Assembly: GCA_016184045.1 (NCBI GenBank) | Contig: JACPDM010000036.1 | Coordinates: 1-45,373 of the forward strand | Direction: 5' to 3' | Length of the DNA stretch: 45,373 bases | From: Micavibrio aeruginosavorus | GTDB taxonomy: Bacteria; Pseudomonadota; Alphaproteobacteria; Micavibrionales; Micavibrionaceae | In this document: positions 1 to 45,373 of the stretch, one piece after another | Numbering within the stretch: the first letter of the stretch is position 1 | How the letters are laid out: each line of letters opens with the position of its first letter | The notes under the pieces: generated by a model | Database searches by the model: none | The model's input: only the letters and a program-made list of their open reading frames with translations | Told to the model about the DNA's origin: nothing | Position numbers and translations under genes: made by a program

Positions 1-1
1 G

Positions 2-1540
2 AATAAGCCCGCGCAATATTCCTTAAGGACATTTTCCGGGGGACCAATCCCGTGGGTTAAGTCCTATAACTATAATTATGAGTGGAACAGCGGTTACAAT
101 TTCAAGGATGACGGATCGTCCAGCTTCACGGATCAGCTTTCGCTCAATGCCAGGGTCAAGGGGTTGTTCTTTAACAATACGCTTGATCATTCCAACACGA
201 CATTTGCAAACGGCGATGAAGAAGAGCTTTTTAACGGCGACTTTTCCGTGCGCGGGCGTGCCCTCAAGGCCTTGTGGCGCGCCGGGGTGGGGTATGAGAT
301 CAAGCCTGACAACGGCATCACGGATTACAGGCTGGGTGTTTCACGAGCCATCAGCAAGACGGTTCATGGCGATGCTTCCATCAAGCATGATACGATAGAC
401 AACTATACAATAGGCGAAGTCGCGCTGGATTGGGAGGGAGAGAAAGTCAATATCTCGCCATCGGTTTCCTATGACAGCGACAGTGTGATTGATGCGCAAG
501 TGTCGATGCGGTTCGGCCTCACGCGCGATCCGTACACGGGCGATATCCTGATGCGGGGGAAAAATGTCAGCGGCAAGGGCGGCGTTTCGGCAAGGGTTTT
601 TCTCGACCGCAACGGCGATAGCCTGTATTCCGAAGGCGATGAGCTTCTCGAAGGGGTTTCGGTCAGGGCGATACAGTCAAATCGTACAATGGAAACAGAC
701 AAGAACGGGGAGGTTTTTCTCTATGATTTGCCCGCCGGGGAATTGACGGATGTCGTCGTCGAAGAAGGCGGATCGATGGATGCTACATGGATTTCCGGCT
801 TCCCTGGCGTTTCCGTCCGTCCGCGTCCCGGCCTTGTATCCCGTGTTGAATTCCCCATTCATATGTCAGGAGAGATCGACGGGACTTTGTACGCCCGGAT
901 TTCATCAGAAAAGCCGCATCCTCTGAAAAACGTTCGACTTTCTCTGTATGATGAGAGCGGCAGGAAGAAAATGACGACGAAAACGGGCAATGACGGTTTC
1001 TATCTGTTTGAGTTGATACCTCCGGGAAAATACTTCCTGATACCAGACGCCAAGGATCTCAAAATCGCCCGGGTTCAGGGAATGGCGCCGCAGGAAATTA
1101 CGATTGGTTATGACGGCACGATCCTGTACGGCAATGATATTGTTCTGCCGTCCGGGAAGGGCGGCGGCCTTGATGTCATCAGTGCCGCCGAATTTGAAAG
1201 CGCAAACCCCGGCGCGGGGATTGCGGGGGCGAAAAACATTGTCCTTAATCTCGGGTCTTACCATGCGCCGTTGACGATGGCTGTGGTCTGGTATCGCCTG
1301 AAGCAAAGATACGATACAATTATCGGCGAATTGTCGCCTATGGCCCGGCTCGGTACGGACACGCCCGATGCCAAAAGCGGTTTTTATACGCTGCGCCTGA
1401 AGTATCCGGACGGCAATCTTGAAGAAGCTTTTAATCGCTGCCGCGCTCTTGCCGCGCGTGACGTTTTCTGCAGCGTTGAATATATTATCGGCGGTGAGGC
1501 AAAAAGCGCGGCGGCAGAAGGCTCTGCCAAGGGCGGGTAA
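2..1540 (+). CDS. Outer-membrane/surface protein (5' truncated by window edge): beta-rich barrel-like segment, SdrD_B/Cna-B-like repeats, C-terminal SPOR-like domain
   Basis: Reading frame is open from base 2 (NKPAQYSLRTFSGG...), so the listed start at 164 is internal. 'ARVFLDRNGDSLYSEGDELLEGVSVRA' resembles SdrD_B; 'NLGSYHAPLTMAVVWYRLKQRY...FNRCRALAARDVFCSVEYI' resembles SPOR. Confidence 0.75.
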   Translation, partial: NKPAQYSLRTFSGGPIPWVKSYNYNYEWNSGYNFKDDGSSSFTDQLSLNARVKGLFFNNTLDHSNTTFANGDEEELFNGDFSVRGRALKALWRAGVGYEIKPDNGITDYRLGVSRAISKTVHGDASIKHDTIDNYTIGEVALDWEGEKVNISPSVSYDSDSVIDAQVSMRFGLTRDPYTGDILMRGKNVSGKGGVSARVFLDRNGDSLYSEGDELLEGVSVRAIQSNRTMETDKNGEVFLYDLPAGELTDVVVEEGGSMDATWISGFPGVSVRPRPGLVSRVEFPIHMSGEIDGTLYARISSEKPHPLKNVRLSLYDESGRKKMTTKTGNDGFYLFELIPPGKYFLIPDAKDLKIARVQGMAPQEITIGYDGTILYGNDIVLPSGKGGGLDVISAAEFESANPGAGIAGAKNIVLNLGSYHAPLTMAVVWYRLKQRYDTIIGELSPMARLGTDTPDAKSGFYTLRLKYPDGNLEEAFNRCRALAARDVFCSVEYIIGGEAKSAAAEGSAKGG

Positions 1541-1574
1541 GTCCGGAGCTGAATTTTGGACAGGCGGCATAACG

Positions 1575-2231
1575 ATGCGCATTCTTTTCGTTGAGGATGA
1601 TAAAAATCTTGGACGGGCTACGGCGGAAGGCTTGAGGGGGCTCTTTGCCGTGGACTGGGTCACTTCGGCGGAGCAGGCGGAAGACGCGTTGGCCACGACC
1701 GCCTATGGCATGATGGTTCTCGATGTCAATCTTCCGGGCATGTCCGGGCTGGAATTGCTGGAGCGCCTGCGCGGCCGCAAGGAGCAGATTCCTGTTTTGC
1801 TCCTGACCGCGCGCGATGCCGTGCGCCACCGTGTAGAGGGCCTGAATGCCGGGGCTGACGATTATCTGGTCAAGCCTTTCGACCTTGACGAGCTTCTGGC
1901 TCGCTGTTCCGCCTTGCTCCGGCGGGCGCAGGGGCACGCGGAGCCCGCCATCACCGTTGCCGACATCGCCTTTTTCCCGGCCAGCGGCAAGCAGGAGAAG
2001 GGTGGCGCGCCGGTTATTCTTTCAGGCCGGGAGAAGGCGATTTTCGACGTTCTGATCCACAACCTTGATCATCCGGTCAGTAAGGCAAAGATCGAGGAGC
2101 GAATTTACGACTGGGCGTCGGAGGACATTGAAAGCAACACGGTTGAAGTGCATATCGCTTCCTTGCGCAAGAAACTGGGCCGCGATTTGATCCGGACAAT
2201 TCGCGGCGTTGGATATATAATCGCAAAATGA
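1575..2231 (+). CDS. OmpR/PhoB-family response regulator (QseB/PmrA-like)
   Basis: MRILFVEDDKNLG receiver start, VLDVNLPGMSG phospho-Asp, winged-helix end VEVHIASLRKKLGRDLIRTIRGVGYII. ATG at 1575 preferred over the ORF-track start at 1419. Confidence 0.92.
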   Translation: MRILFVEDDKNLGRATAEGLRGLFAVDWVTSAEQAEDALATTAYGMMVLDVNLPGMSGLELLERLRGRKEQIPVLLLTARDAVRHRVEGLNAGADDYLVKPFDLDELLARCSALLRRAQGHAEPAITVADIAFFPASGKQEKGGAPVILSGREKAIFDVLIHNLDHPVSKAKIEERIYDWASEDIESNTVEVHIASLRKKLGRDLIRTIRGVGYIIAK

Positions 2232-3543
2232 AAAAAGCGGGTTATTCTCTTAAGGCAAGGATTTTTTCAAGGATCAGCTTCCCTGTTCTGGTGTCCGGGC
2301 TGATTGTCGCTCTGCTGGCCGCGATGTTTGCCTGGAAAGAGATAGAGGAAGTTTACGATGCCCAAATGGCGCATACGGCGAGAACGGCAGCATTAGTTTC
2401 GACGATGAGGCCGAAAATTCGGATTCTCCGCATGGCTATGAACGGAAAATGGCTTTTCGAATCTGGCACGGCGGCACGCTCGTCCTGCTATCGGACGCAG
2501 CAGGGAATTTCGGAGATTTCCACGCCCCTGCGGGGTTTTCCGATCAAAAAATCAATGGAAAGCCGTGGCGATTTTTCGTGCTGGATGACGCAGGCAAAGA
2601 TCTGCGCGTCGAAGTTTCCGAGCGTTATGCGATCCGCTATGAACTCATCGGCCAGCTGATTATCAGCCTGATCGCTCCGGCGGCGCTTTTTGTCCCGGTT
2701 ATTTTTATAGTCGTGTGGTTTGGCGTCCGGCGCAGCTTGATCCCTATAGAGCGCCTTTCACGCGCTGTTGACGATCGCCGTCCTGACGATCTTGTCCCCA
2801 TACCGCCCGGCGACGCTCCGCAGGAGATATTGCCCTTGATCCAGGCAATAAATCGCCTTTTTATCAGGATTGCGGAGAGTTTTCAGCGTGAGCGTGAATT
2901 TACGGATCATGCCGCGCATGAACTGCGGACGCCGCTGGCGGCGATGAAAACCCAGGCGCAGGTCCTCATGAAAAAGGCATCAAATCTGCCTGAACTTGCG
3001 GGCGGCCTCGAAAACCTCAACGCCTCCATAGACCGTGCAACGCATCTGGTTGAACAGCTTCTTTCTCTGGCCAGACTGCAACACGAAAGTCTGCCATTCG
3101 CGAGGGTAAATCTCTCCTCGTGTCTGCGGGTCGTCATTGGTGAAATCGCGCCGATAAGCGCCGCAAAGGCACAAAAACTCACGCTCTCCATCGTGGACGA
3201 TATTTGTGTACAAGGGCATGAAGCCTCTCTCGCCATTCTGATCCGGAATATTCTGGAGAACGCCGTGAAATATACGCCCGATAACGGGGTTATTGATGTC
3301 CGGCTGGCGTCGAACGGGGCGCTGCGGATTGCGGATACCGGTCCGGGCCTGAGCGAGGCTGACAAGGAGCGGGCGTTCAAGCGGTTTGTCCGTATCGACA
3401 AGACGGGCCAGCCGGGCAGCGGCCTTGGCCTTTCCATCGCCGAATGGGTTGCCACCGCGCACCGCGCCCGGCTGCGCATGGAAGACAATTTCCCGCACGG
3501 CTTGACCGTGGTGATGGAATGGGAAAAGGGAGAATCGGGCTGA
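2228..3543 (+). pseudogene. QseC-like sensor histidine kinase, frame-disrupted near 2385-2405
   Basis: N-terminal TM segment in one frame (2228..2659); sensor, HAMP, HisKA and HATPase in another (2449..3543, open further upstream: ...ISFDDEAENSDSPHGYERKMAFRIW). ATGA overlap with the response regulator. Confidence 0.8.
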
Positions 3544-3623
3544 TACCGGGCGATTCTGCCGTCCGGTTGCCGTAAGTCCTTGAAATTTTTTATGGCAGTG
3601 CAATTTTACAGAGTGCAATTTTC

Positions 3624-3653
3624 TTGACGTGGCGCATCGCCGCGTGGTTTATA
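3624..3653 (+). promoter_or_regulatory. Putative sigma70-type promoter TTGACG-18-TTTATA for the DEAD-box helicase gene
   Basis: TTGACG 3624-3629, 18-nt spacer, TTTATA 3648-3653; implies a 5'UTR of about 175 nt. Confidence 0.5.
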
Positions 3654-3777
3654 GGCCCCAGCATAATGGTTTTGGGCCACATATTTTGGTTGTGCGACCC
3701 GCGATCTCGGCGACTTTTCCTCAGAATATGGAAGGAATGGAGTTTCCGGCATCAACCGCCTGCGAAACGCCATCAAA

Positions 3778-3798
3778 CGCACCGGGCTGTCCGGTGCG
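3778..3798 (+). other. Perfect 8-bp hairpin in the helicase mRNA leader
   Basis: CGCACCGG-gctgt-CCGGTGCG, about 38 nt upstream of the ATG, with no T-run. Confidence 0.5.
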
Positions 3799-3835
3799 TG
3801 TGCGCGCCTTCACTTTTGAGAAATGAGTACCGAAA

Positions 3836-5722
3836 ATGACCACCCCAACGATTCCCGCCAACACCGCCGGCGTCACATTCGCCTCCTTCAACCTGCCTGA
3901 GCAGCTGAATGCGGCCCTTGCCCGTATGGATTACACCACCCCGACCTCGATTCAGGCGCAGGCCATTCCCTTTGCGCTGGCGGGTCGCGATATTCTGGGC
4001 TCCGCCCAGACAGGAACCGGCAAAACGGCGGCGTTCTCTATCCCGATGATCGCCAAGCTGATGGCGGAGCCGAATGCGGCTGCGTTGGTTCTGGCTCCGA
4101 CTCGCGAGCTTGCCTCGCAGACGCTCGATGTCATCAACAAGCTGACCGCCAATAACCGCGAGATGCGCACGGCGCTGCTGATCGGCGGCGAGGCGATGGG
4201 TAAGCAATTCGACCAATTGCGCCGCGACCCGCGCATCATCGTCGGCACGCCGGGGCGCATCAACGATCACCTGCGCCGCAATCCGAAAATGCTGGCCTTT
4301 GTCAATTTCATTGCTGTCGATGAAGCCGACCGCATGCTCGATATGGGTTTTAGCGAACAAATCGACGATATTTTCGCCACCATCCCGAAAGAGCGGCAAA
4401 TGCTGATGTTTTCCGCCACTTTTCCGGACAGCATCATCAAGTTTTCGCGCAATTACCTGAACAACCCGGAGCGCGTCAGCGTTTCGGCGGAAAAGGCGTC
4501 GATGCCGAAAATCAAGCATGATGTCGTGCGGACAACGGACGGGGAGAAGTACACAAAACTCCTCGCCGAACTGGAAGCGCGCGAAGGCTCCGTCATTATT
4601 TTTGTGAAAACCCAGCACGGAACGGAGCGCCTTTCGAAGAAGCTCGATAACGACGAACATATGAATGTCGCCATCCACGGCGGTTTGCGGCAGAACCAGC
4701 GGGAGAAAGCCGTTCGCGCTTTTCGCAATCAGCGCGCGCGGATCATGGTCGCCACCGATGTTGCCGCCCGCGGTCTTGATATTCCGCATATCGAACACGT
4801 CATCAATTACGACCTGCCACAGGTGGCAGAGGATTATATCCATCGTATCGGCCGTACGGCCCGTGCCGGGGCCGAAGGCAATGCCATGTGCTTTGTCGTT
4901 CCGTCAGAGACGGGAAAATGGAATGCGATCAACCGTATTCTCAATCCCGGCTCCGCACCGATGCGCGGCGAGCGCGGTGGCGAAGGCCGCCCGAACCGTG
5001 GCGGATTCAAGAAAGAAGGCGGCGGCTTCAGGAAAGAGGGAAACTTCAAGCAGCGTGAGGACCGCAAGCGCTACGAGCGTCCCGACGGCGAAAGAGGTTT
5101 TTCAAAAAAGCCCTATGAAAAACGCGAATGGAACGGCGACCGCCCTGCCTCGGAAGGCCGCCGCGATGGGGGAAAACCCTTCGTGAAATCCCAGTCCGCG
5201 CCGCGCGGCGATTCGAATCGTGATTTCAGCAGGGGCAATGATCGCAGCGCGCCGACGGATCGCAACTGGAACGCCAAGGAAGGCCGTGGCAGTTATACGC
5301 GCCCGAAAGAATACAAGCATGAATGGCGCAACGAAGGCCGCAGCACCGGCGAGGGCCGCGGCGACGGGCGTCAGGACAATTACCGCGGCAAGAAAGACGG
5401 GTTCCGCAGCCAACCTCGCGCTGATAACGGCTATCAGGGGCGCGGCCCGGATCGCGGCGAACGGGATAACGCCCGCCGCGATGATTCGCGCAGCTATGGC
5501 CAGAAACCTGGTCCGTCCAAAACGTGGTTCCGCAGCGAAGATAAAGGCGACAGACCGGCGAAGCCCGCCTTCCGTAAGGACGGCGCTCATGGCAATGTCG
5601 ACGGTGCCCCGCGCAAGCCTAAATACGACAAACCTGCCGCCGCCAAGAAACCGTTCAAGTTCAAGGAGCACAGCCGCAAACCCGGCCGCGCCCATGGCGG
5701 AAAGGCCGACGCAACGGCTTAA
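3836..5722 (+). CDS. DEAD-box ATP-dependent RNA helicase with a long RG/K-rich disordered C-terminal tail
   Basis: AQTGTGKTAAF, PTRELA, VDEADRML, SATFP, HRIGRTARAG motifs, then about 240 aa of low complexity. Confidence 0.95.
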   Translation: MTTPTIPANTAGVTFASFNLPEQLNAALARMDYTTPTSIQAQAIPFALAGRDILGSAQTGTGKTAAFSIPMIAKLMAEPNAAALVLAPTRELASQTLDVINKLTANNREMRTALLIGGEAMGKQFDQLRRDPRIIVGTPGRINDHLRRNPKMLAFVNFIAVDEADRMLDMGFSEQIDDIFATIPKERQMLMFSATFPDSIIKFSRNYLNNPERVSVSAEKASMPKIKHDVVRTTDGEKYTKLLAELEAREGSVIIFVKTQHGTERLSKKLDNDEHMNVAIHGGLRQNQREKAVRAFRNQRARIMVATDVAARGLDIPHIEHVINYDLPQVAEDYIHRIGRTARAGAEGNAMCFVVPSETGKWNAINRILNPGSAPMRGERGGEGRPNRGGFKKEGGGFRKEGNFKQREDRKRYERPDGERGFSKKPYEKREWNGDRPASEGRRDGGKPFVKSQSAPRGDSNRDFSRGNDRSAPTDRNWNAKEGRGSYTRPKEYKHEWRNEGRSTGEGRGDGRQDNYRGKKDGFRSQPRADNGYQGRGPDRGERDNARRDDSRSYGQKPGPSKTWFRSEDKGDRPAKPAFRKDGAHGNVDGAPRKPKYDKPAAAKKPFKFKEHSRKPGRAHGGKADATA

Positions 5723-5745
5723 GGCACGGTCGATACGGCATGAAT

Positions 5746-6171
5746 TTACGGGCTCGGGGCGTTCTCCGGGCCCGTTTTCATGTCTGCGGGCGGCGGGGGC
5801 ACAACCTGCGGCGTTTCCATGTCGCTTGGCATCATGGCTTGCCAGCCTTCACGGAAATCCGTGCCGCAAACTTCGGATATGCCAAGGCCCTCCATCATGT
5901 TCTCGCACCTGATTTCACGGCAGGTCATTCCAGTCGCGGCAGCGCATTCTGCTTCTGTGGTATAGACCATCGGCCTTTCAGGCTGGGCGGAAGGTTTTGC
6001 GGGGGCTTTTTCTGCGGCTTCTTTTGAATCCGCTGCCGGTGAGATTGCCTGAATGGCGCGGGTGATGGCGGCTTCATCGTCACGCCTTACAGAGCGCGGC
6101 GGAATCATGAAAAGCGCGGCCAGCACGACAAAGGCAACGACAAAGGTCAGGATGACTTGAGTTCTGTTCAT
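5746..6171 (-). CDS. Hypothetical membrane-anchored/periplasmic protein
   Basis: N-terminal TM MNRTQVILTFVVAFVVLAALFMIP, Pro/Ala linker, Cys-containing C-terminal domain; fits between convergent and divergent neighbours. Confidence 0.6.
   Translation of the reverse strand: MNRTQVILTFVVAFVVLAALFMIPPRSVRRDDEAAITRAIQAISPAADSKEAAEKAPAKPSAQPERPMVYTTEAECAAATGMTCREIRCENMMEGLGISEVCGTDFREGWQAMMPSDMETPQVVPPPPADMKTGPENAPSP
5749..5778 (+). terminator. Intrinsic terminator after the helicase gene
   Basis: CGGGCTCGG-gcgttct-type loop-CCGGGCCCG followed by TTTT; overlaps the 3' end of the convergent gene. Confidence 0.6.
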
Positions 6172-6268
6172 GTTTTCCTCCCAGGATTTTAGCCCCGCTT
6201 CGTTTCATGATTTAAGATATGTCTGTCGCAGGCAAACAGGTAGTGTGAAATTTTTACGGAGAACGGGA

Positions 6269-6871
6269 ATGAAAATCTGGCCTTATGCGTTTATAACAAT
6301 TGTTATGATCTTTTCCTGGCCCCATTCTGGTCCGGCCCTGTCGGGGGAGGGCGGCACAGCTCATGATTTTTCGTTCGAGTCCATCGACGGAAGCCCGCTG
6401 CCGCTGGGCGATTTCAGGGGCAAGGCGGTTCTCGTCGTAAACACGGCTTCGCGCTGCGGCTTTACAAAGCAATATGCTGCTCTGCAAAAACTTTACGATA
6501 CGTATAAAGATCGCGGTCTGGTGGTTCTCGGCGTCCCGGCCAACAATTTTGCGAATCAGGAGCCGGGGACCGAGGCGGAGATCAAGAAATTCTGCGAAGG
6601 GGTCTATCGCATCACCTTCCCGCTGGCGGAAAAAACCGATGTGATCGGCAAGACGGCGCACCCCTTCTACAAATGGGCGGCAGCGCAGAAAAAAGGCGGG
6701 ATATTTTTCTCCACGCCGCGCTGGAATTTTCACAAATACCTGATCGCAAGGGACGGTTCTCTTGCCGGGTCTTTTGCCTCAACCGTGCCGCCGGAAAGCG
6801 TGGAGGTGGTGGAGGCGATCGAGGCGGCTTTGGCGAAGAGTTATGTCCCTTCTTCAAGCCCCGATAAATGA
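6269..6871 (+). CDS. Glutathione peroxidase family protein, probably exported
   Basis: VNTASRCGFTKQYAALQKLY, NNFANQEPG, RWNFHKYLI; signal-peptide-like MKIWPYAFITIVMIFSWPHSG. ATG at 6269. Confidence 0.88.
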   Translation: MKIWPYAFITIVMIFSWPHSGPALSGEGGTAHDFSFESIDGSPLPLGDFRGKAVLVVNTASRCGFTKQYAALQKLYDTYKDRGLVVLGVPANNFANQEPGTEAEIKKFCEGVYRITFPLAEKTDVIGKTAHPFYKWAAAQKKGGIFFSTPRWNFHKYLIARDGSLAGSFASTVPPESVEVVEAIEAALAKSYVPSSSPDK

Positions 6872-6902
6872 TCTGTGCAGCGCCAATATAAACGCTATCC
6901 GG

Positions 6903-8750
6903 TTAAGCCGCTCCGGCTTCACGTTCCTTGGTCGCTTTTTTCTTTGCGATTTCGCGGTCCGTGGGGTTCAGGAATCTCTTGCGCAGGCGCAGTGATTTCG
7001 GCGTGACTTCGACCAGTTCGTCATCATTGATATAGGCGATCATGTCCTCAAGGCTCATCTTGCGCGGCGGGACCAGAACGACCGCTTCATCCGCACCGCT
7101 GGCGCGGACGTTGGTCAGTTTCTTGCCCTTCAGCACATTGATGTCGAGGTCGTTGTCGCGGCTGTTTTCACCGACGATCATGCCCTGATACACCTTGTCG
7201 CCGTGGCCGATGAACATCGTGCCGCGATCCTGAAGGTTGAAGATGGCATAGGCGACGGCGTCGCCCTTATCGGTGGAAATCAGGGCGCCGTAACGGCGTC
7301 CCGCGATATCGCCCTTATAGGGGCCATAGGAGTGGAACAGGCGGTTCATTACGCCCGTGCCGCGCGTATCGGTCAGGAATTGCCCCTGATAGCCGATCAG
7401 GCCGCGCGAAGGCGCGCGGAAGGTGATGCGCGTCTTGCCCGCGCCGGAGGGGCGCATATCGGTCATTTCGGCCTTGCGCTGCGTCATTTTATCGACGACC
7501 ACACCGCTATATTCCTCGTCCACGTCACAGAACACTTCTTCATAAGGCTCCATCAACTGGCCGTTCTCGTCCTTTTTGAACAGGACGCGCGGGCGAGATA
7601 CGGAGAGCTCGAACCCTTCGCGGCGCATGGTTTCGATCAGCACGCCAAGCTGCAATTCACCGCGCCCGGCGACCTCGAAAGCGTCCTTGTTCTCGCTTTC
7701 GCTGACCCGGATGGCGACATTTGTTTCCGCCTCGGCCATCAGGCGCTCGCGGATCATGGTCGAGGTCAGTTTCTTGCCTTCTGTCCCGGCATAGGGGGAA
7801 TCGTTGACCGTAATGGTGATCGACATCGTGGGCGGATCGACCGGGGTGGATTTTACCGGCTCCGTCACCGCCGGATCGCAGATCGTATCGGCAACGCTGG
7901 CATTGACCATCCCGGCGATGCAGATGATATCACCGGCCTCGACCGTATCGACCGGAATGCGGTTCAGGCCCTGAAAGGAGAGCAGTTTGGTCAGGCGGAA
8001 ATTCTCGACGGTTTTGCCGTCCAGTCCCATCGCCTTGACGGCGCTGTTGACCTTGGCGCGGCCCGAGGCGACGCGGCCCGTCAGGCAGCGGCCCAGATAC
8101 GGGTCGCGGTCCAGCAAGGTTGCAAGCATGGTAAAGGGAGCATCGGGGTTCACGTCCGGCGTCGGAACATGCTCCAGCACCAGATCCATGAGGGGGTGAA
8201 GGTTTTCACGCGGCGCGTCGAGCGAAAGCGCCGCCCAGCCGTTACGGCCCGAGGCATAGACCACGGGGAAATCAAGCTGCTGGTCATTGGCGTCAAGACT
8301 GACGAACAGGTCGAAAATCTCGTCCAGCACTTCGTCCGGGCGGGCGTCCGGGCGGTCGATCTTGTTGATGACGACGATGGGGCGCAGGCCGCGTTTCAGG
8401 GCCTTGCCAAGGACGAATTTGGTTTGCGGCAAAACGCTCTCCGCCGCATCGACGAGCAGGAGGACGCCATCCGCCATGTTCATGATGCGCTCCACCTCGC
8501 CGCCGAAATCGGCGTGGCCGGGGGTGTCGATAATGTTGACCTTGGTGCCTTTCCAGTGGACGGCGGTGCATTTCGCCAGAATGGTAATACCGCGTTCCTT
8601 CTCCAGATCATTGGAATCCATGGCCCGCTCGGTGACCTGCTGGTTTTCACGGAAAGTGCCGGATTGCTGCAGGATGGTATCGACGAGGGTCGTCTTCCCA
8701 TGGTCGACGTGGGCGATAATGGCGATATTGCGGATATTCTGAACGGACAT
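6903..8750 (-). CDS. typA: Translational GTPase TypA/BipA
   Basis: [68 protein letters not shown]. Start at ATG 8750. Confidence 0.97.
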
Positions 8751-8893
8751 AAGGACTACACAATCAAAAAGGGTTGAAACGCGGGCTCTGTGTACCGGAA
8801 CGCCTTGAAAAAAGCCAGAAAAATATGGCCTGAAGGCGGCTGATCCAGGCATAAGAATGGCCCTGCAGGGCGTGTTTTCAAGGGTTTATGCGG

Positions 8894-9772
8894 CTATTTC
8901 AGCTTCGTCTTGGTCTGCGGGAAGGTTTTCCAGTATTCGCCTGTGCCTTTGCGGAGAACCCTGTCGCTGTCCAGAATCTCGAAAGGCGTGAATTGCGGCA
9001 GGGTTTTGTATTCCTCATAGAGCGGAACAAAGGGGCGCTCAAGGCACTCTTCGAACAGTTTTTCAAAGCTGTCGATGACGAAATAGGACGCCTGAAAATC
9101 GTCGATATAGTAGCCGGTGCGCAGAACCCGCTCCAGATCGAATTGCAGGTGGTTGGGCGAGGGGTCGTCGAGCGCATATCTTGCCTCCCCGTAGGACGAC
9201 ACGATGCCCGCGCCGTAAATCCTGATATCGTCGCCGTTGCGGATCAGGCCGAATTCGATGGTGTACCAGTTAAGCCGGGCCAGAAACTTGACGCCCTTGT
9301 GGGCAATCGCGTCCTGGCCAGCCTTGCCGTAGGCCTGCATGTAATCGGCATAAGCGGGATTGGTCAGCAGCGGCACATGGCCGAAAACATCGTGAAAAAT
9401 ATCAGGTTCTTCAAGGTAATCCAGCTCTTCCGGCTTGCGGATGAAATTCCCCGCAGGGAACTGGCGGTTTTCCAGCATGCTGAAAAACGGCTTGGAGGGG
9501 ATAAGGCCAGGAACCGCCACCACTTCCCATCCTGTCGCGGCGCGCAGGTTACGGTTCATGATCTCGAAATCGGGGACGCTGTCGGCGGAGAGGCCCAGCG
9601 TTTTCAATCCGGTAAAGTATTCGGAGCAAGCGCGGTTTTGCAAAACGTCCGTCTGGCGCGTGAACAATGCGCCCCATGTCGCGTGGTCTTGCGCGGTATA
9701 GTGGCCCCAGTTCTGGTCGATGATGCAGTCCTCGACACTTTGCGCCTGTAATACGGCATGCCCTTCGGCCAT
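8894..9772 (-). CDS. phhA: Phenylalanine 4-monooxygenase
   Basis: EPDIFHDVFGHVPLL iron-binding motif, WYTIEFGLI, IYGAGIVSSYGE. Confidence 0.95.
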   Translation of the reverse strand: MAEGHAVLQAQSVEDCIIDQNWGHYTAQDHATWGALFTRQTDVLQNRACSEYFTGLKTLGLSADSVPDFEIMNRNLRAATGWEVVAVPGLIPSKPFFSMLENRQFPAGNFIRKPEELDYLEEPDIFHDVFGHVPLLTNPAYADYMQAYGKAGQDAIAHKGVKFLARLNWYTIEFGLIRNGDDIRIYGAGIVSSYGEARYALDDPSPNHLQFDLERVLRTGYYIDDFQASYFVIDSFEKLFEECLERPFVPLYEEYKTLPQFTPFEILDSDRVLRKGTGEYWKTFPQTKTKLK

Positions 9773-9877
9773 TTTTTCCTCCCGTTTTTTCTCATTTTAG
9801 CGTATTTCCATCCCATTTACCAAAGGCGGCGGCCTGCGCTATGATGCGGGCATGAAAGGTGTTTTAAGGAAACTGCC

Positions 9878-10162
9878 ATGGAAATTCTCAAACCCTATCG
9901 TGTGCGCATTGATGCGCTGGATGACAGGATCGTCGATCTGCTGATCGAACGGATCGGAATTATTCGCGAAGTCGGCCATCTGAAGGCGCGGGAGAACATT
10001 CCAGCCGTCCTTCCCGACCGCGTTGTAGAAGTGCGCGAGCGCGCCGCAACGCGGGCGGCGATCAAGGGGCTCGACCCCGATCTGGTGCGGCAGCTTTACA
10101 CGATCCTGATCGATTACAGCTGCAACCTCGAAGAAGAAATAAAAAAAGAAAAAGCCGCGTGA
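9878..10162 (+). CDS. Chorismate mutase, AroQ class, monofunctional
   Basis: RIDALDDRIVDLLIERIGIIREVGHLKA...VYTILIDYSCNLEEE-type helical AroQ fold. Confidence 0.88.
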   Translation: MEILKPYRVRIDALDDRIVDLLIERIGIIREVGHLKARENIPAVLPDRVVEVRERAATRAAIKGLDPDLVRQLYTILIDYSCNLEEEIKKEKAA

Positions 10163-11499
10163 TGCACCAGCCCGATCTTTACGCAGAAGCGCAAATTTCT
10201 CCCGACATCCTGCAATCGCGCAAGGTCGCGCTGGCTTTGCTCGAAGTCGTGCTGGGGCGGCGCATGCCGCTGGACCAGGCGCTTGATGAGAACCGGGATT
10301 TGCCGAATCTTCCTGTGAGGGACCGCGCCTTCGTGCGGATGCTGGTGGCGACGACCCTGCGCCGTCTGGGGCAAATCGACGCCTTGATCCGGCAGGCGAC
10401 GGATCGCGGGGAGCCGCCGTCCCCGCCCGTCCTGCATCATATCCTGCGACTTGGTATCGCCCAGATTTTGTTCATGAACGTCCCCGATCATGCGGCGGTC
10501 GATACTGCCGTCCGGCTGGCGGAAACGGCGGGGCTGTCGCGGCAGAAAGGCTTCGTCAACGCCGTCCTTCGCCGCATCACGCGCGAGGGGCGCGACTGGC
10601 TCGCAAAACAGGATGACGCCCGCCTTAATCTTCCGGAATGGCTGATGAGCGTTTGGATCGCCGATTACGGCCTCAAAACCGCGGCGGATATGGCGCAGGC
10701 TTCTCTCAGCGAAGCGCCGCTTGATATTACCCTCAAAGACCCCGCGCATACCCTGCATTGGTCCGGGATGCTGGAAGCCTCGGTTTTGCCGACGGGCAGC
10801 TTGCGCCGCGCGGCGGGCGGGAATGTACAGGAACTCCCTGGCTATCATGACGGCATGTGGTGGATTCAGGATGCGGCCGCTGCCATTCCGGCAAAACTTT
10901 TCGGGCCGCTTCAGGGCAAAACCGTTGTCGATCTCTGCGCCGCGCCCGGCGGAAAATCGGCGCAGCTTGCCGCGGGCGGGGCCAGTGTGATCGCCCTTGA
11001 TCGTTCGGCCCGGCGCATTCAGCGGCTGGAAGAAAATATCCGCCGCTTGCGGCTTGATAAAAACGTCACGACCGAAGCCGCGGATGCCGCCGTGTGGAAG
11101 CCGAAAATCTGGGTCGATGCGGTCTTGCTCGATGCTCCCTGTTCGGCCACCGGGACCATCCGCCGCCATCCCGACGTGCTGCATGCCAAGACCCCCGAGG
11201 ACGTCGAAAGGCTGACGGAATTGCAGGCGCGTCTTCTTGAGAACGCGGCTTCGATGCTGGAGACAAGCGGAATTCTGGTATACTGCACCTGTTCGCTGCA
11301 AAAGGCTGAAGGCGAAGCGCAGATCGAATCTTTCCTGCACCACCATCCGGAGATGAAGCGCCTGCCGATCACGGCGGAGGACGTTCCCGGGGTGGAGGAA
11401 AGCCTGACGGCTGAAGGCGATTTGCGCATTCTGCCCATGCATCTTGCGGCGCATGGCGGCATGGACGGGTTTTATATCGCGCGGCTGGTCAAGGGCTAG
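10159..11499 (+). CDS. rsmB: 16S rRNA (cytosine(967)-C(5))-methyltransferase RsmB/Sun
   Basis: NusB-like N-terminus; VVDLCAAPGGKSAQL, LLDAPCSATGTIRRHPDV, LVYCTCSLQKAEGE. ATGA overlap with the chorismate mutase gene. Confidence 0.95.
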   Translation: MMHQPDLYAEAQISPDILQSRKVALALLEVVLGRRMPLDQALDENRDLPNLPVRDRAFVRMLVATTLRRLGQIDALIRQATDRGEPPSPPVLHHILRLGIAQILFMNVPDHAAVDTAVRLAETAGLSRQKGFVNAVLRRITREGRDWLAKQDDARLNLPEWLMSVWIADYGLKTAADMAQASLSEAPLDITLKDPAHTLHWSGMLEASVLPTGSLRRAAGGNVQELPGYHDGMWWIQDAAAAIPAKLFGPLQGKTVVDLCAAPGGKSAQLAAGGASVIALDRSARRIQRLEENIRRLRLDKNVTTEAADAAVWKPKIWVDAVLLDAPCSATGTIRRHPDVLHAKTPEDVERLTELQARLLENAASMLETSGILVYCTCSLQKAEGEAQIESFLHHHPEMKRLPITAEDVPGVEESLTAEGDLRILPMHLAAHGGMDGFYIARLVKG

Positions 11500-12428
11500 C
11501 CCGATCCGGCCCGCAGCAGGGCGGCGGCACGGGCCTTTTTAAATCTCTCCGGATCGACGGCCATGGCGACGGAAACATTCGGCGTTTGCGGTTCTTGGGG
11601 GCGTTTCTCCGCGATGCTCATTCCGGCTGTGTGCTCGCCCCTTGTTTCGACGACGATATCCATGTCCACCAGCGTGAACGCCGCCGGATCGATCAGGTAA
11701 AACGCTGCAATCGCATCGTAAACCAGCGCCCCTTTGGCCCCGCGCTTTTGGGCCATCTCATCGATGAAATGCGCCATCATGGCCGTCATGGGCCCGTGCA
11801 GCGGCGCGCCTTTCAGCGATTCGAAAAAATCAAGCGGCAAGGCATTGCTCATGCAGGGGTCGAGCGGGATCAGCGTTTTTTTCAAAGGCGCGCGCAGGAC
11901 GATATCCGCCGCTTCCGGGTCGATGAAAAAATTGAATTCCGCCATGCGGCTCATATTGCCGCAGACATCGATTGCGCCGCCCATAATCACGATATCGCGG
12001 ATCAGGCCTGGCAATTGCGGATCTTTCTGGAAGGCGCTGGCGATGTTGCTCAGCGGGCCGATGGCAAGCAATCGGATTTCTCCGGGATTGGCGCGCACGA
12101 TTTCGACGATTTTGTCGGCGGCAAGGGTATCGAGATCATAGCGCGTGGCGCGCATATCAATCCCCGCGATTCCATGCTCGCCATGGATCACGGCCTTGGC
12201 GAGTGGACGGGCGATGGGCCCGGCCTCCCCGGAATGGACGGGGATGTCGCGCCGCTTTGCCAGATCAAGGATAGCGCAGGCATTGCGGGTGACATTCTCT
12301 ATCGTGGAGTTCCCTGCCACCGTGGTTACGGCCAGAATATCCATTCCCGCCTTCCCAAGCAGCAGGAGCAGCGCCAGCGCATCGTCCGCGCCGGAATCGG
12401 TATCGATAATGATCTTGCTTGCGGTCAT
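11496..12428 (-). CDS. Inosine-uridine preferring nucleoside hydrolase family
   Basis: KIIIDTDSGADDALALLLLL, AIGPLSNIASAF, IVIMGGAI, AEFNFFIDPEAA. ATG at 12428 preferred. Confidence 0.93.
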   Translation of the reverse strand: MTASKIIIDTDSGADDALALLLLLGKAGMDILAVTTVAGNSTIENVTRNACAILDLAKRRDIPVHSGEAGPIARPLAKAVIHGEHGIAGIDMRATRYDLDTLAADKIVEIVRANPGEIRLLAIGPLSNIASAFQKDPQLPGLIRDIVIMGGAIDVCGNMSRMAEFNFFIDPEAADIVLRAPLKKTLIPLDPCMSNALPLDFFESLKGAPLHGPMTAMMAHFIDEMAQKRGAKGALVYDAIAAFYLIDPAAFTLVDMDIVVETRGEHTAGMSIAEKRPQEPQTPNVSVAMAVDPERFKKARAAALLRAGSG

Positions 12429-12485
12429 CGCGGGTTTTACTGCCTTCCGTACGGCATGATACAAAAAGCGCCCGGAAATTAAAGT

Positions 12486-12514
12486 TTGCCATTTTTGCCG
12501 CATCGCATTATAAA
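12486..12514 (+). promoter_or_regulatory. Sigma70-type promoter TTGCCA-17-TATAAA for the trp-type leader
   Basis: TTGCCA 12486-12491, 17-nt spacer, TATAAA 12509-12514; predicted start about 12521, on the leader ATG. Confidence 0.7.
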
Positions 12515-12520
12515 CGGAAC

Positions 12521-12598
12521 ATGGTCAAAATTCTGAACGCACAATCCCTGTCCTGGTGGCGCGCAACCGAAAAACGGTTCTGCGCCGATCACGTCTGA
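12521..12598 (+). CDS. Trp attenuator leader peptide MVKILNAQSLSWWRATEKRFCADHV (25 aa)
   Basis: ATG 12521, tandem TGG TGG 12554-12559, TGA 12596-12598; overlaps region 1:2 of the attenuator and apparently leaderless. Confidence 0.78.
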   Translation: MVKILNAQSLSWWRATEKRFCADHV

Positions 12599-12696
12599 TT
12601 TTACACCCCCTGTAAACGAAAGAATGATCGCCCCGGAACCAGAAATGGCCGGGTTTTTTGTTTTCTTCTGATCCCTGCATTTCCGGTTCCGGCGGC
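12554..12696 (+). promoter_or_regulatory. Trp-type transcription attenuator with competing stems
   Basis: 1:2 = GGCGC(12558-62)/GCGCC(12582-86) plus AACCG(12565-69)/CGGTT(12575-79), AAAAA loop. 2:3 = GGTTCTG(12576-82)/CGGAACC(12634-40). 3:4 = terminator 12632-12653 plus T6. Confidence 0.8.
12632..12659 (+). terminator. Intrinsic terminator (attenuator 3:4 stem)
   Basis: CCCGG-aa-CCA-GAAA-TGG-CCGGG followed by TTTTTT; no plus-strand gene immediately upstream other than the leader peptide. Confidence 0.82.
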
Positions 12697-12725
12697 TCCC
12701 TTGAACGAAACGAAGGAGACTCCGC

Positions 12726-13793
12726 ATGCAAACGAACCCGGCCTATGACATCCGGCAGGAATTTGGCGCTGACTATACGCCGGAAGTTAAACAGAAACTT
12801 GATTTTTCAAACGCCGAAAACCCGCTGGGCTGCTCGCCCGCGGCCGCCGGCGCAATCCGGCAATATGCCGGGATCGTCCATCACTACCCCGCGCTGTATG
12901 GCGACAGGCTGGCAGAAGCCTTGCGCGATCTGCATACGGCGACCTTGCCGGGCTTTGATATCCTCTGCACCGCCGGGGCGGGCGCGGGCATTCTCCTGTG
13001 CGTGCAGGCTTTTATAGCGCCCGGCGGCAATGTCGTCCTGCCAGAGTTGACATTTCCGCTTGCGGTTTGCGGCGCGACCATAATGGGAGGCGCAGGGCGC
13101 AAGGTCGCGGTCGGGAATGATCTGCGCCTTGATCTTGAGGCTCTGGCGAAGGCCTGCGATTCCGCAACCGGAATGATTTTCCTCTGCAACCCCAACAATC
13201 CTACCGGCGAAGTCATCCCGCCGGAACGCATTGTCGATCTGTGCGCAAGGGTCGATGTTCCGGTCGTGGTTTCGGAAGCCAATGCCGATTACGCCGGGAT
13301 CAGCCTTCTCGATCTTCCTGCGTTGCCGCGCAATCTGGTGATGATCCGGTCGTTTTCCAAAATTTACGGCCTTGCCGGGATGCGCGTCGGTTATATCGCC
13401 GCGCATGGCGATGTCATGCGCCGTTTGCGGCAGGCCTGCTGTCCATTCACTGTTGGCGTATTGGCAGAGCAGGCGGCGCTGGCGGCGCTTGCTGATACCG
13501 ATCACCTCAGGCGCAGCCGCGCCATGATGGACAGGCAGCGCGATCTGGTCACGCGCGGCCTGAAGGACATGGGGCTTGATGTCTTTCCGTCGCAGTCAAA
13601 CACGGTGTTTTTCCGTGCCCCGCAATCGTTCGGATCGGCATCTGAATTCGCGGCGCTTCTTCACGCGCTGGGGTGCAGTGTTGTGGATGGCGGGCATTTC
13701 TGCGAACGCGCGCGACATCATGTGCGGATCACGCCCAGAACGGAGAGGGAAAACGTCGATTTCCTCAACCTTGTCCAGGAGATCGCGTCATGA
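12726..13793 (+). CDS. PLP-dependent fold-type I aminotransferase, HisC/CobD-like
   Basis: DFSNAENPLG, FLCNPNNPTGEVIP, SFSKIYGLAGMRVGY (PLP Lys), HHVRITPRTERENVDFL. AAGGAG upstream of ATG. Confidence 0.9.
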   Translation: MQTNPAYDIRQEFGADYTPEVKQKLDFSNAENPLGCSPAAAGAIRQYAGIVHHYPALYGDRLAEALRDLHTATLPGFDILCTAGAGAGILLCVQAFIAPGGNVVLPELTFPLAVCGATIMGGAGRKVAVGNDLRLDLEALAKACDSATGMIFLCNPNNPTGEVIPPERIVDLCARVDVPVVVSEANADYAGISLLDLPALPRNLVMIRSFSKIYGLAGMRVGYIAAHGDVMRRLRQACCPFTVGVLAEQAALAALADTDHLRRSRAMMDRQRDLVTRGLKDMGLDVFPSQSNTVFFRAPQSFGSASEFAALLHALGCSVVDGGHFCERARHHVRITPRTERENVDFLNLVQEIAS

Positions 13794-14627
13794 TGACATC
13801 CGAAAACTCAAAGCTTTTTATCAAGGCCTTGCCGATGACGGGTGCAGATGATCGCGAAAGCGGAGCCGTCTTCTTTGGCACAGGTCTTGTAACGACAAAG
13901 GCTGTGTCGGAAGGTCTGCCGTTCGATTTTCTTTCGCTTGTCGCGGCGGCGGACATCATCCGGCAGCAAAGCCCTGCGCCGGGAATGATTGTGCAAGGCG
14001 ACAGCGCGCGGCATTGCGGATATTTTCGGCATTGCATCGTCCTATACAATTCTGCGCGGCAGCACTATCAAAAGCGACCATGCCCGCCAGGAGCTCATGG
14101 AAAAAACGCGGGAATATGCGGCAAAGGCAGGTCTGCCCCCGGGGGCCGAAGGCTATGTCATGGAGCAACTGGCTGATATGGCCTATCTGCGCCGCCGGTA
14201 TGGCGGGAAGGTCAAACTGTCATGGACGATGGCCCGCAACGAAAATGCGCTGGGCAAGGGGTTCGATGAATCGTTTTTCGACTGGCATTATCAGGCGTGC
14301 TTTTCCGGCGATCCGGATGTCGCGATCGATTTCGCCTATATCCAGCCCGGGCGCCGTCTTGATCCGAAAGCCAACCGCGCCTGCCCCTATACGGTTGTTG
14401 CGGGCGAGCCGCGCCTGCCCCTGCGCGCAGGGTTTAACCGGGCGGCCCTCTTGGAGAAAAGCGGTTTGACTTCCGTAAGCGAGACCTATCGCGAAGCTGT
14501 GCGTTATTGGGGCATGATTACGGATACGCTGGAATCTGTTTTCGACCTGAAGGGGATTCCGAAAAGTCACGATGAAGACCGCATCGATGCCCTGCAACGC
14601 CGTCTAGCGGCTGTTGTCTTGACATAA
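13790..14627 (+). pseudogene. Uncharacterised protein, translationally coupled to the aminotransferase; frame disrupted at a GC-dinucleotide run near 14004-14010
   Basis: Frame A MMTSENSKLFIKALPMTG...GMIVQGDSA continues in frame C as RGIADIFGIASSYTILRGS...; adding one GC restores DSARGIADIFGI (about 279 aa). ATGA overlap at 13790. Confidence 0.75.
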
Positions 14628-14666
14628 GGGAAGGTGCGCGGGGGCTTGCGTTCCGTCCCGGTTTGA

Positions 14667-14729
14667 TTAGTCTTGAGTGCATCAATGAATCGCCAGCAGA
14701 AAAAAGGCGATCGCGAACTGGGAGACTAA
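14667..14729 (+). other. Candidate structured 5' leader sequestering the Shine-Dalgarno of the downstream gene
   Basis: TTAGTCT(14667-73)/AGACTAA(14723-29) encloses ATCGCC(14689-94)/GGCGAT(14706-11); the GGGAGAC SD-like region lies in the outer stem. Confidence 0.4.
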
Positions 14730-14732
14730 AAA

Positions 14733-16274
14733 TTGGGACCGTCAAAGGGCTTTCTGGCCCGGCATTTTCATGCCGCCAGCCAGAATGGTTTTCTGCATTT
14801 TTTCAGGAAGAAACTTGTGGCCATGGGTTTGGCCCTGCCTCTTCTGGCCCTGCCCGCCGGGGGTGCCTTTGCGCAACCGGAATCCGCGCCGCCACGCGAT
14901 AACGAAGGTCCGCAAACCCGGTATTCCCAAATGGTGCAGGATTATAACAGCCGCTTTGCGGTGAGCAGCGCGGCGTACCGCCAGATTCTTTACATTGACC
15001 GCGATGACATTGCCGCGCGTATCGCTCTGATGCCCGGGGGAATGTCCGAAGCGGCAGCCATAACCAAGGCGGTTGAGGATTATGTTTTCGAGAAAAGCGG
15101 TTTTCGTCTTGATGAGCCTTATATCGCTCTGGTCGTCGAGGCGATGAATGCGGGCGCGGGGCAAGCCTTGCCGACGCCTTACAAGAGCAAGGATGGTGAT
15201 GGCGCGATCTGCCTGATAACCGGCCATAATCCGGATGTTGCCGTGCAAGAGCAGCAGCGGCGTATCATGGGGCTTTATCCCGGCATTCATGACGATTTCC
15301 GCAAGCGCCCTGTCCAGCGCAACCTGTCGCCGGATGTCATGGAGCGTTTTACCGATTATCATGAACTTGGGCATTGCATGGATCAGCATTACCTTCCCGT
15401 GTTCATGAGCGACAGCAACGCGCGTTACGATTTCAACAGGCAGCTTGCCCTGACTCATCAGTCGGAGGCCTATGCCGAGATTTTTGCAACCCTGATGCTG
15501 GCGCGGGACGGCGAAGCGGATATCGCCGCCATCCGGGCCGATCACCGGCTTGTCAGCATGGCGACCAACGGGTATTTGCTGGCGCAAATGGCGGGGTGGG
15601 ATCAGATTGAAAAATTTGTCGGCTATATTTATGCCCTGCATGAGGGATTGTGGGAGACGCAGCGCGAAATCGACCGCATCGGCCGCGACAAGATTCGCGC
15701 CATGACGCCGCAGGAACTGGCCGATATCGCCTATCAGGTGGCCGAGAAAGACGCCATGCGCCGCAAGGGGGCGGACTTTGCCGTCACATATTTGCTTGAG
15801 CATAAATTCGATCTTTCCGGGTGGGAGGAACTGCGTCATGAAGTCCCGCATATAGAGGCGGCCTATCAGATCGCAGTACAGGTGCGGGAACAGATCGTGC
15901 AGGCTTTCATCCGCACATTCGGGGCGGATGTTTTTGACCCCTCGCGCCCCGCCTATGCCCAGATTGTTCGCGATGTTCCGCCGGAATACTCCGTAGCCAG
16001 AGATGCCGCGGCAGTGGCTTCGGCGCGCGATCAGATGACGCGAACCTTGCTGGATGCGGCTGGCGGTCCGGGGGCGCGCGAAGTCGATATCCTGCGTGCA
16101 TCCGTCCGTGAGAAAGAGCGCCTGCGCGCGATCATCGATTCCCGGGCCCGCAGCGAAGGGGAGCGGGCGCAGGCCATGCTCGATCTTTTTGTCATGAGCG
16201 ACGCCATGCGTCAGGCCGTGACGGCGCTTCGCCCGCTGCAAGCCCCGGTGTTGATGCGGCTGAAAGTGGCTTGA
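14733..16274 (+). CDS. Putative secreted zinc metallopeptidase (HELGH), uncharacterised family
   Basis: Signal-like RKKLVAMGLALPLLALPAGGAFAQP; FTDYHELGHCMDQHY then SEAYAEIFATLMLARDGEAD. TTG 14733 is the listed start; ATG 14823 is the alternative. Confidence 0.7.
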   Translation: MGPSKGFLARHFHAASQNGFLHFFRKKLVAMGLALPLLALPAGGAFAQPESAPPRDNEGPQTRYSQMVQDYNSRFAVSSAAYRQILYIDRDDIAARIALMPGGMSEAAAITKAVEDYVFEKSGFRLDEPYIALVVEAMNAGAGQALPTPYKSKDGDGAICLITGHNPDVAVQEQQRRIMGLYPGIHDDFRKRPVQRNLSPDVMERFTDYHELGHCMDQHYLPVFMSDSNARYDFNRQLALTHQSEAYAEIFATLMLARDGEADIAAIRADHRLVSMATNGYLLAQMAGWDQIEKFVGYIYALHEGLWETQREIDRIGRDKIRAMTPQELADIAYQVAEKDAMRRKGADFAVTYLLEHKFDLSGWEELRHEVPHIEAAYQIAVQVREQIVQAFIRTFGADVFDPSRPAYAQIVRDVPPEYSVARDAAAVASARDQMTRTLLDAAGGPGAREVDILRASVREKERLRAIIDSRARSEGERAQAMLDLFVMSDAMRQAVTALRPLQAPVLMRLKVA

Positions 16275-16289
16275 GCGTCACTCTTAAAT

Positions 16290-16332
16290 TATGAAAACAA
16301 TAAAAACCGAAAACACCCCTGCAATAGGGGTG
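16290..16332 (-). terminator. Possible minus-strand intrinsic terminator
   Basis: Minus strand CACCCC-tattgca-GGGGTG followed by TTTTCGGTTTTTATTGTTTT; no supported minus-strand gene upstream. Confidence 0.35.
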
Positions 16333-16426
16333 GAATAAGACTTTGTTTCTGTTAATCTTGAAGTTCGGGCCTGCTTCGTTCCGGGGCGCTTCGGCCATCT
16401 CCTGAAAAATTTCTCGCGCTTGAAAT

Positions 16427-17089
16427 ATGACAACCAATGCCATCCGCATCGCGCCCTCGATTCTTTCCGCCGATTTTGCCCGGCTGGGGGAAGAAGTGCA
16501 GGCGATTGACGTCGCCGGGGCGGATTATGTCCATGTCGATGTCATGGACGGGCATTTCGTCCCGAATTTAACCATCGGGCCGGGCGTGGTGCGCGCCCTG
16601 CGCCCGCATAGCAGGAAAATTTTTGACGTCCACCTGATGATCGCGCCGGCCGATCCGTTTCTGGAAGCCTTCGCGCAGGCCGGAGCGGATATCATCACCA
16701 TCCACCCCGAAGCCGGGCCGCATCTGCATAAAAGCCTTCAGGCCATCCGGGCTCTCGGCAAAAAAGCCGGACTTGCCCTCAATCCCGGAACGCCGGTCGA
16801 TGTTCTGGATCATGTGATGGATCTGGTCGATCTGGTGCTGGTTATGACGGTCAATCCGGGTTTCGGCGGGCAGGCCTATATTCCGCTCGAGGATAAAATC
16901 CGCGCCGTACGCCAGCGCATCGCGGCGACGGGCCGCATGATCGATCTTGAGGTCGATGGCGGAATCAATCCGGAAACGGCGAAAGCTGCCCGCGACGCCG
17001 GGGCGGACGTTCTGGTCGCGGGAACTGCTGTTTTCGGTGGCGGACCGGGGCAATACGCGGCCCGCATCGCCGCCTTGCGGGGGTCATAA
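16427..17089 (+). CDS. rpe: Ribulose-phosphate 3-epimerase
   Basis: [59 protein letters not shown]. Confidence 0.97.
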
Positions 17090-17093
17090 GGCC

Positions 17094-18725
17094 ATGACTT
17101 TAAAGCTCATCAGCGATATCCGGCACAAGGCGACGGCGGCGGCCTACGGCACGGCGTTTTATCAATGGACCCTCGGCGGCAGCTTGCCGGAAAGGCTTGC
17201 GGTCATTCCGCCCGATCCGTGGCCGGGCGATGCCGCCAATGGCCGGATGATGTGTCACGATGTGTTCACCTTTCAGGGCGAGCAATTGCCAAGCCCCGGC
17301 GGCGATTTCGAGCCTTCCGGCGCAACGCCTGCGTGGCTGGCGCATATTCACTCCTTCGAATGGTTGCGCGATCTGCGCGCGCTGGGCGGCGATACCGGGC
17401 GGCGGCAGGCGCGGGCGATGGTTATGGCGTGGATCGACCGTTACGGAATGTGGCATGAAAACGCGTGGCGTCCCGATTTGACCGGGCGGCGGGTCGCGAT
17501 GTGGATTGCCTTGCACGATTTTTTTGCCGCCAGCGCGGATGATGTGTTCCAGACCAATTACCTGACGGTGCTGCTGCGGCAGGCGCGGCATCTCTCCCGC
17601 GCCGTTCCCGGCACGCTGGGCGGGATGGGATTGCTGCATGCCCTGCGCGGCCTCGCCTATGCCGGTCTGGCGTTCGAGGGGCGGGAGCAATGGCTGGAGC
17701 AAAGTCTGACACTGCTGGCGCATGAAACCAAAAAACAGATCCTAAGCGACGGCGGCCATGTCAGCCGCAATCCGGCACAGGTGCTGGAGGCGATGCGCCT
17801 TTATATCGATCTGCGCTCCGCCTTGCAGGCCGCGCAATATCCCGTGCCGGAGTTTATCCAGCACGCCATTGACCGCATGGCGCAGGCCATGCGCTTCCTG
17901 CGGACGGCGGACAGGGGTTTTGCCCTTTTCAACGGCGCGCAGGAAGGCGACCGCACACTCATGGATATGGTGCAGATGATTGCCAACGCCCATGGCCGCG
18001 TCCTGCGCTCCCTGCCAGAGACGGGGTATGAGCGCCTGAGCATCGGGCGCAGCCTTTTGATCGTCGATACCGGACGCGCGCCTGTCTGGCCGCATGACGA
18101 ACAGGCGCATGCCGCGCCGCTGGCGTTCGAGTTCAGCTATGGCAAGGAGCGCATTTTCACCAATTGCGGCACGCACCCGACCGATCCGCACTGGCAGGAC
18201 GCCTTGCGCGGGACGGCGGCGCATAACACAGCCGGCATCGATCACAAAAACGCCTGCGAGATCAGGAAGGACGGGCATTTCGGACGCCGCACGCGCAACG
18301 TCGTCGTCACGCGCGAGGACGTTCAGGGCGCGGGGCTGATCGACAGCGTGCATGACGGCTATGTGCCGATGAGCGGCATTTCGCATCGCCGCCGTCTCTA
18401 TCTCTCCGATCAGGGCCACGATCTGCGTGGTGAGGAAACGCTGACCTGCTCCGTGGGCCTCAGCAAGGCGGTTGATGTGACCTTGCGATTCCATCTGCAT
18501 CCGCGCGTTCTGGTGTCGCTGGTGCGCGGCAAGAAGGATGCGCTGCTGCGTCTGCCCGGTGGATCGGGCTGGCGCTTTACGCCCGCGGGCGGCCTACTCT
18601 CGCTTGAAAACTCGGTCTATCTGGGCGAGGGCGGCAGGCCGCGCAAAACCAAGCAGATCGTCCTGTCCGCATCGATGGATCGCGACCTGTGCCAGCTGAA
18701 ATGGGCCTTGCAGCGCGAGGGGTAA
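17094..18725 (+). CDS. Heparinase II/III family protein
   Basis: Alpha-helical N-terminus with NAWRPDLTGRRVAMWI, ILSDGGHVSRNPAQVLEA, GTAAHNTAGIDHKNACEI. ATG at 17094. Confidence 0.88.
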   Translation: MTLKLISDIRHKATAAAYGTAFYQWTLGGSLPERLAVIPPDPWPGDAANGRMMCHDVFTFQGEQLPSPGGDFEPSGATPAWLAHIHSFEWLRDLRALGGDTGRRQARAMVMAWIDRYGMWHENAWRPDLTGRRVAMWIALHDFFAASADDVFQTNYLTVLLRQARHLSRAVPGTLGGMGLLHALRGLAYAGLAFEGREQWLEQSLTLLAHETKKQILSDGGHVSRNPAQVLEAMRLYIDLRSALQAAQYPVPEFIQHAIDRMAQAMRFLRTADRGFALFNGAQEGDRTLMDMVQMIANAHGRVLRSLPETGYERLSIGRSLLIVDTGRAPVWPHDEQAHAAPLAFEFSYGKERIFTNCGTHPTDPHWQDALRGTAAHNTAGIDHKNACEIRKDGHFGRRTRNVVVTREDVQGAGLIDSVHDGYVPMSGISHRRRLYLSDQGHDLRGEETLTCSVGLSKAVDVTLRFHLHPRVLVSLVRGKKDALLRLPGGSGWRFTPAGGLLSLENSVYLGEGGRPRKTKQIVLSASMDRDLCQLKWALQREG

Positions 18726-18755
18726 TCCCTGTTTCCGGAATCTCCCCCTATAAAT

Positions 18756-18770
18756 GTTCTTGATTTGTTC
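18756..18770 (+). promoter_or_regulatory. LexA (SOS) box, alphaproteobacterial type
   Basis: GTTC-TTGATTT-GTTC, exact GTTC-N7-GTTC, 54 nt upstream of the radA ATG. Confidence 0.7.
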
Positions 18771-18824
18771 TAAAAATCCTGTACGCTGGTCCGGTATTTC
18801 ATCGATCTTTGCGGATCTATAGCC

Positions 18825-20222
18825 ATGGCCAAATCCAGATCGTCTTTTGTCTGCCAGTCGTGCGGCGCGGTGTCTTCGCGCTGGAGCGGAAAGTGCGAGG
18901 CTTGCGGGGACTGGAACACGATTGCCGAGGAAGTGGCCGAAGCCGCGACTCCCAAGGGCCTTGGCGCGAAATCGAAAGGCCGCGCGCTGGAACTGGTGGA
19001 CTTGCAGGGGCGGGACCATGCGCTTTTGCCGCGGATGATGACGGGTATCAATGAGTTCGACCGCGTGACCGGCGGCGGGCTTGTGCCGGGATCGGCGCTT
19101 TTGATCGGCGGCGATCCGGGGATCGGAAAATCGACATTGCTGTTGCAGGTGGTTTGCGCGCTCGGACGCGGCAAGGCGCGGTGCATTTATGTCTCGGGCG
19201 AGGAAGCGGTTGATCAGGTGCGCTTGCGCGCCAGTCGCCTCGGGCTTGCGGATGCGCGGGTCGATCTGGCGTCTGCCACAAATGTGCGCGATATCGCCGC
19301 GACGATGGAATCGGAAAATGTCAGCCTTGTCGTCGTCGATTCCATCCAGACCATGTATATCGACACCGTCGATTCCGCGCCCGGCACGGTGACGCAGGTG
19401 CGCACGGCGTCGCAAGAGCTTATCCGCATCGCGAAAAAGCGCAATATAGCCATCATTTTTGTCGGCCATGTCACCAAGGAAGGCCAGATCGCCGGGCCGC
19501 GCGTTCTGGAGCACATGGTCGATACGGTTTTGTATTTTGAAGGCGATCGCAGCCACCAGTTCCGCATCCTGCGCGCGGTCAAGAACCGCTTCGGCCCGAC
19601 CGACGAGATCGGGGTGTTCGAAATGGCGAATGAAGGCCTTGTCGAGGTCGAGAATCCTTCGGCCCTGTTTCTGGCCCAGCGCCAGAGCGACGTTGCGGGC
19701 AGCGCCGTTCTGGCCGCGCTGGAAGGGACACGCCCGGTGCTGGTCGAGGTGCAGGCCCTCGTTGCGCCAAGCACGTTTGGAACGCCGCGCCGCGCCGTGA
19801 TCGGGTACGATACAGGCCGTTTGTCGATGATCCTTGCGGTGCTCGAAGCCAGATGCGGCGTGCAGATGGGGATGAGCGACGTCTATCTGAATATCGCGGG
19901 CGGTATCCGCATTGCCGAACCGGCGGCGGATCTGGCCGTTGCCGCCGCGATCCTCAGCGCTTTTAACGGCTCGCCCTTGCCTGCCGATACGGTGTTTTTC
20001 GGGGAAATCGGCCTCGCCGGGGAAATTCGGCAAGTCTCGCAGCCTGATGTGCGCCTGAAAGAAGCGGCCAAGCTCGGCTTCCGCCGCGCCTGGATGCCTG
20101 CCCGCAAGAAAAACCGCAAGGACGCCAAAGCCGATGCCCTTGCCGTGACTGAAATCGACCGTCTGCAAACCCTGATCGACCAGACCATTGACCGTCAGGC
20201 CATCCGCGCCGTTCAGGGGTAG
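18825..20222 (+). CDS. radA: DNA repair protein RadA/Sms
   Basis: CQSCGAVSSRWSGKCEACGDWNT zinc finger, GGDPGIGKSTLLLQ Walker A, KNRFG motif. Confidence 0.97.
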   Translation: MAKSRSSFVCQSCGAVSSRWSGKCEACGDWNTIAEEVAEAATPKGLGAKSKGRALELVDLQGRDHALLPRMMTGINEFDRVTGGGLVPGSALLIGGDPGIGKSTLLLQVVCALGRGKARCIYVSGEEAVDQVRLRASRLGLADARVDLASATNVRDIAATMESENVSLVVVDSIQTMYIDTVDSAPGTVTQVRTASQELIRIAKKRNIAIIFVGHVTKEGQIAGPRVLEHMVDTVLYFEGDRSHQFRILRAVKNRFGPTDEIGVFEMANEGLVEVENPSALFLAQRQSDVAGSAVLAALEGTRPVLVEVQALVAPSTFGTPRRAVIGYDTGRLSMILAVLEARCGVQMGMSDVYLNIAGGIRIAEPAADLAVAAAILSAFNGSPLPADTVFFGEIGLAGEIRQVSQPDVRLKEAAKLGFRRAWMPARKKNRKDAKADALAVTEIDRLQTLIDQTIDRQAIRAVQG

Positions 20223-20330
20223 CTGGCGGGGCCGCAGGGATAAGCCCGGCTTCTTGCCCCGCAAAGCCTTGCAATTCGCGGGGCGCGCGTTAACATATCG
20301 CTGCACTATCAATCATCCGGGCGTTTATCC

Positions 20331-21089
20331 ATGATTTTCGATGCCATTGTTCTGGCGGCTGTTCTGATTTCCAGCGTGATTGCTTTCCTGCGCGGTTTTA
20401 TCCGCGAATGCCTGACGATTATCGGGGTTGTCGGCGGGCTTGCGGCATCGTATTTTGCCGGGCCGCTTTTGGCGCCTTTGATGCGCGGATGGCTCGGGGT
20501 CGGCGATGATCCGGAGAAGGTCAAAAAACTGTTCGACATCGTGCCGATGACGGTCGTTGCCGATGTTTGTGCCTATGGCGCGATTTTTGTCGTTGTGGTG
20601 ATCGTTCTTTCGGTCCTCAGCCACTTCCTTTCCGCTGGGGCGAAGGCGGTCGGGCTGGGTCCGGTGGATCGGGCAATGGGCGTCATCTTCGGAATCGCGC
20701 GCGCGATGCTGCTGATATCGCTTCTTTACTTGCCCTTCTATCTTCTCAACCCCAAAGAGGACCGTGAGAAGTGGAGCTTGGTGGAAGGCAGCAAGACACA
20801 CTATTATGTCGAGGAGGGCGCGGCGCTGATTGCGCGCCTGATTCCTGAAAACACCGCCAAGGAAGCGGACGACAAGACGGAGGAAGCCAGCAAGAAGATG
20901 GATGAAACCCGTCAGCGCCTTGAGGATATCGACGTCTTGCGCAAAACGACGGACAAGGCCGGAGAGGCCCTTGAAAAGGCGCAGGGCGCCCTTTCCGCCC
21001 CGGTCGGGGGAGATGCCGCTTCCGATGCGCAGGGATATCAGACTGATCAGCGTGAAAAACTCAACGAGATTTTTGAAACCAACCAGTAA
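20331..21089 (+). CDS. CvpA family membrane protein
   Basis: MIFDAIVLAAVLISSVIAFLRGFIRECLTIIG; four TM segments and a charged C-terminal extension; immediately upstream of purF. Confidence 0.9.
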   Translation: MIFDAIVLAAVLISSVIAFLRGFIRECLTIIGVVGGLAASYFAGPLLAPLMRGWLGVGDDPEKVKKLFDIVPMTVVADVCAYGAIFVVVVIVLSVLSHFLSAGAKAVGLGPVDRAMGVIFGIARAMLLISLLYLPFYLLNPKEDREKWSLVEGSKTHYYVEEGAALIARLIPENTAKEADDKTEEASKKMDETRQRLEDIDVLRKTTDKAGEALEKAQGALSAPVGGDAASDAQGYQTDQREKLNEIFETNQ

Positions 21090-21100
21090 AGGGCCCCCAC

Positions 21101-22564
21101 ATGCGCGCCACCCCCTTCGATGACGACAAGTTGCGTGAGGAATGCGGGGTTTTCGGGGTGTATGGCCATGATGATGCGGCGGCGCTGACGGCTCTCGGGC
21201 TGCACGCCCTTCAGCATCGCGGGCAGGAGGCCAGCGGCATCGTCAGCCATGACGGCACCGATTTTCACGCTCACCGCGCGCCCGGCCTCGTCGATTCGAT
21301 TTTTACCGAAGGCGACGTTATCGCCCGTCTGAAAGGCGCGTCCGCAATCGGACATAACCGTTATGCGACGACCGGCGCGGCGCTGACGCGCAATATCCAG
21401 CCGCTTTATGCCGATCTTGCCTTCGGCGGGTTTGCGCTGGGGCATAATGGCAACCTGACCAATGCGCAGACATTGCGCGGCCAGTTGGTCGAGAACGGGG
21501 CGCTGTTTCATTCCACCACCGACACGGAAGTCATCATTCACCTGATGGCGGTATCGCAGCAGGGTTCCGTGCCGGATCGCCTGACAGACGCCTTGCGCCA
21601 GATCAAGGGGGCGTATTCCCTTGTGGCGCTGCATGCGGGGAGCATGATCGGCGTGCGCGATCCCAATGGCTTGCGGCCTCTCGTTCTTGGAAAACTCGGC
21701 AAGGCCCATATTCTGGCATCGGAAACCTGCGCACTGGACATTATCGGCGCGGACTTCGTGCGCGACGTCGCACCCGGAGAGATGGTTTTGATCGATGGAG
21801 AAGGGGTGCGATCGTGCAGGCCCCTCGGCCCGGACCAGCCGAAACGGTTTTGCATTTTCGAGCATATCTATTTCGCCCGTCCCGACAGCGTTGTGGAAGG
21901 AACGTCGGTGTACCAGATGCGCAAGAAGATCGGCGCGGTTCTGGCTGCGGAAGCGCCTTGCGACGGAGCCGATGTGATCGTTCCCGTCCCCGATAGCGGC
22001 GTCCCCGCTGCGATCGGTTATGCGGAGGCCAGCAGCGTTCCCTTTGAATTCGGGATTATTCGCAACCATTATGTCGGGCGTACTTTTATCCAGCCGACGG
22101 ACCAGATCCGCCATCTTGGCGTGCGCATGAAGCATAATGCGAACCGCGCTTATATCGCGGGTAAAAAAGTCGTTCTGGTCGACGATTCCATCGTGCGCGG
22201 CACGACTTCGCGCAAGATCGTCGATATGATTCGCGCGGCTGGCGCGGCGGAGGTGCATATGCGCATTTCCTCCCCGCCGACGCGGCATAGCTGCTTCTAC
22301 GGTATCGATACCCCCCGGACGGAAGATCTTCTTGCCCACAAGATGAATGTTGACGCGATTCGCGGTTTTGTCGGCGTCGACTCCCTTGCCTATATCTCGG
22401 TAGATGGGCTATACCGCGCCATGGGGCAGGATCGCGCCGGGGCAGGGCGGTCTTATTGCGACGCCTGTTTTACGGGCGAGTACCCCGTCGCGCTGACAGA
22501 CAACGATAACGCATCCGGTCATCGCCGCATGACCGGATTGAATGAAAAACGGGTAAAGCAATGA
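21101..22564 (+). CDS. purF: Amidophosphoribosyltransferase
   Basis: EECGVFGVYGHDDAA, LQHRGQEASGI, VVLVDDSIVRGTTSRKIV. Confidence 0.97.
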   Translation: MRATPFDDDKLREECGVFGVYGHDDAAALTALGLHALQHRGQEASGIVSHDGTDFHAHRAPGLVDSIFTEGDVIARLKGASAIGHNRYATTGAALTRNIQPLYADLAFGGFALGHNGNLTNAQTLRGQLVENGALFHSTTDTEVIIHLMAVSQQGSVPDRLTDALRQIKGAYSLVALHAGSMIGVRDPNGLRPLVLGKLGKAHILASETCALDIIGADFVRDVAPGEMVLIDGEGVRSCRPLGPDQPKRFCIFEHIYFARPDSVVEGTSVYQMRKKIGAVLAAEAPCDGADVIVPVPDSGVPAAIGYAEASSVPFEFGIIRNHYVGRTFIQPTDQIRHLGVRMKHNANRAYIAGKKVVLVDDSIVRGTTSRKIVDMIRAAGAAEVHMRISSPPTRHSCFYGIDTPRTEDLLAHKMNVDAIRGFVGVDSLAYISVDGLYRAMGQDRAGAGRSYCDACFTGEYPVALTDNDNASGHRRMTGLNEKRVKQ

Positions 22565-23283
22565 CGGATCAATATGAACAAACCCTGGCGGGCCGCGTTG
22601 CCCTTGTGACCGGGGCGTCGCGCGGCATCGGGGCCGCCGTCGCGTTGGCCTATGCCCGCGCCGGCGCGCATGTGGTCCTGACCGCCCGCAATACCAAGGC
22701 GCTTGAGGGGCTCGACGACCAGATTCGCGCGCAGGGCGGGGCGGCGACGCTCATCCCGCTTGACCTCCTCGATCATGACAAGATCGATGCGATGGGCCCC
22801 GCGCTGGCGGAAAAGTTCGGACGTCTGGATATTTTCGTCGGCAATGCCGGGATGCTCGGCACGCTGGCGCCGCTCGGCCATATCAACGCGAAAGAATGGG
22901 ATCGCGTGATCGCCCTCAATCTGACCGCCAATTTCCGCCTGATCCGCACGCTTGATCCGCTGCTGCGGGCGTCCGATGCGGGCCGGGTGATTTTCGTGAC
23001 CAGCGGCGCGGCGGAGGGGTATCGCGCCTATTGGGGCGCTTATGCCGCAAGCAAGGCCGGGCTGGAATCGCTGGCGCGAACCTACAAGGCCGAAACGGAT
23101 AAAACCAATATTCGCGTCAATCTTGTCGATCCGGGCCGTGTGCGCACGGCCATGCGGGCCGAAGCCTTTCCCGGAGAGGACCCGCAGACTCTGGTCACGC
23201 CGGATCGCATCGTTCAGACATTTCTGGATCTCGCCGGCCCGTCTTGCGCAAAGCACGGGGAGCGGGTGCGAGCGCAGGGATAG
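22561..23283 (+). CDS. SDR family NAD(P)-dependent oxidoreductase
   Basis: ALVTGASRGIGAAVAL, VGNAGMLG, YAASKAGLESLART. ATGA overlap with purF. Confidence 0.93.
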   Translation: MTDQYEQTLAGRVALVTGASRGIGAAVALAYARAGAHVVLTARNTKALEGLDDQIRAQGGAATLIPLDLLDHDKIDAMGPALAEKFGRLDIFVGNAGMLGTLAPLGHINAKEWDRVIALNLTANFRLIRTLDPLLRASDAGRVIFVTSGAAEGYRAYWGAYAASKAGLESLARTYKAETDKTNIRVNLVDPGRVRTAMRAEAFPGEDPQTLVTPDRIVQTFLDLAGPSCAKHGERVRAQG

Positions 23284-23293
23284 TTCCCGCTTC

Positions 23294-24733
23294 TTAGTCG
23301 GTGTAGGGATTTTTACTGGCGCGGACCAGAAGCCTGATCGGCACGCCGGGAATGCCGAAGTCGCGGCGCAGGCCGTTGATGATGAAGCGCTTGTGCGTTT
23401 CCGGCAAATCGTCCGGGCGGTTGACCCACATTGCGAAAGTCGGCGGGCGCGATTTGATCTGGGTGATATAGCGCAGGCGATTGTGGCGGCCCTGCGCCAG
23501 CGGGGCGGGGTTTTGCTCTTCCATGCCGCGCAGCCAGCGGTTCAGGGTCGGTGTTTTCACGCGCTGGTTCCATACCGCATAGGTTTCCAGCACGGTTTTC
23601 ATCAGTTGATCCAGCCCCTTTTCACGCAGGGCTGAAAGCGTGACGATGGGGACGTCCTTTAACTGCCCCAGCGATTCCTCGATCCGCTCTTTCGCGCGTT
23701 TCAGATGCTCGGTCTTGTCGTCAATCGCATCCCATTTGTTGATGGCGATGACAAGGGCGCGGCCCTCGCGCACGATAAGGTCCGCGATCACCATATCCTG
23801 CCGCTCGAACATGATCTCGGCATCGATCACCAGCACCACGACCTCGGCCAGACGAATGGCGCGCAGCGTGTCGTCGACCGACATTTTTTCGATCTTGTCG
23901 TCGATGCGGGCCTTGCGGCGCATTCCTGCGGTATCGACAAGGCGGAATTTATGACCGCGCCATTCCCATTTGACGGCGATGGCGTCGCGCGTGATTCCGG
24001 CTTCCGGCCCGGTCATGACCCGGTCCTCGCCCACCAGGGCGTTGAGAAGTGTCGATTTTCCGACATTCGGCCTGCCGACGATGGCAAGCCGCAGCGGCTT
24101 GCCTTCTTCAAGGGGTTTTTCGTTCAGGCTGAAATCGTAGTCTTCACGGCCCTCCAGCGCGTCAAGGTCGTTTTCTTGCAGCGGCAGGGCGGCGTCTTCC
24201 GTTGTCGGGGATTCATCGTCTTCATCGCTTTTTTCTTCTTCCCTCATGAGCGGTAGAAGCGCGTTGTAAAGGTCTTCCAGCCCGTAGCCGTGCGCCGCTG
24301 AGAACGGCAGCGGCTCGCCAAGGCCAAGGCCGTAGGCTTCCGCCAGTCCGGCTGCAGCTGCTGCCTCATGTTCGCATTTGTTGACGCCGAGGATCACCGG
24401 GATGTTTTGTTTGCGCAGGAAATCGGCGAAGTGCTTGTCCATCGGCGTCAGGCCAGCGCGGCCATCGACAAGAAATAAAATAGCGTCGGCCTGCTTCATC
24501 GCGGCTTCGGTCTGGCGGCGCATCCGGGCCGGGATGGAATCGTCGAAAGATTCTTCAAGCCCTGCGGTGTCGATCAGGCGTATCTGGCGATCGAGAATCC
24601 AGCCCTCGGATTCGCGCCAGTCTCGCGTTACCCCCGGCGTATCGTCGATGATCGCCAGTTTCTTGCGCGAAAGTCGGTTAAAGAGCGTCGATTTTCCGAC
24701 ATTCGGGCGCCCGGCGATCACAAGGGTAAACAT
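23294..24733 (-). CDS. der: Ribosome biogenesis GTPase Der (EngA)
   Basis: Two G domains GRPNVGKSTLFNRL and GRPNVGKSTLLNAL; C-terminal KH-like domain. Confidence 0.97.
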   Translation of the reverse strand: MFTLVIAGRPNVGKSTLFNRLSRKKLAIIDDTPGVTRDWRESEGWILDRQIRLIDTAGLEESFDDSIPARMRRQTEAAMKQADAILFLVDGRAGLTPMDKHFADFLRKQNIPVILGVNKCEHEAAAAAGLAEAYGLGLGEPLPFSAAHGYGLEDLYNALLPLMREEEKSDEDDESPTTEDAALPLQENDLDALEGREDYDFSLNEKPLEEGKPLRLAIVGRPNVGKSTLLNALVGEDRVMTGPEAGITRDAIAVKWEWRGHKFRLVDTAGMRRKARIDDKIEKMSVDDTLRAIRLAEVVVLVIDAEIMFERQDMVIADLIVREGRALVIAINKWDAIDDKTEHLKRAKERIEESLGQLKDVPIVTLSALREKGLDQLMKTVLETYAVWNQRVKTPTLNRWLRGMEEQNPAPLAQGRHNRLRYITQIKSRPPTFAMWVNRPDDLPETHKRFIINGLRRDFGIPGVPIRLLVRASKNPYTD

Positions 24734-24776
24734 GATTTCTTCTCAAGCCTTTTTCGATTGTGCCGCGGACATCTGT

Positions 24777-26105
24777 TTATTTATACGCCGTCAGCGTCCC
24801 GTTATCCGGGAGCAGGTACAAAACGCCGCCCGCGACGATGGGGGATGTGGTGACCGGCCCGTCCGCTTCCCTTCCTGAATCCGGGTCTGCCTCCATCACC
24901 GTACCGTTGCTGCCCGCAACAAAGAGTCTGTTCCCGGCCAGAACTGGACCGGTCCAGACGATAGGATTCTTGCGCCTGTCCGGGTTCTCGTATTTTGGCA
25001 GCGGCGTGACCCAGCGGATAACGCCGTTATCGCGGCCCATACCGACCAGTTCGTTTTCGGTCGAGATGACAAAGAGGTGATTGCCCGCGACCCACGGCGT
25101 TTCCGATCCGCCGATCTCGCGTTGCCAGACGCGCGCGCCCGTGCGTTCGTCGATCGCGACCAGCTTGCCGCCGAAGCTGATGGCAAAGACAAGGCCTTTG
25201 TCCATCACCGGCAGGCCGCGAATGTCGGACAGCGCGGAGAGATTGCCGACTTTGCGGCTGGTGCTCAGATTATCCGCCCATGCGACGGAGCCGTTTTCAA
25301 CCCGCAAGGCGAAAATCTCGCCGGATGAAAAGGCCGGGATGACGACTTCGCGACTTGCGGCGGGGCTTGCGGCGCCGAGAAGCCCTGCGGTTTCAGCGAT
25401 GCCGGAGAATTCCCACAGCAGACTCCCGTCATCGGTGCTGAACGTCATCAGGCGGTTGTCCAGAGTCACCAGAAACAGACGGTTGTCCATGACGGTCGGT
25501 GCCGCGCGGCAGGGCGCGGGCAGGGCTTTGCGCCAGAGGATCTTGCCGGTTTGCGGATCGGCGACCAAAAGCTCGTTATAGCCGCTGGTGACGTAAAGGC
25601 GCCCCTGCGAGTAGGCGATCCCGCCCGCGATCACGGGATCGCCGCTTTCTTTCTCCGGAGCGATATCCTGCGACCAGAATTTTTTGCCCGTCTGTGTGTC
25701 GAAAGCGGAGAGCGATTGCTCCGTGTCGATTGTAAAAATGCGGCCATCGGCCAGAACCGGCTGCGTCACCAAAGGCAGACTGTCTTGCGATCCCTCGCCG
25801 ATATCGGCCTGCCATGCCTTGGTCAATGGGCGTTCGGGCAGGGCCGGGTTTTGCATGGCATGGTTGGGATAGCCGCCATGCTGCGGCCAGAATTCGTTGT
25901 TCCATGCCTGCGGTGCGATAAAGCCTTGCGCATTGAGGGCGGTGCTGTCTGGCTCGAGTGTGCGCTGCATTTCAAGGACTGAAATGCGCTCGCCTTCCAG
26001 CGGTTTTTCATCGTCCTTGTCCAGCCAGCCTCCGCTGCAGGCGCAAAGACCGACACTGGCCAGAACAAGCGTGGCGCCCAGAAAAAAACGCGGCTGGAAA
26101 CTCAT
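24777..26105 (-). CDS. bamB: Outer membrane assembly factor BamB-like PQQ-repeat lipoprotein
   Basis: Lipobox LASVGLCACSG, beta-propeller repeats ('DPQTGKILWRKAL'), adjacent to der. Confidence 0.88.
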   Translation of the reverse strand: MSFQPRFFLGATLVLASVGLCACSGGWLDKDDEKPLEGERISVLEMQRTLEPDSTALNAQGFIAPQAWNNEFWPQHGGYPNHAMQNPALPERPLTKAWQADIGEGSQDSLPLVTQPVLADGRIFTIDTEQSLSAFDTQTGKKFWSQDIAPEKESGDPVIAGGIAYSQGRLYVTSGYNELLVADPQTGKILWRKALPAPCRAAPTVMDNRLFLVTLDNRLMTFSTDDGSLLWEFSGIAETAGLLGAASPAASREVVIPAFSSGEIFALRVENGSVAWADNLSTSRKVGNLSALSDIRGLPVMDKGLVFAISFGGKLVAIDERTGARVWQREIGGSETPWVAGNHLFVISTENELVGMGRDNGVIRWVTPLPKYENPDRRKNPIVWTGPVLAGNRLFVAGSNGTVMEADPDSGREADGPVTTSPIVAGGVLYLLPDNGTLTAYK

Positions 26106-26800
26106 CCCTTTGACTCCGGAAGGTCGGCTGTCTGATCGCCCTGCTTCTCTGCGGCGGCCCGCAGGCCATAGAGATGGTCCAGGGCTTGCGCGCGGTCTTT
26201 CAGGCTTTGCGGCAGGGCGGTGTCCTGAAGCAGGGGATTGAGGTATTCAAGCGCGGTCTTGGCATCTTTCAGGCCGTCGGCGGCGATGATCGCGGCCTCG
26301 ATCCGGGCTTGCGCCTGCCAGGCATTGCCCGCCTTCATCAACGGCTTGAGGCTGTTGACGATATCCTGTGCCTCGGCCTGATCGGCTTCCTTTTCAAAGC
26401 GCAGACGCGCCGCCATCAGGGTTGCAAGATCGCGCCAGAGCGCGGGAGCGCTGCCATCCTTGCGAAGGGCCTCGAGGGTGGCCAGGGCATCGCCATTCTT
26501 GCCGGACTGAATCAGATAAGCGGCGCGGTGCAGTTCCGCGGCAGCCTTGTGCTCGCCTTTCAGGCTTGCAGTCGCGGCGTCAAGCGCGGTTTCGGGAAAC
26601 GGCGTCGACAGGGCGCTGACCAGAAGATTGGTTTGCTGCGTATTCTTTTTGAGCTGCCAGGAGTTCCATGCAGTAAAGATCCCGGTCATCGCCACCAGAA
26701 GAACCGCGCCGCCGATGATATAGGGGCCGTTTTCTTTCCAGAATTGCGCGGCCTTTTCGCGCTTCATGGCCTCGTCGATTTCCTGCAGAAGGTCGCTCAT
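26102..26800 (-). CDS. YfgM-like tetratricopeptide repeat membrane protein
   Basis: N-terminal FWKENGPYIIGGAVLLVAMTGIFTAW TM and helical repeats; overlaps bamB by ATGA. Confidence 0.82.
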   Translation of the reverse strand: MSDLLQEIDEAMKREKAAQFWKENGPYIIGGAVLLVAMTGIFTAWNSWQLKKNTQQTNLLVSALSTPFPETALDAATASLKGEHKAAAELHRAAYLIQSGKNGDALATLEALRKDGSAPALWRDLATLMAARLRFEKEADQAEAQDIVNSLKPLMKAGNAWQAQARIEAAIIAADGLKDAKTALEYLNPLLQDTALPQSLKDRAQALDHLYGLRAAAEKQGDQTADLPESKG

Positions 26801-26908
26801 CGCCTGTGCACCTCTTGTTGAATGTGTGATGGTGGCGTCATATTAGCCAAATCTGTGCGGTTTTCCAGTGATTTCCGGTTCTTTAACCTTTTGTGATAGA
26901 ATGACTTT

Positions 26909-27262
26909 ATGGATTTGACCGTCATCCATAACCCGGCCTTTGACCGGTTCGAGAAAGCCGGCTTCACGCGCAGCCAGTTCCAGCGGCTTGATGCTCTCTA
27001 TCTGCGCGCGTTGCAGGGCAAGGTTTTCATGAGCCGGATGGTGGATTGCGATTTCGAGGCCGGGGTTGCGACGTTCAGCTATGCCAAATCCGATAGCCAT
27101 CCGCCGATGTTTCAGTTTGTGATCCGGCAGGTCGGTCCGCGTCAGGTCATGTATGAACTGTACCAGCAGGGCAAGGGGCGAGCCTATAAAAGCGGGCTCT
27201 TTGAAAGGGTTTATGAAAAGCTGGAAGAGGCCGTTACTGGCCTTTTGCCGCCGCCCTTATGA
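26909..27262 (+). CDS. Hypothetical protein (117 aa)
   Basis: ORF with good composition in an otherwise unassigned interval. Confidence 0.6.
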   Translation: MDLTVIHNPAFDRFEKAGFTRSQFQRLDALYLRALQGKVFMSRMVDCDFEAGVATFSYAKSDSHPPMFQFVIRQVGPRQVMYELYQQGKGRAYKSGLFERVYEKLEEAVTGLLPPPL

Positions 27263-27334
27263 CGCTTCGCAGCAACTATTATTTTCATAACTCTTTTTTC
27301 TGCGCTCGGATTCAGGCACAATGGAATCAGGAGC

Positions 27335-27757
27335 GTGATGTCGATGGGGAAGGTCGTATCAATCGACTTGATCCGTCAGTTAAGACGAGAAGGGCGAAAC
27401 GCCGGGGCTTTTTCCGGCGGCGGCGATGACGGGGACGGGCCTGATGGCGTCTATCCGTCCGAATATATCGCCATGACCGACCTCTTTGCCATGGCCCGCG
27501 ATGCCGGGCTGGTTCTGAAAATGTCCTTGCAACCCTATGGCGAAGGCTTTTTGTTCCGCGCCTTTTCTGTGGCCGATCCCTATTACACTCTTTTTGAAAT
27601 ACAGAAAGTTAGGACAGGGAAATTTTTTGAATATCATGGCCGCGTCCGCCACCAGCTTCTGGCGGTGGGTATGAATTTCTATCCCTTTATGTCCGCCATG
27701 CGTGCGGAGGTCGTTCGCCTGATCGACCTTTTCGGTCCTGACAGGCCGCATTTCTGA
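27335..27757 (+). CDS. Hypothetical protein (about 140 aa)
   Basis: AGGAG at 27329-27333; start may be 27335, 27338 or 27344. Confidence 0.6.
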   Translation: MMSMGKVVSIDLIRQLRREGRNAGAFSGGGDDGDGPDGVYPSEYIAMTDLFAMARDAGLVLKMSLQPYGEGFLFRAFSVADPYYTLFEIQKVRTGKFFEYHGRVRHQLLAVGMNFYPFMSAMRAEVVRLIDLFGPDRPHF

Positions 27758-27760
27758 TTT

Positions 27761-27970
27761 TCACTCGCCCCGGTGTTTTTCGATATCCTGCCTTTCGAAA
27801 GAAAAAGAAAGGGCTGCCGCCTGGATCAGCAAGGCTGAAAATCCCAGGCCGTAGCCGCGCGTTTCTTTTTCCATCTGGAAAAGCGACAGAACGATTTCCC
27901 TGACGCGCCTGTTCATCGTTTCCTCATTATCCCCATTGGCAGGAAGGTGCCCGGCAATTGGTGTCTTCAT
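27761..27970 (-). CDS. Small hypothetical protein (69 aa)
   Basis: AAGGGGGCG SD-like sequence precedes the ATG; convergent with the 27335 gene. Confidence 0.45.
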   Translation of the reverse strand: MKTPIAGHLPANGDNEETMNRRVREIVLSLFQMEKETRGYGLGFSALLIQAAALSFSFERQDIEKHRGE

Positions 27971-28023
27971 CTACGCCCCCTTATTCTTATATTTCCATTT
28001 TACCTGTATTTAGGGATGCAGAC

Positions 28024-28039
28024 TGTGAGGCTGTTCACA
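28024..28039. promoter_or_regulatory. CRP-type palindromic operator
   Basis: TGTGA-GGCTGT-TCACA, perfect TGTGA-N6-TCACA, 60 nt upstream of a Crp/Fnr-family ATG. Confidence 0.65.
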
Positions 28040-28099
28040 ATTGGCTAAAATTCAATGTATTTGTATGATTTTATTAGTTTAAAGGTCGTAGAATAAGAC

Positions 28100-28807
28100 A
28101 TGGACCCGGAGAAACAAAAACGCGCCTTGCTGGAGAGCAGCCATTTCTTCAATGGCTTCAGCCCATCGCTGATCGACGCCATTGTGCCTGCGCTGAAGGA
28201 ATGTTCTTTCGATGCGGAGAGCGCAATCGTTTACAAGGGAGATGTTTCTGATTGCCTTTTCATGATTCGTGAAGGCGAGGTCGAGATCTCGGTTTCATCA
28301 AAGGATGGAAAAATTATCGTTCTCGGGACTCTTGGAAAAGGCGGCGTGTTCGGGGAGATCGGGCTTCTCGATCACGGGTCGCGCACGGCGAATGTGTCGG
28401 CCAGAACGGATGTGGCGCTTTACCGCCTGAACACGCAGGATTTCAATGAAATCGCAAAGCAGTTCGGCTTGAAGGAATGGGCAGCGATCACGACCTATAT
28501 CTGCAAATTGTTCCGCAGCGTAACGAACAACCTCGAAGAAACGAATTTTCTTGATACCGGCATTCGCGTTTCAAAAAAGATACTCGAACTCTACGAAAAA
28601 GCCCCTGTGCAGGAACGGCAGGGCGCTGCGTTCAACATGAACATGTCGCAGGAACTGCTCGGGCGCATGGTAGGCCTGTCGCGCGAAGCCACGAACAAAA
28701 CGCTGGCCCGGCTTGAGGACGAAGGGCTGATCGAGAAAAAATACAAAAATATTCTCGTCCCCGACATTCCCCGTTTGCGCCGTCTGGTAGAAAAAGCCGG
28801 GGATTAG
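28100..28807 (+). CDS. Crp/Fnr family cyclic nucleotide-binding transcription regulator
   Basis: GEVEISVSSKDGKIIVLGTLGKGGVFGEIGLLDHGSRTANVSA; HTH GRMVGLSREATNKTLARLEDEGLI. Confidence 0.92.
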   Translation: MDPEKQKRALLESSHFFNGFSPSLIDAIVPALKECSFDAESAIVYKGDVSDCLFMIREGEVEISVSSKDGKIIVLGTLGKGGVFGEIGLLDHGSRTANVSARTDVALYRLNTQDFNEIAKQFGLKEWAAITTYICKLFRSVTNNLEETNFLDTGIRVSKKILELYEKAPVQERQGAAFNMNMSQELLGRMVGLSREATNKTLARLEDEGLIEKKYKNILVPDIPRLRRLVEKAGD

Positions 28808-28815
28808 GCGGGTGC

Positions 28816-30099
28816 CTAGCCGATTTTCTTGTCGGAAATCACATCGTTCAAAAGCGCGCCGTGGAAATCGGCATTGTTGAGGATCGCGCCGCTCAGATCC
28901 GCGCGGCGCAAATCGCAATCGTGCAAAACCGCATAGGTCAGATCCGCGCCAGTCATGATGCAGTCTGACAGGTTGGCTCCGGTCAGGATGGCATAGCGCA
29001 AATTCGCCCCCGAAAGGTTGACGCGTTGCAGGCGCTTGCTGCCGTCCGGATTTGTGAATTGCAGCGGGCTTAAATTGGCGTTTTGCAGATTGGCGCGGGT
29101 CATGGTGGCGTATTTCAGCGACGACCCGCGAAAATCCGTCGCTTTCATCATGGCGTCGCGGAAATCGGCGCGGTCGAGGACTGCGCTTTGAATCTCCGCA
29201 TTGCCAAGATCCTGGTTGATCAGGCTGGCGCCGACGGCCTTCATCGCCGTCAGCGGATATTTCTTCAGGTCGAGAACATGGCGCAGGTCGAATCCGGAGA
29301 GGTCAAGCCGGTTGCCCTTGCGTCCGGCCGACGCGATCCACGCCGTATGGTCTTCCAGCAGTTCCGGCAGGGATTTCCCGGTGGATTCCAGCTTTGTGCC
29401 CATGTTCTCTTCGTGCAGGGCTTCGCCGAGATTCGCGCCTTGCGTTTCGGTTGAATCCAGAACCGTGCCGGAGATGATGGATTGCGTCATGTTGGCGTTG
29501 CGTAGATCCGACCCTGTAAAGTCGGCGTTGCTCAGATTCGCCCCATGGAAATTGGCATTCTTGAAATTCGCGTCCTGAATGATGACGCCTGTCAGGTCGG
29601 CGTCGGAGAAATCCGCATCCTGTGCCCGCGCGCCGGACAGGTTTGTTTCGGCAAGGCGCGTTCCCGAAAAGATCGTTTTTGCGCGCTTGCTTTCGCTGTA
29701 ATAGCTGGAGGCCAGTTCGGCATTGGTGGTGCGCTCAAGGATAATCCCTTCGCGCAAATCTGCCTTCTGGAAGTCCGCTCCGGTCAGATTGGCGCCGACG
29801 ATGCTGGCGCCGCGCAAATCGGCGCGGGCAAAGCAGGCTTTCTCCAGATTGGCGCCGCGCATGTCGCAGGCAAAGAAGGATGTGCCGCGAAAATTGCCGT
29901 GCGCCATGTTGGCCCCGGCCATGACCGACCCTGTAAAGTCTGCCTGCGACAGGTCGGCTTTGCGGAAATCGAGGCCGGAGAGATCCTTGAATTTGATCAG
30001 CGCCCGCGCCCCGCCGCGGATGCCGGTATTGAATTTCTGATGCTTGCGGATGATTTCATCAAGCTCGGACTGCGTCAGCTTCTGCAAACCAGTACTCAT
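28816..30099 (-). CDS. Pentapeptide repeat protein
   Basis: Many A(D/N)LxG-type repeats in two blocks separated by a non-repeat segment. Confidence 0.93.
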   Translation of the reverse strand: MSTGLQKLTQSELDEIIRKHQKFNTGIRGGARALIKFKDLSGLDFRKADLSQADFTGSVMAGANMAHGNFRGTSFFACDMRGANLEKACFARADLRGASIVGANLTGADFQKADLREGIILERTTNAELASSYYSESKRAKTIFSGTRLAETNLSGARAQDADFSDADLTGVIIQDANFKNANFHGANLSNADFTGSDLRNANMTQSIISGTVLDSTETQGANLGEALHEENMGTKLESTGKSLPELLEDHTAWIASAGRKGNRLDLSGFDLRHVLDLKKYPLTAMKAVGASLINQDLGNAEIQSAVLDRADFRDAMMKATDFRGSSLKYATMTRANLQNANLSPLQFTNPDGSKRLQRVNLSGANLRYAILTGANLSDCIMTGADLTYAVLHDCDLRRADLSGAILNNADFHGALLNDVISDKKIG

Positions 30100-30163
30100 C
30101 GGGACTCCCCATCCTCACACTGGTTTCATATTAGCGTAAATGCGGATAAAAAATGATGAATTT

Positions 30164-31747
30164 CTAAGGCTTTAGCCTGTCCGCAATCACCCCGAGCAAA
30201 CTGTCCTTGCGGCTCGCCCCAGGCTGATGGAGGGCGGCAAGCGCCTGATTTGCCATGATTTTTCCCAGCTCGACGCCGAACTGGTCGAAGCTGTTGATGT
30301 TCCAGAGCAGGCCCTGAACGAAGATTTTGTGTTCATACAGCGCCATCACCTGCCCGAGATGGAAGGGGTCCACACGGTCGAGAAGAATCAGGCTCGACGG
30401 GCGGTTTCCGGGAAAGGCGCGCTGCGGGTCGTTGCCCGATTCAGCAAGGCTGCGCCCCTGCATCAGGGCATCCGCCTGCGCCACCATGTTGGAAAGCAGC
30501 ATCGCATGCTGCTCCGCCCAGGGGTGGTTGTGCTCCAGCGCGGCGATGAAATCGCAAGGAACTATGGTGGTTCCCTGATGGATCATCTGCATGAAGGAAT
30601 GCTGGCAATCTGTTCCCGCCGTGCCGAAGATGACCGGCGCGGTTTCATACGGAACGGGTTCGTTGCGGCGGCTGACGGACTTGCCGTTCGATTCCATGTC
30701 GCCCTGTTGCAGCCACGCGGAAAAAAGCCGCAAGCGATGATCGTAGGGCAAAACCGCCAGAGCCGGGTATCCCATCATGGTCCTGTTCCAGAAACCCAGA
30801 AGGGCCATCAGCACAGGCGCGTTTTCCGGCAGCGGCGCTGTCTGGAAGTGGCGGTCCATTGCGTAAGCCCCGTCAAGGAAGGAGCGGAAATGATCGAAGC
30901 TTGTCGCCAGTGCGATGGAAAGGCCGATAGCGGACCAGACGCTGAAACGTCCGCCGACCCAGTCGCTGAACGGGAAGACGTTATCCGGCGCAATGCCGAA
31001 ATCGCGCGCCGCCGCCATATTCGTCGACAGGGCGACGAAATGACGCTGCACGGCGTCCTCAGTCCCCAGGGCGTCGACCAGCCACGTGCGGGCGCTGCGC
31101 GCATTGGCCATGGTTTCAGCTGTCGTGAATGTCTTCGACGCTACAAGGAATAAAGTTGTCGCCGGATCGCAGCCCTGCAGGGCAGACCGGAGGGCGGCGC
31201 CATCGACGTTGGAAACAAAGCGTACGGACAGCCCCGGGTTATAAAAATCGGACAGTGCCTTCGTCACAAAGCGCGGGCCGAGGTCGGAGCCGCCGATCCC
31301 GATAGTGACGACCGTCCTGATCCGCTTTCCGCCATGGCCTGCCCATTGCCCGCCTTGGACGGCCTCTGCAAAACGGCGCATCCGCGCCAGCGTGTCATGG
31401 ATATCGGGCATCACGTCGGCGCCTCCCGTCATGACGCGGTCGCCTTGCGGGCGGCGCAGGGCGGTATGCAGGACGGCGCGGTTTTCGGAGGCATTGATAA
31501 GGTCGCCGTAGAACATACGGTCGCGCCACGATTCGACCTGCACGGCCCGGGCCAGGTTGAGCAAGAGGACCATGGTTTCATCGCTGGCGTGCTGGCGCGA
31601 ATAATCCAGCACCATGCCGGGCAGGGTAAGGCTGAAGCGCCTGAAACGATCCGGATCGGTGGTGAACAGGGCGGGAATCGGCGTGCTGCGAATCGCTTGT
31701 GCGTGGCGTTCCAGCGCCATCCATTCCGGCAGGGCGTTACTCAACAT
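30164..31747 (-). CDS. pgi: Glucose-6-phosphate isomerase
   Basis: TIGIGGSDLGPRFV, VGGRFSVWSAIGLSIAL, FDQFGVELGK. Start at ATG 31747 preferred. Confidence 0.95.
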   Translation of the reverse strand: MLSNALPEWMALERHAQAIRSTPIPALFTTDPDRFRRFSLTLPGMVLDYSRQHASDETMVLLLNLARAVQVESWRDRMFYGDLINASENRAVLHTALRRPQGDRVMTGGADVMPDIHDTLARMRRFAEAVQGGQWAGHGGKRIRTVVTIGIGGSDLGPRFVTKALSDFYNPGLSVRFVSNVDGAALRSALQGCDPATTLFLVASKTFTTAETMANARSARTWLVDALGTEDAVQRHFVALSTNMAAARDFGIAPDNVFPFSDWVGGRFSVWSAIGLSIALATSFDHFRSFLDGAYAMDRHFQTAPLPENAPVLMALLGFWNRTMMGYPALAVLPYDHRLRLFSAWLQQGDMESNGKSVSRRNEPVPYETAPVIFGTAGTDCQHSFMQMIHQGTTIVPCDFIAALEHNHPWAEQHAMLLSNMVAQADALMQGRSLAESGNDPQRAFPGNRPSSLILLDRVDPFHLGQVMALYEHKIFVQGLLWNINSFDQFGVELGKIMANQALAALHQPGASRKDSLLGVIADRLKP

Positions 31748-33003
31748 TGGGCAGTTTCTCGGCGGTTTTTGTCGGCGTGATGCCGGCCGGATTGCCGACC
31801 ACAACGGTCACCAGCCGGTCCGGGGTTAGAATCTTTTGCGCGACGCGACGCACATCGGCGGCAGTGACGGCGGTGATTTTCTGATCGACCGTATCCAGAT
31901 AGGTGGACGGCATGCCGTCCAGCATCAGGGACAAAATCATTCCCGCGATATTGTCGGTTGAGGTGAGGGAGAGCGGCATCGCGCCGATCAGGTAGGACTT
32001 CGCGTCTTTAAGCTCCGCGTCCGTCACATCGCTCTCACGCATCCGCGCCCATTCCGCGTGGATCAAATCGATGACTTCCTTCGCCTTTTCGTTTTTGGTC
32101 GAGGTTTGCAGGGTCATCGTCGGGGCATGGTCAAGCGTGGAGAACCCCGTATAGACGCCGTAGGTGAGGCCGCGTTTTTCGCGGATCTCTTCCATCAGGC
32201 GCGATCCGAATCCGGAGCTGCCGAGGATGAAATTCATCACCTGCGCCGTCACCCAGTCGGGGTCGCTGCGGGCGATTCCGCCTTGCGCCATCTGGATCAT
32301 CGTTTGCGGAATGTCTTTCTTGAACAGGATGACCGCGCCGGGGTTCTGGATCGGCGTGTCCGCAATCGGTTTCTGCGCTGCCGCCGCTGGCAGTCCGCCG
32401 AAGACGGAATCGAGGATTGCGCCCAGTTCTTCTTTCCTGATGTCTCCCGCCACGGCTACAAGCAGGTTCCCGCGGGTCAGCTGCGTCTTTGTGAAATGTC
32501 GTAAATCGTCGGGGGTCAGTGTCTGAAGGCTGCTGATGCTTCCGCCGCTGTTGCGGGCGTAGACGTGGCCGTCATAGGCGGCATCAACGCGGCGCGGTAA
32601 GGGCCAGATGCAGCAGATTGAAGGCGCTGTCCTTATGGCGCGTCAGGGTCTTGAGCGAGCCGTAAAAATCGTCGCGGCTGGAATTGAAATGCAGGTCGAT
32701 GGAATGATCCGACAGGGCCTTTTGAAAACTCTGGCTGTCGAGGTCGCCCGCGCCTTCGTCCAGCGTGTTGGACAAAAGCTGCGCAAGGCCCGATTTGCCG
32801 TCGGGGTCGCGTGCGGCCCCGGCGCCGGCGAAGGCGAATTGGACGGAGATCACGGGGACATTATGATCCTCGACCAGCCAGGCCTTGATGCCGCCGGGGC
32901 TGGTGACTTCCTGAATGTCGAGAAAACGGTCTTTAGGGGACTGCGCAAGGGCCGGGGCGGCCATGAACAGGATGAAGACAAAGGCGGCGATGCGGCGAAT
33001 CAT
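31737..33003 (-). pseudogene. M16 family peptidase (second, HXXEH-lacking partner), internal deletion/frame disruption near 32586
   Basis: N-terminal part MIRRIAAFVFILFMAAPALAQSP...HLALTAPR* (32584..33003) and C-terminal part in another frame (DAAYDGHVYARNSGGSISSLQTLTPDDLRHFTK...). Confidence 0.82.
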
Positions 33004-34373
33004 TGCGCTTTCTCCGGTGCGGGGATGTCTTGGGGCAGGATAATCCCGGTCACGCGGGCTTTGTTCTGAACCAGATGGCGGAAGGCGGCGTCCTTGACCT
33101 GTGCGGCGGTCACGGCGTCGATGTCATAGGGCCAGTATTCGACATCGTCCAGCGTCAGGCCGGTCGCCAAGGCTTGCCCGACGATGCGGGGGGGGCCGGA
33201 AAGGCTGTCGCGAGCATAGGCGGCGCTGTCTTTCATGCGGGTCTTCGCTTCGGCCAGTTCGGCATCGCTGACGCCGTCGCGGCCAACGCGCTCCAGTTCG
33301 GCATAGAAGGCGGTTTCCAGCTTTTCCGGAGTAACGCCGGAGGCCGGGACAAGACTTGCTGAAACAGTGCCGAGATCGCGGGATTGCTCGCTGTAGCCCA
33401 TGCTGGCCGAAGTCGCCAGTTTTTGCTCGACCACCAGCGATTTATAAAGCCGGGTCGTGGCGTTTCCGCTCATAATCTCCATCAGCACCTGAAGGGCAAG
33501 GGAGTCTTGCTTGTTCTGGCTTCCGCCCGGCGCGCGCGCCATCCAGAAAACCATCGGCTGCCTGATGCTGGGGTCGCGCATGATGTAGCGCGCTTCGCCC
33601 GGAAATTCGGCGACAGTCGGGAATGCCGTTTTGGGGACGGGTCGCGCCGGAATGGGGCCGTAAATATCTTCCGCCAGCGGTTTCAGGGCTGCGGCGGTAA
33701 TATCGCCCGCGACGACCAGGATGGCATTGTTGGGCGCGTACCATGCCTTGTAAAAGGACATGGCGTCGTCGCGGGTCAGTTTTTCAATCTCGCTTTTCCA
33801 TCCGATCACCGGGGTTGCGTAAGGGTGCGCGGGAAACAGCGCATAGCGCAGTTGCTCGCCGAAATAGGCGTGCGGGTCGCTCTCGGTGTTCTGGCGGCGC
33901 TCTTCGAGGATGACTTTATGTTCGGATGCGAATTCTTCCTGCGGCATCAGGATTCCCTTCATGCGGTCGGCTTCCATCGTCATCACCTCGCGCAGGTTTT
34001 TGACGGCGATGTTTTGAAAATAGGCCGTGTAATCCTGCGTGGTGAAGGCGTTGTCGTTGCCGCCAAGGGCGCGCACGCGGCGGGAGAGTTCGCCGGGGGG
34101 GACGTTGGCGGAGCCCTTGAACATCAAATGTTCAAGGAAATGGGCAAGGCCGCTTTTCCCCGGCGTTTCATCGGCCGCGCCGACCTTGTACCAGACCATA
34201 TGGGTCACGACCGGGGCGCGGGTATTGGGAATGACCACGACCTCAAGGCCGTTCGGCAGGGTGAAGGTTTCCGCCCCGAAAACCTTCTCGCGCGGGGGCG
34301 GCGCGTTCTTCGCCCCGGCGGGGGAAGCAAAGGTCGCGAGCATTAAAAAGCAAAGAAAATAAAGCGTTTTCAT
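33000..34373 (-). CDS. M16 family zinc metallopeptidase
   Basis: GLAHFLEHLMFKGS (HXXEH), signal peptide, overlaps the second M16 gene. Confidence 0.95.
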   Translation of the reverse strand: MKTLYFLCFLMLATFASPAGAKNAPPPREKVFGAETFTLPNGLEVVVIPNTRAPVVTHMVWYKVGAADETPGKSGLAHFLEHLMFKGSANVPPGELSRRVRALGGNDNAFTTQDYTAYFQNIAVKNLREVMTMEADRMKGILMPQEEFASEHKVILEERRQNTESDPHAYFGEQLRYALFPAHPYATPVIGWKSEIEKLTRDDAMSFYKAWYAPNNAILVVAGDITAAALKPLAEDIYGPIPARPVPKTAFPTVAEFPGEARYIMRDPSIRQPMVFWMARAPGGSQNKQDSLALQVLMEIMSGNATTRLYKSLVVEQKLATSASMGYSEQSRDLGTVSASLVPASGVTPEKLETAFYAELERVGRDGVSDAELAEAKTRMKDSAAYARDSLSGPPRIVGQALATGLTLDDVEYWPYDIDAVTAAQVKDAAFRHLVQNKARVTGIILPQDIPAPEKAQ

Positions 34374-34499
34374 GTCTTAGGGTTTAGCGCAAAGCGGCTC
34401 TGTTTCATAGGGGGGCGGATAATTTTGACATAAACAACATATTGTGATTGATTGCCGGAACAAGTTATTAAAAAACAGACGGGCAGGGGTTCGGGATTC

Positions 34500-35336
34500 A
34501 TGTCTGAGCAGCCGGACAAAATGGATTATGACTGGAATCATCATAACGATCTGGCCAGCGATCTGGTCGATCTGGATGATTATGACTTAAGCCTCGGCCG
34601 CGGCCGTCTCGGCACCGAAGGGTTGCTGCAGCGCCTGATCCTGAAGGGCCCCTACGGCGATCCCCCGTCCAGGCAGGAGGATCTGAATGTCGAGGCTGAA
34701 ACGCTTGTTCAATACATGGCGGTTCGCATGCGGAAGATCACCGCGATCATTTATAACGACCTCAATTTTTCCCGGAACCGCGCGGATATTTCTGCCCGGT
34801 TCATGGAGGCTGTTTTCGCCAATTATCCTGAAAAGCAGTTTCGCCCCGGCCTGACGATGATGACGGAATCGGCCAGCAGTCAGGTTTCCTGCATGCGCGA
34901 GAGAATCGAAAGCCTGCGTGGAATCGTTGCAGACGGTTTTCAGGACCAGCTTGACGTGGCCCCGTACAAATACGCGCAGGAAAGGCTGCGTAGCCTGCGC
35001 GACGCATTCCGCGATACGGCCGAGCCTGACGATGCGGTTCCGCCTGACTCTGTGCGGTTTGAAAATCTGAAAACCGGCTTTGCGACGATGGCGCGGGTGG
35101 CTTTGACGCATGCCGAGATCCAGCGCGATCTTTCAGAACAATGCCTTGCCTTGACGGCAACGGACATGCTGCTGCAAAAAGTGTTCCGCCTTCAGTCGTC
35201 CATTTCTGTCAGCGGTTATAAAACGGTGGCCGAGCACATGCTTGTGTCCGCGTCTCTCGACCTCGACCGGGCGGCGTCTCTCCGCCACGCTGTTTATGCG
35301 ATGAATGAAACCGGCAGGGTCAGCTTCCCGCGCTAG
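34500..35336 (+). CDS. Hypothetical helical protein
   Basis: MSEQPDKMDYDWNHHNDLASDLVDLDDYDL...; no family recognised. Confidence 0.6.
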   Translation: MSEQPDKMDYDWNHHNDLASDLVDLDDYDLSLGRGRLGTEGLLQRLILKGPYGDPPSRQEDLNVEAETLVQYMAVRMRKITAIIYNDLNFSRNRADISARFMEAVFANYPEKQFRPGLTMMTESASSQVSCMRERIESLRGIVADGFQDQLDVAPYKYAQERLRSLRDAFRDTAEPDDAVPPDSVRFENLKTGFATMARVALTHAEIQRDLSEQCLALTATDMLLQKVFRLQSSISVSGYKTVAEHMLVSASLDLDRAASLRHAVYAMNETGRVSFPR

Positions 35337-35351
35337 CGCCGCGGGGCGACG

Positions 35352-35885
35352 TCAATCCTGAATAACGGGGGTTTCCCCTTCCGTCGCCGGTTTTCCCTCA
35401 GCGGCGTTTTTCTGCAGGCGTGCGGCCTCTGCCTCGGGGTCGACAATGGTCGCTGCGGGCTCTTGATCCTTGCCGATATTCAGGATTTTTTTCACGACAG
35501 GCTCGTTCTCGCGGCGCATGGTTGCGGCTTCGCTGTCGACGACCTGACGGATATTCGGCATTGCCCCCGCATTGGCGGAGTTGAGCAGCGCCGCTTCGCC
35601 TGCCGCAAGGCCGGAGTCGCCTGCGATGGCCTGCGGCGCGTATGTCTGGCCCAGAAGAGCGGCGCGCGCCTGCTCTGCGACGGCTTGCTCTTGTGGGCGG
35701 GGTGCTCCGGGCTGGGGTGCGCGCAGCGTGTATTCCTGAGGCATTTCCAGCGGGGCGCGTTTCACGACCGCGAATTCATCGGGCGGGGATCGGGTCAGGC
35801 CAAGCTCCTGCTTGGCGTTTTCGCATCCGCCAAGGGCGAACAGGCAGAGAAAGGCAGCGGTGCCGAGAGAAAATTTACGCATCAT
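35352..35885 (-). CDS. DUF3035-type lipoprotein
   Basis: Lipobox LFALGGCENAK, LGLTRSPPDEFAVVKRAPLEMPQEYTLRAPQPGAPRP; overlaps lspA. Confidence 0.82.
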   Translation of the reverse strand: MMRKFSLGTAAFLCLFALGGCENAKQELGLTRSPPDEFAVVKRAPLEMPQEYTLRAPQPGAPRPQEQAVAEQARAALLGQTYAPQAIAGDSGLAAGEAALLNSANAGAMPNIRQVVDSEAATMRRENEPVVKKILNIGKDQEPAATIVDPEAEAARLQKNAAEGKPATEGETPVIQD

Positions 35886-36450
35886 GTGGAATCGCCTCTG
35901 GAGGTTCCTTCTTTTTCGTTTCGAAGAATAGACCATGGATCAGCAGCAACGCAATCCCGATGCAAATGGCGGAATCCGCCACGTTGAAGGCAGGCCAGTG
36001 AAAATTCCCGGCATGCAGGTCGAGGAAATCCACGACGGCGCCGAACCGCACGCGGTCCAGCATGTTTCCCGCCGCGCCGCCGATAATCAGAACCAGTCCC
36101 GCCGCCGTCATGGCGCTGGTCGTGCGGTGCAGCCAGACCGAGAAAGCGGCCACCAGAACCGCCGCCACACAGAACAGGATGAGCGGCCCATACGCGGAAT
36201 CGCCGTTGAACATGCCGAAACTGACGCCCTTGTTCCAGACCATGACCAGATTGAAGAAGGGCAGGACGTCGATACGGACGAACGGCATCTGGTTCTGCAC
36301 AGTGATCAGCCATTGCAGGAACGGCATGGCGCTGGCGTCTTCATGCGCCGGGAGCGCCATGGGCTTGATCATATGCTCGACCACCCACCATTTGCTGATC
36401 TGGTCGGCGATAAAGACAAGGATGATCGTCAGCAGATACGACAGGCGCAT
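35875..36450 (-). CDS. lspA: Lipoprotein signal peptidase
   Basis: IADQISKWWV, GGAAGNMLDRVRFGAVVDFLDLH, FNVADSAICIG. Confidence 0.96.
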   Translation of the reverse strand: MRLSYLLTIILVFIADQISKWWVVEHMIKPMALPAHEDASAMPFLQWLITVQNQMPFVRIDVLPFFNLVMVWNKGVSFGMFNGDSAYGPLILFCVAAVLVAAFSVWLHRTTSAMTAAGLVLIIGGAAGNMLDRVRFGAVVDFLDLHAGNFHWPAFNVADSAICIGIALLLIHGLFFETKKKEPPEAIPHDA

Positions 36451-36456
36451 GTCCCG

Positions 36457-36852
36457 CTACTCCGGTTCAAAGGTCGCGGTCAGCGGGAATCCTCTGCTCC
36501 GGGCGGTTTTTTCGACTTGCGCGGTTTTGGCTTCGGCGATGTCGCGCAGGTAAATGCCGCAGATCGCACGGCCCCTGTAATGGACCTCCAGCATCTTCTC
36601 GGTTGCCGTCTGCGGGTCCATGCGAAAAACGTCTTGCAAAAGATCGACGACGAACATCATCGGGGTTGCGTTGTCGTTGAGGACGATGACTTTGTACTTC
36701 TTCGGAATTTCAATGCTGTCGCGCGTTTTTGCGTCCCTGACGGTATCGGCGGCGGGGCCCATCGTGGTAACGCGAACGCCTGCCGCGGCGCAAGTGAAGT
36801 CAAGGCGCTCGGGGGGCATCTCAAACGCAGTGCTCTCCATACGGGTCGTCAT
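36457..36852 (-). CDS. clpS: ClpS-family ATP-dependent protease adaptor
   Basis: KYKVIVLNDNATPMMFVVDLLQDVF...MLEVHYRGRAICGIYLRDIAEAK, with about 45 aa N-terminal extension. Confidence 0.88.
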   Translation of the reverse strand: MTTRMESTAFEMPPERLDFTCAAAGVRVTTMGPAADTVRDAKTRDSIEIPKKYKVIVLNDNATPMMFVVDLLQDVFRMDPQTATEKMLEVHYRGRAICGIYLRDIAEAKTAQVEKTARSRGFPLTATFEPE

Positions 36853-36853
36853 A

Positions 36854-39733
36854 TCAGGCTGCCTTTCTGTTTTTCATGTACCACCGGACGGCATCGGCAT
36901 CGCGGGCGGAGAGGTCGGGGTAATCCGGGTCGCGGCCGACATCGGGCAGAACCTTCCAGCAGCGCTGGCATTTCGCTCCTTCCGCCGCCGCAAAAACAAC
37001 GGCGACATCCGGCACATCCGCCAGACGGAACGCGTCCGCCGGCGCTTCCGCCCCGGTTTTTACCGTCACCTGTGAAGTAATGCAAATTTCAGCCAGATCA
37101 ATATTGTCCGGCGCCTGTTTCAGGTAAACCACCGGGTGCGCCTCAAGGGACGACCCGATCACTTTTTCGGCGCGTTTTGGCTCCAGCGCGCCAAGAACGA
37201 CGCGGCGGATATTCATGACATTCCGCCATTTTTCCTCCAGCGCCGGATTGGACCATGCCGCGGGCAGTTCGGGGAAGCGGCGCAGATGCACGCTTTCCGC
37301 CTCCTCGAACACGCCGCGCGGGCGGTGGCTCCACGCTTCTTCCGCCGTGAAGCACAGATACGGGGCCAGCCACGCGGTCAGGCAGTTGAAAAGCTCCGCC
37401 ATCACCGTCCGTGCGGCGCGGCGCTCGAACAAATCGGGCCGGTCGCAATAGAGGCGATCTTTGCGAATGTCGAAATAAAAGGCCGAGAGTTCGTTGGTGC
37501 AGAAATTGTGCAGTTCCTGGATCAGGCGGCTGTAATCGTAATCGGCGATGCAGTGGCGGACGCGGGTATCCATGGTTTTCAGCCAGTGCAGGACCAGTTG
37601 CTCCAGCTCCGGCATGTCCTTGTATTCGGATTCCGGCACGCGCTCCGCCGCGCTGAAACCGTCCAGCGCGCCGAGGAGGTAACGGAAGGTATTGCGGATG
37701 CGGCGGTAAAGGTCGCCGGTCAGCTTGATCGTGTCCTTGCCGATGCGGATGTCTTCATTGTAGTCAGACAGCATGGTCCAGAGGCGGATAATATCCGCGC
37801 CATGAACCTCCATCATCTCCAGCGGATCGACGACGTTGCCGAGCGATTTGGACATCTTATAGCCCTTCTCGTCCAGCACGAAGCCGTGGGTGAGAACGGC
37901 TTTAAACGGCGCATGGCCGCGCGTGCCGCAGGATTCCAGCAGGGATGAATGGAACCAGCCGCGATGCTGGTCTGAACCTTCGAGATAAAGGTCGGCCATG
38001 CCGACGCCTTTAAACGCGGGCCATGTCTCGGTGTCGCCCAGAACGAAGGCATGGGTCGATCCGGATTCGAACCAGACATCGACGATGTCGAAAACCTGTT
38101 CGTAATCTTCGGGTTTATATTTTTCGCCAAGGAAATATTGCGCGCCTTTCGTCCACCACGCGTCGGAGCCTTCGGCCTCGAACGCATCGGCAATGCGGGT
38201 CAGGACGTCCTGATCCTTAAGGGGCTCGCCTGTGGCCTTGCTGACAAACAGGGCAATCGGCACGCCCCATGCGCGCTGGCGCGAAATGCACCAGTCGGGG
38301 CGGTTTTCGATCATCGCGGTGATGCGGGCTTCGCCCTTGGCGGGAACCCAGCGCGTTTCGCGGATGGAAGACAGCGCAATATCGCGCAGTTTTTTGCCGT
38401 TTTGCATCGGCGTATCCATTGCAATAAACCATTGCGGCGTGGTGCGGAAGATCAGCGGCGCCTTGGACCGCCAGCTATGCGGGTATTCGTGACGCACCGA
38501 CCCCTTGGCCAGAAGCGCCCCGGCCTCTTCCAGCGCCTTCAGCACCGCGAAATTCCCATCGCCCATCTCGCCTTTTTGCGTCAGGACTTCCTTGCCCGCG
38601 AAGAGCGGCACATGGTCGCGGAACTTGCCGTCGTCGGTGACGTTGTCGGGGATGTCCTTGGCACCGAAATGTTTCATGTAGAGCCAGTAATCGTCCTCGC
38701 CGTGGCTGGGTGCGATATGGACGAAGCCGGTGCCGGTGTCTTCGGTGACGAAATCGCCCGCGAGGACGGGAACATCGAAATCATAGCCCTGCGCATGCAG
38801 GGGGTGGGCGCAAACGGCCTCATGAATATTGAAATCCGGCAGATCGATTTTCGCGGCAGCGGTAATGCCCGCTTTCTCGAACACATCGGCGGAAAGCTTT
38901 TGCGACAGGATCAGGATTTCACCAATTTTCGCGCGGCTGTCTTCCTTGACCGCATCGACGCGGAAGGCGCCGTATTCCATTTCCGGGCCGAAAGCGATGG
39001 CGCGGTTGGACGGCAGGGTCCACGGCGTCGTCGTCCAGATGACGATGGAGGTATTGTCCTGCCCGCGCACCGGGAATTTCACCCACACGGTGATGGATTT
39101 ATGTTCCTTGTATTCGACTTCGGCTTCGGCCAATGCGGTTTTCTCGACCACCGACCACATCACAGGCTTCACGCCCTTGTACAATCCGCCGTTCATCAGG
39201 AATTTGTGGATCTCCCGCACGATCTGCGCTTCGGCGCGCTTGGTCATGGTGAGATAGGGATTTTTCCAGTCGCCCGCAACGCCAAGGCGCTGGAACTGTT
39301 TGCTCTGCGTATCGACCCACTTCTGCGCGAAGGTGCGGCATTCGGCGCGGAAGGCGATCGGATCGACATCGTCCTTGTCCTTGCCTTCGGCGCGGTATTT
39401 TTCCTCGATCTTCCATTCGATCGGCAGTCCGTGGCAGTCCCAGCCCGGGACATAGGGCGCGTCATGGCCCAGCGCCTGCATCGAACGGTTGATGACGTCT
39501 TTGAGAATTTTGTTCAGCGCATGGCCCATGTGAATGTCGCCGTTGGCATAGGGCGGGCCGTCATGCAGAACCCATTTTTCCTGCCCCCGGGCGGCGTCGC
39601 GCAGGCGGGCATAAAGGTCCATCTCCTGCCATTTTTTCAGGATCTCCGGCTCGCGCTTCGGCAATTCGCCGCGCATGGGAAAATCGGTCTTCGGCAGGAA
39701 GATTGTGTCCTTGTACTTGTCCGCGTCGCTCAT
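36854..39733 (-). CDS. ileS: Isoleucyl-tRNA synthetase
   Basis: [11 protein letters not shown] (HIGH), [13 protein letters not shown] (KMSKS), C-terminal [13 protein letters not shown]. Confidence 0.97.
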
Positions 39734-39865
39734 GGGGCCGGGCCTGAATTTATAAGGGGTTTGGAAAGCGGGGTACTATCGCCGGAAAGGGGCGGAAAAG
39801 CAAGGCGGATGGCGCGTTTTTCATTTACATAATTACAAAGAAGAGGGCGTTCCGGTTTAGGCCCG

Positions 39866-40798
39866 CTACGGGGCTTTCAGGATGTCCCGGGCTTCCGCGC
39901 AATCCTTGCCGATCTGGGCGATCAGGGCGTCGAGGCTGTCGAATTTCGCTTCGCCCCGCAGGCGCCTGACCGGCCGGACCCGCAGGGTTTTGCCGTAGAT
40001 TTCGCGGCCGAAGTCGAAAATATAGGTTTCCACCTGCCCTTGCGGCAGGGCGAACATCGGGCGGATGCCGATATTGGTGGCCGATGGCATCCACGGCGCG
40101 TCCGGCCCGTCCTCGATGATCCGCGCCCATGTCGCATAGACGCCGTAAGCCGGGTGCAGGATGTCTTTCAGCGGCACATTCGCGGTCGGGTAGCCGAGTT
40201 CGCGGCCCCGGCGGTCGCCGACCTGCACCACGCCGCGAATTTCCCACGGCCAGCCGAGCAGATCGTTGGCGTGATCCATATCCCCGGCGCGCAGGGCTTG
40301 CCGGATGGCGGAGGACGAAAGCGGCCCTTCCCCGTCATCGTCGATCTTGTCGATCACCGTCAACGGCATGCCTGAGGATTGCAGCGTCTGCGCGTTACCC
40401 CTTCGCATCTGGCCGAAGGCGAAATCATTGCCGATGACGCAATGCGCTGCCTTCAAGGCGCGGCGCAGGACGTTATCGATAAACTGCCCCGGCGTCTGCG
40501 AGGCGAAATCCCAGTCGAACGTCGGAACGAACAGGTAATCGATACCGCAGGAGGCAAGGCGCTCCATCTTGATTTCCGGCGTGGTCAGGCGAAAAGGCGG
40601 ATCGTCCGGGCGCAGCAAGTGGCGCGGATGCGGCTCGAAGGTGAGGACGCCGAGTTTCTTGCCGAGCGCCGCCGCGATTCCGCGCGCTTCGGCGATCAAG
40701 GCCTGATGGCCGCGATGCACGCCGTCGAAATTGCCGATGACGATGACGCAATCCTGCGCAGCGGGGGGAAGGTCGGAAAGGGTGGTGAATGTCCGCAT
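39866..40798 (-). CDS. ribF: Bifunctional riboflavin kinase/FMN adenylyltransferase
   Basis: IGNFDGVHRGHQALI, LGYPTANVPL. Confidence 0.95.
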   Translation of the reverse strand: MRTFTTLSDLPPAAQDCVIVIGNFDGVHRGHQALIAEARGIAAALGKKLGVLTFEPHPRHLLRPDDPPFRLTTPEIKMERLASCGIDYLFVPTFDWDFASQTPGQFIDNVLRRALKAAHCVIGNDFAFGQMRRGNAQTLQSSGMPLTVIDKIDDDGEGPLSSSAIRQALRAGDMDHANDLLGWPWEIRGVVQVGDRRGRELGYPTANVPLKDILHPAYGVYATWARIIEDGPDAPWMPSATNIGIRPMFALPQGQVETYIFDFGREIYGKTLRVRPVRRLRGEAKFDSLDALIAQIGKDCAEARDILKAP

Positions 40799-40799
40799 C

Positions 40800-41804
40800 C
40801 TAGATCAGCTTTTGTTCCGCCAGTTCGTCCTTCAGGTAGGCATAGAAAATAGGTGCGGCGATCAGTCCGGCAAGGCCGAAGGAAGCCTCCATCACCAGCA
40901 TGGAAAGCAGGATTTCCCATGCGCGGGAGCGGATTTGCGTGCCGATAATGCGGGCGTTGATGAAATACTCAAGCTTGTGAATCACGACAAGGAAGACCAG
41001 CGACCCCACGGCGGCGGCGGGCGAGACGCTGAGGCTGATCAGCACGATGACGGTGTTCGAGATCAGGTTCCCGACAATCGGCAGCAACCCCGCGATGAAG
41101 GTCACGGCGATCATGGTTTTTGTCAGCGGCAGGGGATTGCCGGACAGCGGCAGGATGACGACCAGAAAAATTCCGGTCAGCACGGTATTGAGCGCCGAGA
41201 TGCGGATTTGTGAAAACACGATGCGGCGAAAGGCGCTGTCGAGGAACGTGACGCGTTCATGCAGCGCCTTGGAAAACGGGCCTTTGACGTTCTGGAATCC
41301 GGGGTTCAGGGCGACCATGCCACCGATGATCATGCCGACGACAAGATGGGCGATGATTTTGCCGACGTCGCGGCCAATCACGCTCAAATCCCGCGCGTTT
41401 TCACGCAGCCATTCCGACGCCGTAACCTGCCATTCGTCGATATTGGCGGGCAGGTGGCTTTGCGCCCAGAGCGGCAGATAGCTGCGCCCGCGGTCCACGA
41501 CATCGGCCATGCGTTGCAGCAGAACCACGATGCTCTCCGGCCCGTCCGTGATGGAGGAAGCAAAGAACGCCACCATATAGGCAAACGCCGAAATGACCAG
41601 AAGCGATACAAAAACCAGAAGGATGATTTTTCCCGTGGCCGGGATGATGCCGATACGCCCGAGGATGCGGGTGCCGAAATCGACTGCCTGATACACCAAA
41701 AGTCCGCCGAGCAGCGCCGGCAGCAACCCGAGCCAGAGCGTCACCAGAAGGCCGATCAGGGCCAGAACCTGCGTGAAGAAATAGACTTTGTTGGTTGCGA
41801 TCAT
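40800..41804 (-). CDS. AI-2E (PerM) family transporter
   Basis: Multiple TM segments; LPIVGNLISNTVIVLISLSVSP region typical of UPF0118/AI-2E family. Confidence 0.88.
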   Translation of the reverse strand: MIATNKVYFFTQVLALIGLLVTLWLGLLPALLGGLLVYQAVDFGTRILGRIGIIPATGKIILLVFVSLLVISAFAYMVAFFASSITDGPESIVVLLQRMADVVDRGRSYLPLWAQSHLPANIDEWQVTASEWLRENARDLSVIGRDVGKIIAHLVVGMIIGGMVALNPGFQNVKGPFSKALHERVTFLDSAFRRIVFSQIRISALNTVLTGIFLVVILPLSGNPLPLTKTMIAVTFIAGLLPIVGNLISNTVIVLISLSVSPAAAVGSLVFLVVIHKLEYFINARIIGTQIRSRAWEILLSMLVMEASFGLAGLIAAPIFYAYLKDELAEQKLI

Positions 41805-41870
41805 CGTTTGCGGCCCCGGGTTATGGGGGCAGTCTAGCGCGAATGGCCTGCCGCACTCAAGGCCCGCCTG

Positions 41871-42608
41871 TCAGCGCAGGCCCAGCGCGGCCTTGTCGGC
41901 GATGACGGTGACATTGGCGCGGTCCCGCAGATAGGTGGCAGGTACATCGGTTGTGACCGGGCCCTTTAGGACGCGGTCCAGAATGGCCGTCTTGTGCGCC
42001 CCGGACACCAGAAGAATGCTGTGCCGCGCCCTGCCCAGATCGCCAAGGCCGAGCGTCAGCGCCGTTTCCGGAACAAGGGCGATATCGCCCCAATACGCGG
42101 CATTGGCTTTGCGGCTTTCCATGGTCAGGGAAACGGTGCGAACCGTGCTGTCAAACGCGCTGCCCGGCTCGTTGAAGGCGATATGCCCGTTCGTGCCAAG
42201 GCCAAGGACGGCAATATCGATCGGCCCGTTCTGCTGCAGCCATGTTTTTATTCTTTCGGCTTCTGCCCGCGGATCGGCGGCATCGCTTTGAAAGGCCGTG
42301 CAGCGGCTTTCCGGAACGCCGACGCGGTCGAGGAATTCGCGCCGCAGCCAGCCGTAAAACAGGCGCGGATCGTCCCGCCGCAGGCCGAGATATTCATCCA
42401 GCGCCAGAAAGCGCATTTTTTCCCACAAGTCGCGGCGATGCGCATGATGCGTGGCCAGCGCGTGATACATCCCGAGCGGCGTCGCCCCGGTCGGCAGGAC
42501 CACAAGGGGGTTGTCAAGCGCTTCCAGTTTTTCAATGAAAAGCGCGGCGGCAAGATTGGCGAATTCTTCCCCGTTTTCCGCGGATCGAAGGTCGATTTTC
42601 TCCTGCAT
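41871..42608 (-). CDS. Glucosamine-6-phosphate deaminase/6-phosphogluconolactonase family (NagB-like)
   Basis: VVLPTGATPLGMY, LGLGTNGHIAFNEPGSAF. ATG at 42608. Confidence 0.9.
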   Translation of the reverse strand: MQEKIDLRSAENGEEFANLAAALFIEKLEALDNPLVVLPTGATPLGMYHALATHHAHRRDLWEKMRFLALDEYLGLRRDDPRLFYGWLRREFLDRVGVPESRCTAFQSDAADPRAEAERIKTWLQQNGPIDIAVLGLGTNGHIAFNEPGSAFDSTVRTVSLTMESRKANAAYWGDIALVPETALTLGLGDLGRARHSILLVSGAHKTAILDRVLKGPVTTDVPATYLRDRANVTVIADKAALGLR

Positions 42609-42648
42609 ATGCTTTACCCCCGTCTTTGCAAGGAAATCCGGTGCCACA

Positions 42649-43371
42649 TTACGCTTCATTCCCGTCGGGGGAAACCCCTTCCGGCGGCGTGACGATCGCC
42701 CCGTCGATGATGTGGATCCGGCGGTCGGCCTGCGCGGCAAAGGCCGGGTCGTGGGTGACGGCGATGACGGCGCGGTCGTGGCCGTGCGCCAGATCTTTCA
42801 GGATTCCCTGAACCAGAGCGCTTGAGGCGCTGTCGAGATTGCCTGTCGGTTCGTCGGCAAGGATCAGCAGGGGATCGTTGGCCAAGGCGCGGGCGATGGC
42901 GACGCGCTGGCTCTGCCCGCCGGAAAGCTGCTTCGGGTGCTTGCGGGCGTGGTCGCCAAGGCCGAGATCGTCCAGCAGGGCAAAGGCTTTTTCCTGAATG
43001 ATCTTGTCGGGATATTGCCCAAGGTGTCGCATCGGCAGCATCACATTTTCCAGCGCCGTGAATTCGGGCAGCAGGAAATGCGACTGGAATACGAATCCCA
43101 GTTTTTCCAGTCGCAGCGCGGCGCAGGAATTTTCATCCAGCGCGGTGGCGTCCACGCCTTCGATCTTCACGATGCCGCTGGTCGGCGTGTCGAGCAGGCC
43201 AAGAAGATAAAGCAGCGACGATTTGCCTGAGCCGGACGGGCCGGTAACGGAAACGAATTCCCCGATTCCGACCGTCACGCTGGCATCGCGTACCAGCGTG
43301 ACCGGAATGTCGCCCTCAAGCGTGCGGGTGAGGTGTTCTGCTTCCAGCAACAGGGGCGTGGCCGCGCTCAT
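42649..43371 (-). CDS. ABC transporter ATP-binding protein (MacB/LolD-like)
   Basis: [45 protein letters not shown]. Confidence 0.95.
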
Positions 43372-43374
43372 GAT

Positions 43375-44616
43375 TTATTGCCCCCCGCGCAGAATGTTGA
43401 CCGGAAGGACGGCGGCGCCCTTGCGTGCGGGCAGCCACGACGCCATCACCGCCGCGCCCATGGCAAAGGCCGAGGCGATCAGGAATTGCGGCGCACTCCA
43501 GTCGATCGGCATTTTAAGCGGCTCCATTCCTGGCGGGCGGAAGGTGATCTGCCCCAGCCCCAGCATCAAAACGCAGCCCAGCGGCAGGCCGGTCACGATT
43601 CCGGCAAGGCCCAGCAGGAAGCCCTGCACCAGAAAAATCCGCTTGATGTCGCCGGCGCGAAACCCCATGGATTTAAGGATGGCGATATCGCGCAGTTTTT
43701 CCATCACGATGGTGGAGATGATGTTGTAAATCCCGAAAGCGGCGACGACCAGGACGGCGCTGACCACCGTGTACATGATGATGTTTCGGATCATCAGGGT
43801 ATTCAAAATGTCCTCGGAAGATTCCTGCCATGATACGGCCTTGTAGCCGATGCGGTTTTCAATCGACCGGGCGACATCCAGCGCCGCCTGCGGGTCGTCC
43901 AGATTGATGATGATGGTGTTGGCGCGGTTGGGGCGGTCCATCATCGCCTGTACGCGCTTTATATCGACGAAAACCTGCGTCAGGTCGTAGTCGGCGCGTC
44001 CGGTGCGGAAGGCGGCGACGATCTTGAATGTGCGCACCTGCCCCGTCGCGGCGGCCAGTGTGATATTGTCGCCGATATCCAGCGACATCGTCCGCATCAG
44101 TTCCGTTCCGACGATGACGCCGTCGCGATTGGCGATCAGATCGTCAACCGTGCCGTGGGCCATATGCTCGTCAATGGTGGTGATGCCCTGAATTTCCGTC
44201 GGGATCATGCCGTTGAGGACGATATTGACGTCCTTCCCTGCAAAGCTCAGCAAGGCCTGACCGGTCAGGACGGCGGAGGCGCGCAGGCCCGGAATGGTGC
44301 GGATCATCTCGAGAATCTGGCGGTAGCCGCGCAGGCCGCGCGTTTCGGTTTGCGGCTTGACGTTGCGGATCTCGACGATCGCGCCGGGGTGAAGGATTTC
44401 CAGCGGTTGTTTCGCCGGGTTGCGGTAGGTGTCTGAAACCGTGATATGGGGCGCGTTATCGACAAGGCGGCGGATGAAATCTTTTTGCGACCCTTGCATA
44501 ATCGACGAGATCGCCAGAAAAAATGCCACGCCGATCATGATACCGAGCAGGGACACGATGCTCTGGCGCTTGCGCGCGAGGATATGACGGAGCGCAATGG
44601 CGATCATCAGGCGCAT
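43375..44616 (-). CDS. ABC transporter permease (FtsX/MacB-like)
   Basis: N-terminal TM, periplasmic MacB-PCD-like domain, three C-terminal TM segments. Confidence 0.92.
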   Translation of the reverse strand: MRLMIAIALRHILARKRQSIVSLLGIMIGVAFFLAISSIMQGSQKDFIRRLVDNAPHITVSDTYRNPAKQPLEILHPGAIVEIRNVKPQTETRGLRGYRQILEMIRTIPGLRASAVLTGQALLSFAGKDVNIVLNGMIPTEIQGITTIDEHMAHGTVDDLIANRDGVIVGTELMRTMSLDIGDNITLAAATGQVRTFKIVAAFRTGRADYDLTQVFVDIKRVQAMMDRPNRANTIIINLDDPQAALDVARSIENRIGYKAVSWQESSEDILNTLMIRNIIMYTVVSAVLVVAAFGIYNIISTIVMEKLRDIAILKSMGFRAGDIKRIFLVQGFLLGLAGIVTGLPLGCVLMLGLGQITFRPPGMEPLKMPIDWSAPQFLIASAFAMGAAVMASWLPARKGAAVLPVNILRGGQ

Positions 44617-44617
44617 A

Positions 44618-45373
44618 TCACGGCGCTTTCCAGGGTTTGATCCGTGTCCTGATGCGTTTGCCCGGGTCGAGGGGGGCGGCGGCGGGATCCATGACGACGA
44701 GATCGTCCGGGCCGATGCCGCCGCGAATTTCGACGGCCTGCGCCGTTTTCGCGCCGGTCTCGACGGGGGTGGGAACGGGCTTTCCGTCCTTGACGATAAA
44801 AACCGACCCGTCGCGCAAGGCCCCTGCCGGGATGAGGAGGGCGTTTTTCTCCTCGCGCAGGATGATGTTGGTCTCCGCCGTCATGCCGATCATCAGAGGC
44901 GTGTCCGCCTCAAGGCCGATGCGCACGCGGTAGCTGCGCGACACCGGGTCGCCCTTGGGGGTGATGCTTTGCACCTTTCCGGGAAACACTTTTCCGGGGA
45001 AAGCGTCGGCGCGGATGGCGACGCTTTGCCCCAGCCGGACAAGGGCGATGTCTTCCTCATCCACTTCCGCCGCGACTCTCAAGCCGCTGCAGCACGACAT
45101 CCAGAAAACCGGCTGGTTCGCGGGGATAAGCTCGCCTACTTCCCCGTCGCGGCGAATGACGATCCCGTCTTCCGGCGCGACCAGCTTCATTTCGTCAAGA
45201 TTGGCCTTGGCCTGATCGACCCGCGCCTTCGCGGCGTCAAGGTTCGAGCGGGCCTGATCGAGGGATTGCTCGGAAACGGCATTCTTTTGCACAAGGGCGC
45301 TGCGGCGGGCGAATTCCTTTTCCGCCAGCGCGGCGACGGCCTCCATCTCGGCCAGCGCCTTTTGCAGCTCATC
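44618..45373 (-). CDS. HlyD/RND-type periplasmic adaptor (5' truncated by window end)
   Basis: Coiled-coil NAVSEQSLDQARSNLDAAKARVDQAKANLDEMKLVAPEDGIVIRRDGEVGELIPANQPVF; frame open to 45373. Confidence 0.92.
   Translation of the reverse strand, partial: DELQKALAEMEAVAALAEKEFARRSALVQKNAVSEQSLDQARSNLDAAKARVDQAKANLDEMKLVAPEDGIVIRRDGEVGELIPANQPVFWMSCCSGLRVAAEVDEEDIALVRLGQSVAIRADAFPGKVFPGKVQSITPKGDPVSRSYRVRIGLEADTPLMIGMTAETNIILREEKNALLIPAGALRDGSVFIVKDGKPVPTPVETGAKTAQAVEIRGGIGPDDLVVMDPAAAPLDPGKRIRTRIKPWKAP

Follow-up and report, generated by a model that had tools for sequence, protein, structure and literature searches.

Genes and features at the locus

The window, the whole 45,373-nt stretch of Micavibrio aeruginosavorus DNA analysed here, lies within a 1.93 Mb assembly that is 81% complete. 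It contains a short leader followed by two genes, one encoding a HisC-like aminotransferase and the other an orphan protein, here called X. Both genes run in the same direction as the leader; the first has its own ribosome-binding site, and the second overlaps the end of the first through ATGA. The features are as follows.

12486-12514, + strand, candidate sigma-70 promoter TTGCCA-17-TATAAA, read from the sequence
12521-12598, + strand, leader ORF of 25 codons, MVKILNAQSLSWWRATEKRFCADHV, probably leaderless, from sequence reading and folding analysis
12554-12559, + strand, tandem Trp control codons TGGTGG, read from the sequence
12558-12586, + strand, 1:2 hairpin, -16.2 kcal/mol, starting inside the second Trp codon, from folding
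12576-12640, + strand, 2:3 antiterminator, 12576-12582 with 12634-12640 plus 12586-12591 with 12625-12630, duplex -19.2
12632-12659, + strand, 3:4 intrinsic terminator, CCCGGAACCAGAAATGGCCGGG plus T6, -10.5 kcal/mol, from folding and a loose scan
12678-12692, + strand, fifth segment, CATTTCCGGTTCCGG, complementary at 14/15 positions to 12633-12647, 3:5 hairpin -25 to -33 kcal/mol
12713-12718, + strand, Shine-Dalgarno AAGGAG of the aminotransferase gene, 7 nt before the ATG at 12726, read from the sequence
12726-13793, + strand, HisC-like PLP aminotransferase, 355 aa, from Pfam Aminotran_1_2 (6e-41), NCBIfam hisC and PDB
13790-14627, + strand, orphan gene X, start in an ATGA overlap with the aminotransferase stop, frame change near 14010

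Candidate promoter and leader ORF

The candidate promoter consists of a -35 box at 12486-12491, a 17-nt spacer and a -10 box at 12509-12514, as an earlier sequence-only reading had it, and 10 of its 12 bases agree with the sigma-70 consensus, which is a consensus match only. It is missing from the list of the consensus promoter scan because the scan needs T as the final -10 base and this box ends in A. The end of the -10 box and the leader ATG at 12521 are separated by 6 nt, and if the promoter is used transcription would be expected to start at about 12521, the ATG itself. The leader ORF would therefore probably be translated from a leaderless message.

The ATG, the 25 codons, the Trp pair and the TGA at 12596-12598 all stand where they had been claimed, with the Trp pair as codons 12 and 13. 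Across 12 neighbouring proteins 0.65% of residues are Trp, which predicts two adjacent Trp codons in an ORF of this length in about 1 case in 1000. A loose scan for a short ORF with such a pair and a terminator-like hairpin behind it gave 10 matches in 836 kb, and this combination alone is thus not rare. It is the competing stems, their register and position, and the layout of the -10 box and ATG that set the leader apart, not the Trp pair or the terminator alone.

Competing RNA structures

The 1:2 hairpin begins on the second Trp codon, as proposed, and the stall site at 12554-12559 overlaps segment 1, whereas a ribosome at the TGA sits on segment 2 (12576-12591). The earlier claim of a 7-bp stem between segments 2 and 3 was right (12576-12582 with 12634-12640, including one G-U), and the real stem is stronger, continuing as 12586-12591 with 12625-12630 to give 7+6 bp and enclosing a 6-bp hairpin at 12600-12616. 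What had been described as an 8-bp terminator with a GAAA loop and T6 is present as a hairpin of 5+3 bp at 12632-12653, with an AA bulge and the GAAA loop, followed by T6 at 12654-12659. Segment 12634-12640 is common to the antiterminator and the terminator, and the two pairings are exclusive. Folding with part of the RNA masked gave the switch predicted for a ribosome that stalls at the Trp codons or covers region 2 from the stop codon: with the RNA masked through 12571 (stall; free from 12572) the 2:3 stem forms and the terminator does not, and with the RNA masked through 12608 (ribosome at the stop; free from 12609) the terminator forms.

The complete leader was equalled in 0/500 shuffles (z = -3.3). 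A 2:3 pairing as low was found in 1/2000 and a 1:2 hairpin in 29/2000, while the terminator hairpin by itself was equalled in 256/2000 and is not special alone. A chance arrangement, in which an ordinary intrinsic terminator follows untranslated sequence with an incidental 25-codon ORF and two Trp codons, would fit this unremarkable hairpin, the matches of the loose scan and a leader that has no confirming orthologue. It is nevertheless very unlikely, given that the rare 2:3 pairing overlaps exactly the 5' arm of the terminator, that the 1:2 hairpin starts in the second Trp codon with the stop placed to cover segment 2, and that 6 nt separate the -10 box from the ATG. There is also no upstream gene on the + strand that obviously needs a terminator: RsmB stops at 11499, and a - strand gene separates it from the leader.

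The Rfam covariance search suggested in the sequence-only reading found no leader match at the gathering threshold or at E up to 1, the trp leader family included. An Rfam match to mir-465 on the minus strand was dismissed as chance, though it pointed to the 3:5 inverted repeat.

The fifth segment

The segment at 12678-12692 pairs with the 5' arm and loop of the terminator, and an inverted repeat like it occurred in 0/150 shuffles. Together the two make a 15-bp inverted repeat whose second half lies shortly before the ribosome-binding site of the aminotransferase gene; a repeat check showed that it is not a repeat family within the window. Segment 5 is transcribed after the terminator and so cannot decide first-pass termination. 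In folds of the read-through RNA the 1:2 and 3:5 hairpins form together. Guesses at the role of segment 5 are that it stabilises the read-through mRNA, protects it or takes part in its processing.

Comparison with other leaders

The attenuator of the enterobacterial trp operon, represented by the Rfam trp leader, has the same four-segment logic and tandem Trp codons. The window leader differs from it in having no Rfam match, an ORF probably without a Shine-Dalgarno sequence and a target other than trpEDCBA. In the tna arrangement a Trp-containing leader lies upstream of an amino-acid-converting enzyme, which the arrangement in the window resembles. Nascent-peptide arrest of the TnaC type, in which free Trp and not its shortage is the inducer, is however highly improbable here: TnaC control involves a single Trp and Rho, and the window has tandem Trp codons, competing stems and an intrinsic terminator instead. 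A trp-type attenuator remains the preferred reading.

Another close known counterpart is trpL of Sinorhizobium meliloti (rnTrpL/peTrpL), the attenuator of trpE(G), whose transcript has been reported to begin directly with the leader ATG (PMC7298713). Consecutive Trp codons, exclusive antiterminator and terminator, and an RNA start at the ATG, predicted in the case of the window, are shared by the two. The trpL ORF has 14 codons, and its target is anthranilate synthase; the window leader has 25 codons and an extra 3:5 pairing, and it stands before the aminotransferase gene and X in a host that has no trpE. Chlamydial trp leaders have been proposed in Trp-requiring parasites with trp salvage genes as targets, and these leaders are disputed (PMC3937554, PMC7755916). 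They resemble the window in linking a leader to Trp where Trp synthesis is reduced, but no trp gene is involved here.

Among 30 trpE/pabB-type loci of the family and order, 29 have no leader with a Trp pair, and inheritance of the window leader from the family's own trpE is not supported. The one exception, in a genome of the same order (L115, positions 975-1110, genome G038), is a Trp leader, MTRMIPQLAPRAPFARTARIWWRI, upstream of a trpE(G)-type gene. Its leader at 1010-1084 has the Trp pair and a promoter layout of TTGACA-17-TTTCGA-6 nt-ATG, with the same gap between -10 box and ATG as the window. Its terminator, however, has a 5' arm that starts within the second Trp codon; stalling there would itself keep the terminator from forming, with no antiterminator needed, whereas the window leader has a separate predicted antiterminator. 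A scan for Trp-pair leaders before 41 aminotransferase relatives returned doubtful or misread cases only. Among these, L084 proved to be a reading of the wrong strand, L023 showed no terminator in the loose scan, and L090 has a TTG start and no terminator.

The target operon

As the sequence-only reading stated, a PLP aminotransferase and an uncharacterised protein lie downstream; neither is encoded by a Trp biosynthesis gene. HisC is the nearest family of the aminotransferase, and its nearest solved chain is 3ly1, a putative HisC (2e-31), but its NCBIfam hisC score of 204 bits lies below the cut-off of 277. X gave no significant match in Pfam, NCBIfam, PHROGs or PDB sequences and is absent from the plasmids and viral contigs searched. 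Its frame changes near 14010 with a net shift of +1, the switch falling within a GCGCGCGG run (window 13990-14030). Both pieces match the same single relative, the X of another alphaproteobacterium (G103), and X is therefore one gene broken by a small insertion or deletion. The break may be real or an assembly error, and the operon could be decaying.

By eye, FGTG and Y..LQ motifs gave rise to the idea that X belongs with class Ic aminoacyl-tRNA synthetases or cyclodipeptide synthases. Neither is supported: for the synthetases the hhalign probability was about 1%, no higher than that of the aminotransferase control, and X has no Pfam match. The predicted structure of a 212-residue fragment of X was unusable (mean pLDDT 43).

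Predicted tryptophan and histidine auxotrophy of the host

The TrpE N-domain, TrpA and histidinol dehydrogenase (HisD) are absent from 5/5 genomes of the genus, a set that includes two single-contig genomes that are 99% complete; absences in the window's own 81%-complete genome alone would be weak. Control genomes were positive, and most members of the family have TrpE and TrpA. The host is therefore predicted from its gene content to be auxotrophic for Trp and His. This pattern of marker-gene absence fits published Micavibrio, in which Trp and His synthesis is lost and there are no known amino-acid transporters (PMC3189940). With the three markers missing from the genus, neither the trp nor the his pathway explains the attenuator, and the case is the more unusual for it.

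Genomic neighbourhood

Two congeners (G001 and G004) share with the window the genes for chorismate mutase, rsmB, rpe, a heparinase-like protein, radA and cvpA. Between rsmB and rpe the window has a nucleoside hydrolase gene, the leader operon and a gene for a protein with a HELGH motif, whereas the congeners have nothing or other genes. This variable segment (window 11496-16300; L172; L173) differs in gene content in each of the three congeners. The HELGH protein (14733-16274, 513 aa) carries a zinc-peptidase motif and has no Pfam or NCBIfam match. Genes for phenylalanine hydroxylase (minus strand) and chorismate mutase are neighbours at 8894-10162, about 3 kb upstream of the leader. No close relative of the aminotransferase gene was found in the congeners, and with the operon missing at their rsmB-rpe site it is either an accessory insertion or has been lost from them. 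Its base composition is not unusual.

Some of these observations bear on whether a real attenuator might control a conventional biosynthetic operon, with the enzyme serving the cell as HisC or as an aromatic aminotransferase and with Trp as no more than a cross-pathway signal. HisC as the best family and the chorismate mutase and phenylalanine hydroxylase genes about 3 kb upstream would suit such an arrangement. It is unlikely in view of the missing HisD, of a HisC score far below the cut-off and of congeners that lack a close relative of the enzyme though they share the nearby chorismate mutase and rsmB.

A second operon with X

The only other X found, that of G103, has 302 aa (E about 1e-9). 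Downstream of it stand a gene distantly similar to histidine racemases (NCBIfam 2e-15, far below the cut-off) and an M15 D-Ala-D-Ala dipeptidase-type gene. Upstream is a leader ORF, MLIRYITPIHPPRHAACAV, at L093 2221-2162 on the minus strand, in a leaderless layout of TTGACA-18-TATTGT-6 nt-ATG with the same -10-to-ATG gap as in the window. Hairpins of the 1:2, 2:3 and weak 3:4 kind lie before X at L093 2257-2094 (minus strand), as in an attenuator. It is plausible from this layout that the G103 X too stands behind a leaderless attenuator. Its candidate control codons are His, Pro or Arg, in one sequence only, and the agreement of His codons with the histidine-racemase-like gene downstream is suggestive only.

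The X operons might form a new class, rare and concerned with amino-acid handling, in auxotrophic alphaproteobacteria, with a leaderless attenuator in front of each that switches it on when one particular amino acid runs short. The window would pair Trp codons with an aminotransferase, and G103 would pair His, Pro or Arg codons with an M15 dipeptidase and the histidine-racemase-like gene. The window operon would in that case sense imported or prey-derived Trp. This is a speculative extension that we think unlikely.

The proposed switch

Wherever the sequence allows a test, the structural predictions of trp-type ribosome-mediated attenuation hold. Anatomy, exclusive pairings and energies support such a reading, and from them we infer use of the promoter, leaderless translation, stalling and the response to Trp. 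RNA polymerase would start at about the leader ATG, with the ribosome trailing behind. When charged tRNA-Trp is ample the ribosome would pass TGGTGG to the TGA at 12596 and cover segment 2, allowing 3:4 pairing and a stop at T6 with an RNA of about 135-140 nt. When it is low the ribosome would stall at 12554-12559 and cover segment 1, leaving segment 2 free to take segment 3, so that no terminator forms and the operon is transcribed. In the read-through RNA segment 3 may move to segment 5, making a long hairpin before the aminotransferase ribosome-binding site.

No orthologous operon was found in 58 relatives or in 385 genomes of the class, 142 of the order and 399 of the phylum. The leader stands as a single sequence, and this absence of orthologues is the main limit on the attenuator reading. 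The switch is of a known kind and very probably functional as a Trp attenuator. There is good reason to regard the leader as a Trp-responsive ribosome-mediated transcription attenuator of the aminotransferase-X operon in a predicted Trp auxotroph. The mechanism is classical, whereas the gene set downstream, the auxotrophic host and segment 5 are new. Because the cell is predicted to be unable to make Trp, one guess is that the operon responds when imported Trp, perhaps taken from prey, runs short, and that it serves to salvage or convert some aromatic or Trp-related compound.

Trp attenuation is usually read as feedback on Trp synthesis. A full attenuator in a genus without the Trp pathway suggests that an auxotroph may use the switch to report its Trp supply and drive a different set of enzymes. 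If confirmed, the regulator would hint at the substrate class of the HisC-like enzyme and of the orphan X, and the attenuator would offer a readout of amino-acid hunger for bacteria unable to make their own.
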